Assembly (NCBI GenBank): GCA_016215155.1
Contig: JACRLQ010000043.1
Coordinates: forward strand, 1-39,856
Direction of reading: 5' to 3'
Source: Nitrospirota bacterium
GTDB lineage: Bacteria > Nitrospirota > Thermodesulfovibrionia > Thermodesulfovibrionales > UBA6898
Length of the DNA: 39,856 nucleotides
This document shows positions 1-39,856 of this stretch, one piece after another. Both the position numbers and the translations under genes were made by a program. Below the pieces are notes generated by a model. It made no database searches. It was not told the origin of the DNA and saw nothing but the letters and a program-made list of their open reading frames with translations. Every line of letters begins with the position of its first letter. Within the stretch, counting starts at the first letter, position 1.

Positions 1-2
1 TC

Positions 3-986
3 TCGCCGCAGACGATTAATTACAATGGGTCAACAAGCTTTAAATTTAATGCTGATACCGGCTATCATGTTGCCGGCGTCAGCGGCTGTTCGGGAACCCC
101 TTACAGCAACTCGGACAACGAAGTTGCGACTTACACTTATACAACCGGCTTAGTCATAGGAGGTTGCACGGTAACAGCCACTTTTGCAATTAATCAGTAT
201 ACAGTGACTGCGTCGCCGGGGTTGAACGGCAGTCTGGATGCTGCTTATATCTCGCCACAGACGATACCATATAATTGGGCGACTAGTTTTCAATTTAATG
301 CTGATCCTGACTACCATATTGGGAGCGTAAGCGGGTGCGGAGGTACGGATTACCACAACACATTGCCTGCCGTCACAAGTTATACTTATTCAACCGGCTC
401 GATTGCCGGTGATTGCACGGTGACAGCGAATTTTGTGATTAATCCTCCTGTTGCCAGTTTCGTAGTTCTCGGGATAATGCCAAGTTCCGGAAAGGTGCCT
501 TTACAGGTAAGTTTTGGGGATACATCAGCACCCGCTTCAACATTATGGGATTGGGACTTCGGAGATGGCTCTCATAGCACAGACCAGAACCCCGTTCATG
601 TGTTTGAGGCATTTAATGGCGGGAGCTATACCGTAAAACTTATTGCAACAAATGACGGCGGATCGTCTGATCAGGTATCACAAAATATAACTGTCCTGGC
701 ATGTGATAACCCTAATAGCGTGAAGCTATCCGGTTCAATAAATCCATATAGCAGTATTTTAGCTGCCCTTACCGATGCTTCAGAAGGAAATACAATACAA
801 AGTCAGGCAATCCATTATACAGAGAATCTTGTCGTCAATAAGAGCATCATATTTGATGGCGGTTACGACTGCGATATTCTGGAGAAGATTGGAAATACAA
901 CTATAAAAAGTATCACAACAGAGCCGCCGATATTGATACATACGGAGACAGGCTCGGCCACCATGGGAGGTATCGCGATTGAGTAG
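3..986 (+). CDS. Secreted repeat protein, C-terminal part (InlB-like repeats, PKD, beta-helix-like tail); 5' truncated
   Basis: The reading frame is open from the window edge, so the gene starts upstream. An ATG at 204 is internal and is not a plausible start, because the homologous repeat runs through it. The visible protein begins inside one repeat (SPQTINYNGSTSFKFNAD, positions 3-56) and continues into a second of about 80 residues (YTVTASPGLNGSL to TVTANFVIN), both resembling divergent InlB B-repeats. Next comes a PKD domain around 480-705 with the WDFGDGS and NPVHVF signatures, then a short tail containing GGYDCD, as seen at the C-terminus of secreted right-handed beta-helix-like proteins. 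Such proteins are normally exported and act at the cell surface or in the matrix. No enzyme motif is visible and the substrate is unknown. Domain calls are by pattern only; being secreted is inferred because the N-terminus is missing. Confidence 0.8.
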   Translation, partial: SPQTINYNGSTSFKFNADTGYHVAGVSGCSGTPYSNSDNEVATYTYTTGLVIGGCTVTATFAINQYTVTASPGLNGSLDAAYISPQTIPYNWATSFQFNADPDYHIGSVSGCGGTDYHNTLPAVTSYTYSTGSIAGDCTVTANFVINPPVASFVVLGIMPSSGKVPLQVSFGDTSAPASTLWDWDFGDGSHSTDQNPVHVFEAFNGGSYTVKLIATNDGGSSDQVSQNITVLACDNPNSVKLSGSINPYSSILAALTDASEGNTIQSQAIHYTENLVVNKSIIFDGGYDCDILEKIGNTTIKSITTEPPILIHTETGSATMGGIAIE

Positions 987-1005
987 GGGCTGCGCTTGCC
1001 GGACA

Positions 1006-1029
1006 TCATTTCCGCGCAGGCGGGAATGA
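1006..1029. repeat. Short REP-like palindrome
   Basis: The sequence TCATTTCCGC-GCAG-GCGGGAATGA is an inverted repeat with one mismatch. Its core (GCGAAGGCGGGAAT-like) recurs in the longer element at 11104-11179, so both probably belong to one dispersed family of small intergenic palindromes. It lies just after the stop of the truncated secreted protein and could also form a hairpin at the mRNA 3' end, but no T-run follows. Confidence 0.55.
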
Positions 1030-1102
1030 CTCTCTACCACCCCGGCCGGCGGTCGCCCCTATCAGTGGATTCCCGTTGTTTAAAGCGCCCATCTTCTTTT
1101 TA

Positions 1103-1131
1103 TTGAGTTAATTCACCGCTATCGTTAAAAT
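1103..1131 (+). promoter_or_regulatory. Putative sigma70-type promoter for hpt and downstream genes
   Basis: TTGAGT (1103-1108), a 17-base spacer and TAAAAT (1126-1131) match the sigma70 consensus reasonably well. Transcription would start near 1138, about 22 bases before the hpt ATG at 1160. This is pattern evidence only. Confidence 0.45.
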
Positions 1132-1159
1132 ATACGATCACTTGATTCGGGAGGCAATA

Positions 1160-1681
1160 ATGGTCGTCGGAAAACCTTTTTTAACGGTGGAACAGATACA
1201 TCAGAGGGTGGCTGAACTCGCGCACGTGATTTCGGCTGATTATGACGGAAAGGACCTCCTTGCGGTAGGGATACTCAAAGGGGCCTTCATTTTTTTCAGC
1301 GATCTGGTAAGGCTGATAAAGACCCCTCTCATGATAGATTTTATAATCGCCTCAAGCTACCTGAAGTCTGATTCACAGGGCGAGGTCAAGATGCATTATG
1401 ACATCCGTGAAGACGTCACGGACAAGGACGTGCTTTTGATAGAGGACATCGTCGATACCGGCGTGACTCTCAACAATCTCAGAGAGCGCCTTCTGATGCA
1501 GGGACCGAAAAGCCTCAAAATCTGCACCTTTCTCGACAAAAAGGGGCGCAGAGAAGTGGACGTGCCGCTTGATTATGTCGGGTTCGATATCCCCAATGAA
1601 TTCGTCGTCGGTTACGGACTGGATTACGACAACAGGTTCAGGAATCTTCCGTACATCTCTGTTTTCAAAAAAAGCACCTAG
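1160..1681 (+). CDS. hpt: Hypoxanthine phosphoribosyltransferase
   Basis: The enzyme transfers phosphoribosyl from PRPP to hypoxanthine (and often guanine) in cytoplasmic purine salvage. The 173-residue product has the family's PRPP loop, LLIEDIVDTGVTL, in the middle, and the conserved C-terminal run PNEFVVGYGLDY, with FRNLPY just after. Length is normal for bacterial Hpt. I chose ATG 1160 because GGGAGG at 1149-1154 sits 5 bases upstream; a TTG at 1142 in the same frame would place that Shine-Dalgarno inside the gene. queD follows after 17 bases, so the two probably share a transcript. Confidence is high for the family; preference for hypoxanthine over guanine cannot be read from the sequence. 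Confidence 0.95.
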   Translation: MVVGKPFLTVEQIHQRVAELAHVISADYDGKDLLAVGILKGAFIFFSDLVRLIKTPLMIDFIIASSYLKSDSQGEVKMHYDIREDVTDKDVLLIEDIVDTGVTLNNLRERLLMQGPKSLKICTFLDKKGRREVDVPLDYVGFDIPNEFVVGYGLDYDNRFRNLPYISVFKKST

Positions 1682-1698
1682 GCCGGAGGTAATAATTC

Positions 1699-2070
1699 AT
1701 GTTTGAAGTAACCGTCGAAGTCTCCTTTTCGGCTGCGCATCAGCTGAGGGGGTATAAGGGCAACTGTGAGAATATGCACGGCCATAACTGGAGGGTCCAG
1801 ATAAACGTCATGGCTGAAAGACTGAACGAAATTGATATAGCGTTGGACTTCAGGGACCTGAAGAAGATCGCCAAAGAGGTGGTAGCGCCCCTCGATCATG
1901 CGTTCCTCAACGACGTATTTCCTTTTACCGAGAAAAACCCGTCATCGGAAAACCTCGCTAAATGGATTTATGACTCGATGAAGAAAAAGATCAACGATGA
2001 AGTGCTGAGAGTGGCCGCGGTGACCGTGTGGGAATCGGACACCGCGTCGGCCTCTTACTATGAAGAGTGA
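1699..2070 (+). CDS. queD: 6-carboxy-5,6,7,8-tetrahydropterin synthase (QueD family)
   Basis: This 6-pyruvoyltetrahydropterin synthase-like protein of 123 residues would convert 7,8-dihydroneopterin triphosphate to 6-carboxytetrahydropterin, an early step of queuosine synthesis. The zinc ligands are His14 (SAAHQL) and His27/His29 (MHGHNW). The catalytic Cys23 lies in NCENMHGH, and the C-terminal acidic substrate-binding residue is in VWESDTAS. The start follows GGAGG at 1685-1689. It overlaps pmbA by 11 bases. queH and queA lie in the minus-strand cluster at 17541-20069, which supports a queuosine role over a pure PTPS role, although the QueC/E/F partners are not in the window. Confidence 0.93.
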   Translation: MFEVTVEVSFSAAHQLRGYKGNCENMHGHNWRVQINVMAERLNEIDIALDFRDLKKIAKEVVAPLDHAFLNDVFPFTEKNPSSENLAKWIYDSMKKKINDEVLRVAAVTVWESDTASASYYEE

Positions 2071-3400
2071 GCGGGCCTTTGCCGCGGAGGTAATTTCAGA
2101 GGCGCTTGGGGCGGGCGCGGACCAGGCCGAGGTATTTATCAGGTCATCAAAAAGCCTGAGCGTTGAGGTGAAAAAGCAGGAAATCGATTCGCTCAAGACT
2201 GCCCGCATCTTCGGATATGGGCTGAGAGTGATAAAAAACGGTCGTCCGGGTTTTGCGTACTCAACGGACCGGAATGACCTGCGGTCCGTTATCAGGAATT
2301 CCGTCGATGCCGCCGGTTCCGCTGACCCTGATCCGTTTGCGGACCTGCCTGAAGCTGTTCCTCCGGCCTGTGTTGACGTGTATGACCCTGAAATCGACAG
2401 GATTACGGAACCGGATGCCATCTCGCTGACCATGGATATTGAAAAGGCCTGCCTCGACCGCGACAAGCGTATTGAAAAAGTAAGGAGGGCGTCCTCTGTT
2501 TTTTCCTCCGCCAGGGAGACCATCTTCAATTCAAAGGGCGTAGAGGTCGTCTACCGTTCTACCTTCTGCACCGCTCAGAGTACAGCGGTGGCGGAAACCG
2601 GCGATGACGCCCAGTCCGGATATGACTATTGCGGCAGCAGGCTCCTCCGGAATGTCGACTTCCGGCAGGTGGGGGCTTGCGCCGCTGATAATGCCTTAAG
2701 ACTTCTGGGGGCCCGAAGAATATCGGACGGAAGGACTTCGGTCATTCTGGACCGTTCGGTCGCGGTTGACTTCCTGGAGATTCTGGCAGGGTCTGTATCC
2801 GCTGATTCCGTGCAGAAAAACAGGTCCCTGCTGTCAGGTAAAATCGGCCGCCGGATCATAAGCGCAAAGATAAGTATTTCCGACAACGGACTGCTTCCAG
2901 GTCTGCCCGGCAGCAGTCCCGTCGACGACGAGGGAGTTCCCGCACAGGAAAAGATACTGATTGACCGCGGCATCCTGAAGATGTATCTTCATAACACATA
3001 TACCGCCGCGAAAGATTCGGCGGCGTCCACGGGGAATGCCGTGAGGGGTGGTTTCTCCGCCGTCCCGTCGGTCGGCCCCACGAATTTGTATATCGAGGCG
3101 TCGTCCGACGCGTCGGCCTGTTCAATCCCGGATATGTATGGCCTGGCGGGAAGCGCGCTTCATATATTCGATGCCATGGGCGTGCATACGGCCAATCCCG
3201 TTTCCGGAGATTTTTCGATAGGAGTCTCCGGGATATTGATAGAGGGCGGCCGGGCGTCATATCCGGTGAAAGAGGCGGTAATATCCGGCAATATACTGGA
3301 CCTTTTTTTAAAGGCGGAGGCGGTCGGAGATGATCTGCGTTTTTTCGGGAACATCGGGTCTCCGAGTATCCTGATACGTGATATGGACATAAGCGCATGA
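2060..3400 (+). CDS. pmbA: TldD/PmbA family metalloprotease regulatory subunit (PmbA/TldE-like)
   Basis: The product is 446 residues, the usual PmbA length. PmbA (TldE) forms a heterodimer with TldD, a zinc metalloprotease that trims unfolded peptides and matures some RiPP leader peptides. Family marks include the N-terminal ADQAEVF / SLSVEVKKQEID region and the C-terminal run LIDRGILKMYLHNTYTAAK with IEGG near residue 420. The HExxxH zinc motif of TldD is absent, so I call the TldE/PmbA side of the pair. No tldD is in the window. The start ATG overlaps the end of queD and the stop overlaps the next gene (ATGA), indicating translational coupling. Confidence 0.88.
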   Translation: MKSERAFAAEVISEALGAGADQAEVFIRSSKSLSVEVKKQEIDSLKTARIFGYGLRVIKNGRPGFAYSTDRNDLRSVIRNSVDAAGSADPDPFADLPEAVPPACVDVYDPEIDRITEPDAISLTMDIEKACLDRDKRIEKVRRASSVFSSARETIFNSKGVEVVYRSTFCTAQSTAVAETGDDAQSGYDYCGSRLLRNVDFRQVGACAADNALRLLGARRISDGRTSVILDRSVAVDFLEILAGSVSADSVQKNRSLLSGKIGRRIISAKISISDNGLLPGLPGSSPVDDEGVPAQEKILIDRGILKMYLHNTYTAAKDSAASTGNAVRGGFSAVPSVGPTNLYIEASSDASACSIPDMYGLAGSALHIFDAMGVHTANPVSGDFSIGVSGILIEGGRASYPVKEAVISGNILDLFLKAEAVGDDLRFFGNIGSPSILIRDMDISA

Positions 3401-4446
3401 CCATGGTCGATAACAACAGGACGATGAAGGCCGCGGTATATTATGGAAAAGGCGACGTACGGATTGAGGAGATGCCCATACCGTCGGCCGGGCCGGGGGA
3501 GTTGATTGTCCGGGTCAGGGCAAGCGGCATATGCGGAAGCGACGTCATGCACTGGTACAGGGCGGGAAGAGGGCCTCTGGTACTGGGGCATGAGATGTCC
3601 GGCGAGGTAGTGGATATCGGAGAGGGTGTTAAGGACTACGAAAAGGGCGACAGGATAGCGGCCTCGCACCATGTGCCCTGTAATACCTGCCATTATTGCC
3701 TGAACGACCATCACACCGTGTGCGATACCCTGAGAAGGACGAACTTTTTTCCGGGAGGGTTCGCCGAGTATCTGAGGCTTCCTCCTATAAATGTTGAACG
3801 GGGTATATACCGCCTGCCTGATTCTGTGAGCTTCGAGGAGGCAACTTTTATTGAACCGCTGGGATGCGTGTACAGGGGCCAGAGACTTGCGGGAAACGGT
3901 CTCGGACTGTCTGTTCTTGTGATAGGGAGCGGGATTTCCGGGCTTCTGCATGTCCAGCTGGCAAGGGCGCTTGGGTCTTCAATCGTGGTCTCGACGGACA
4001 TCAGCCGTTTTAGACGGGACGCGGCAAAAAGGCTGGGCGCGGACGAGGCCTTGAGCGCGGAAGATGATGTCCCCGCCCGTTTTAAGGAAATAAACAGCGG
4101 GAGACTTGCCGACATCGTAATACTTACGGCAGGCTCCGTAAGCGCAATAACGCAGGCGTTCCGCTCTGTCGAGCGTGGCGGCTCCATACTCTTTTTCGCC
4201 CCTGCCTCCGGCGGGACCCCCGTAGAACTGCCTGTCAATGACCTTTTTTGGCGCAACGAGATCTCCCTGACGTCATCCTATGCCGCAAACTATGACGAGC
4301 ATATGAAGGCACTGGAACTCATACGGCAGAAGAAGGTCGACGTTTCCGCGATGATAACCCATATACTGGGGCTTGAGGAAACCGCGAAGGGCCTACATCT
4401 TGTGGAGGAGGCGGGAGAGTCGCTTAAGGTCATAATTAAGCCGTAA
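3397..4446 (+). CDS. Zinc-dependent medium-chain alcohol/polyol dehydrogenase
   Basis: This is an MDR-superfamily oxidoreductase of 349 residues. The N-terminal GroES-like half has ASGICGSDVMHW (catalytic-zinc Cys), GHEMSGEV and the four-cysteine structural-zinc loop in CNTCHYCLNDHHTVC. The second half is a Rossmann NAD(P) domain with VIGSGISGLLHVQLARALG. The family oxidises sugar alcohols, threonine or other secondary alcohols; the substrate cannot be predicted. The start overlaps the pmbA stop as ATGA; an internal ATG at 3424 (MKAAVYYG) is closer to the usual family N-terminus and is a fair alternative. Only 33 bases separate it from the LsrF-like gene, so the pair may act on the same carbon skeleton. 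Confidence 0.9.
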   Translation: MTMVDNNRTMKAAVYYGKGDVRIEEMPIPSAGPGELIVRVRASGICGSDVMHWYRAGRGPLVLGHEMSGEVVDIGEGVKDYEKGDRIAASHHVPCNTCHYCLNDHHTVCDTLRRTNFFPGGFAEYLRLPPINVERGIYRLPDSVSFEEATFIEPLGCVYRGQRLAGNGLGLSVLVIGSGISGLLHVQLARALGSSIVVSTDISRFRRDAAKRLGADEALSAEDDVPARFKEINSGRLADIVILTAGSVSAITQAFRSVERGGSILFFAPASGGTPVELPVNDLFWRNEISLTSSYAANYDEHMKALELIRQKKVDVSAMITHILGLEETAKGLHLVEEAGESLKVIIKP

Positions 4447-4479
4447 GAAACATAATATCAATTTTTTGGAGGTGTTACT

Positions 4480-5325
4480 ATGGATTGGGGTATGAAAAAT
4501 CGTCTGTCGAGGATTATCAGGCCGGACGGCCGGACCGTTATGCTGGCGGTCGACCATGGATATTTTCTTGGCCCGACGACCGGGCTTGAAGACGCCGAGA
4601 AGACCATACGACCGCTGGTTTCCTATGCTGATGCGCTTATGCCGACAAGGGGTGTCCTGCGCGCGTCCGTTGATCCGTCCACGGACACCCCGATCGTCCT
4701 GAGGGTCTCGGGAGGAAACAGCATCCTGGGGGAACTCTCGGACGAGGGGATCACGGTATCGATGGAGGACGCGCTTCGAATGAACGTCTCGGCTGTGGCC
4801 CTGTCTGTTTATGTAGGCTCACCGAATGAAAAACAGACCCTGCTTAATCTCGCCAGGCTCGTCGATGAGGGGACGAGGTTTGGAATCCCTGTCCTCGCCG
4901 TTACGGCCGTAGGAAAGGACATGGCGCGCGACTCGAGGTATCTGGCGCTCTGCTGCAGGATAGCGGCTGAACTTGGCGCTCATTTTGTTAAAACGTATTA
5001 CTGCGAAGGGTTCGAGAAGATCGTAAAGACATGTCCCGTGCCGCTCGTCATGGCCGGAGGGAAGAAGCTTCCCGAATATGAGGCCCTTGAACTTACCCAT
5101 AATGCGATAAAACGCGGCGCCTCGGGAGTGGATATGGGCAGGAACATCTTTCAGGCAGAGGACCCTGTGGCCATGATACAGGCAGTTTCCGCCGTCGTCC
5201 ATGAAAATGCTTCCCCGAAGAAGGCCTTTGATCTTTACAATACCCTGAAGCTGTCGAAAAAGACGTCCCGGAAAAAGGGCCTTAAAGATGTTACCGCGAG
5301 CAGGGAAGAAATTAACAGGCATTAG
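4480..5325 (+). CDS. LsrF/DeoC-type class I aldolase-thiolase (3-hydroxy-5-phosphonooxypentane-2,4-dione thiolase-like)
   Basis: The 281-residue TIM-barrel protein carries segments I recognise from E. coli Lsr[12 protein letters not shown] at the N-terminus, [17 protein letters not shown], and [13 protein letters not shown] near the C-terminus. Lys171 in FVKTYY matches the Schiff-base lysine of this family. LsrF cleaves the phosphorylated autoinducer-2 breakdown product; archaeal relatives make aminodideoxyheptulosonate, and others are fructose-bisphosphate aldolases. There are no lsr transport or kinase genes nearby, only an MDR dehydrogenase, so the substrate is open. It lacks the roughly 30-residue N-terminal extension of E. 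coli LsrF. A strong TGGAGGTG lies at 4467-4474. The lysine- and arginine-rich C-terminal tail after LYNTLKL is extra. Confidence 0.85.
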
Positions 5326-5422
5326 TGCATCTTAACTTCCCTAAATCTGACGGTTTCTGTTAAAATTAACCTCCGTAAACAATGTGTTTTGATTTGCGGC
5401 TCAATAACTGGAGGTTTTAATA

Positions 5423-6580
5423 ATGGATTATTTTCTGACCGAAGAACAGGTTATGATCAGAGACCTTGCGAGGCAGATCGCTGAGGAGAAGATTGTGCCG
5501 GTGCGCGCCGAACTGGACGAGACAGGGGAATTCCCCTGGGACGTCATGAAGACGCTTGCCCAGTCCGACCTTTTTGGCCTGTTTATTCCCGAGGAATACG
5601 GGGGACTTGGAAAGGGCTGCCTGGAACTTACTATAGCGGTTGAAGAGCTCTCGAGGGCCTGTCTCGGTGTTTCGACGACGTTCGCGGCAAATGCCCTGGG
5701 CACGTATCCCATTCTGCTGTTCGGCTCCGATGAGCAGAAAAAGAAGTTCCTGCCTGACATAGCGGCCGGCAAAAGGCTTGTCGCATTCGGTCTGACTGAG
5801 GCCAACGCGGGCAGTGACGCCGGAGGCACGCAGACTACCGCGAGGCTTGACGGCAATGAATATGTTATTAACGGCACGAAGCAATGGATTACCAACGGGG
5901 GAGCGGCCGAAGTATATACCATCATAGCGATTACCGACCGGTCGAAGGGACCGCGGGGCGCATCAGCCTTTGTCATTGAGAAGGGCACCCCTGGTTTTAC
6001 CTTCGGCAAGAAGGAAAACAAGATGGGAATCAGGGCGTCTGCAACAACAGAGCTTATCTTTGACAACTGCAGGATACCCAAGGAAAACCTTATCGGGAAG
6101 GAAGGTATGGGGTTTGTTGTGGCCATGAAGACCCTCGACAACTCCAGGACGGGTGTAGGTTCACAGGGTGTGGGTGTTGCGCAGGGCGCGCTCGACGAAG
6201 CTGTCAAATTTGCCCGTCAGAGGGTGCAGTTCGGGCATCCGGTCATAACCTTTCAGGCCGTCCAGCATATGCTGGCCGACATGGCTACATCAATTGAGGC
6301 GGCAAGGGCGCTCGTCTATGCCGTATCCAGGCTGGTTGACAGCGGGTCAAAGGACATTTCCAAGGAGTCCGCGATGGCGAAGGTCTTTGCCACGGACATG
6401 GCCATGAGGGTTACGACTGACGCCGTCCAGGTGATGGGGGGGTCGGGGTATATGAAGGAGTATCCGGTCGAGAAGATGATGCGTGACGCCAAGATACTCC
6501 AGATATATGAGGGCACCAACCAGATCCAGAGAAATGTAATCGGACAGGCTCTGATAAAGGAAGCGGCCCGGCTTAAATAA
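5423..6580 (+). CDS. Acyl-CoA dehydrogenase (short-chain/butyryl-CoA type)
   Basis: This FAD flavoprotein of 385 residues interconverts acyl-CoA and trans-2-enoyl-CoA. The three canonical domains are present. Motifs include AFGLTEANAGSDAGG (signature 1) and QWITNGGAAEVYTI in the middle beta domain, and the C-terminal IYEGTNQIQRNVIG, whose Glu363 is the usual catalytic base of short-chain enzymes. GGAGG at 5411-5415 sets the start. It precedes etfB and ferredoxin-fused etfA, the order expected for a dehydrogenase that exchanges electrons with that ETF. A hairpin plus T-run after the gene (6618-6661) may separate or attenuate it from etfB. Chain length specificity is not readable. Confidence 0.93.
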   Translation: MDYFLTEEQVMIRDLARQIAEEKIVPVRAELDETGEFPWDVMKTLAQSDLFGLFIPEEYGGLGKGCLELTIAVEELSRACLGVSTTFAANALGTYPILLFGSDEQKKKFLPDIAAGKRLVAFGLTEANAGSDAGGTQTTARLDGNEYVINGTKQWITNGGAAEVYTIIAITDRSKGPRGASAFVIEKGTPGFTFGKKENKMGIRASATTELIFDNCRIPKENLIGKEGMGFVVAMKTLDNSRTGVGSQGVGVAQGALDEAVKFARQRVQFGHPVITFQAVQHMLADMATSIEAARALVYAVSRLVDSGSKDISKESAMAKVFATDMAMRVTTDAVQVMGGSGYMKEYPVEKMMRDAKILQIYEGTNQIQRNVIGQALIKEAARLK

Positions 6581-6617
6581 GTAAGGTCTTATTGTTTCGA
6601 TGCGCGCTGCTTAATTT

Positions 6618-6661
6618 CGGCTGACATTAGGATTGACTATTTTGTCAGCCGATTATTTTTT
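6618..6661 (+). terminator. Intrinsic terminator or attenuator between acyl-CoA dehydrogenase and etfB
   Basis: A 9-base perfect stem, CGGCTGACA (6618-6626) with TGTCAGCCG (6643-6651), has a 16-base loop and is followed by ATTATTTTTT (6652-6661). This is the form of a rho-independent terminator. The etfB Shine-Dalgarno TGGAGG begins right at its end, so incomplete termination would set the dehydrogenase-to-ETF ratio. Confidence 0.65.
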
Positions 6662-6675
6662 GGAGGTATCTAAAG

Positions 6676-7458
6676 GTGAAAATAGTCGTATGTGTTAAAC
6701 AGGTGCCTGATACGGCCGAGGTCAGGATCAACCCCGAGACGAACACCCTTGTCAGAGACGGGGTGCCGAGCATAATTAATCCGTATGACCTGCACGCGGT
6801 CGAGGCGGCGCTCCAGATCAGGGAGGCCGCGGGCGGTGAGGTTACGACCCTGACCATGGGACCTCCCCAGGCTGAAAATGCCCTGAGGGAAACAGTTTCA
6901 ATGGGGGTTGACAGGGCGGTTTTGCTGACCGACAGGCTGTTTGCCGGGTCCGACACCTGGGCGACAGCCTATACACTCTACAAGGGGATTGAACACCTGG
7001 GCGCCGATATCATTCTCTGCGGCAAGCAGGCGATAGACGGTGACACGGCGCAGGTTGGTCCGGAGATAGCCGAGTTCTTCGGGATGCCGCATATCGCTTA
7101 TGTGCGCAAGATAGTCGAAGTCGGAAACGACCGTATAGTGGTCCAGAGGCTTATGGACGACGGATTCGACGTGGTCGAGTCTTCCCTTCCGGTGCTGCTT
7201 ACCGTGGTGCGTGAGATCAATGTCCCGCGGCTGCCCTCATTGAAGGGAAAGATGGCGGCAAAGAAGGCCGGGATATTGAAACTTTCCGCTGCCGATCTTA
7301 AGGCTGAGGAAGAAAATCTTGGGCTTAAGGGGTCTCCGACCCAGGTGAAAAATATTTTCGCCCCTGAAGCGAAGGCGAACAGGAAGGTGCTTTCGGGCAG
7401 TATGGAGGACAATGTCGCGCAACTTGTAAATGAACTGGTGGAGATGAAATGTATATAA
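6676..7458 (+). CDS. etfB: Electron transfer flavoprotein beta subunit
   Basis: EtfB pairs with EtfA and carries electrons between acyl-CoA dehydrogenase and other carriers. The 260-residue product begins MKIVVCVKQVPDTAEVRI, the classic EtfB start. It includes NPYDLHAVEAAL and GADIILCGKQAIDGDTAQVG, and the signature region VESSLPVLLTVVREINVPRLPSLKG. The start is GTG at 6676, nine bases after TGGAGG. It overlaps etfA by 10 bases. In bifurcating ETFs the beta subunit binds an extra FAD and NADH; the clostridial-like sequence and the ferredoxin-fused partner suggest, but do not prove, that activity here. Confidence 0.94.
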   Translation: MKIVVCVKQVPDTAEVRINPETNTLVRDGVPSIINPYDLHAVEAALQIREAAGGEVTTLTMGPPQAENALRETVSMGVDRAVLLTDRLFAGSDTWATAYTLYKGIEHLGADIILCGKQAIDGDTAQVGPEIAEFFGMPHIAYVRKIVEVGNDRIVVQRLMDDGFDVVESSLPVLLTVVREINVPRLPSLKGKMAAKKAGILKLSAADLKAEEENLGLKGSPTQVKNIFAPEAKANRKVLSGSMEDNVAQLVNELVEMKCI

Positions 7459-8636
7459 GTGTGACGCGGGACAAATGCAGCGGGTGCGGCGTGTGTATAG
7501 CCTCATGTCCTTACGATGCGATCGTCATGCATGAGGACAGGGCGCGTATTACGGAGCTTTGCCAGTTATGCAGGGCGTGTCTTTCGGTATGTCCCGAGGG
7601 CGCTATCTCCGAAGTCGAAGACGGGGTGGTCCGTAAAGAAAAAGGGCAGGGCAGGGGCGTCTGGGTTTTTGCCGAACAGAGATCGGGCAGGCTCGCGGGG
7701 GTTTCCCTGGAACTCCTGGGCGCCGGAAGAAGGCTTGCCGACAAACTAGGCGCTGAGTTGTCCGCCGTCCTTCTGGGAAACGTCGAACGTGGCGCTCAGG
7801 AGTTGATATGCTGGGGCGCCGACCGCGTCTATCTCTGCGATGACCCGGCGATGGACACCTTCAATGATGAACCCTACGCGAATGTGCTGTCCGAACTTAT
7901 CGCCCAATATAAACCCGAGATAGTGCTCGCCGGGGCCACGGCGATCGGAAGGTCCTTTTTCCCAAGGGTTGCCGCGAGGCTCCACACCGGCCTTACCGCC
8001 GATTGCACATCTCTCGACATCGAGGAGTCAACAGGGAACCTTCTCCAGGTCAGGCCCGCGTTCGGCGGCAATATTATGGCAACCATACTTTGCCCCCACA
8101 GCAGGCCCCAGATGGCCACGGTCAGACCCAGAGTGATGAAGGCGGCGGAGTATCAGGACGATAAAAAGGGGGAAGTCATACCGGTAAAACCTGTTAAGAT
8201 CACGTCATCCACGAGGGTCACCGAAACGGTAATGGAAGTCTCGGAAGTCGCCGTAAACCTTCAGGACGCAAATATCATCGTCGCGGGCGGCAGAGGGGCC
8301 GGCGGGGAAAAAGGGTTCAAGCTCCTGTTCGAACTGGCTGAGACGCTCGACGGCAGTGTCGCCGCATCCCGGGCGGCTGTTGACGAAGGGTGGATTCCAT
8401 ACAGGCATCAGGTCGGGCAGACGGGAAAGACGGTCGGCCCGAAGGTCTATATAGCCTGCGGCATATCGGGGGCCGTGCAGCACATTGTCGGAATGCAGTC
8501 TTCCGATATCATTATCGCTATAAACAGGAACCCCGAGGCCCCGATATTCAGTATTGCCACTTATGGAATCGTCGGCGACATGTTTGAGGTCGTGCCTATG
8601 ATGATAAAAAAAATCAGGGAAATAAAAGGGCTGTAA
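7449..8636 (+). CDS. etfA: Electron transfer flavoprotein alpha subunit with N-terminal 2[4Fe-4S] ferredoxin domain
   Basis: Residues 1-60 form a two-cluster ferredoxin: CSGCGVCIASCP and CQLCRACLSVCP, each CxxCxxCxxxCP. The rest is a standard EtfA with VFAEQRSGRLAGVSLELLG and the C-terminal FAD-binding run GQTGKTVGPKVYIACGISG, ending YGIVGDMFEVVPMM. Total length is 395 residues against roughly 320-340 for plain EtfA. The same fusion is known in CarE of the caffeyl-CoA reductase-Etf complex of Acetobacterium woodii, which bifurcates NADH electrons to ferredoxin and an enoyl-CoA. The upstream dehydrogenase and EtfB complete the same three-subunit set. The start overlaps the etfB stop, implying coupled synthesis. 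Confidence 0.93.
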   Translation: MYISVTRDKCSGCGVCIASCPYDAIVMHEDRARITELCQLCRACLSVCPEGAISEVEDGVVRKEKGQGRGVWVFAEQRSGRLAGVSLELLGAGRRLADKLGAELSAVLLGNVERGAQELICWGADRVYLCDDPAMDTFNDEPYANVLSELIAQYKPEIVLAGATAIGRSFFPRVAARLHTGLTADCTSLDIEESTGNLLQVRPAFGGNIMATILCPHSRPQMATVRPRVMKAAEYQDDKKGEVIPVKPVKITSSTRVTETVMEVSEVAVNLQDANIIVAGGRGAGGEKGFKLLFELAETLDGSVAASRAAVDEGWIPYRHQVGQTGKTVGPKVYIACGISGAVQHIVGMQSSDIIIAINRNPEAPIFSIATYGIVGDMFEVVPMMIKKIREIKGL

Positions 8637-8637
8637 T

Positions 8638-9480
8638 ATGGCGACTGTATTTATGTTCCCCGGCCAGGGTTCCCAGTCCCTCGGTATGGGCGGAGAACTC
8701 TTTGAACGCTATCCCGGCGTAGTAGCTGAGGCGGACGCACTCCTTGGTTATTCGATAAAGGAACTCTGCCTTAAGGACCCCGACGGTATGCTCAACCGCA
8801 CCGACCATACCCAGCCCGCGCTTTACATCGTCGATGTCCTTGACTACATGGCAAAAATTGAGGCTGAAGGCCGGGCGCCTGACTTTGTTATCGGGCATAG
8901 CCTGGGAGAGTACGCAGCCCTGTATGCCGCCGGAGCCTTTGATTTTGCTACCGGCCTTAAGCTGGTAAAGGAGCGCGGCGCGCTGATGAACGCGGCCACC
9001 GGCGGCGGCATGGCTGCCATATTGGGCATGGACGGCGATGCCGTTTCCGCGGCCTTGGCCGAGCTCGGCGCCGACCGTATTGATGTGGCCAACCTGAATT
9101 CTCCTCGCCAGACGGTCATCTCCGGTCCCAGGGCCGATATCGAGACCTTTGCCCCCAGACTGGAGGAAAAGGGAGCCAAGCGGGCGGTCATTCTCTCCGT
9201 CAGCGGCGCCTTTCACAGTCGTTATATGAAACCGGCGGCGGAAGAATTTGAGGCATTCCTGGCCGGATTCAGCTTCGGCAGCCTGAAGATCACATGTATC
9301 GCCAATTGCAGCGCCCGGCCCTACACGGATGACTCGATCGCCTCGAATCTGGTCAAACAGATTTACAGCAGTGTACGGTGGACCGAAACGGTCAAAGGCC
9401 TGCGGGATCTGGGTGCCGGGACCTTTGTAGAAGTCGGCCCGGGTACTGTTTTAAGCGGCCTGGCGCGCCAGATAAAGTAA
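8638..9480 (+). CDS. fabD: Malonyl-CoA:ACP transacylase
   Basis: The 280-residue cytoplasmic enzyme would move malonyl from CoA to acyl carrier protein. Motifs are FPGQGSQSLGMG at the N-terminus, GHSLGEYAAL with nucleophile Ser88, and SGAFHSRYM with catalytic His193; GTFVEVGPGTVLSGL closes the fold. Length is slightly under the usual 300-310 residues, but no domain is lost. It begins one base after the etfA stop and is followed by a biotin-dependent carboxylase. That placement is unusual for FabD, which normally sits with fabH/fabG/acpP, and suggests it may draw on the acyl-CoA or malonyl-CoA handled by its neighbours. None of the other fab genes is present. Confidence 0.93.
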   Translation: MATVFMFPGQGSQSLGMGGELFERYPGVVAEADALLGYSIKELCLKDPDGMLNRTDHTQPALYIVDVLDYMAKIEAEGRAPDFVIGHSLGEYAALYAAGAFDFATGLKLVKERGALMNAATGGGMAAILGMDGDAVSAALAELGADRIDVANLNSPRQTVISGPRADIETFAPRLEEKGAKRAVILSVSGAFHSRYMKPAAEEFEAFLAGFSFGSLKITCIANCSARPYTDDSIASNLVKQIYSSVRWTETVKGLRDLGAGTFVEVGPGTVLSGLARQIK

Positions 9481-9513
9481 TAGTAAAAAGGACTTTCCTG
9501 AGGAGGTGTGACC

Positions 9514-11067
9514 GTGCGGCAGTCAGACCAGGACAATCTTAAAAAGCTTGAGCTCATGAAAGAGGAGGCCTTCCTGGGCGGCGGGGCCAAAAGAATCGAG
9601 GCCCAGCACCGGAGGGGAAAACTCACCGCGCGGGAGCGTATCGATCTGCTCCTCGATGAGGGCTCGTTTGAGGAGTTCGATCTGCTTATGACCGGCAGGG
9701 CGGGCCTCAATACCGGCATCGGCGAGTTCCCCGGAGACGGCGTTATCACCGGGCACGGCACCATCGACGGCCGCGAGGTCTTCGTATTCAGCCAGGATTT
9801 TACCATCATGGGCGGGGCGCTCGGAGAGGCCCATGCTCAGAAGATCTGCAAGGTCATGGATCATGCCGTGCGGGTCGGCGCGCCCATAATCGGCCTGAAC
9901 GATTCCGGCGGCGCGCGCATCCAGGAAGGGGTTGAATCCCTGGCGGCGTATGGAGAGATTTTTCACCGCAATGTCCAGGCAAGCGGCGTGGTGCCTCAGA
10001 TATCCTGCATCATGGGGCCCTGCGCCGGCGGCGCGGTCTACAGCCCCGCCATAACTGATTTTACCTTTATGGTCGAAAACACCTCGTATATGTTTGTGAC
10101 AGGCCCCAATGTGGTCGAGACCGTCACCCACCAGGACATCACGGCAGAAGAACTGGGAGGGGCGATGGTCTACAGCAAAAAAAGCGGCGTGGCCAATTTT
10201 GCATTCCCTAATGATATTCTCTGTTTGCGGGAGGTCAGGCGGCTGATCAATTATCTGCCTTCCAACAACCGGCAGCAGGCGCCGATCCTTGACCTGAGGG
10301 ACCCGGCTGAACGCACGGACCCTGCCCTGGATTATCTGGTGCCTGCAAACCCTAACCAGACATACGACATGAAGATCCTTATCACCAGTATTTTAGACGG
10401 CGCGGAGTTTCTGGAGATCCATGCCCATTTTGCGCGTAATATCATTGTGGGGTTCGGCCGCCTGGGCGGACAGACTATCGGTCTCATCGCCAATCAGCCC
10501 GCGGTGCTTGCCGGCGTCCTTGATGTTCAGGCCTCTGAAAAAGCCGCCAGGTTTGTCCGTTTCTGCGATGCCTTCAATATCCCGCTCGTCTGCCTTGAAG
10601 ATGTCCCGGGTTTCATGCCCGGTCCGGAGCAGGAGCACGGGGGCATCATCCGGCACGGGGCGAAGCTGCTGTATGCCTTTTCAGAAGCGACCGTGCCCAG
10701 GATAACGGTCATCATACGGAAGGCCTACGGCGGCGCTTATGTGGTCATGAATTCCAAACACATCGGCGCCGATATTAATTTTGCCTGGCCCGCGTCTGAA
10801 ATCGCCGTCCTGGGCCCCAAGGGGGCCGCGCAGATCATTTACCGAAAGGAGATTGACGAGGCGGAAGACCCCGAGGAGATGCTCGCCCGGAAAACGGATG
10901 AGTACCGGCAAACCTATGCCAATCCGTTTATGGCGGCCAAAAGAGGGTTCATCGACGATGTCATCAACCCGCGAGATACAAGACACCGGCTGATCCGAAG
11001 CCTTCAGTTTCTGGAAAACAAGCGGACGGTCCGTCCGAAGAGAAAACACGGGAATATTCCGTTATGA
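9514..11067 (+). CDS. Acyl-CoA carboxylase carboxyltransferase (beta) subunit, propionyl-CoA carboxylase type
   Basis: This 517-residue protein transfers carboxyl from carboxybiotin to an acyl-CoA (propionyl-, acetyl- or related). Both crotonase-like halves are present. The N-half has [18 protein letters not shown] and [16 protein letters not shown]; the C-half has [17 protein letters not shown] and [21 protein letters not shown] at 9508 is only one base past AGGAGG (9501-9506) and cannot be efficiently used, so I place the start at the next in-frame GTG, 9514, seven bases away. The biotin carboxylase/carrier subunit follows 168 bases later. Substrate choice depends on one or two active-site residues that I cannot assign without an alignment. 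Confidence 0.92.
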
Positions 11068-11103
11068 GCCGGGAGGCGGGCCTTACTAAATGGCTCATTA
11101 AGA

Positions 11104-11179
11104 GTTGTCATTGCCGCGAAGGCGGGAATCCGCTTCAGGCCAAAATGGATGCCCGACAGAAACACTCGGGCATGACAAC
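11104..11179. repeat. REP/MITE-like intergenic palindromic element
   Basis: A 76-base element is bounded by perfect 8-base inverted ends, GTTGTCAT and ATGACAAC. Internally it carries GCCGCGAAGGCGGGAAT near the left and GCCCGACAG...CTCGGGCAT near the right, so it can fold as a bulged hairpin. The left part resembles the palindrome at 1006-1029. It fills the gap between the two carboxylase subunit genes. Such short palindromes are usually spread in many copies through a genome; copy number cannot be tested here. Confidence 0.6.
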
Positions 11180-11235
11180 AAGGACTAACGCATGTCCATA
11201 CTATTTTGAGACAATGAATAATTTAAGGGGTCGCC

Positions 11236-13245
11236 ATGTTTGAAAAAATTCTTATATCCAACCGGGGTGAAATAGCGATCCGGATAATCCGGACCTGCAG
11301 AAGACTCAACATTAAGACTGTCGCGGTTTTTTCCGACATTGACGCGCGGTCACTTCATGTCCGGGAGGCCGACGAGGCCGTTTATATCGGTCCGTCGCCG
11401 TCTCCTTCCTCATATCTTGCGTATGATAAAATTATCGAGGCCGCGGCTGCGAGGGGCTGCCAGGCCATTCACCCGGGGTATGGGTTTCTATCGGAGAATT
11501 CAAAATTTGCCGCGGCGGTGGTCAGGGCGGGGTTGACATTTATCGGGCCTTCATCTGAGGTGATCGCGGCGCTCGGAGATAAAATTTCGGCCAAGAAGAT
11601 CGCTATGAAGGCCGGGGTGCCTGTGGTGCTCGGCCACAACCTGCCAATAGTTGACATTGAAGAAATCAGGGCGCTTGCCGCTGAAATCGGATATCCGGTT
11701 TTGCTTAAGCCAGCGGCGGGCGGCGGCGGCAGGGGTATGCGCATGGTTGCCACGCCTGATGAACTTGAATCCGCCCTTCAGTCCGCCCAGGACGAAACCA
11801 GGAAGGCCTTCGGCGACGACAGGATCTTTCTGGAGCGGTTTATCGGCAATCCGCGCCATATCGAGATCCAGATCATCGCTGACCGGCATGGGAAAGTCGT
11901 CTCTCTCGGTGAACGGGAATGCTCGATCCAGCGGAGATACCAGAAGGTGATCGAAGAGGCGCCCTCCCTGGCGGTTGACGCGGAACTCCGGTCGCGCATG
12001 GGCGAAATGGCCTGTGCCCTGGCCCGGGCGGCGGGATATTCCAATGCGGGGACCGTGGAATTCATCATGGACAGTCATAGGAACTTCTTCTTCATGGAGA
12101 TGAATACACGGCTGCAGGTGGAGCATCCGGTCACCGAGATGGTCACTTCCCTCGATCTTGTCGAACTCCAGCTCAGGGTGGCGGCCGGCGAACCTCTTCC
12201 GATCCCTCAGGAGGATGTCTCGATAAAGGGCTGGTCCATAGAGGCCAGGATCTGCGCAGAGGATTCCGCCCGTAATTTTCTGCCGTCCACCGGACTGATC
12301 ACCAGATACTCGAATCTCAGGGGCAGAAATATCAGGCTTGACAGCGGTGTCGAGGCCGGCAGTTTCGTAAGCGTGTATTACGACTCGCTTCTCTCCAAAG
12401 TGATCAGCTGGGGTGAGACGCGGGAAGAAGCCCGGACCACCCTTATCAATGCCCTTAATCGGTACCACGTCGAGGGCGTGACCACGAATCTGAATTTTGC
12501 AAACTCCATACTGAACCACCCTGCCTTTATCAAGGGCGACCTTTCAACCGGCTTCATCGATGAGCATTATGAAAATGGCGAAGCCAAAATAGATCCGCCG
12601 ATTGAGCAACTCGAAGCCATGGTCATTGCCACGACCGTCGTTTACCATAACCGCATGAATCTGGTCCGTGAATCGTTAAAACCGATGGCCGCAAAGGTCG
12701 GGCTGTCTCACATGCCGGCCCGGCAGCATCGTTATGTCGTCAAAGGAAACGAGAATATCTTTGAGGTCGGACTTCAGGGGCAACTCTCCTCGCGGCACTG
12801 GAGTGTCACGATAAACGGAAAGGAACATGCCGTCATTGCGCCGGTGTTTGAATTCTACCGCCGGAGGATGAAACTGTCGATAGACGGCGTAAACCAATAC
12901 TTCAGACTCCAGTACCGGCAGAACTTCATATGGACCGCCTATTGCGGCATCTCCCGCATTTTTGAGATCTACACTCCGACTGAGTGGGGACTGGCCCAAT
13001 ATATGCCGAAAGAGATAAAAGGCGCCAACGAAAACGTGCTCCTTTCACCTCTTCCCGGCATGGTAGTCAGTATACTTGTCAAAAAAGGCGACCGCGTCTA
13101 CCGCGGCCAGGACCTGGTGATCATCGAATCCATGAAAATGGAATGCGGCGTTTCATCCCCCTGCGACGGGGTCGTGGACAATGTGACCGCAACTATCGGC
13201 AAGGCCGTAGAAACCGACGAGGTCCTCATCACGTTTACGACCTGA
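11236..13245 (+). CDS. Acyl-CoA carboxylase biotin carboxylase/biotin carboxyl carrier (alpha) subunit
   Basis: The 669-residue protein joins a biotin carboxylase and a biotinyl domain, as in propionyl-CoA carboxylase alpha. The carboxylase part (about 1-450) begins FEKILISNRGEIAIRIIR. It has the glycine-rich ATP-grasp loop KPAAGGGGRGMRMV, EECSIQRRYQKVIEEAP-like GERECSIQRRYQKVIEEAPS, and EMNTRLQVEHPVTEM. The C-terminus ends with a biotinyl domain whose ESMKME motif places the biotinylated Lys at 634. The 150 residues between them match the alpha/beta-contact region of such enzymes and are the least conserved. AAGGGG lies before the ATG. It is the catalytic partner of the beta subunit upstream. 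Confidence 0.93.
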   Translation: MFEKILISNRGEIAIRIIRTCRRLNIKTVAVFSDIDARSLHVREADEAVYIGPSPSPSSYLAYDKIIEAAAARGCQAIHPGYGFLSENSKFAAAVVRAGLTFIGPSSEVIAALGDKISAKKIAMKAGVPVVLGHNLPIVDIEEIRALAAEIGYPVLLKPAAGGGGRGMRMVATPDELESALQSAQDETRKAFGDDRIFLERFIGNPRHIEIQIIADRHGKVVSLGERECSIQRRYQKVIEEAPSLAVDAELRSRMGEMACALARAAGYSNAGTVEFIMDSHRNFFFMEMNTRLQVEHPVTEMVTSLDLVELQLRVAAGEPLPIPQEDVSIKGWSIEARICAEDSARNFLPSTGLITRYSNLRGRNIRLDSGVEAGSFVSVYYDSLLSKVISWGETREEARTTLINALNRYHVEGVTTNLNFANSILNHPAFIKGDLSTGFIDEHYENGEAKIDPPIEQLEAMVIATTVVYHNRMNLVRESLKPMAAKVGLSHMPARQHRYVVKGNENIFEVGLQGQLSSRHWSVTINGKEHAVIAPVFEFYRRRMKLSIDGVNQYFRLQYRQNFIWTAYCGISRIFEIYTPTEWGLAQYMPKEIKGANENVLLSPLPGMVVSILVKKGDRVYRGQDLVIIESMKMECGVSSPCDGVVDNVTATIGKAVETDEVLITFTT

Positions 13246-13268
13246 CCGGTTTACGAACTGACTTTGAC

Positions 13269-13339
13269 GTCATTTCGATCGAAGTGAGAAATCTTAAGGC
13301 GCTCCCAAAAGAGAGATTTCTCCTGTGGGTCGAAATGAC
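13269..13339. repeat. Imperfect inverted repeat in a convergent intergenic gap
   Basis: GTCATTTCGA (13269-13278) pairs with TCGAAATGAC (13330-13339). Next to these, GAGAAATCT pairs with AGATTTCTC after a 7-base internal mismatch. The result is a long stem of about 27 bases per arm with a short loop. It lies between the carboxylase gene and the oppositely oriented dgkA/PAP2 gene. This arm sequence resembles dispersed intergenic palindromes reported in several bacterial phyla; here only one copy is visible. Confidence 0.6.
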
Positions 13340-13346
13340 AAGACTT

Positions 13347-13368
13347 CCTGAAAAAACTTTTTTTCAGG
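13347..13368. terminator. Bidirectional terminator-like palindrome between convergent genes
   Basis: CCTGAAAAAA-CT-TTTTTTCAGG is a 10-base perfect stem with A-runs on one arm and T-runs on the other, so it reads as a hairpin with U-tract on both strands. A second palindrome, GTTTCCGT-A-ACGGAAAC, follows at 13368-13384. The position, between genes ending at 13245 (plus) and 13388 (minus), fits termination of both transcripts. Confidence 0.55.
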
Positions 13369-13387
13369 TTTCCGTAACGGAAACTGG

Positions 13388-14086
13388 TCAGTAAAACACC
13401 TTAAACAGCATAAAAGTCATCACGGCACCCAGCAGCGCCCCGGCGATGACCTCCGTGGCCGTGTGAATCCGCACCGCTACCCTGCTTTGCGCAATCGCGG
13501 CGGCCAGCAAAAAACAGATCAGGGACGCTATAAAACTCCGGGTGATGTAGGTGACGCAGACCCAGGCGGAAAAGGCGAGGGCGGAATGCCCGCTCGGCAT
13601 GCCGCCACTGAGCGGATGGCCCTTGCCGAAATGGGCCTTCGCAATTATTACTGTTATCAGCACTAAAATCAGGGCTATCAGAGAGATCTCTTCCTTGGAA
13701 TGTTTGGCGATATGCGGACCTGACTGGAAAAAGGACTGTATATAAGGAAAAAGTATAATGTAGCCGAGGACCGCCGCCCCGAACGCGGTGATAAGCACCG
13801 CCCCCGCGGCAATGTCCTTGGCGACCCTTGCTTTTTCGGCATATTCCGGTGAAATCAGATCTACAATAGCTTCTATGGCGCTGTTCATCATCTCAGCCCC
13901 GACGACCAGGATTACCGCAAGAGAAACCAGTATGAACTCCATCTTTGAGATGCCCAGGACATAACCGGCCAGAAGGACAAAGGCCGCCGAAAATAAGTGA
14001 TACCTTAGATGCCGCTGAGTGCTTGCGGCATGAAGTATCCCCTCTATGGCAAAGTTGGCGCTCTTAATCCATTGACGAAACGGCAT
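13388..14086 (-). CDS. Diacylglycerol/undecaprenol kinase fused to a PAP2-type phosphatase
   Basis: A 232-residue membrane protein with two known modules. Residues 1-115 resemble DgkA-type kinases: about three membrane helices and EMMNSAIEAIVDL followed by KDIAAGAVL, the kinase signature. Residues 120-232 resemble PAP2 phosphatases with MPSGHSALAFS and SRVAVRIHTATE. Two PAP2 positions differ from the consensus: KAHFGKGHP has His where KxxxxxxRP has Arg, and the final Asp of SRxxxxxHxxxD is Glu. The kinase would phosphorylate undecaprenol or diacylglycerol and the phosphatase would remove phosphate, so the fusion could tune the lipid carrier pool for cell-wall synthesis. It overlaps ybeY by 23 bases. 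Confidence 0.88.
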   Translation of the reverse strand: MPFRQWIKSANFAIEGILHAASTQRHLRYHLFSAAFVLLAGYVLGISKMEFILVSLAVILVVGAEMMNSAIEAIVDLISPEYAEKARVAKDIAAGAVLITAFGAAVLGYIILFPYIQSFFQSGPHIAKHSKEEISLIALILVLITVIIAKAHFGKGHPLSGGMPSGHSALAFSAWVCVTYITRSFIASLICFLLAAAIAQSRVAVRIHTATEVIAGALLGAVMTFMLFKVFY

Positions 14087-14504
14087 TGATCAGTTCCTGT
14101 TCCTTGTTTTGCATCTTTTTTTTCTGGTAAGCGTTCTTTTCGTGATCATACCCTATCAGATGCAGCAGACCGTGGACCATCAGCCTGAGCAGTTCGTCAT
14201 ACAATGAAACGTTATATTCGACTGACTGGCTCAGGGCTTTGGGAACACAGATAACAATGTCCCCGAGCACGGGGCAGGGCGGGGCCGCACTAAATGGGTC
14301 CATAGGGAAGGACAGGACGTCGGTGGGTCCTTTTTTGCCGCGGTAGAGATTATTGAGGCGCGCCATCGGCCCGTTGCCGACGAACATAACGCTGAGCTCA
14401 GACTTCTGAAGTCCGAGAAGAAGCAGAGCCCTGCTTAAGTCCTTTTCTATCCTCCGCCGGTCTAGTTTTATCGACCTTTGTGTGTTCCTTATCGCCAATG
14501 ACAT
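14064..14504 (-). CDS. ybeY: Endoribonuclease YbeY
   Basis: YbeY is a single-strand-specific metalloendoribonuclease needed for 16S rRNA 3' maturation and 70S quality control. The 146-residue protein has the zinc motif HGLLHLIGYDHE (three His) near the C-terminus and GPTDVLSFPMD in the centre. I place the start at ATG 14504 (MSLAIRNTQR); the in-frame TTG at 14516 adds four residues of no obvious value. The upstream pgpH reading frame runs 107 bases into ybeY. The phoH-pgpH-ybeY-dgkA order is a widely conserved cluster. Confidence 0.93.
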   Translation of the reverse strand: MSLAIRNTQRSIKLDRRRIEKDLSRALLLLGLQKSELSVMFVGNGPMARLNNLYRGKKGPTDVLSFPMDPFSAAPPCPVLGDIVICVPKALSQSVEYNVSLYDELLRLMVHGLLHLIGYDHEKNAYQKKKMQNKEQELINAVSSMD

Positions 14505-15945
14505 TGTTGAAATCAAACCCCGGGTAATCGATTCTCTTATGAAATATCCCTGTTAATATATAGGTGAACTTTTCTTTTATGGCGGAAATGTCCTTTAGTG
14601 TCAGTTCGCATTCATCCAGCTGTCCGTCAAGATATATGTGGTTTATTATCTTGTCGACAAGCGCAGATATCCTGGCCGGGGTCGGGTCGGTCAGGACCCT
14701 GGACGAGGCCTCGACAGCGTCCGCCATCATCACGAGCGCCGCGACGCGTGTCTGGGGTTTGGGGCCGGGATACTTATAATCCTCCTCATCCGGAGGAGAG
14801 TCCGCATCCTGGTCCTTCGCTTTCTGATAGAAATAGGATATGACCCCGGTGCCGTGGTGCTGCTTGATGATATCGATGACCGAGACGGGGAGCTTCGACT
14901 GGCGCGCGAGTTCCACCCCTTCTTTGACGTGGTTGGTGATGACCATACTGCTCATATGAGGCGACAGCTTATCATGCTTATTGAGTGCACAGCTCTGGTT
15001 TTCGACAAAATACTCAGGCATCTTTACCTTGCCGATATCATGGTAGTACGACGTGACCCTGCCCAACAGCGGGTTCACGCCTACCGCTTCAGCGGCCGAT
15101 TCAACAAGGTTCCCGACTATAACGCTGTGGTGATAGGTGCCGGGGGCATTTATCATAAGCGATTTCATGAGGGGCTGATTCAGATCAAGAAGCTCAAGCA
15201 GGCTTATGTCCGTAGTGATCTTGAAGACGTACTCAAGAAGAGGCAGCATCATCGAGACGATCGAAGAGACCGATATACCTGAAAACACCGCGAATGACGC
15301 CGCGGAAAGGGCCTTATTGGAAAAAAGCTCGCCCTTCGACAGAAGCAGTATGGAGGCGATCAGGACGTTGACCAGTATGACATAGAAGCCGCCCTTCAGA
15401 ATGGCCGACCTTCTCTTGCACCTGATTACACTGAAGGCGGCGGTCAGGCTGCCCGCGAAGGTATAGATGGGGTAAGAGGCGTCCTGAAGCCAGTACCCGG
15501 CAAGGAAGCTGATGGTAAAAGAAAACGTGATCGCGGTATGGAAATCAAAAAGCAGCGTGATAAGCATGGCGCCCGCCGCGATCGGTATGCCGTACACCGC
15601 GGTATCGGGTGATATGAACCCTATGCCGACGGAAAGGTTCTTAAGCAGATACTCGAAGAAACGGCCTATGACAAGTGAACTCACTATCATTAACACCAGC
15701 AGCAGCAACATGCTGTAGTTGTCCTTATACGCAGGTTTATAGCGCAGGATGTCACGATAAAGAATAAAAAGCATTACAAAAGCGATGAGCGTCCCCCCTA
15801 TCAGTTTATGGGGACTCATATCGACCATAATCGACAGCGATACGGCAAACGACGCCGCAAGAAGAAAGAGTCCCTTCAGAGAGGACTCCATTAATCCGGT
15901 CATGCCGGCCACATCCTTAGAGGGTCCGTTTTTCATATTTGTCAT
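14398..15945 (-). CDS. 7TM-HD family phosphodiesterase (PgpH-like, probable c-di-AMP hydrolase)
   Basis: The 515-residue membrane protein has roughly seven to eight hydrophobic segments in residues 20-250, then a cytoplasmic HD domain. Metal ligands are visible in APGTYHHSVIVGNL, SYYHDIGK, SPHMSSMVITNHVKEG and IIKQHHGTGVISYFY. PgpH proteins hydrolyse cyclic di-AMP to pApA. The usual large extracellular 7TMR-HDED domain between helix 1 and helix 2 is missing: only 10-20 residues separate the first helices, and the total is about 200 residues shorter than the Listeria protein. The last roughly 40 residues after FHKRIDYPG are a charged tail that overlaps ybeY. Start ATG 15943-15945 overlaps phoH. 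Confidence 0.87.
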   Translation of the reverse strand: MTNMKNGPSKDVAGMTGLMESSLKGLFLLAASFAVSLSIMVDMSPHKLIGGTLIAFVMLFILYRDILRYKPAYKDNYSMLLLLVLMIVSSLVIGRFFEYLLKNLSVGIGFISPDTAVYGIPIAAGAMLITLLFDFHTAITFSFTISFLAGYWLQDASYPIYTFAGSLTAAFSVIRCKRRSAILKGGFYVILVNVLIASILLLSKGELFSNKALSAASFAVFSGISVSSIVSMMLPLLEYVFKITTDISLLELLDLNQPLMKSLMINAPGTYHHSVIVGNLVESAAEAVGVNPLLGRVTSYYHDIGKVKMPEYFVENQSCALNKHDKLSPHMSSMVITNHVKEGVELARQSKLPVSVIDIIKQHHGTGVISYFYQKAKDQDADSPPDEEDYKYPGPKPQTRVAALVMMADAVEASSRVLTDPTPARISALVDKIINHIYLDGQLDECELTLKDISAIKEKFTYILTGIFHKRIDYPGFDFNNVIGDKEHTKVDKTRPAEDRKGLKQGSASSRTSEV

Positions 15946-16876
15946 AGGCCCTCAGAATTTCCTGTACGAGTTTATGCCTGACGACATCCTTCTCCGAAAA
16001 AGACACAAATTTGATTCCCTCGACGTCTTCCAGTATCCTCGATACCTCGATGAGACCGGAGGTTTTGCCCTGCGGAAGATCGATCTGGGTCACGTCGCCT
16101 GTAATAACAGTCCTCGAATTGAAGCCAAGTCTGGTCAGATACATCTTCATCTGTTCAGAGGTCGTATTCTGCGCCTCGTCGAGAATAATAGAGGCATCAT
16201 TCAGGGTCCTGCCCCGCATAAAGGCAAGGGGGGCGATTTCTATGGTCCCCTGCTCAATAAGTCTGGAGGCCTTCTCATTTTCCATCATGTCGAACAGCGC
16301 GTCGTAGAGGGGCCTGAGATAAGGGTTTACTTTCTCGAACATGTCGCCGGGGAGAAATCCGAGCTTTTCTCCGGCCTCTATCGCCGGACGGGCGAGCACG
16401 ATACGGGAGACCTCCTTGTTCATCAAGGCGCTGATTGCCATCGCCATTGCGAGATAGGTCTTGCCGGTCCCCGCGGGACCGATGCCTATGACCATGTCGA
16501 ATTTCTTTATTGCCTCGATATAAATCTTCTGATTTTCGGTCTTGGGTACGACAAACCGCCGTTTTGAAGAGACCGCAACGCTGCTGCCGGCCATCTCGCT
16601 CAGAGACCCGGCGCCGCCCTCGGAGATGGACTTAAGGGCATATCTGATTTCCTCAGGCGTAAGAGCGCTGAACCCGGACCCGGGTGAACAGATGTCCCTG
16701 ACGATCTTTTCAGCAGTCCTGACCCTTTTGTCGTCTCCTTTGAGGAATATCCTGTTGCCCCGGGAACTGGCCTTTATATCAAGGGTCTCTTCGATGATCC
16801 TGAGGTTTTTTTCGAGGTTATCGAAGATCCGCTGGTAACCTTTTTCACTGTCAAGCTCTATGACTAAAGTATTCGT
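15917..16876 (-). CDS. phoH: PhoH family ATPase, apparently with a non-standard ACG start
   Basis: PhoH-like P-loop NTPase associated with RNA metabolism. Walker A is GIGPAGTGKTYL and Walker B is SIILDEAQNTT. The first ATG in frame (16594) gives only 225 residues and removes the family's N-terminal KH-like part. The frame stays open to 16891 and encodes that part clearly: LVIELDSEKGYQRIFDNLE, ASSRGNRIFLKGDD, PEEIRYALKSI. There is no ATG, GTG, TTG or CTG codon anywhere in 16595-16888. ACG at 16874-16876 sits five bases after AGGAG (16882-16886) and would give a 319-residue protein, the normal length. A single base change at 16875 would make it ATG. Confidence 0.88.
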   Translation of the reverse strand, partial: TNTLVIELDSEKGYQRIFDNLEKNLRIIEETLDIKASSRGNRIFLKGDDKRVRTAEKIVRDICSPGSGFSALTPEEIRYALKSISEGGAGSLSEMAGSSVAVSSKRRFVVPKTENQKIYIEAIKKFDMVIGIGPAGTGKTYLAMAMAISALMNKEVSRIVLARPAIEAGEKLGFLPGDMFEKVNPYLRPLYDALFDMMENEKASRLIEQGTIEIAPLAFMRGRTLNDASIILDEAQNTTSEQMKMYLTRLGFNSRTVITGDVTQIDLPQGKTSGLIEVSRILEDVEGIKFVSFSEKDVVRHKLVQEILRAYDKYEKRTL

Positions 16877-16884
16877 AGCTTCTC

Positions 16885-17544
16885 CTATTCATTGACCGGG
16901 GTGACGTAGGCGTTAAGCCCTTCGACATTTTTCAGCTTCAGGGACAGGGACTCAGCGTCCTTTTTATCCCGAAACTCTCCCGACCTTACCTTGTATATTT
17001 TTGCCTTGTAATCGGTCTTTACTACCGTTACATACATTTTATACCCTTTTTTGGAATATTTCGCCCTTAATCGCTCCGCCTCTTTCCTGTTTTTGAACGC
17101 CCCGAGCTGCACAGTGAAGTAAGCGGCCTCTTCTGCGCCGCCGGGTCCCGATACAAAACTGCCTGACCGGGTATTCGCGGCGGAGGCGGCATCCGGATTT
17201 TTCGAAGCGGATTCCGGCAAAGGTTCAGCGGGTTTGACATCCGCCATTGTTGACGCCGGTTTCTGCGCCGGAGCATTACCGGCAACCTGTGACTGTTCCT
17301 GCGGCCCCGGCGCCGGATTTTGATTTTCAGCGACGCTGTTTCCCCCCTCCGTCCGTGGCGCGGACTGGGCCGGTGAAACCTCCGAGGTCTGGGCAGGAGC
17401 TGCCGCTTTCCCGCCCGGCGCAATTTTACCTACAAAATAGCCCAGGGTAAAACTCGTACATGAAAAAATTACGGTCAATAGGACCACAGGTCCCTTGCCT
17501 GACCGCAGGCGCGGGGTCCGTTGACCGGAGTCTGTCTCATTCAT
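16885..17544 (-). CDS. SPOR-domain membrane protein
   Basis: The 219-residue protein has a short basic N-terminus, one membrane helix (about residues 17-38, VVLLTVIFSCTSFTLGYFVG), and a low-complexity Pro/Ala/Gln linker of about 100 residues. A C-terminal SPOR domain starts at AYFTVQLGAFKNRKEAE and ends YKVRSGEFRDKKDAESL. SPOR domains bind denuded septal peptidoglycan, so this is probably a periplasm-facing division-site protein like FtsN or DedD. The ATGA overlap with queA's stop suggests coupling. Its own TAG stop lies inside the phoH Shine-Dalgarno. SpoIID, a denuded-glycan lytic enzyme, is two genes upstream, which fits the role. Confidence 0.88.
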   Translation of the reverse strand: MNETDSGQRTPRLRSGKGPVVLLTVIFSCTSFTLGYFVGKIAPGGKAAAPAQTSEVSPAQSAPRTEGGNSVAENQNPAPGPQEQSQVAGNAPAQKPASTMADVKPAEPLPESASKNPDAASAANTRSGSFVSGPGGAEEAAYFTVQLGAFKNRKEAERLRAKYSKKGYKMYVTVVKTDYKAKIYKVRSGEFRDKKDAESLSLKLKNVEGLNAYVTPVNE

Positions 17545-18542
17545 AAAAAAAGCATAGCATCACCATAGGAGAAAAATCTATATCCTATGGCCACCGCGTC
17601 CCGATAGGCTCCGAGCAATCTTTCCCGTCCGCAAAATACTGAAGCCAGCATAAGAGGCGTTGAGCGCGGCAGGTGAAAGTTGGTGATCAGGGAGTCGACT
17701 GTCTTCAGGGTGTACCCCTCGTGGATGAAGATCCCGGTGGACCCATGGATACTTCCGTTGGAAGCCTCCAGGCGGCAATCGCCGCTTGTGTATCCTTCAA
17801 GCGCCCTCGTAGTCGTAGTCCCAACGGCAATTATACGCCTGCCCATTTTTTTTGTCCTCTCAATCTCTTCAATAAGGCCGGGATTTATGTCGAAGTATTC
17901 ACTCTCCATCGTGTGGCCCCCGACAGTGGCCGATTTTACCGGACGGAACGTCCCCACCCCCACGTGTAATGTCACCGTGCGGACGGAAATACCCCTGGAC
18001 CTTATTTCGTCAAGCAGCGCTTCAGTAAAGTGCAACCCGGCAGTGGGCGCCGCGATCGAACCTTCAACCTCGGCATAGACGGTCTGATAACGGCTGATAT
18101 CTTCACCGTCAGGCTCTCTCGGTATGTAGGGCGGCAGGGGCATTCTGCCGACATTCCATATTTCGTCCCTTATGTTACTTTCAAATTCAATGACCTTGCC
18201 TCCGCTGATGTACGCCGGGATACGCCCATCGATTATAACCGGCCCGGAATATCGTCCCTTGATCATCATATTCCATTTATTCGGAGAGATTTCGCCGACC
18301 AGGAGTATCTCCATCCGGCCGCCGTCAGGCCTGACTCCGGTCAATCTGGCAGGAAAGACCTTAGTGTTATTGAGGACCAGGAGGTCTCCGGGGCTCAGCA
18401 GAGACGGGAGGTCCCGGAACATAAGGTGCTCCATACGCCCGTCTTTTCGCATCACAAGAAGTCTCGACAGGTCCCTCTTTTCCACAGGCCTGACTGCGAT
18501 CAGGCGCTCGGGGAGAAAAAAATCGTAATCAGCGGTTTCCAT
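17541..18542 (-). CDS. queA: S-adenosylmethionine:tRNA ribosyltransferase-isomerase
   Basis: QueA adds the epoxycyclopentanediol ring to preQ1-modified tRNA, giving epoxyqueuosine. The protein is 333 residues from ATG 18542 (METADYDFFLPERLIAVRP). An open frame continues 49 codons further upstream, but that part lies inside spoIID and does not resemble QueA. Motifs include LLVLNNTKVFPARL, SIAAPTAGLHFTEALL, TLHVGVGTFRPV and FHLPRSTPLMLASVF. It overlaps the spoIID stop by 14 bases and hands over to the SPOR gene by ATGA. Next in the pathway is QueH, encoded two genes upstream. Confidence 0.95.
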   Translation of the reverse strand: METADYDFFLPERLIAVRPVEKRDLSRLLVMRKDGRMEHLMFRDLPSLLSPGDLLVLNNTKVFPARLTGVRPDGGRMEILLVGEISPNKWNMMIKGRYSGPVIIDGRIPAYISGGKVIEFESNIRDEIWNVGRMPLPPYIPREPDGEDISRYQTVYAEVEGSIAAPTAGLHFTEALLDEIRSRGISVRTVTLHVGVGTFRPVKSATVGGHTMESEYFDINPGLIEEIERTKKMGRRIIAVGTTTTRALEGYTSGDCRLEASNGSIHGSTGIFIHEGYTLKTVDSLITNFHLPRSTPLMLASVFCGRERLLGAYRDAVAIGYRFFSYGDAMLFL

Positions 18543-19533
18543 AAATCCGCAGCTTTGTCCCTGGATAAAAGAAAGAGAGGATCTCCCTGTATGACTTGCC
18601 TTCGCGGGCCAGCTGCAGGGCCGACCACTGACAAAGGCCGACGCCGTGACCATAACCCCTGCCTTCAAATAAATACACCCCGTTTTCAAGGGTCACCTCG
18701 AAGTTTGTGCTGGGCAGGCGGCTCCAGCCGAGCAATTTTCGCAGGTCCGTGCATTTAATATCAAGAGTGCCGGCGTTATGGCTGATTTCAACCGCGTTGG
18801 CCCTGTTCGTCGATGTTCTGGATTTTATCGAAACGCCTTTAATGCCCTTCAAATTAAGGGCTTTTTCAAGTTCCTCGACCGGGATCTTACGTTCCCAAAT
18901 CGAGTAGGGCGAGATATCACAGCTCGTCGAGACAGGTTTCAGGTAGGGGTAACTCTTGCCGAAGACTTCTTCAGAGTCCTCGGTCATGCCGCCGCATGTG
19001 GAGTGGTACAAGGCCTCTATAAGTTTATCGTCATAAGTGAGCACTTCGCCCTCCGTATTCATGACCGCGTAAGATATTCTGGCGTCAACATTCGCCCCTT
19101 TGTATACCTGATGGAGGACCGAGGAGGTGAGGTCGTAATTAATGTTACTGTTGAGACCCTTCTGGTAAAGCGCGTATGTCCTTGAGATTATCGCCTGGGC
19201 CTTCAGCGCTTCCATGTCCCAGTTAGTGCCGATCTCGGCGCTGACCACATTTTTGATATACTCTTCCAGCGGCAGTTCGTTTATCAGATACATTCCCGAG
19301 CCGCCCTTCCAGACCTCAATATTGCCGACATAGTGACTGCCGTTTACCAGCAGGTCCCCTCTGAGCTTTCCGATCCTCTCGAGGGGCTCGTTTTTCTTTG
19401 GAATGCCCTGGAACACATCGTCCAGAATAAGCACCTTGATCGATGCCGGCTCCGCGCTGACCCAGCCGCACTGCAGCATAATAAAAAAAACGCAGAGCAA
19501 TAAGGCTCTCCGCCAAGTTACGATATCGATCAT
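18529..19533 (-). CDS. SpoIID/LytB-family lytic transglycosylase-like protein
   Basis: The 334-residue exported protein has a signal peptide (ALLLCVFFIMLQCGWVSAE). SpoIID enzymes cleave glycan strands that lack stem peptides; outside spore formers, homologues act at the division septum. Visible family motifs are LPLEEYIKNVVSAEIG with the catalytic-type Glu, LKAQAIISRTYAL, YHSTCGGMTEDSEEVFG and GRGYGHGVGLCQWSA, ending FFYPGTKL. It overlaps queH by 4 bases (ATGA) and queA by 14 bases. The SPOR-domain gene downstream recognises the same denuded glycan, so the two may work together in cell separation. Confidence 0.92.
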   Translation of the reverse strand: MIDIVTWRRALLLCVFFIMLQCGWVSAEPASIKVLILDDVFQGIPKKNEPLERIGKLRGDLLVNGSHYVGNIEVWKGGSGMYLINELPLEEYIKNVVSAEIGTNWDMEALKAQAIISRTYALYQKGLNSNINYDLTSSVLHQVYKGANVDARISYAVMNTEGEVLTYDDKLIEALYHSTCGGMTEDSEEVFGKSYPYLKPVSTSCDISPYSIWERKIPVEELEKALNLKGIKGVSIKSRTSTNRANAVEISHNAGTLDIKCTDLRKLLGWSRLPSTNFEVTLENGVYLFEGRGYGHGVGLCQWSALQLAREGKSYREILSFFYPGTKLRIYGNR

Positions 19534-20069
19534 TTGTCCCTGGTCCTCATAAAACGTTCCATTTCAGAATAGACGCAACCGCAATATTTCTGTCTGTACA
19601 GATCGAACTCCCTGGAGAGGCTTTTTGAAAGACGCCAGCCCGTTCTCATGTCCTCTGCATGAAATGGTATTCCGTATCTGGCGCCGATCGAATTCCCCAG
19701 CTGCACTATTTTATCAAATTTTTGGTAGGGACTTGCAAGCAGCGACGTCGAAAAACAGTCCATGCCCATCTGTCGGGCGGTTTCGGCGGTTTTTTCAAGC
19801 CTGATCTCATAACAGATGCTGCACCTGTCAGCGCCCCTCCCCACGACGGCCCCTAAAAAATAGTCCAGGGGGTACGCGTCAATATATTCTACGTCCAGGT
19901 CCCAGAGTTTCGCGAGTTTCCGCACTGACAAAAGTCTGGCCGAATATTCCTGATACGGGTGGATGTTTGGATTGAACCAGAGACCTTTTATGCGGGCCCC
20001 CTGACCGAGGAGGCTCTGCAGGGGGTATATGCTGCAGTTCGAGCAGCAGATATGCATAAGGACCTTCAC
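19530..20069 (-). CDS. queH: Epoxyqueuosine reductase QueH
   Basis: QueH (formerly DUF208) reduces epoxyqueuosine to queuosine in tRNA and replaces the cobalamin-dependent QueG. The 179-residue product contains the family's cysteine motifs: HICCSNCS at the N-terminus, DRCSICYEIRLEKTA, SPYQKFDKI, and YCGCVYSE near the C-terminus. Together these hold the iron-sulfur cluster and an extra metal site. Start is a GTG at 20069 with only a weak AGGT upstream; ATG 20057 (MHICC) would remove four residues. It sits between ruvB and spoIID and two genes from queA. Confidence 0.93.
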   Translation of the reverse strand: MKVLMHICCSNCSIYPLQSLLGQGARIKGLWFNPNIHPYQEYSARLLSVRKLAKLWDLDVEYIDAYPLDYFLGAVVGRGADRCSICYEIRLEKTAETARQMGMDCFSTSLLASPYQKFDKIVQLGNSIGARYGIPFHAEDMRTGWRLSKSLSREFDLYRQKYCGCVYSEMERFMRTRDK

Positions 20070-20081
20070 TGAGCAAGCGAC

Positions 20082-21125
20082 CTAAAAGAGTTCCTGCGGA
20101 ATTTTTTTGCCGAGATGAGCATACGCGTTTCTTGAGGCGACCCGCCCCCTGGGGGTCCGATCGAGAAAGCCCTCCTGCATAAGGTAGGGTTCATAGACGT
20201 CCTCTATGGTCTCCCGGTCTTCCCGCAGTGACGCCGCGATCGTCTCGATCCCGACGGGACCTCCGCTGAATTTTTCAATTATCGTCAGCAGCAGTTTTCT
20301 GTCCATTTCGTCAAGGCCCCTGTCGTCAACGTCAAGGGAATGAAGGGAACTCTTCGCCAGAGAGAGGTCAATGCTTCCGTCACCGAGGACCTGGGCAAAA
20401 TCCCGGACGCGCTTTAGAAGCCTGTTGGCGATCCGGGGTGTGCCACGGGACCTCCCGGCTATCTCAAGGGCCGCATCGAGGGTGATGTCGACCTTCATTA
20501 TGGCGGAAGATCTGAGGACGATTTTTCTCAATTCATCGGCAGAATAGTAGCTCAGCCTGTCGATGATCCCAAACCTGTCCCTCAGGGGGGATGTCAGAAG
20601 TCCGGTCCGGGTCGTCGCCCCGATAAGGGTAAATCTGGGAAGCGGGATCTTCATCGTCCTTGCGTTCGGACCCTGCCCGATGAGGATGTCGAGCTGATAA
20701 TCCTCCATTGCGGGATAGAGGACCTCCTCAACTATTCTGGGCATCCTGTGTATCTCGTCAATAAACAAAATATCCTTGTCAGAGAGGTTCGTCAGTATGG
20801 CGGCAAGGTCCCCGGGACGTTCCAGCACCGGCCCCGACGTGGCCTTGAGACTGACCTTAAGTTCCGCGGCGATTATGTGGGAAAGAGTTGTTTTGCCCAG
20901 GCCGGGCGGCCCGCAGAACAATACGTGATCAAGGGTCTCCTTCCTTTGACGGGCGGCCTGGATGAAGATCTTGAGGTTCTCCTTTATCTTGTCCTGCCCG
21001 ACAAATTCATCCAGAGAAGCCGGCCGCAGCGTAAGATCAAGAGACGTCTCGTCGGAGGCCGCATCAGGACTTATGAGCCTGTCAGGCTCTATCGATATCT
21101 TCGAGTCGGGTTTTATGTCAGCCAT
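20082..21125 (-). CDS. ruvB: Holliday junction branch migration ATPase RuvB
   Basis: RuvB is the hexameric AAA+ motor that drives branch migration on RuvA-bound Holliday junctions. The 347-residue product has [17 protein letters not shown], Walker [15 protein letters not shown], Walker [30 protein letters not shown] (sensor/arginine region), and the winged-helix end [15 protein letters not shown]. Length is standard. It overlaps ruvA by 8 bases, in the conserved ruvC-ruvA-ruvB order. Confidence 0.97.
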
Positions 21126-21690
21126 TGGAGGTAAGCAGCCTCAGGGTCTCTTTGAGCAGCGCCTCGATCTCGGTGAAGCCCTTTTTGTATGAGTGTTCGA
21201 GATACTCCTGCGCGATATTTTTTTTGTAACCAAGGTTTACGAGCGCGGACAGAGTGTCTTCAAACAGCCTGTCCCTCGTGCCCATCGATGAAGGCAGTTT
21301 CTCCCTGAGTTCCAGGACAAGCCTTCCCGCGGTCTTTTTTCCGAGCCCGGGTATTCTGCAGAGCATTGCGATGTCCTCGTGATTGATCGCCCGAATAAAA
21401 TCGTCATAGGAGATCCCCGAAATTATATTTAAGGCCATCTTCGGACCGACCCCGGAGATGCCCAGGAGAGTAATGAAAATCTTCTTCCCCTCTTCGGAGG
21501 TAAACCCGAAAAGCTGGATGGCCTCTTCTCTGACATGCGTATGGATATGGAGAAAGACCTCGCTGCCTTCATAAGGCAGTTCTGGCAGAATATTGAGAGG
21601 AACACTTACGGCATAACCTACTCCATTTACATCGATGACAAGGTTATCGGGTCTCCTCGATATTATTATGCCCCGTAAAGACGCTATCAT
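21118..21690 (-). CDS. ruvA: Holliday junction DNA helicase subunit RuvA
   Basis: RuvA forms tetramers that bind the four-way junction and load RuvB. The 190-residue product has the N-terminal OB fold ([20 protein letters not shown]), the two helix-hairpin-helix segments [18 protein letters not shown] and [23 protein letters not shown], and the C-terminal RuvB-contact domain ([17 protein letters not shown]). The ATG follows the ruvC stop by three bases with AAGGA as Shine-Dalgarno. Confidence 0.96.
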
Positions 21691-21693
21691 TCC

Positions 21694-22221
21694 TTATTTC
21701 CGGGCTTCTGAAACCGCATGGTTAAATTTTAAAGTATTGATGTAACAGAGGGCAAGGGCAAGGGCGTCGGCGCTGTCGGGATATAACGTCCCCCGTATCC
21801 CCAGAATCATCTTGACCATCTCCTGGACCTGGGTTTTTTCCGCCCTGCCATAGCCCACAACCGACTTCTTGACCTCAAGGGCGCTGAATTCATGCAGCGG
21901 GACGTCCTCAGAGGCGGCTGCAAGGAGGATGACGCCGCGGGCATGTCCGAGGTGCAGGGCGGCCTTGGGTCCTTTCGCGAAAAAAATCCGTTCCACGACG
22001 ATATCACCCGGACGATAGGTCCGGATTATCTCGATGAGCGATTCATAAATGGTCCTCAGCCTGTAATGCAGAGGTTTTGTAGCAGGGGGGGATATCCGGC
22101 CGGAGGTGATATAAGAACCGTCCTTAGCATCAACGGAGATGATACCGTAACCGCAGATTAGGCTGCCGGGATCGACCCCAAGCACCTTCAGTCCGGTGTT
22201 ATTTTTTTCTGGGCTCTTCAA
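21694..22221 (-). CDS. ruvC: Holliday junction resolvase RuvC
   Basis: RuvC cleaves Holliday junctions as a dimer with RuvAB. The 175-residue product carries the four acidic catalytic positions of the RNase H-like fold: Asp in LGVDPGSLICGYG, Glu in IVVERIFFAKGP, and the Asp pair in YPDSADALALALC. HLGHARGVILLAA is also typical. The start is the weakest point: the frame opens with TTG at 22221 inside the end of gmhA (23-base overlap) and no clear Shine-Dalgarno; a GTG (VLGVDPG) lies 11 codons later and would leave an unusually short N-terminus. Confidence 0.94.
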   Translation of the reverse strand: MKSPEKNNTGLKVLGVDPGSLICGYGIISVDAKDGSYITSGRISPPATKPLHYRLRTIYESLIEIIRTYRPGDIVVERIFFAKGPKAALHLGHARGVILLAAASEDVPLHEFSALEVKKSVVGYGRAEKTQVQEMVKMILGIRGTLYPDSADALALALCYINTLKFNHAVSEARK

Positions 22222-22783
22222 AAAGGATTTCTTCGACCATCAGGCATAGGACATGTCCCAGGGTTATATGGGTTTCCTGAACTCTGGGTGTGTTATCCGA
22301 AGGGACCACGAAAGAAAAAGTCACTTTTGAAGAGAGTTTTTCGCCCTTGGCCCCGGTAAGGAGGACGGTTTTGAGTTTCTTCTTCCTGGCGACATCAAGG
22401 GCCTTGACGACATTAGCGGACGAACCGCTTGTAGTAATGGCGATCACGAGGTCGTTTTCCATTGCGAGCGCCTTGAGCTGCCTCGCAAAAATCTCGGAGA
22501 AATCATAATCATTTGCGATGGATGTTATTACGGCCATGTCAGTGTTAAGCGCCATCGCGGGGAGGCCCGGACGTTCTCTTTTAAACCTGTTGACGAATTC
22601 ACCGGCGATATGGGAGGCATCACATGAGCTCCCGCCATTGCCGAAGATAATGATCTTCCCCCCGTCGTTAAATGCGCCGGCGATGGCATTGGCCACATCG
22701 ACCATGGTGTCAATGTGGCCCTTGATGAAGGCCTCTTTGACCGCAACACTCTCCTTGAATTCAGTCCTGATTTTTTCTTTCAT
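22199..22783 (-). CDS. gmhA: Phosphoheptose isomerase (SIS domain)
   Basis: The 194-residue SIS-fold protein would convert sedoheptulose 7-phosphate to D-glycero-D-manno-heptose 7-phosphate, the first step of ADP-heptose synthesis for LPS inner core. Motifs: IIIFGNGGSSCDASHIAGEF (phosphosugar loop and Glu), LVIAITTSGSSANVVKAL, and VQETHITLGHVLC, which holds the conserved C-terminal His. DiaA, a DnaA-binding paralogue, is an alternative, but the Glu and His positions favour the enzyme. It leads the ruv-que operon behind the promoter at 22823-22850. Confidence 0.88.
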   Translation of the reverse strand: MKEKIRTEFKESVAVKEAFIKGHIDTMVDVANAIAGAFNDGGKIIIFGNGGSSCDASHIAGEFVNRFKRERPGLPAMALNTDMAVITSIANDYDFSEIFARQLKALAMENDLVIAITTSGSSANVVKALDVARKKKLKTVLLTGAKGEKLSSKVTFSFVVPSDNTPRVQETHITLGHVLCLMVEEILFEEPRKK

Positions 22784-22822
22784 GGCGGAATTGTTCCTTT
22801 AAAAAGATATCTGACGGTTTAG

Positions 22823-22850
22823 CTTATAAAAACAGACCGGTTTCTGTCAA
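22823..22850 (-). promoter_or_regulatory. Sigma70-type promoter of the gmhA-ruvCAB-queH-spoIID-queA operon
   Basis: On the minus strand TTGACA (22850-22845), a 16-base spacer and TATAAG (22828-22823) match the consensus well. The start would be near 22815, about 30 bases before the gmhA ATG. The spacer contains ACAGA/TCTGT (22832-22836 with 22843-22847) followed by T5, so the same DNA could act as a weak terminator for the upstream regulator gene. Confidence 0.6.
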
Positions 22851-22882
22851 TTGGAATTAACGTCAGCATATCCGGCTGATTG

Positions 22883-23515
22883 TTAATCGATAAGCCCGTT
22901 GTTGATGGCGTAATGGGTCAGGGCGGCGTTGCTGGACATCCTCATTTTCTCGAGTATGCGTGACCGGTAGGTGCTGATGGTCTTGACACTGAGATTTAAT
23001 TCCGCGCCGATCTCCTTTACCGTCCTGCCTGAGGCGATCATGCTCAACACCTGATATTCCCTGTCAGACAACGCTTCATGAAGCGGTCTGTCTGTTTTAT
23101 CGTCGAGATAAAAGGCCATTTTTTCGGCAAGCGAAGGGCTCACATATTTTTTGCCGAGATTGATTTTCCTGATCGCGTCGATGAGTTCATCAGGGGCGCT
23201 GTCCTTTGTCATGTACCCCGAGGCGCCCGCCTTCAGCGCCCTGATGGCATATTGTTCTTCCGAGTACATGCTCAGCATGAGCACAGGTATTTTGGGGTAA
23301 TCGTCCCTGAGCTGTTTTAGGACGTCAAGGCCGTTTCTCCCCGGCATGGATATATCAAGGAGGACCAGGTCAACCGCCTGCTCGGATAACCTCGCAAACA
23401 CTTCCTGCCCGTTGTTGGCCTCGGCGGTCACGCACATGTCGTCAGTCTCCTCAAGGATCTGCTTTAGTCCTTCCCGGACTATACGGTGGTCATCGGTTAT
23501 GAGTATCCTTATCAT
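22883..23515 (-). CDS. Two-component response regulator, NarL/UvrY family
   Basis: The 210-residue protein has a receiver domain (1-120) and a LuxR-type helix-turn-helix. The acidic pocket is ITDDH, the phosphoacceptor Asp54 lies in LLDISMPG, and the conserved Lys is in YMTKDSAPDEL. The DNA-binding region is LSDREYQVLSMIASGRTVKE and LNLSVKTISTYRSRILEKM. I prefer ATG 23515 (MIRILITDD) because the 24 extra residues of the longer frame from 23587 do not belong to a receiver domain. There is no clear Shine-Dalgarno. The cognate kinase gene ends 43 bases upstream. Targets are unknown. Confidence 0.93.
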   Translation of the reverse strand: MIRILITDDHRIVREGLKQILEETDDMCVTAEANNGQEVFARLSEQAVDLVLLDISMPGRNGLDVLKQLRDDYPKIPVLMLSMYSEEQYAIRALKAGASGYMTKDSAPDELIDAIRKINLGKKYVSPSLAEKMAFYLDDKTDRPLHEALSDREYQVLSMIASGRTVKEIGAELNLSVKTISTYRSRILEKMRMSSNAALTHYAINNGLID

Positions 23516-23558
23516 GGCAATTATATATAAACAAATAAGGCGGATTTCAGCAACAAGT

Positions 23559-24881
23559 TCATTCTGTCGTCCCTCTTGACGGTCCATGGGGGATGGTGAC
23601 CTTCAACGATGTCCCCCTGTTTTTTCTGCCGCTGATCGAAAATGTCCCGCCCAGGAAATGAATTCGCTCCCTTATCCCCGTCAATCCGATCGACAAAGGA
23701 TTTTGGGCCTGTTTGGGGGTTATTCCCCTGCCGTTGTCGATGACTGTAAAGGTCAGAACATTGTCTTTTCCGGCCAGGGTCACCCTGACCCTGGTGGCGC
23801 CGGCGTGGCGGGCCACATTGGTCAGCGCCTCCTGGAATATGCGGAATACCGCCGTGGAAATTTCCTTCCCGAGATCCGAAAGACCGGGATTTATGCTTAG
23901 TTGACATGGTATTGTCGTCCTTTTTCGGAACTCCTCCGCCTGCCACTCAAGGGCGGCCGTCAGCCCGAGATGGTCCAGCAGGCCCGGCCTCAGCTCAGAC
24001 GATATCCTCTGGACCGTCCGTATATTGCCGTCGATGAGATCGGACATAACGCGGGATTTTTCGATGAGGGGCGCCTGGTCCCTGGTAAGCCTTTTCATCA
24101 GCCACGCCAGGTCGATCTTAAGAGCGGTCAGTGACTGCCCAAGCTCGTCATGGATCTCCATGGAAATTTTAGCTCTCTCCTTCTCCAGGACCGAGTGTTG
24201 ATGGGCGAGGAGTATTCGCAGCTGCTCCCGGGACCTGTTCAATTCGATTTCAGCCTCCCTGCGGTCGGTGCAATCCTGCGCAATGCCGAGCACGAGATGA
24301 GGAAGGTCCGAGGGGGTTTTTTTAAAAAGCACCATCCTGCTTGAAAACCACCTCCACTGACCGGCTGAATTTCTCATGCGAAACGTTTTTTCCAGGGTGT
24401 CCTTATATCCCGCTTTTTCGAGATCGAGACGCACGGATTCAAAGACGCCGGCATCGTCCGGATGCAGGACCGTCTCGAAAAAAGAGCTGCCCATTCTCCT
24501 TAGCTGATCATGAGAGTACCCGAGAATACTTAAAACCCTCTGGTTAATGTAGATGTTCCGGCTTGTGATCACGTCATAAATATAGACAAGGTCGGGGGTG
24601 GCGTCCGCAATCCTGTTTATGAATCTCTGACTTTCTATCAGTTCCTTGCCCGTTTGAATACGCCTCATTATTTCGGCCCTCAGAGCCTTATTGGTCTTCA
24701 TGAGTTCGGATGTCCGGTCTCTTACGAGCCTGTCCAGAAAAGCCTCGTGGTTATTCAGTTCATCAGAGAGCTGTTTATTCTTCAGTATCTCAAGCCGGAG
24801 TTTATTTTTGGCGGCATTGAGTTCCTCCGTGAGCCTGGAGGCGGTTTTGGCTGGGAGTTTGGGGTCATCACGGCCTTTCAT
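23559..24881 (-). CDS. Soluble PAS-domain sensor histidine kinase, NarX/DesK type
   Basis: The 440-residue protein has an N-terminal coiled coil (about 15-80), one PAS domain with C-terminal PAC motif (about 85-210, ending GIAQDCTDRREAE), a HisKA_3 dimerisation helix with phospho-His244 (ISMEIHDELGQSLTALK), and a HATPase domain (FRIFQEALTNVARHA, VIDNGRGI, GLTGIRERI, GTSLKVTIP). There is no membrane segment, so it senses an internal signal; the ligand and any cofactor are not evident. Its partner is the NarL-type regulator immediately downstream. Confidence 0.93.
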   Translation of the reverse strand: MKGRDDPKLPAKTASRLTEELNAAKNKLRLEILKNKQLSDELNNHEAFLDRLVRDRTSELMKTNKALRAEIMRRIQTGKELIESQRFINRIADATPDLVYIYDVITSRNIYINQRVLSILGYSHDQLRRMGSSFFETVLHPDDAGVFESVRLDLEKAGYKDTLEKTFRMRNSAGQWRWFSSRMVLFKKTPSDLPHLVLGIAQDCTDRREAEIELNRSREQLRILLAHQHSVLEKERAKISMEIHDELGQSLTALKIDLAWLMKRLTRDQAPLIEKSRVMSDLIDGNIRTVQRISSELRPGLLDHLGLTAALEWQAEEFRKRTTIPCQLSINPGLSDLGKEISTAVFRIFQEALTNVARHAGATRVRVTLAGKDNVLTFTVIDNGRGITPKQAQNPLSIGLTGIRERIHFLGGTFSISGRKNRGTSLKVTIPHGPSRGTTE

Positions 24882-24883
24882 GA

Positions 24884-25834
24884 TTATCTGACCGGCTCAA
24901 GGCTTAGCCCGCGGACCTCGGCGCCGGGCCCCTCAAGGAGCGGTCCAACCGCATGGACGCGGTAATCTCTTGTCCCGGGGTCAGGGTCGCTGTCTATAAA
25001 AGCGGGGATCTGGGTCTCCGCCGCCAGTTTATATGGGCCGGTCCCCGTTTTTTTATAGACCCTGAACCCGGTGACCCAGGATTCAGCCGGTCCGTTCCAG
25101 GATAGATAGACCTTTTCAGAAGACACTATACTGCGGACCCCTTCAGGAGCGGCGGGCGAAAATTCATTCGGGTCGACGAGAAGCTCAGGAGAGGCTCCGC
25201 TTAAGTTGCCGGCTGGAGAACCGGTCAGCGCCCGGACTGAATAGAACACCTTTCGCGAAACATTAAAGGAATCCGAAAAAGCCGGATCTGTCAGGGGGAC
25301 CTTGTTGACAGGCTGAGTGACGCAACTTCCCGCTTCAGAGGATTTATATACGTTGTATCCGGCCCCGGTTGAGACGGGCCGCCATTTCAGATGAACAAAA
25401 TTGTCTTTCACCTCGAAACTGATCGCGCCGGGGCGGGGAGGAGGAGGTTCGGTCCGGACGACAATAACGGTGTCGCTGCTTAGAGTTCCCCTGTTGTTTT
25501 GCGCAAGAACATTATAGGAGTATGTGGCCCCCGGAACTATGTCTTCATCCGCAAAAGCATGAACGTTGTTTTCCGTCTCGGCAAGCCTGAGGAACTCCCG
25601 GCCCTCAGACCGTAGTATTACATAATTTCGAACAGTGTGCGCCTTGTCTTTAGGGTAAGTCCACTTCAGATGGACGACATTTTCGATATGGACAGCCGAC
25701 AGGCCGGAGACAGGCCCCGGCTTTTCGAAGGACTTGAGCGTTGGGGCCGTTTTTTTCCCGCATCCGGAAATTAAAAGGGGCGCCGCGCAGGATATGCATG
25801 CGCAGAATAGGACAACAACTCTTGAAAACAGCAT
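24884..25834 (-). CDS. Lipoprotein with three fibronectin type III-like domains
   Basis: The N-terminus is a lipoprotein signal with lipobox LISGC and GKKTAP after the cysteine. Three FN3-like units follow, each with a PGPVSGL / PGAISFEV / PEGVRSI opening and a VHLKWTYP, VHLKWRPV or VYLSWNGP strand. It would be anchored in the outer membrane facing the periplasm or outside. I prefer ATG 25834 because GGGGGT lies eight bases upstream; ATG 25849 is an alternative adding five residues. It follows argH by a short gap, the spot where many genomes encode the small lipoprotein LptM, whose post-cysteine CGxKGPL sequence is similar. The FN3 part is an addition. Function unknown. Confidence 0.82.
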   Translation of the reverse strand: MLFSRVVVLFCACISCAAPLLISGCGKKTAPTLKSFEKPGPVSGLSAVHIENVVHLKWTYPKDKAHTVRNYVILRSEGREFLRLAETENNVHAFADEDIVPGATYSYNVLAQNNRGTLSSDTVIVVRTEPPPPRPGAISFEVKDNFVHLKWRPVSTGAGYNVYKSSEAGSCVTQPVNKVPLTDPAFSDSFNVSRKVFYSVRALTGSPAGNLSGASPELLVDPNEFSPAAPEGVRSIVSSEKVYLSWNGPAESWVTGFRVYKKTGTGPYKLAAETQIPAFIDSDPDPGTRDYRVHAVGPLLEGPGAEVRGLSLEPVR

Positions 25835-25859
25835 ATTTATTACCCCCATGGTATTGCTA

Positions 25860-27176
25860 TTACCGGAGCAGTTTCTTGAAATGCCTTATCTGTCGTCTGA
25901 CCTCGGAGGGTGAAGTTCCCCCGAAAGATGACCGCGTCTTTACGGAATTTGAGGGGTCGATCACCGAATATATGTCGTCCGATATCAGGTCCGAAAAAGA
26001 TTTCAGGTCGGTCAATGCAAGCGATTCAATGGGGATCTTCCTGCCGATGCAAAACAGCACGATCTTTCCGGTTATCTCGTGCGCTTCCCTGAAAGGGACC
26101 CCTTTTCTGACGAGGTATTCGGCCAGGTCGGTCGCGGTCGAATATCCTTCACCGGCGGTGTCCCTCATTCTCGCTTTATCGAAACAGATGCCCGGGAGCA
26201 TTTCTGAGAGGACCGAGAGACAGGCCTTGACCGTGTCCACTGTGTCAAATACCGGAAGTTTGTCCTCCTGCATGTCGCGGTTGTATGCAAGCGGCAGCCC
26301 CTTAAGGAGGGTGAGCAGCGCCATCAGATTTCCGTATACTCTCCCGGTTTTCCCCCTGGTGAGTTCAGCGACGTCAGGGTTTTTTTTCTGCGGCATAATG
26401 CTGGAGCCGGTTGTAAACCTGTCGGATATCTCGGCAAAGCGGAACTCCTCGGTGGACCAAAGGACAAGCTCCTCCGACAGTCGTGACAAATGCATCATAA
26501 GGATGGCTGATACAGACAGGAATTCGGCGGCAAAGTCCCTGTCGGAGACCGAGTCGATGCTGTTGCCTGATATGCGGCTGAACCCGAGCAGTTTTGCCGT
26601 GTAAGTCCTGTCAGTAGGCAGCGATGTCCCGGAAAGGGCGCATGAGCCAAGGGGCATGACATCGATACGGATCAAGCAATCGGCAAAACGCTCCCTGTCC
26701 CTCTGGAGCATTTCGGCATAAGCCAGCAAATGGTGAGAAAGGAGGACGGGCTGGGCCCTTTGCAGATGGGTATAGCCAGGCATAAGGGTGTCGATGTGTT
26801 CCCCGGCCAGACCTACAAACGCTTTCTGAAGGTCCTTTATTAGAGAGATGATTTCGGTGGTTTCTTCCCTCAGGTAAAGCCTTAAGTCCAGGGCCACCTG
26901 GAGGGCCGCCTCGATATTCATATGGACGTCTTCGAGGTCTTCCCTGAACTTAAACCTTCCGGAGTCTATATCCGCGGCGATCCTGTCAAGGCCTTTAACG
27001 ATCGCCGCGGAATCTTTTTTCGGTATTATGCCCTGCCGGCCCAGCATCCTGGCATGGGCGATACTGCCCCTGATGTCATGCCGCCAGAGTCTCTTATCAT
27101 ATGACACCGATTCGGTAAACGCCTCTACTGAAGCGGACGTCCTGTCGCTGAACCTGCCCGCCCACGGTTTTTTCAC
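25860..27176 (-). CDS. argH: Argininosuccinate lyase
   Basis: ArgH cleaves argininosuccinate to arginine and fumarate, the last step of arginine synthesis. The 438-residue product belongs to the fumarase/aspartase superfamily with signature GSSIMPQKKNPDVAEL, HTHLQRAQP-like YTHLQRAQPVLLSHH, and EDVHMNIEAAL. Length is slightly below the usual 455-465. The start is GTG at 27176, preceded by GGAGGT (27185-27190). It begins the upstream minus-strand set of four genes, which ends with the response regulator gene. Confidence 0.95.
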   Translation of the reverse strand: MKKPWAGRFSDRTSASVEAFTESVSYDKRLWRHDIRGSIAHARMLGRQGIIPKKDSAAIVKGLDRIAADIDSGRFKFREDLEDVHMNIEAALQVALDLRLYLREETTEIISLIKDLQKAFVGLAGEHIDTLMPGYTHLQRAQPVLLSHHLLAYAEMLQRDRERFADCLIRIDVMPLGSCALSGTSLPTDRTYTAKLLGFSRISGNSIDSVSDRDFAAEFLSVSAILMMHLSRLSEELVLWSTEEFRFAEISDRFTTGSSIMPQKKNPDVAELTRGKTGRVYGNLMALLTLLKGLPLAYNRDMQEDKLPVFDTVDTVKACLSVLSEMLPGICFDKARMRDTAGEGYSTATDLAEYLVRKGVPFREAHEITGKIVLFCIGRKIPIESLALTDLKSFSDLISDDIYSVIDPSNSVKTRSSFGGTSPSEVRRQIRHFKKLLR

Positions 27177-27199
27177 GAATTAATACCTCCGGCAAAGTG

Positions 27200-27205
27200 T
27201 ATAAT
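27200..27205 (+). promoter_or_regulatory. Perfect -10 box for moxR, possibly leaderless
   Basis: TATAAT lies 6 bases before ATG 27212. Transcription from it would begin at or next to the start codon. No Shine-Dalgarno precedes that ATG, and no good -35 is visible at the expected distance, so this may be an activator-dependent or leaderless arrangement. Confidence 0.4.
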
Positions 27206-27211
27206 ATAACA

Positions 27212-28147
27212 ATGAATGATAATATGATAAATCAGTCGGTAAAGCAATTGCAAAGCCGTATGGAGACTGTTCTGAGGGGTAAGCCGGAGGCGGTAAAGAT
27301 GTCCATCGTCAGCCTTCTTGCAAGGGGGAACCTGCTAATCGAGGACATCCCCGGAGTGGGCAAAACTACTCTGGCCTATGCCCTTGCCAGGTCACTTGAC
27401 TGCTCTTTCAGAAGAATTCAGTTCACAAGCGACCTCCTGCCGACCGACATTATCGGAGTCAATATATTCAATCAGGAGACCCATGGCTTCGAATTCAGAC
27501 CTGGTCCCATATTCTCGAATATCGTGCTTGCCGACGAGATCAACAGGACAAACCCCAAGACCCAGTCGGCCCTGCTCGAAGCCATGAATGAAAAGAAGAT
27601 CACAGTTGAAAACGATACCTATGTCCTCCCTGAACCTTTTATGGTCATAGCGACCCAGAACCCGATGGAATCACACGGGACTTTTCCGCTGCCCGAGAGT
27701 CAGCTGGACCGATTCCTGCTCCATATACATATCGGTTACCCGGACCCTGAGTTCGAACGCACAGCGGTCGTGGAACGCGCCAGCTTCGAACTGCTCCATA
27801 CACTTACGCCGGTACTGTCGAAGGCTGAAGTAATAGCTATGCAGACTGATGTGGAAAAGGTCCATACGGATGCCGGTGTCGTAGATTATCTGATGAGGAT
27901 AGTTGAAGAAACGAGGCGGCATAAGGATGTCCGTCTCGGCTGCAGCACGCGAGGGGCCCAGTTTTTCGTCAGGGCCGTCAAGGCGAATGCCTATTATGAA
28001 GGAAGGGATTTTATCGTGCCCGACGATGTAAAGACCCTGGCCCCTCTGGCCATAGGCCACCGGCTCATATTAAGGACGAGAAAAACCCTGTCTGACGCTG
28101 AAACAATCGTCCGTGACATTACGGAGAGACTTCCCGTCCCACTTTGA
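27212..28147 (+). CDS. MoxR-family AAA+ ATPase
   Basis: The 311-residue cytoplasmic ATPase has Walker A IEDIPGVGKTTLAYALA, Walker B IVLADEINRTNPKTQSALLEA, sensor region ATQNPMESHGTFPLPESQLDRF and the lid domain ending RLPVPL. MoxR proteins act as chaperone-like ATPases for neighbouring membrane or von Willebrand-like proteins. With the DUF58 and transglutaminase genes it forms a conserved three-gene unit in many phyla. I take ATG 27212; a GTG at 27197 in the same frame overlaps the -10 box. Its client is unknown. Confidence 0.92.
   Translation: MNDNMINQSVKQLQSRMETVLRGKPEAVKMSIVSLLARGNLLIEDIPGVGKTTLAYALARSLDCSFRRIQFTSDLLPTDIIGVNIFNQETHGFEFRPGPIFSNIVLADEINRTNPKTQSALLEAMNEKKITVENDTYVLPEPFMVIATQNPMESHGTFPLPESQLDRFLLHIHIGYPDPEFERTAVVERASFELLHTLTPVLSKAEVIAMQTDVEKVHTDAGVVDYLMRIVEETRRHKDVRLGCSTRGAQFFVRAVKANAYYEGRDFIVPDDVKTLAPLAIGHRLILRTRKTLSDAETIVRDITERLPVPL
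27219..27247 (-). promoter_or_regulatory. Putative argH promoter inside the moxR start
   Basis: On the minus strand TTGCTT (27247-27242), 17 bases, then TATTAT (27224-27219). The predicted start is near 27212, about 36 bases before the argH GTG, with GGAGGT in the leader. It lies within the first codons of moxR and faces the moxR -10 box. Confidence 0.4.
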
Positions 28148-28163
28148 TAACCCATAATACGCC

Positions 28164-29177
28164 ATGAAGACGACAAAAGAGGGGAAACGTTTCATCGTTG
28201 CGGCATTTCTTATTCTGGTGGCCGCCTTTAACACGGGGAACAATCTGATTTATCTTGTCCTTTCGCTCATGTTCGCCTTTTTGTTTTTGTCCCTGCTCAT
28301 TCTGAAGACAAATCTGTCCGGAGCAGAGGTGGTGATAACCGCCGAGGGCCCTGTCTATGCCGGAGACGAGACCACCCTTGATATCAGCCTGATCAACAGG
28401 AAAAAGACCTTCCCCTGCTATTCCATTAATGTGTCCGATAGGGAGATCGGAATGAAGTCCTATTTTCTATTCGTCCCGGCTTCGGGCGCGTTGTCCCGGA
28501 AGGCCGCGGCCGTATTCAAAAAAAGAGGGTTTTACCGCGGCGATAATGTCCGGATCGTCAGCGGCTACCCTTTTATCCTTTTTTCGAAGACGATAGCCGG
28601 CAGGTCGTCGGCGAATATCCTTGTCTATCCGGCGTATTATGACCTGAACGCCCTTGACCATGAGGTCCGGGAAAAGGAGGGGGAGGGAAGGGCGGTCATC
28701 AGTGGAAAGGGGGATGAAATGCTCTATATGCGACTTTTCAGGGCCGGTGACGATTTCAGGAATATTCATTGGAAGTCCCTTGCAAAATCGTCCGCCCTTA
28801 TGGTCAAGGAATACTCTTCGAATGAGACGGCAAAGATTACGCTGTTCCTCGACAACAGCCCGGCTGAAGACAGGGACAATTTCGAATTCGAAAAGGTCAT
28901 ATCGATCACCGCTACGTTAGCGAGAGATTACCTGGAAAAGGGTTTTTTTGTTCGTATGATGTCCGGCAGTGAGGTCACCCCTTACGGGTATGGCTATGAA
29001 CATCTCCTTGTCATATTGGACCGTCTGGCCCTGATCAGGGAGGAAGAAGTTGACGCTGAAGCCATTTCCGAAGACGAAAAAGACGGCCTTACCATCTGTG
29101 TGCTGAGGTCGGCTGATAAAGGGGGCACAGGAGTTGTCCCCTCGTGCGATCTGGTCATATATGCCGACTCTGTATAA
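28164..29177 (+). CDS. DUF58-domain membrane protein
   Basis: The 337-residue protein starts with two membrane helices (VAAFLILVAAFNTGNNLIYLVLSLMFAFLFLSLLIL is the hydrophobic stretch, about residues 10-45), followed by a beta-rich part and the DUF58 core YMRLFRAGDDFRNIHWKSLA and LMVKEYSSNETAKITLFLD, a von Willebrand A-like fold. It follows moxR by 16 bases and overlaps the transglutaminase gene. The partner role in the MoxR system is well known as a pattern but not understood in mechanism. Confidence 0.9.
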   Translation: MKTTKEGKRFIVAAFLILVAAFNTGNNLIYLVLSLMFAFLFLSLLILKTNLSGAEVVITAEGPVYAGDETTLDISLINRKKTFPCYSINVSDREIGMKSYFLFVPASGALSRKAAAVFKKRGFYRGDNVRIVSGYPFILFSKTIAGRSSANILVYPAYYDLNALDHEVREKEGEGRAVISGKGDEMLYMRLFRAGDDFRNIHWKSLAKSSALMVKEYSSNETAKITLFLDNSPAEDRDNFEFEKVISITATLARDYLEKGFFVRMMSGSEVTPYGYGYEHLLVILDRLALIREEEVDAEAISEDEKDGLTICVLRSADKGGTGVVPSCDLVIYADSV

Positions 29178-31101
29178 ATTTACCACGGCCCTGCTGGCCC
29201 TTACGGGTTGTATCAGTCTTGCCGTTACCGGGGAGATCAACCCGTTAATGTCGATAAGCGCCCTTGCCCTGCTCCCCGGATACTACCGTTTTATAAAAGG
29301 TGAAAGGCATGCCGGGACTGCTTTGATCGGCACGCTCTCCGTTATGGCCCTGGCTGTATTCGTTTTCGATGCGCTCCTCGTGTCGGGGGACTTCTTCATC
29401 GCCGTGGCGCATCTGACGATTACATTCCAGGCGTTAAAGAGTTTTGATCTCAAAGAACCATGGGACCACCTGCAGGTATATTTTGTTTCCCTGCTTCAGC
29501 TGATAATTGCGTCCGAGCTTACGAGCGCGCTTGCATTCGGTGTTATTTTCGTATTTTTTATGCTTCTGCTGGTGACGGCCATGGTCCTTTCCCACTTCAT
29601 GAAAGAGGGCAGGATGTCCGGACTGTCTTTGAAAAAACCCGTTATGGTCATGTCATTTTTGACGGTTGTGGTCACAGTGGTCTTTTTTGTGGCCCTGCCG
29701 AGGACGCCCTACAGATTTCTGGGAAAGACCCATATCAAGGGGATAAAGACATCGGGATTTTCCGAGCAGATGGATTTTGGGTCCCTTAGCAGCATCAAAC
29801 TCGATCCCTCGGTCATAGCGCGCGTCGAACTGAGTCGTGATTTCAGAGGGCCTTACTACTGGCGGGGACACACACTCGATCACTTCGACGGTAAATCATG
29901 GCGCAATACCCTCAAGGACCGCCGCAGAATATACAGGTCGGCCGCCGACGAATTCATCCTCTCCGATTACGACAGGGCCGGGGCGCTCGGGCAGACTTTC
30001 TATCTTGAGCCGATCGACTCGGATGTCCTTTTCAGCCTTGAACAGGCGCGGGGCGTCAGGGCGGACGCATACGCGATTTATGTCGATACGGCGGAAAGCA
30101 TTTATGTGCCTGGAAAAAGGTCCCGGAGGATCAAATACACGGCTTACAGCATCCCGGGAGCCGAATATCCGGGGTCTGTCGAAAAGGCCTACATCCAGCT
30201 GCCCTCAGATAACAAACCTGTGGCCGACCTCGCAAAATCCGTCACGGCGGGTCTAAGGACGGACGCCGAAAGGGCTTCCGCCGTGGAGCGCTACCTAAGA
30301 AACAGCTATACGTATTCACTTACGTTGTCTCCATCGGCGGGGGGCGTAAATCCCGTTGAGGAATTTCTGCTGAGGACGAAAAAGGGCTACTGCGAACATT
30401 ATGCCGCCGGCATGGTTATCATGTTGAGGAGTCTCGGGGTCCCGGCAAGGGTGGTGACGGGTTTCTACGGCGGCGAAAAAAATGAGTATGGCGATTACAC
30501 GATCATCAGAAGCAGTGACGCCCATTCATGGGTAGAGGCCCTTATAGGAGGTTCATGGAAAAGATTCGATCCGACGCCTCCGGTATCGAACGAGAAGCGT
30601 CAGGCATACGCCCTGGTTTGGGATTCGGTAGAGATGGCCTGGGCCAGATACGTTGTCGGGTTCAGTTACAAAGACCAGAGATTTGCGCTCAATTATCTTG
30701 CTACTAATCTCGATCTCAGGAGGCTGCCCAATATCTTCAAACCGGGTCAGCCCGGCATGAAGAGCGATCCGTACATTATACCGGTGCTTGGTCTTTTTAC
30801 CCTCATCGTATATTTATTTTATCGTTTATGGGCCTGGTATCGGGGGAGAAAGAGGTATGGCCCCCTGACATCCGAATATGTGGCAATAAGGCGAATGCTC
30901 GCAAAAAAAGGGATCAGGATTGCGCCGTCTTCGACATCCGGCGATGTCTTGAGCGTGACCAGGCAATATCATTTCAATAAGGACCTGAGCGAATTTATTG
31001 CATTGTATGAAGGCGCGAGGTTCGGACGGAAGGATCCAGATGCCTTGATAAAGAAGGCAGACGTTCTCTTGCAGGCGATTAAGAAATCCGGATTGCGATA
31101 A
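29161..31101 (+). CDS. Membrane transglutaminase-like protein (DUF3488/TgpA type)
   Basis: The roughly 646-residue protein has about six N-terminal membrane helices, an extracytoplasmic transglutaminase domain, one more helix (IPVLGLFTLIVYLFYRLW) and a cytoplasmic DUF4129-like tail. The catalytic triad is complete: Cys in KGYCEHYAAGM (codon 30391-30393), His in SSDAHSWVEA (30523-30525) and Asp in WKRFDPTPP. I chose ATG 29161 (MPTLYKF); a TTG at 29134 gives nine more residues. Either start overlaps DUF58. TgpA is an essential Pseudomonas protein of unclear substrate. The transglutaminase-fold domain of the next gene lacks the Cys seen here. Confidence 0.9.
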   Translation: MPTLYKFTTALLALTGCISLAVTGEINPLMSISALALLPGYYRFIKGERHAGTALIGTLSVMALAVFVFDALLVSGDFFIAVAHLTITFQALKSFDLKEPWDHLQVYFVSLLQLIIASELTSALAFGVIFVFFMLLLVTAMVLSHFMKEGRMSGLSLKKPVMVMSFLTVVVTVVFFVALPRTPYRFLGKTHIKGIKTSGFSEQMDFGSLSSIKLDPSVIARVELSRDFRGPYYWRGHTLDHFDGKSWRNTLKDRRRIYRSAADEFILSDYDRAGALGQTFYLEPIDSDVLFSLEQARGVRADAYAIYVDTAESIYVPGKRSRRIKYTAYSIPGAEYPGSVEKAYIQLPSDNKPVADLAKSVTAGLRTDAERASAVERYLRNSYTYSLTLSPSAGGVNPVEEFLLRTKKGYCEHYAAGMVIMLRSLGVPARVVTGFYGGEKNEYGDYTIIRSSDAHSWVEALIGGSWKRFDPTPPVSNEKRQAYALVWDSVEMAWARYVVGFSYKDQRFALNYLATNLDLRRLPNIFKPGQPGMKSDPYIIPVLGLFTLIVYLFYRLWAWYRGRKRYGPLTSEYVAIRRMLAKKGIRIAPSSTSGDVLSVTRQYHFNKDLSEFIALYEGARFGRKDPDALIKKADVLLQAIKKSGLR

Positions 31102-31204
31102 TTATTACTCTTGCGATTTATTTGTTATGCCTGTCACTTGTCTGTGCACAGCCGCTTTGAAGGTCAACCTTAATGCATATTCAACCTCAATTTATAAATA
31201 GACT

Positions 31205-31234
31205 TTGACAAAGATATTGAAAATAGGCTATAAA
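31205..31234 (+). promoter_or_regulatory. Strong sigma70-type promoter for the accessory region
   Basis: TTGACA (31205-31210), 18 bases, TATAAA (31229-31234). Transcription would start near 31241, giving a leader of about 120 bases before ATG 31362. It is the best promoter match on the plus strand in this window. Confidence 0.6.
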
Positions 31235-31255
31235 TCACTCACTGTCTTTTGGTGT

Positions 31256-31293
31256 CCGAAACTTTCGGGGATAGCATAAGGCTGAGCGTTATG
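31256..31293 (+). promoter_or_regulatory. Two small hairpins in the leader of the large exported protein
   Basis: CCGAAA-C-TTTCGG (31256-31268) and CATAAGGC-TGA-GCGTTATG (31275-31293, one G-G mismatch) lie in the predicted 5' leader. I do not recognise a known riboswitch; they could be RNA structure or protein-binding palindromes. The rest of 31102-31361 contains the promoter and no gene. Confidence 0.35.
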
Positions 31294-31361
31294 ACTTTTG
31301 AATTCTAGGTTGCTATTGCGATTGACTACTGGGTGTTCAAGGGAAGGATGGGTGGGTTTAA

Positions 31362-34300
31362 ATGAAGGGGAAGACAAAAGAGAGGGAATTCCTGTCAAAG
31401 CAGTTCATCGCGGTTAATGTTTTTATTCTGTTTATCATTACATTTCAAATGCCTGGGCTGCCTGATGCAGTGACGCCGTGTTCCGCGCAGATTTATAACC
31501 AAGTGGCCGACACTAACGGAGCGCTGGGGCCGGAAGGGGTGGCGGCGATAAGGATAATAGAATCGGGCAATAGACTTATTAAAACCCTGGAAAAAGGGGA
31601 GGCCATAGAGAGTCATATAGATAATGTTATTAGGGATATATCTGCGTTTGAGGTTGAAGATGCGGAGAGCCTGAGGCGATTCGGGGACACTGAAGATAAG
31701 CTTAAATCCACGGGATCGTCAAAGGCATGGAAAAGACACCGGGAGGCGCTTGATAAATACAGAGCAAGAGCGACAGAAGTAAAAGGCCATATCGAAGCGG
31801 TAAAAGAGGCAAGAAAAAAGAAGGCGCAGGAGGGGGAGATTAAGCAGAGGATTGTAACCCTTGTCGATTCGCTGGAAAAAGACAAGCTGCCTTATGAGTA
31901 TAAGCTTAAAGATTCCAGCAGGCTTCCATGGAGGGTGGCGGAGCCCGGTGAAATCGCCTTGCTTGGCAACGCCCCTGTCGTTTCGGGTTCTGCGGCCCAA
32001 CCTTTACGTAATCCCCCGGCGTCAGATGACCTTTCTCCCACTCCTGACGTCCAGATCACCCCTGAGGTACAGGCCCTGGCAAAGAGTCTCGGCAACGATC
32101 CGCTTACTATATTCAGGTATGTTTACAATAACTACAGCTACACACCCTATTACGGTTCAGTGAAAGGCTCTGTTGATACCTATTGGGAGAAGGAGGGGAA
32201 CGATTACGATCTTTCGTCTCTCCTCATAGCCCTTCTCAGGGCCTCGAACGTGCCTGCCAGGTACGTGAAGACGAAGGCACGGGTTTCAGCTGAAAAACTG
32301 ATGAAAATAACGGGCATCAACGACCCGATGGCGGCTATGGAGTATCTTGATATGTCTGAGGTCCCTGTCGGGTATTATGCTTCCGGTGGGATTATATCAC
32401 ACGTTGAGGTCGAGCATGTCTATGTCGAGGCATACATACCTTATGGGAATTATCGAGGCACGGGAGAAGACGATACTGGAAAGATCTGGGTACCCCTTGA
32501 CGTTAGCTTCAAGGAAATAGAACCTGTGCAGGAAGGAACAGACATCGCCTCTCAGATGGGTTTTGACTGGAAGGCGTTTTCGAATGAGTACCTGGGCGGA
32601 CTTGTGAACATGACGCCTCTGGATTACTACAGGGGCAAAGTGGGAGGGTATGTATCGCAAACCTATCCGGGCCAGAGTATTGATTCTCTCAAGAGAGTCG
32701 ATAGGATTCGGACAAAACTGTTCGACTTTATACCGGGTACGCTGCCGTATGAGACGGTGGGGACGCCGGAGCTGTTTTCTGCCATACCCAATGAGCAAAG
32801 GCACTATGTAAGGTTTACGATCCCTGAGGTGCTGGATTATGCGGCAAGCCTGCCGGAGGTGTCTGGCCGGAGGTTGACGCTTTCCTTCGAAGGGGCGGAT
32901 GCGGAAGACCAGGCATTGATTGAGGCATATGGGGGGATATTCAAAACACCGCCTTATCTGATAGAGGTGAGGCCCATTTTGAGGATCGACGGGATTAGGG
33001 CGGCGGAGGGGACTGTAATGAGCGCAGGCATAGGGACCGGCTTCAGCATAACCTACACGAGGCCCGGTGGAAAGACGGAGGTCTTTGACCATCACATTAC
33101 AACAGGCAGTTTCAATGCGGTAGGGATAACGACGGGCCGGGTGAGGCCTGAGTTTCTGACTATAGCCCAGGTGGAGCCCTCTGAGGAGCCATACATAGCG
33201 AAGATGCTCCATAGCCTTGTGATGAAATACCATGACCGGCAGAACATAGCGAGGCAGACACTTGGGGACACGATGAAGATCAAAAGCAGGATGCTCATCA
33301 GTGAGGCGTTGGTATCGTCCAGGGAGGATATCAAATGGGCGCTGGGCATGACGCCTATGAGTTTCGAGATGTCGGGGTTCATGATAGACGCCAAGGAGAT
33401 GGTCTCGGGGATCATGCCGGTGGATGGTTATGACCGTAAGAAAATAATAGACTTTGCGATGGTAAGCGGACACGAGGCGTCGTATCAGGAAAACGCGGTG
33501 TTTGAAGACAGCATGTTCTGGGTGAGCGGGTTGTCTGCGGTGAAGGGGTTGCAGATGCTCAAGGCCATGGGGATCAATGTCATAGAACTTGAGCCTCACA
33601 CGACGTATATGAACTATGCCCTTCCTGAGGTTGTCATAGAAGACATCAATAACGCCCTCAACATGGGCTGGAGGGTGATAGCGCCGGAGACGACCGGTGG
33701 GCTCCCGGCAGTGCCATTTATCAAATACGACCCGGAAACAGGTTCGGCGGGGTATATGATTGCGGCCAGGGCAGGAGGGCTTAACTGGAATATATCGCCT
33801 ATTACACACGAGGAAGATTTGACCTTCATAAAAGATGCTCTGGAGCAGAGCGGCCTTCTTAGGATAAACTTTGAGATACTTGATCCGTTGAGTCCGTATA
33901 TCGCAGCGATGGGAGATTATTTCATTGCGTTGCTGCGAGTAGTTGTAGTGGCTGATGCATATGCAGTGCAGGTGGTAAAGGAAAAGCCCGTATATTTTGA
34001 TACGGATTATCGGCATTATAAACAAGGGCAATGGCCTCTTTATGCTGTGTCGCCAGGGCAGTATAAATACAAGTTTGACGGACGGGAATTGCTCAGATTC
34101 CATGTGGCAGAAATAATTGTGACCAATGAAGCGCCTTCATGCGGGCCACTTGTGTATCCATACAGGTGCGGAGAGTCCTTCGTTGCAAGACGCGACAGAA
34201 CCGGAGATACCCTGAAGGCTACAGTAATAGTCGGTACGAATGCAAATGTAACCTGGACTTGTAATGGCACTGCTCCCAACGGAGGCAATAACGGCAACTG

Positions 34301-34958
34301 TAACTCGCTACCAGGTTCCGGAACAGGGCCGGTGTTCAGTTTCATTCCGAACCCGCCTCAGGCCGCCAGCGGAAGAACACTTCCTCTCTCGTATCAGTTG
34401 AAGGCAACAGTGGATATCGGAACGATGTCAAGGGACATTACAAAAGTTATAACGCAGGATGGTCTTGATGAATTGAGGCAAGAATATGAAGACCTTCCGC
34501 AAAGAGATTCGCAAGAGCGTTCCTGCTTCGATAAAGATGTGCCAACGTACGATGCACTTTTGGGTTTAAATGCTGAGCCGGATCGTCATGAGTGGCATAT
34601 ATTGAGATTGCACAATTTAAATCAACATGCTGTAGACACAGACAATAACTTTATTAGCGGCGATCTAAGAGTGACAAGTGGATATAGATGTCCAATAGGT
34701 AATCAGCGAGAAGTCAATAGAGGCGCGGGATCGATGACATCAAACCATCAATATGGGCGAGCATTTGACTTTAATCAGCAATCTAGCGGCGATAACTATG
34801 ATGCATTTGACGCAGCACGTAACGTCGGCGCGGGTGGTGATTCATATTTGCGCGCATCAAATGGAACACGATATTTTTTAAGAAATGGGTTCCCTCCAAG
34901 TCCGGGTCAACTTCCGTCAGGGGTCTCATATGTGCAAGGACATGTTGCATGGCAATAA
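31362..34958 (+). CDS. Large exported protein: pseudo-transglutaminase domain, beta-rich middle, C-terminal M15_3-type peptidase domain
   Basis: The 1198-residue protein has an N-terminal hydrophobic segment (residues 14-35) with a likely cleavage near CSAQ, then a charged helical stretch (60-175). A transglutaminase-fold domain follows (about 235-385). There Asp281 (GNDYDLSS) occupies the usual Cys place, while His352 (EHVYVEAY) and Asp380 (WVPLD) are kept. Residues 410-870 are a long unassigned region. A Cys-containing Ig-like part and a LRQEYEDL junction (about 1025-1065) lead to a C-terminal domain with SGYRCPIGNQ, then His1129 and Asp1136 in SNHQYGRAFDFN and His1194 in YVQGHVAW. These fit peptidase M15_3 metal ligands (D-Ala or L-Ala-D-Glu type peptidoglycan peptidases). 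A leader promoter precedes it and a HEAT-repeat gene follows. Confidence 0.85.
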   Translation: MKGKTKEREFLSKQFIAVNVFILFIITFQMPGLPDAVTPCSAQIYNQVADTNGALGPEGVAAIRIIESGNRLIKTLEKGEAIESHIDNVIRDISAFEVEDAESLRRFGDTEDKLKSTGSSKAWKRHREALDKYRARATEVKGHIEAVKEARKKKAQEGEIKQRIVTLVDSLEKDKLPYEYKLKDSSRLPWRVAEPGEIALLGNAPVVSGSAAQPLRNPPASDDLSPTPDVQITPEVQALAKSLGNDPLTIFRYVYNNYSYTPYYGSVKGSVDTYWEKEGNDYDLSSLLIALLRASNVPARYVKTKARVSAEKLMKITGINDPMAAMEYLDMSEVPVGYYASGGIISHVEVEHVYVEAYIPYGNYRGTGEDDTGKIWVPLDVSFKEIEPVQEGTDIASQMGFDWKAFSNEYLGGLVNMTPLDYYRGKVGGYVSQTYPGQSIDSLKRVDRIRTKLFDFIPGTLPYETVGTPELFSAIPNEQRHYVRFTIPEVLDYAASLPEVSGRRLTLSFEGADAEDQALIEAYGGIFKTPPYLIEVRPILRIDGIRAAEGTVMSAGIGTGFSITYTRPGGKTEVFDHHITTGSFNAVGITTGRVRPEFLTIAQVEPSEEPYIAKMLHSLVMKYHDRQNIARQTLGDTMKIKSRMLISEALVSSREDIKWALGMTPMSFEMSGFMIDAKEMVSGIMPVDGYDRKKIIDFAMVSGHEASYQENAVFEDSMFWVSGLSAVKGLQMLKAMGINVIELEPHTTYMNYALPEVVIEDINNALNMGWRVIAPETTGGLPAVPFIKYDPETGSAGYMIAARAGGLNWNISPITHEEDLTFIKDALEQSGLLRINFEILDPLSPYIAAMGDYFIALLRVVVVADAYAVQVVKEKPVYFDTDYRHYKQGQWPLYAVSPGQYKYKFDGRELLRFHVAEIIVTNEAPSCGPLVYPYRCGESFVARRDRTGDTLKATVIVGTNANVTWTCNGTAPNGGNNGNCNSLPGSGTGPVFSFIPNPPQAASGRTLPLSYQLKATVDIGTMSRDITKVITQDGLDELRQEYEDLPQRDSQERSCFDKDVPTYDALLGLNAEPDRHEWHILRLHNLNQHAVDTDNNFISGDLRVTSGYRCPIGNQREVNRGAGSMTSNHQYGRAFDFNQQSSGDNYDAFDAARNVGAGGDSYLRASNGTRYFLRNGFPPSPGQLPSGVSYVQGHVAWQ
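32586..33165 (+). repeat. Parent segment of a downstream partial duplication
   Basis: This part of the large gene, residues about 410-600, matches 35830-36165 in two blocks: about 32586-32640 and about 32888-33165. The roughly 250 bases between them are missing in the copy, and the deletion keeps the frame. Identity is high by eye, for example EAYGGIFKTPPYLIEVRPIL is unchanged. Confidence 0.85.
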
Positions 34959-34980
34959 AATGAAAATAGAGGGCATTCTA

Positions 34981-35823
34981 ATGAAAATACCCGTTTTTAG
35001 TGTATGTGTGATTATTTTTTGGAATATAATTAGTCCTGTCTCTGGGCTGGCAGAATCCAGAGCTGATTTGATACCCATCAAAGAGAAGTACTATCAAAAA
35101 TTAATTAGTTCTGATTTTTCGCAGCGCTATGAAGCAACAAGGTACTTCAACCAAAAGCTTGAGAAGGAAGATCTTACTGATGATGTTATTAAAGAATCGC
35201 TGAATTTATTAAAAAATGAAGCAGAGCGGATAATAAAGTTTAGAGAACTTTCACTCAAACCCGGTGTCCAAAGAATAGAAGAAAAGGTCCCTCATAATTT
35301 GCTTTATATGAATGATGAAGAATTTGCAGTATATTATGGTGATTTATGCGAGATTATTGGAAAATCAGCAAAGAAGGATTATCTGGCAATACTTATTGAG
35401 CATTGCTTAGAGCCAAAAGTATTTCTTTACTATGGCGCTGACGCAGTCGATCCAATCATTAGCACACTATTAGTGTCTATTTTACCAGATAAAAAGATGT
35501 CTGCAATATTTGTCTTAGGTGAGATGCTTAAGCCGAAGAAAGAGGGTTATATCACGAGTGGGGTTGATAGATCAAAAATTATGGCAGTTTTGATTCAAGC
35601 GACATCTGATAGTGATAGAAATATAAGGCAGGCATCAGTAAGAGCAATTGGTGATTCTGGTGATAAAGATGCCGTTCCAGTGCTAACGGAGATTGCCAAT
35701 AACGATCCGTTTTATTTCGAGAAGACGGATAGGACAACTGGCAAAATAATAACGAGGTACGCTGTCAGAGAGGAAGCAAAGAAGGCATTGGAGAAGATTA
35801 GAGAGAAAGACATTGCGAAATAA
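34981..35823 (+). CDS. Exported HEAT-repeat-like protein (candidate immunity protein 1)
   Basis: The 280-residue protein starts at ATG 34981, preceded by GAGGG about eight bases upstream; the frame continues upstream into the large gene but without a signal sequence. The N-terminus is a signal peptide (MKIPVFSVCVIIFWNIISPVSG). The body is all-helical, with two or three HEAT-like repeats in the C-terminal half: SDRNIRQASVRAIGDSGDKD is the clearest. It is paralogous to the protein at 36202-37062: both have a YYGDL/FYGDF helix, GADAVDPII/GENAVEPLI, and VREEAKKALEKI/VRDEAARTITRL. The DNA is visibly AT-rich (16 G+C in 35161-35220 by hand count). It follows the large gene by 22 bases. Binding partner unknown. 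Confidence 0.8.
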   Translation: MKIPVFSVCVIIFWNIISPVSGLAESRADLIPIKEKYYQKLISSDFSQRYEATRYFNQKLEKEDLTDDVIKESLNLLKNEAERIIKFRELSLKPGVQRIEEKVPHNLLYMNDEEFAVYYGDLCEIIGKSAKKDYLAILIEHCLEPKVFLYYGADAVDPIISTLLVSILPDKKMSAIFVLGEMLKPKKEGYITSGVDRSKIMAVLIQATSDSDRNIRQASVRAIGDSGDKDAVPVLTEIANNDPFYFEKTDRTTGKIITRYAVREEAKKALEKIREKDIAK

Positions 35824-36193
35824 GAACAAAGGTTACCTGGGCAGTCTTGTGAACATGACGCCGCTTGAATTCTACAAGGGCAAATTCGAGGGGGCGGATG
35901 CGGACGACAAGGCGTTGATTGAGGCATACGGCGGGATATTCAAGACTCCTCCATATCTTATAGAGGTGAGGCCTATTTTGAGGATCGACGGGATGAGGGC
36001 GGCAGAAGGCAGCGTTATGAGCGCCGGCACAGGGACCTGCTTCAGCATAACCTATACGAGACCCGGCGGAAAGACAGAGGTCTTCGACCATCACATTACC
36101 ACCGGCAGTTTCAATGCGGTTGGGATAACGACGGGCCGTGTGAGGCCTGAGTTTCTTGCCCTCCTGGATGGTAAGAATTTAATAGATCTATAG
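35824..36193 (+). pseudogene. Internally deleted fragment of the large exported protein gene
   Basis: The frame reads GYLGSLVNMTPLEFYKGK joined directly to FEGADADDKALIEAYGG and ends RPEFLALLDGKNLIDL-stop. It matches residues about 410-427 and 509-599 of the 1198-residue protein, with the 81 residues between deleted in frame. There is no signal peptide, no Shine-Dalgarno and no complete domain. A TTG at 35813 is the only start-like codon and lies inside the preceding gene. I treat it as a remnant of a second copy or a displaced module whose 3' neighbour is the second HEAT-repeat gene. Confidence 0.8.
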
Positions 36194-36201
36194 GAGGAAT
36201 T

Positions 36202-37062
36202 GTGAACAAATTCATTATTTGTGCCTGTTTCTGCTTGTTAATTTTGACAGTAGCTTCCTCAGCTATGAGTGACGTAATGGCCTCCGACGCGCAAAACCTA
36301 ATAAAACTATTTGAAGGCCCTCGTACTGCAAAATATGAGGAAAGAAGGAATATGATTAAAAAGGTTAAAGAGGGGAAACTTCAGGTTTCAGGTGAGATAA
36401 AGAAGTTGCTTATTGATAGATTTGAAAAGGCGAGCAACTTGCAGGAGGCATACGTCGAGAAGTTAGGAAAACAAGGAATTTCTGAGGGTAAAGCAACAGA
36501 TCGCTTCTATGAAGAATACGGCGGGCAAGAGTATGCGCAATTCTATGGCGACTTTGCAGCATTAGTTGCAGCGTTCAAAGACACGCGCGCAATTCAGTCA
36601 CTGCTGAAAGGTCTGTATTATTATGGCGGCAACGTTTTGCCAACAGAAGTTATTTCAACAGGAGAAAATGCAGTAGAGCCATTAATATCTGAAACTAAGT
36701 CGCGGAACAAACTTTTGAGAAGAATGGCCTTCTTCGTTCTGTCTGTATGGGCTAATGCTCCGGTAGCGTATCAGGACTACAGTATAGGTGAAGAATTAGC
36801 TATAAAGAATATCACGCAACTAAATGATTTAAAAGAAATCTTTCTGAAGGCTTTGAGCGATGAGGAGAAAGATATCCGCTTAAGTGCGGCTTATGGGTTA
36901 GGCGTATTTCCAGAAGCGGCAGTTATACAAAAATTAGAAGAAGTTGTCAGCAGTGATTCTTATCAGACTAAATACAGTAAGCAATATATAGTTAGAGATG
37001 AAGCAGCTCGAACTATAACGCGCCTAAAAAAGAAAATGGCATCAGATGATGCCTCGAAGTAA
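36202..37062 (+). CDS. Exported HEAT-repeat-like protein (candidate immunity protein 2)
   Basis: The 286-residue protein starts at GTG 36202 with AGGAGG at 36192-36197. It has a clear signal peptide (NKFIICACFCLLILTVASSAMS) and a helical body with HEAT-like units (LLRRMAFFVLSVWANAP, EKDIRLSAAYGLGVFPEAAV). It aligns by eye with the protein at 34981-35823 across its length, although identity is low, so the two are divergent paralogues. It follows the remnant of the large gene by 8 bases. No enzyme motif is seen. Being exported, it would act in the periplasm or on the surface. Confidence 0.8.
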   Translation: MNKFIICACFCLLILTVASSAMSDVMASDAQNLIKLFEGPRTAKYEERRNMIKKVKEGKLQVSGEIKKLLIDRFEKASNLQEAYVEKLGKQGISEGKATDRFYEEYGGQEYAQFYGDFAALVAAFKDTRAIQSLLKGLYYYGGNVLPTEVISTGENAVEPLISETKSRNKLLRRMAFFVLSVWANAPVAYQDYSIGEELAIKNITQLNDLKEIFLKALSDEEKDIRLSAAYGLGVFPEAAVIQKLEEVVSSDSYQTKYSKQYIVRDEAARTITRLKKKMASDDASK

Positions 37063-37118
37063 AATGCACAGGGATCATTAATTCATTAATTGTCGGCATA
37101 ACTGGCATAACGGCTTAT

Positions 37119-37146
37119 GATCGTTAATTTTGATGGATTAATGATC
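37119..37146. repeat. Inverted repeat after the second HEAT-repeat gene
   Basis: GATCGTTAAT (37119-37128) pairs with ATTAATGATC (37137-37146), with one mismatch. GGATCATTAAT at 37072-37082 is an additional perfect partner of 37137-37147. The three related arms lie in the 170-base gap before the next gene. No T-run follows, so terminator function is doubtful. Confidence 0.4.
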
Positions 37147-37232
37147 CTCTTGTTAAAAAACATATGTGATCTAACAATCAATGATTCGAGGATTAACTGT
37201 TTCTAAAGATGAAGCAAAGATCAGGGGGGACT

Positions 37233-39856
37233 ATGAATAAAGTGATCAGGTCACTATTCCTAATTATCATATCAGCGATCTTCTGTGCGGCGTCTCACGC
37301 TCATGCGAGCAGTCCTGAAGTCACGCGCGGTCTCTCATGGCTTAAGAACAGCCAGAAACCAGCAGGAAATTGGGGTGCTCAGAACAGCTTCCGGGATACT
37401 GCCGCCGCGGTTGACGCTCTTAAGACTCTTGGTGACGTGAGTCAGTCCTATTCACTTGCCATCGGGTGGATGAATGGTTCTTCCGTTGAAAGCAACGATT
37501 ATCTGGTCAGACGGGCCATGTCTCTGGCTAGGGCAGGAATTGACGTCAGAGTTCAATTGGAACAGTTCATTCTTTATCAGAACAATGACGGAGGCTGGGG
37601 GTATTCAGCTGGCTTTGAGAGCAATCCCTACGACACCGCCATGGTCTTGTACGCCTTCAAGACATCTCAATTCCATAGCCCGAATTCCGCAGCCAAGGCC
37701 GTCTCCTACCTTCTTTCAAAACAAAATACCGACGGCAGCTGGAGTGTGCTGAAGGACACACCCGGAGACCTGGCGGCAACTGCCCTCACCGCAATAGCGC
37801 TCAATAATTACGGCGACTCCACCCTCGCGTCGGGGCCTCTTGAAAGCGGGGCTTCATGGATAAAGTCCAAACAAAATTCCGACGGCGGGTTTGGGAATTC
37901 CCCCTCTACAGTCCACGGCACAGTAACTGCGGTCAAGACCCTGCTGGAGTGCGGCAGGCTTCAGTCTTCTCAGTTGCAGCCTGCCCTTGCGTATATCGCC
38001 TCGGGCCAGGCAGGTGACGGCAGTTGGGGCGGGCAGCCGTTTGATACGGCCATGGCCCTGCAGGTCCTTGGCGGGTTAAAGCCGAACCTGTCGATCTCAG
38101 GCGCAGACTTTACCCTGTCCGCTTCAGCGGTAAAAAGCGGAGAATCTGTCCGGCTATCTGCGACTGTGCGAAACACCGGTTCCGAGGACGCCAACAATAT
38201 TCCGGTTAAAATATTTCTGGAAGCTCCTGACCACACGAATTCAGAGCTCATTGCAGCAGAGACGATTTCCGGTCTGCCGGTCGGCGGCTCATATCCAATA
38301 TTAATGGATATTGATACAAAGGGCAGGGATGGCCTCTATCTCGTGACGATTAAAGTTGATCCTGACAACACGCTTGACGAATCCTCGAAACAGGATAATG
38401 AAAGCTCCCTCGATCTGGCCATTGAAGCCACAGCAGATCTGGCGCTTGTGAAGGAAGACATTCAATTTTCGCAGAATCCGGCGTATGCCGGAGATGATAT
38501 CACAATTTCAATTTCGGTCTCAAACAGCGGCAACTATCCGGCGTTGAACGTTAACGTTGCATATTATCTTGACGAAATATCACCCAAAACACTTATTGGG
38601 ACCAGCAAACTGCCTCCTGTCGAAGCAGGGAAAACCGCCCAGAGCAGCACAGTTTGGAAGGCGAATAAAACAGGCTCGGACATTGCCGTCTACGTTGTCG
38701 TTGACCCTGTTAACTCGATCAGGGAGTTGACTAAAGACAATAACATCGCAGCCTCTTCCCTTGTAGTGATGCCTGTAACGGAACCGAACCTTACGGTATC
38801 CTACAAAGACCTTTCGATAGATCCGCCCCTAGTAAATCAAGGCGGCAGAGTGGAGATATCTGCCCTCATAAGAAATGAGGGGCTGACTGCGTCCGGTTCC
38901 TTCGTTGTGGGATTTTATATGGGTGACCCATCGGCAGGGGGCGTACTTCTTGGGAGCAAGACCGTGGCCGGCATTGCCGCCCTTTCAGGTTCTCAAGTAA
39001 GTTTGATGTGGGAAAACATTTCCGCAAGCGGACAGATGCTGATTTTTGTGAAGGCCGATGTTCTAAACGCTATTCTGGAATCCGCTGAAGATGATAATAC
39101 CGCATTTGTATCAATGAGGGTCCTCAGTCCTCCTGACCTTACGATTACAACCAATTCTCTGACTTTTATGCCGTCCGTGGCCCAGGAGGGTGACAAGGTA
39201 ACTCTCTATGCGGCACTTGCTAACATTGGGGACCAGGATGCCCCTGAATTTACGGTGAACGCATACGAAGGGAACGCCCTCATCGGTACGAGTAATATCT
39301 CAAGTGTTCTTGGTAAATCCCAGACAGTGGCGACTTTTGTTTATGACACCACCGGAAAGTTGGGTAACCATGATATCAGTATCATTGTCGACCCGGACAA
39401 CAGGGTTAGTGAGATCAGCGAAACCAACAATCAGGCAGGGAAAGGTTTTGTAGTATTCAAAGCCGATGAACTGCTGTCGGAGAGGTATATATCCCCAAAT
39501 GGCGATGGGATCAAGGATTCGACCCTGTTTTTCTTCAAATTCTCCTCTCCGCAATCGCCGAGGGTCCAGGTCCGTGACTGGAACGGACTGATAATGAGGA
39601 CATTTGACAGTCAGGCCTTCCAAAATACCGCATCAGGGACTGTTTTATGGGATGGGTTGAATGACTCTGGGCTGGTTGTGGATGACGGTGAATATAAAAT
39701 ACAGGCCGTTGACCCGGAAGGCGCTATTTTGCAGGAAGCGTTGATTGTAGTTGACAACAACAGATCTTCTTTCGAAGATGCTCTGAAAACCGGCAACTTC
39801 CAGAAAATTAATCTTATGGCCCTAGTCCCTTCACCTGTAGAATTTGATGAGACACA
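37233..39856 (+). CDS. Large exported protein: terpenoid-cyclase-like toroid, four CARDB domains, FlgD-like Ig domain; 3' truncated
   Basis: The frame starts at ATG 37233 after GGGGGG and stays open to the window end, so the gene continues. There are 874 complete codons here. A signal peptide (VIRSLFLIIISAIFCAASHAHAS) is followed by an alpha/alpha-toroid of prenyltransferase/squalene-cyclase type, with repeats QNNDGGWGYS, QNTDGSWSV, QNSDGGFGNS and AGDGSWGGQ (residues about 30-285). Next come four CARDB-like units (about 290-740), each containing V(R/S)N-like strands and ending in a PDN(T/R)..E..E.DN motif. The last visible part, RYISPNGDGIKDST and VLWDGLNDSG, resembles FlgD/CHU_C-type Ig domains used by surface proteins. 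No catalytic residues of a cyclase are recognisable, so a binding or adhesive role is likely. Confidence 0.85.
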   Translation, partial: MNKVIRSLFLIIISAIFCAASHAHASSPEVTRGLSWLKNSQKPAGNWGAQNSFRDTAAAVDALKTLGDVSQSYSLAIGWMNGSSVESNDYLVRRAMSLARAGIDVRVQLEQFILYQNNDGGWGYSAGFESNPYDTAMVLYAFKTSQFHSPNSAAKAVSYLLSKQNTDGSWSVLKDTPGDLAATALTAIALNNYGDSTLASGPLESGASWIKSKQNSDGGFGNSPSTVHGTVTAVKTLLECGRLQSSQLQPALAYIASGQAGDGSWGGQPFDTAMALQVLGGLKPNLSISGADFTLSASAVKSGESVRLSATVRNTGSEDANNIPVKIFLEAPDHTNSELIAAETISGLPVGGSYPILMDIDTKGRDGLYLVTIKVDPDNTLDESSKQDNESSLDLAIEATADLALVKEDIQFSQNPAYAGDDITISISVSNSGNYPALNVNVAYYLDEISPKTLIGTSKLPPVEAGKTAQSSTVWKANKTGSDIAVYVVVDPVNSIRELTKDNNIAASSLVVMPVTEPNLTVSYKDLSIDPPLVNQGGRVEISALIRNEGLTASGSFVVGFYMGDPSAGGVLLGSKTVAGIAALSGSQVSLMWENISASGQMLIFVKADVLNAILESAEDDNTAFVSMRVLSPPDLTITTNSLTFMPSVAQEGDKVTLYAALANIGDQDAPEFTVNAYEGNALIGTSNISSVLGKSQTVATFVYDTTGKLGNHDISIIVDPDNRVSEISETNNQAGKGFVVFKADELLSERYISPNGDGIKDSTLFFFKFSSPQSPRVQVRDWNGLIMRTFDSQAFQNTASGTVLWDGLNDSGLVVDDGEYKIQAVDPEGAILQEALIVVDNNRSSFEDALKTGNFQKINLMALVPSPVEFDET

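What the first reader, a model, noticed from the sequence alone, without database searches (positions are those of the whole stretch)
34981..37062. Two divergent exported HEAT-repeat paralogues in tandem
Both have signal peptides, similar length (280 and 286 residues) and matching landmark motifs, but low overall identity. Exported HEAT-repeat proteins of this size are uncommon, since most bacterial HEAT proteins are cytoplasmic. Their high divergence next to a nearly identical core fragment suggests fast, target-driven change, as for immunity proteins.
Basis: partly seen in the sequence, partly recalled or inferred. Interest (0 to 1): 0.55.

Follow-up and report, generated by a model that had tools for sequence, protein, structure and literature searches.

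The report
Exported HEAT proteins guarding against toxin
Two distantly related exported helical-repeat proteins sit right behind a modular, secreted bacterial weapon whose tip looks like a cell-wall-cutting enzyme, and they most likely protect the producer from it; this is a new variant of a known kind of bacterial warfare system.

Summary
HEAT1 (34981-35823, 280 aa) and HEAT2 (36202-37062, 286 aa) are intact genes with signal-peptide-like N-termini, 24% identical over nearly their whole length, and the only two of their kind found in the genome. HEAT1 starts 22 bases after a 1198-residue protein: an inactive transglutaminase trunk shared by many bacteria, and a C-terminal tip that in relatives is replaced by NlpC/P60, CHAP, phospholipase, lipase, nuclease or TNT domains, with a different small gene behind. 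Here the tip is a weak peptidase M15 (peptidoglycan) match. So this is a polymorphic toxin locus, and exported HEAT1 is best explained as periplasmic immunity to the M15-like tip. HEAT2 follows a trunk fragment without toxin: an orphan immunity relic. Where Pfam names the tip, envelope-type tips mostly have exported or membrane neighbours, and nuclease or ADP-ribosyltransferase tips do not. New: the trunk lacks RHS repeats and often lies beside a giant toroid-CARDB protein. Toxicity and binding are untested.

The parts
31362..34958 (+). Large protein, 1198 aa: inactive-transglutaminase trunk, linker, M15-like C-terminal tip
   Evidence: Pfam Transglut_core residues 245-380, E 2.5e-10; trunk relatives in 39 of 295 genomes of the phylum, own genome included
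31362..33779 (+). Conserved trunk (residues 1-806; the profile matches 98-806), catalytic Cys replaced by Asp
33780..34958 (+). Variable C-terminal region (residues 807-1198); GC 47.4% (linker) and 44.4% (M15 part) against 51.5% in the trunk
   Evidence: identity to G041, the closest relative, falls from 37 of 50 (residues 751-800) to 13 of 50 (801-850) and 9-13 per block of about 50 after; GC
34665..34850 (+). Peptidase_M15_3 match (residues 1102-1163) with GYR and SxHxxGxAxD motifs; a later His at HVAW
   Evidence: E 5.4e-5, 23.7 bits against cut-off 23.2 for the last 300 residues, 21.3 bits for the whole protein; motifs shared with L108 and L112
34981..35823 (+). HEAT1: exported-type HEAT-repeat protein, proposed periplasmic immunity to the M15-like tip; starts 22 bases after the large gene; GC 36.8%
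35834..36163 (+). Trunk fragment (ORF 35813-36193): residues about 410-429 joined to 509-601 of the trunk, no toxin tip; proposed relic of a displaced or second toxin cassette
36202..37062 (+). HEAT2: exported-type HEAT-repeat paralogue, proposed orphan immunity; GC 40.4%
37209..39854 (+). Start of a giant secreted-type protein: alpha/alpha toroid (squalene-cyclase-like), CARDB, Ig-like domains; runs past the window end
   Evidence: relatives on the trunk gene's strand in 56 of 93 loci

Best explanation
The locus is a polymorphic toxin locus. The large exported protein carries a conserved, catalytically dead transglutaminase trunk and an exchangeable C-terminal tip, here an M15-like peptidase expected to cut peptidoglycan peptides in the periplasm or wall of rival cells. 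HEAT1 is exported to the producer's periplasm, where its helical-repeat surface binds the M15 domain and blocks it. HEAT2 is an immunity gene of an earlier or second cassette whose toxin was lost; its trunk fragment is the scar of the exchange. It is probably kept because it still protects against related toxins of neighbours. Shown: gene order, paralogy, trunk conservation, tip replacement, loss of the catalytic Cys, linkage, and a compartment match across relatives where Pfam names the tip. Inferred: toxicity, M15 activity, binding, periplasmic location, and which HEAT protein blocks which tip.
For: (1) Same trunk, different tips: the two closest named relatives with a complete tip (L090 66%, L091 60% identity) carry lysozyme-like tips and exported propeller-like neighbours (my readings; weak PD40 match for L090). 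Of 98 tips scanned, Pfam names NlpC/P60 in 9, pretoxin HINT in 5, CHAP in 4, and TNT, AHH, Tox-REase-5, CDI EC869-like and PLA2 in 1 each, among others. (2) A same-strand ORF starts within -31 to +50 bases of the toxin stop in 83 of 98 (mechanical ORFs, no chance control run). Among 89 such neighbours within 150 bases are one CdiI_4 and one Imm11, known immunity families. (3) Compartment match: of these 89, the 60 whose neighbour has a strongly hydrophobic segment show no nuclease, TNT or ADP-ribosyltransferase tip family; all such matches fall among the other 29. (4) HEAT_2 neighbours occur in 3 of 89: the window, L123 (28.1 bits, cut-off 27.7) and L148 (18.6 bits, under it). The latter two lack a hydrophobic segment and follow tips that I read as ADP-ribosyltransferase-like. 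(5) Orphan cassettes (trunk fragment + tip + small gene) occur in L052 and twice in L099. (6) Mean GC falls from trunk to tip to neighbour, 47.9, 43.1, 39.0 over 89; neighbour below trunk in 79 of 89.
Against: No function was measured. M15 detection is weak (21.3 bits for the whole protein, cut-off 23.2) and the fold prediction of the tip failed (pLDDT 41). The only two other M15-like tips that I recognised (L108, L112) have other exported-type neighbours, not HEAT (there as L075 and L067). Some trunk proteins with PKD/Glucodextran_B or very long phosphatase-like tips (my reading) are followed by stable-looking gene sets and may not be toxins. Three envelope-type tip matches (M15, NlpC/CHAP, reprolysin) fall among the 29 without a hydrophobic neighbour. 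I take them to be L112, L101 and L094, whose neighbours lie just under the threshold. Tips rich in membrane-like stretches do not separate: 22 of 60 against 8 of 29. Many tips have no named family, so the compartment match rests on a part of the loci. Searches for HEAT relatives are insensitive: P0001 alone did not find HEAT2 in its own genome at E 1.
Confidence: 0.78

Rival explanations
1. A whole trunk-toxin-HEAT unit was duplicated in tandem, and the HEAT copies then diverged fast under selection by changing toxin targets.
For: Trunk copies 91% identical in protein next to HEAT copies 24% identical; tandem neighbour paralogues found for 5 of 85 trunk ORFs tested at E 1e-5.
Against: Synonymous sites of the HEAT pair look saturated while those of the trunk copies do not (small numbers, p about 0.09); no close relatives were found from which to measure a rate.
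Confidence: 0.2
2. The HEAT proteins are export chaperones or adaptors that hold or deliver the large protein, not inhibitors.
For: Adjacent, exported-type, helical-repeat scaffold typical of protein binding.
Against: Neighbour families differ among loci that share the trunk, so an adaptor for the trunk is not conserved. HEAT2 persists beside a toxin-less fragment.
Confidence: 0.1
3. The large protein is a cell-wall remodelling enzyme of the producer and the HEAT proteins are its regulators.
For: M15 and NlpC/P60 enzymes are common housekeeping wall enzymes (recalled); HEAT solenoids can regulate.
Against: Tips on the same trunk include nuclease, TNT and CDI-type toxin domains, and neighbours include CdiI_4 and Imm11; tips are exchanged and presence is patchy (39 of 295 genomes).
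Confidence: 0.07
4. HEAT2 belongs with the downstream giant toroid protein, or both HEAT proteins act on the same M15 tip as a double immunity.
For: 146 bases separate HEAT2 from the giant gene's frame; two immunity proteins for one toxin are reported for Tde5 (PMC13392607, passages including part of the abstract).
Against: Toroid genes follow several unrelated neighbours in relatives, and no HEAT2-like protein was found in 394 other genomes. Nothing here argues against double immunity.
Confidence: 0.2

Closest known systems
Polymorphic toxins with an N-terminal inactive transglutaminase domain (Zhang et al. 2012, PMC3482391, section 19 read whole)
   Same: N-terminal transglutaminase lacking a catalytic residue, behind a signal-type N-terminus; several kinds of C-terminal toxins
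   Different: There the domain is described as always followed by RHS repeats; the window protein has no RHS match, and tips are under 320 residues in 66 of 99 relatives. Homology to the published domains was not tested
Imm-HEAT immunity proteins (same paper, table and section 38 passages)
   Same: HEAT-repeat protein encoded next to a polymorphic toxin
   Different: Partners named in the passages are Tox-REase-7 and Ntox34; here the protein has a signal-type N-terminus and the partner tip is M15-like
E. coli YibA (1oyz), a HEAT protein; its link to an Rhs locus is recalled, not tested
   Same: HEAT fold, VIA-align Z 12.5, rmsd 2.1 over 107 residues
   Different: 20% identity over the aligned part; alphaRep artificial binders score higher (Z up to 14.4), so the match shows fold only
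Homogeneous polyimmunity loci (same paper, section 39 passage)
   Same: Tandem paralogous immunity genes
   Different: The passage says such loci are never interrupted by toxin genes or cassettes; here a trunk fragment lies between

Membership tests
Polymorphic toxin system | Conserved N-terminal trunk with exchangeable C-terminal domains | tested here: met
Polymorphic toxin system | Small immunity gene directly downstream of the toxin | tested here: met
   By position only: 22 bases here; 83 of 98 relatives within -31 to +50; known immunity families in 2 of 89
Polymorphic toxin system | Orphan cassettes or trunk fragments near the main gene | tested here: met
   window 35834-36163; L052, L099
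Polymorphic toxin system | Toxicity neutralised by the cognate immunity protein | not testable with these tools
   needs expression experiments
Inactive-transglutaminase RHS toxins (Zhang 2012) | Loss of a catalytic triad residue | tested here: met
   No Cys at the expected column in 93 ORFs where my motif was found, of 145 ORFs with a trunk match, duplicates and fragments included (D 55, A 33, S 3, E 2)
Inactive-transglutaminase RHS toxins (Zhang 2012) | RHS repeats after the transglutaminase domain | tested here: not met
   No RHS in the whole-protein Pfam scan of the window protein
Imm-HEAT | HEAT repeats in a protein encoded next to a toxin | tested here: met
   and gene order; HEAT2 is under the Pfam cut-off and rests on its likeness to HEAT1
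Imm-HEAT | Sequence relationship to the published Imm-HEAT proteins | not tested
   their sequences were not at hand
Peptidase M15 (tip) | Match to the family profile | tested here: inconclusive
   23.7 bits against 23.2 for the last 300 residues, 21.3 for the whole protein
Peptidase M15 (tip) | Zinc ligands in SxHxxGxAxD and a later His (recalled motif) | tested here: met
   H100, D107 and H165 of the aligned part invariant in alignment A7 of three M15-like tips
Peptidase M15 (tip) | M15 fold | tested here: inconclusive
   prediction failed, pLDDT 41

The most novel reading that the evidence does not exclude
The trunk defines an undescribed class of polymorphic toxins: a largely RHS-free inactive-transglutaminase carrier, found in Nitrospirota, Desulfobacterota, Bacillota, Planctomycetota and others, that travels with a giant alpha/alpha-toroid-CARDB-Ig surface protein acting as its display or delivery partner. 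It often carries envelope-active tips and therefore uses exported immunity proteins built on HEAT solenoids and beta-propellers.
Probability: 0.45. Interest if true: 0.65.

Novelty: new variant of a known kind. Interest (0 to 1): 0.48.

Why it matters
It adds exported HEAT solenoids as likely periplasmic immunity and offers a natural comparison set: one trunk family in which the neighbour's location tends to follow the expected target of the tip. That makes two questions testable: how helical-repeat immunity proteins are re-targeted to new toxins, and how a toxin carrier without RHS repeats, often linked to a giant toroid protein, is delivered.

Tried and rejected
HEAT relatives outside the window: none in plasmids, viral contigs, 84,980 genomes by pattern scan with P0001 (close relatives only), 294 other genomes of the phylum with P0002 and 394 with the two-row profile. 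These searches can miss proteins as divergent as the pair itself, so the absence is only of close relatives.

Structure: HEAT1 folds as a solenoid with confidence only in residues ~150-280 (mean pLDDT 61). Foldseek gave no match at E 0.001 or below (best 1.1e-3). VIA-align gave alphaRep and YibA rows, fold only. The M15-like tip prediction failed. No PDB sequence match for the tip at E 1. Complexes of HEAT and tip, and variable surfaces, were not modelled.

NCBIfam gave only a weak MepK hit for the large protein, far under its cut-off (16.5 bits against 185). PADLOC gave nothing meaningful. No Rfam match in 27000-39856 at the gathering score. The tandem-paralogue test at E 1e-5 found 5 of 85 trunk ORFs but missed the window pair, which is among the 85, at that cut-off (found at 8e-8 with cut-off 10), so it is a lower bound. 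In one search the proteins taken from L004 and L006 were wrong frames and are not used. In the same call L001 scored 85 against HEAT1 and L002 69 against HEAT2, against 114 for the pair, so generic HEAT likeness is part of the score. The split of neighbours by hydropathy used 2.0, first used and so fixed before the Pfam tallies, but after I had read many tips and neighbours. Papers seen as passages only and not relied on: PMC7400221, PMC10318531, PMC12419801. The first two tries at filing this report were returned, one for a check against the calls and one for its format.

Full report
What is there. HEAT1 (34981-35823) and HEAT2 (36202-37062) are intact same-strand genes with ribosome-binding sites and hydrophobic N-termini. 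They are paralogues: 24% identity, E 4e-8 over nearly the whole length. The similarity exceeds 500 shuffles also in the N-terminal halves. HEAT_2 is over the cut-off in HEAT1 and just under it in HEAT2. AlphaFold gives a helical solenoid, confident only in about residues 150-280. Its best structural neighbours are alphaRep HEAT-like binders, with E. coli YibA further down the list.

The gene in front. HEAT1 starts 22 bases after a 1198-residue protein (31362-34958) with a transglutaminase domain (residues 245-380, E 2.5e-10) and a weak Peptidase_M15_3 match near the end (23.7 bits for the last 300 residues alone). The transglutaminase looks dead: at the column of the catalytic Cys none of 93 ORFs with a recognisable motif has Cys. 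These are among 145 ORFs with a trunk match, fragments and duplicate loci included; the other 52 gave no motif. I set the column by eye against the TgpA-like protein at 29134-31101, which keeps the Cys.

Same trunk, exchangeable tips. The trunk (the profile matches residues 98-806) occurs in 39 of 295 genomes of the phylum and 32 of 176 of the order, own genome included in both. A named scan found it in many other phyla (278 relatives, best 80 kept, 75 loci). Against G041, identity falls from 37 of 50 at residues 751-800 to 13 of 50 at 801-850 and stays at 9-13 per block. From 115 loci I removed duplicates and kept 107 ORFs that reach the trunk's end; 99 have a stop, and 98 of these have a tip of 60 residues or more. 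Pfam on at most the last 300 residues of these 98 names NlpC/P60 (9), pretoxin HINT (5), CHAP (4), M15_3 (2), and single TNT, AHH, Tox-REase-5, CDI EC869-like, PLA2, lipase-type and Tse2-type ADP-ribosyltransferase domains, among others (25 of 33 families shown).

The neighbour behind. In 83 of 98 a same-strand ORF of 60 residues or more begins within -31 to +50 bases of the toxin stop. These are mechanical ORFs and no chance control was run. Of the 89 with one within 150 bases, Pfam at E 0.01 finds beta-propeller PD40 in 5, HEAT_2 in 3, CdiI_4 in 1 and Imm11 in 1. The HEAT_2 cases are the window, L123 (28.1 bits, cut-off 27.7) and L148 (18.6 bits, under it). Mean GC runs 47.9 (last 300 trunk residues), 43.1 (end of tip), 39.0 (neighbour), with the neighbour below the trunk in 79 of 89; in the window it runs 51.5, 44.4 and 36.8. 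This is the build of a polymorphic toxin locus.

Compartment test. I split the 89 by whether the neighbour has a 15-residue stretch of mean hydropathy 2.0 or more: 60 do, 29 do not. The threshold was fixed before the Pfam tallies below, but after I had read many of the tips and neighbours. Tips of the 60 match NlpC/P60 (8), CHAP (3), and PLA2, lipase-type, C92, M15 and CHAT (1 each), plus structural domains, and no nuclease, TNT or ADP-ribosyltransferase family (all 16 families shown). Tips of the 29 hold all the pretoxin HINT, TNT, AHH, REase, CDI, HNH, EndoU and Tse2 matches, and three envelope-type exceptions: M15, NlpC/CHAP and reprolysin (all 19 shown). I take the exceptions to be L112, L101 and L094; their neighbours score 1.9-2.0 and read like exported proteins. 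Against the pattern, tips rich in membrane-like stretches do not separate (22 of 60 and 8 of 29), and many tips in both groups carry no telling name. L123 and L148, the two other HEAT neighbours, lack a hydrophobic segment and follow tips that I read as ADP-ribosyltransferase-like (not scanned singly). So an exported HEAT protein behind an M15-like tip is what an immunity role predicts. The two other M15-like tips that I recognised (L108, L112) have other exported-type neighbours.

The fragment and HEAT2. Between the HEAT genes lies a trunk fragment (35834-36163), residues about 410-429 joined to 509-601, with no tip. It differs from the resident copy at dS 0.62 and dN 0.039 (93 codons), so the two diverged under strong constraint; I infer that the fragment lost its tip later. 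L052 holds a trunk fragment that still has a tip and a membrane-type neighbour, and L099 two with tips. I read the window as a cassette exchange in which the older tip was lost and HEAT2 was kept. Synonymous sites of the HEAT pair look saturated and those of the trunk copies do not (6 of 18 against 24 of 42 identical). This favours two separately acquired cassettes over fast divergence in place, but the numbers are small. Tandem paralogous neighbours were found for 5 of 85 trunk ORFs, L108 with its M15-like tip among them; that test missed the window pair at its cut-off.

The giant partner. Downstream starts a very large protein with an alpha/alpha toroid, CARDB, propeller and many Ig-like domains. 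It crosses a short unknown stretch, so its continuity is not shown. A toroid relative lies in 56 of 93 loci, in each of these on the trunk gene's strand; many loci are cut by contig ends. Its role, perhaps display or delivery, is unknown.

Known or new. Zhang et al. 2012 (PMC3482391; section 19 read whole; other passages) describe inactive N-terminal transglutaminases in polymorphic toxins, always followed by RHS repeats, and Imm-HEAT beside Tox-REase-7 and Ntox34. The window protein has no RHS match. Among relatives, one tip of the 29 matches RHS_repeat and none of the 60 (at most the last 300 residues scanned), and two or more RHS-like motifs occur in 4 of 99 whole tips. I found no description of exported HEAT immunity, of an RHS-free trunk of this type or of the toroid partner in searches; the library holds open-licence papers only, and I read passages of few of them. 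I therefore call it a new variant of a known kind.

What remains unproved: toxicity, M15 activity, HEAT-tip binding, periplasmic location, and any measured rate of change.

Noticed in passing
window 37209-39854 and onward (L065): Giant toroid-CARDB-Ig protein; toroid relatives lie on the same strand as the trunk gene in 56 of 93 loci, suggesting a conserved partner of the toxin trunk.
   Followed up: partly
L153 2773-3801 and next gene; L047: Caspase/CHAT-like tips (my reading) followed by two tandem paralogous exported- or membrane-type genes (40% and 46% identity), parallel to the HEAT pair.
   Followed up: partly
L108 3312-5995: M15-like tip followed by two tandem exported-type paralogues of 448 and 450 aa, 47% identical, not named HEAT.
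   Followed up: partly
L090, L091, L099, L115, L129 neighbours: Exported proteins that I read as beta-propellers behind lysozyme-like or NlpC/P60-like tips (PD40 matches 5 of 89 neighbours, members not resolved): candidate propeller immunity proteins.
   Followed up: no
L048, L051, L062, L078: Trunk proteins with tips over 1200 residues that read like phosphatase/sulfatase enzymes (L051 runs off its stretch); in L048, L062 and L078 a similar-looking gene follows, so this may be a non-toxin use of the trunk.
   Followed up: no
G000 contigs C31 and C32: Two further trunk genes in the same genome: one in two frames, with a lipase-like tip and another kind of exported-type neighbour, one cut by the contig end; no HEAT neighbour in view.
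   Followed up: partly
window 27197-31101: MoxR-type AAA ATPase, DUF58 protein and a TgpA-like transglutaminase that keeps its Cys lie just upstream of the toxin locus.
   Followed up: no

What the first reader, a model, noticed from the sequence alone, without database searches (positions are those of the whole stretch)
35824..36193. In-frame-deleted orphan copy of the large gene's core
A 370-base fragment repeats residues 410-427 and 509-599 of the large protein, joined without a frameshift across an 81-residue deletion. It keeps high identity, so the duplication is recent or is still recombining with the parent. It sits between two paralogous HEAT genes, which is what tip/immunity replacement by homologous recombination would leave behind.
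Basis: seen in the sequence. Interest (0 to 1): 0.6.

Follow-up and report, generated by a model that had tools for sequence, protein, structure and literature searches.

The report
Leftover piece of a bacterial toxin
Between two probable immunity genes lies a broken piece of a second copy of the neighbouring, tip-swapping secreted toxin gene; it is a fossil of how bacteria replace toxin tips, a process already known from other toxin systems, here in an under-studied Nitrospirota bacterium.

Summary
ORF 35813-36193 repeats codons 410-426 and 509-599 of the 1198-aa protein at 31362-34958 (86% and 89% DNA identity; E 1e-97), joined in frame across an 82-codon deletion. It occurs nowhere else in the genome. 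The parent belongs to a family in Nitrospirota, Desulfobacterota and others with the anatomy of polymorphic toxins: signal peptide, transglutaminase-like domain lacking its catalytic Cys, conserved core ending at a GY..DP.TG..GYMI motif, then unrelated tips (here M15-like; elsewhere NlpC/P60, phospholipase-like, membrane-spanning). Relatives carry 5'-truncated orphan core+tip modules, some with paralogous immunity-like genes. The fragment is a more eroded version: an island of core-like composition (GC3 0.67) between AT-rich secreted HEAT genes (GC3 0.34, 0.38), its tip gone. 'Recent duplication or ongoing recombination' does not: dS is 0.55 and dN/dS 0.09, so the copies diverged for long as functional sequence before this one broke. 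Whether it arose by tip displacement or decay of a tandem copy cannot be settled without sister strains. Toxin and immunity roles are inferred. Verdict: a real but ordinary fossil of a known process, in a little-described, RHS-less variant of polymorphic toxin.

The parts
31362..34958 (+). Parent gene: 1198-aa secreted protein; Transglut_core-like 245-380 (catalytic Cys position is Asp), conserved family core to about residue 806, variable tip after that
   Evidence: Pfam; family alignment; identity to the closest relative falls from 0.85 (761-800) to 0.38 (801-840) and about 0.17 beyond
32589..32639 (+). Parent counterpart of fragment block 1 (codons 410-426)
32640..32885 (+). Parent stretch missing from the fragment (82 codons)
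32886..33157 (+). Parent counterpart of fragment block 2 (codons 509-599)
33750..33779 (+). End-of-core motif GYMIAARAGG (797-806); border between constant core and exchangeable tip
33780..34958 (+). Tip: linker/Ig-like stretch, then Peptidase_M15_3-like domain with SGYRCP (1106), SNHQYGRAFD (1127) and a C-terminal GHVAW (1193)
   Evidence: Pfam M15_3 E 3e-4, below the gathering score; no relative of the tip in 230 genomes of the class beyond generic M15 hits
34981..35823 (+). H1: secreted HEAT-repeat protein (signal peptide by eye), candidate immunity protein of the current tip
   Evidence: Pfam HEAT_2 E 2.5e-10; immediately follows the toxin gene; no full-length relative except H2 in 396 genomes of the phylum
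35813..36193 (+). Fragment ORF (126 aa from a TTG), a remnant of a second core
35834..35884 (+). Fragment block 1
   Evidence: 86% to 32589-32639
35885..36156 (+). Fragment block 2
   Evidence: 89% to 32886-33157; dS 0.62, omega 0.06
36157..36193 (+). Non-homologous AT-rich tail whose stop codon overlaps the AGGAGG of H2; possibly the last codons of the lost tip (inference)
   Evidence: sequence
36202..37062 (+). H2: second secreted HEAT-repeat protein, candidate orphan immunity gene
   Evidence: Pfam HEAT_2 E 1.2e-5, below the gathering score; 24% identical to H1 over its whole length

Best explanation
The fragment is a dead remnant of a second copy of the polymorphic-toxin gene next to it. 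The parent makes a Sec-exported protein whose constant part (inactive transglutaminase domain plus core) carries an exchangeable C-terminal tip, here an M15-type peptidase probably aimed at cell-wall peptides; the next gene (H1, an exported HEAT protein) probably neutralises it. A second core-plus-tip module once stood between H1 and H2. It lost its 5' part, 82 codons inside the core, and everything from codon 600 to almost the end of its tip; its immunity gene H2 survived. The likeliest route is that a new tip with H1 was inserted by recombination in the core, pushing the old core end, tip and H2 downstream. Shown: homology, deletion, selection history, composition island, tip variability in the family, orphan modules in relatives. 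Inferred: toxin and immunity roles, the order of events, and that the last codons before H2 are the end of the lost tip.
For: Unique two-block homology. Omega 0.09 with dS 0.55: 30.5 silent vs 12.5 replacement changes, binomial P 2e-10 against neutrality, so the divergence was built up while functional. Core-like GC3 of 0.67 against 0.34 (H1) and 0.38 (H2). Family anatomy: constant core to the GY..DP.TG motif, then NlpC/P60, phospholipase-like, membrane or M15 tips. Orphan 5'-truncated core+tip modules in G078, G008, G057, G006 and G016 and in Geothermobacter; in G008 the orphan sits next to the full gene and each of the two homologous tips is followed by its own small membrane protein, a parallel to H1/H2. 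Published precedents: immunity-gene strings as remnants of tip replacement (PMC3482391), displaced orphan cdiA-CT/cdiI and rhs-CT fragments (PMC4927057; PMC3967940).
Against: The fragment does not reach the core end, so it is not a standard orphan module: no tip is left to identify. H1 and H2 share ancestry, which a tandem duplication explains as well as displacement by a foreign cassette. No sister strain was available. No toxicity or immunity is shown; the M15 match is below Pfam's gathering score and its structure prediction failed (pLDDT 31).
Confidence: 0.7

Rival explanations
1. Decayed tandem duplicate: the whole toxin-immunity unit (core, tip, HEAT gene) was duplicated long ago, H1 and H2 diverged as immunity genes of two diverging tips, and the second toxin gene later decayed by deletion without any tip exchange.
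For: H1 and H2 are paralogous over their whole length and are each other's only full-length relatives in the sampled phylum; tandem full-length copies exist in a relative (L040); in G008 tips diverge faster than cores (core dN 0.09, tip dN 0.33).
Against: Core divergence (91% identical protein in block 2) is far smaller than H1/H2 divergence (24% identity), so one duplication date would need very fast immunity evolution or core homogenisation; homogenisation is argued against by dS 0.55.
Confidence: 0.25
2. Selected recombination substrate: the core piece is kept because it lets new tip-immunity cassettes recombine in, or lets the locus rearrange.
For: Orphan core pieces recombine with the main gene in Salmonella rhs (PMC3967940).
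Against: The fragment leads to no tip, so recombination through it would remove the tip and fuse the core to a short dead end; 330 bp at 86-89% identity is a poor substrate; no conservation data.
Confidence: 0.08
3. Functional small protein: the 126-aa frame is translated, for example to couple translation of H1 and H2 or as a decoy binding partner.
For: Intact frame; starts inside H1's end and stops at H2's ribosome-binding site; low omega.
Against: No convincing ribosome-binding site for its TTG; no signal peptide, although the family is exported; the low omega is explained by history before truncation (the fragment branch has 9 replacement and 14 silent changes).
Confidence: 0.06
4. Assembly artefact (chimeric repeat).
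For: Metagenome-derived assemblies of relatives often end inside this gene family (G000:C32, G002:C53).
Against: The copy is 11-14% different from the parent with mostly silent differences; nothing else in the genome matches it; its boundaries sit neatly between two genes.
Confidence: 0.02

Closest known systems
Orphan rhs-CT / cdiA-CT modules (Salmonella rhs, PMC3967940; E. coli cdi islands, PMC4927057)
   Same: Fragment of the constant part of a large toxin gene downstream of the main toxin-immunity pair, on the same strand, before another immunity-like gene, without translation signals.
   Different: Here the toxin-coding tip is gone and the core is internally deleted; the core is not Rhs or CdiA; dS is high, whereas the Salmonella pair is 95% identical over 522 bp.
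Polymorphic toxins with inactive N-terminal transglutaminase domain (Zhang et al. 2012, PMC3482391)
   Same: Signal peptide followed by a transglutaminase-fold domain lacking a catalytic residue (Cys position is Asp here), variable C-terminal domains, toxin-then-immunity gene order.
   Different: Zhang et al. say these are followed by RHS repeats; Pfam finds none here and the core is of another kind.
Imm-HEAT immunity proteins (Zhang et al. 2012 tables)
   Same: HEAT-repeat proteins directly downstream of toxin genes.
   Different: H1 and H2 carry signal peptides and sit next to an M15-type tip, not the Ntox34 or Tox-REase-7 domains listed there; sequence membership was not tested beyond the generic Pfam HEAT models.

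Membership tests
Polymorphic toxin system | Constant N-terminal part with abruptly different C-terminal domains across homologues | tested here: met
Polymorphic toxin system | Export signal or secretion marker | tested here: inconclusive
   Hydrophobic N-terminal segment read by eye in the parent, H1 and H2; no signal-peptide predictor available
Polymorphic toxin system | Toxin followed by cognate immunity gene on the same strand | tested here: inconclusive
   H1 starts 22 nt after the toxin stop; cognate function not testable here
Polymorphic toxin system | Standalone or orphan tip cassettes carrying core fragments | tested here: met
Inactive-transglutaminase RHS toxins (Zhang 2012) | Catalytic residue of the transglutaminase lost | tested here: met
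   Cys position is Asp in EGNDYD/CNDFD in all members printed
Inactive-transglutaminase RHS toxins (Zhang 2012) | RHS repeats after the transglutaminase domain | tested here: not met
   No RHS match in the parent or in eight relatives
Orphan toxin module (rhs-CT/cdiA-CT type) | Core fragment lacking start signals downstream of the main gene | tested here: met
Orphan toxin module (rhs-CT/cdiA-CT type) | Fragment continues into a toxin tip | tested here: not met
   Homology ends at codon 599-600; about 11 unrelated codons and a stop follow
Peptidase M15 (tip) | Zinc-site motifs SxHxxGxAxD and a C-terminal His | tested here: inconclusive
   SNHQYGRAFD and GHVAW are present, but the Pfam score of 21.3 is below the 23.2 cutoff and no fold was obtained

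The most novel reading that the evidence does not exclude
The locus belongs to an undescribed class of Sec-exported, RHS-less polymorphic toxins with an inactive transglutaminase core, envelope-attacking tips, exported or membrane immunity proteins and a dedicated secreted alpha-toroid/CARDB partner, in which core fragments like this one record serial tip replacement in Nitrospirota.
Probability: 0.35. Interest if true: 0.5.

Novelty: new member of a known kind. Interest (0 to 1): 0.3.

Why it matters
It is a readable fossil of toxin-tip turnover in a bacterial group whose antagonism is hardly studied. It shows that the displacement model known from rhs and cdi also fits an RHS-less transglutaminase-core toxin family. 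The dN/dS result shows that such remnants can derive from long-separated functional alleles rather than from fresh local duplication.

Tried and rejected
Recent duplication or gene conversion: rejected by dS 0.55. Other nucleotide copies in the genome: none. Identifying the lost tip through relatives of H2: no full-length relative of H1 or H2 in 176 genomes of the order or 396 of the phylum, only generic HEAT hits; none of H1 on plasmids. Relatives of the M15 tip: none in the class or on plasmids beyond generic hits, none in the PDB by sequence. AlphaFold on the tip alone failed (pLDDT 31); H1 gave a helical-repeat model of moderate confidence (pLDDT 61) that matches armadillo/HEAT-like solenoids, which says nothing about the partner. 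Homology between the fragment's tail and the parent's tip end: none. A short-form relative ending at codon 596 (G000:C32) proved to be cut by the contig end.

Full report
Observation. The two-block repeat is real. The fragment ORF runs 35813-36193 (TTG start inside the end of the upstream HEAT gene). Bases 35834-35884 match 32589-32639 (86%) and 35885-36156 match 32886-33157 (89%); the missing 246 nt are exactly 82 codons, so the frame is kept. The whole-genome search finds no other nucleotide copy in 3.43 Mb. At protein level the genome has two distant paralogues (C32, cut by the contig end, and C31).

What the parent is. The 1198-aa parent has a Transglut_core match at 245-380 and a weak Peptidase_M15_3 match at 1102-1163. 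In the transglutaminase domain the Cys position holds Asp (EGNDYD) in every family member printed, while the His and Asp remain. Thirty-two of 176 genomes of the order carry the family, and named loci extend it to Desulfuromonadaceae, Geobacteraceae, Geothermobacter and a Bacillus. Homologues align up to a motif of the type GYI..DP.TGAGAYMISGG..GG (GYMIAARAGG at residues 797-806 here) and are unrelated beyond it. The tips include NlpC/P60 domains, a prokaryotic phospholipase A2-like domain and membrane-spanning tips. Against the closest relative (G019, Nitrospirae bacterium WY3.bin57) identity is 0.55-0.85 over residues 241-800 and about 0.17 after 840. This is the anatomy of a polymorphic toxin. 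Zhang et al. [quoted passage not shown] no RHS repeat was found here.

Orphan modules in relatives. Besides full genes, the survey finds 5'-truncated core+tip pieces: five in G078, one each in G008:C13, G057:C42, G006:C212 and G016:C45 (some lie close to contig ends), and two in Geothermobacter. In G008:C13 a full gene, a small membrane protein, a 474-aa orphan (starting near parent residue 516) and a second small membrane protein follow each other. The two tips are homologous (dN 0.33) and so, by eye, are the two membrane proteins, while the cores are closer (dN 0.09). That is an undamaged version of the arrangement in the window: toxin, immunity, orphan core piece, paralogous immunity.

Selection history. 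Over 110 homologous codons, fragment and parent differ by 30.5 silent and 12.5 replacement changes: dS 0.55 (bootstrap 0.35-0.82), dN 0.05, omega 0.09 (0.04-0.18); neutrality is rejected (P 2e-10). With G019 as outgroup, the fragment branch holds 14 silent and 9 replacement changes, the parent branch 4 and 3. So most divergence built up while both were functional, and the break is comparatively late. This rules out a fresh duplication or continuing homogenisation. Between-species divergence within the genus is larger (a MoxR gene is 67-72% identical in protein), so the donor was probably closer than any sampled congener.

Composition. Core GC3 is 0.62 and the fragment's homologous part 0.67, while H1 (0.34), the fragment's tail (0.30), H2 (0.38) and the parent's tip (0.40) are AT-rich; the next gene returns to 0.54. 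The fragment is an island of core-like DNA between AT-rich cassette genes.

Flanking genes. H1 and H2 are predicted exported HEAT proteins, 24% identical over their whole length; no other full-length relative was found in 396 genomes of the phylum. An exported immunity protein suits a tip that attacks the cell wall. Imm-HEAT proteins are on record. The fragment's stop codon overlaps the AGGAGG of H2, as expected if its last codons are the end of a former toxin gene; this is inference.

Mechanism and uncertainty. Best reading: a new tip with H1 entered by recombination, the old core end, tip and H2 were pushed downstream, and the old core and tip were then eroded by deletion. Decay of a tandem duplicate without tip exchange is the main rival. 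Sister strains would decide; none was in reach. The published models for orphan modules (fossil or silent reserve, PMC4927057; immunity-gene strings as remnants, PMC3482391; recombination with the main gene, PMC3967940) cover what is seen. Without a tip, the fossil model fits best.

Verdict. Real, explained by a known process and ordinary in itself; the RHS-less toxin family and its recurrent neighbour gene are the more interesting part.

Noticed in passing
37233-39856 (+): The next gene (secreted alpha/alpha-toroid, squalene-cyclase-like domain plus four CARDB repeats) recurs within about 8 kb of transglutaminase-core genes in many genomes, including Geothermobacter and Bacillus sp. EB01. Of 15 strong relatives (E below 1e-29) in genomes that carry the core, 11 lie on the same contig within 8 kb of it (comparing). 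It may be a delivery or anchoring partner of the toxin.
   Followed up: partly
L125 (G078:C38), about 5056-5470 on the minus strand: Another decayed copy joins the transglutaminase region directly to the late core in frame (..RYMSGT|MELVNVKPEIKL..), so internally deleted core copies are not unique to the window.
   Followed up: partly
G078 (L048, L049, L124-L127): One 6-Mb genome of the order holds ten core matches, with several full genes and about five orphan modules: a good place to study tip exchange.
   Followed up: no
27197-31101 (+): A MoxR / DUF58 / TgpA-type transglutaminase operon lies just upstream of the toxin gene; whether this neighbourhood is conserved was not checked.
   Followed up: no
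L128 and L052 (G008:C6 and C4): In two copies in one genome the transglutaminase part and the rest of the core are in different frames, which could be pseudogenes or split genes.
   Followed up: no
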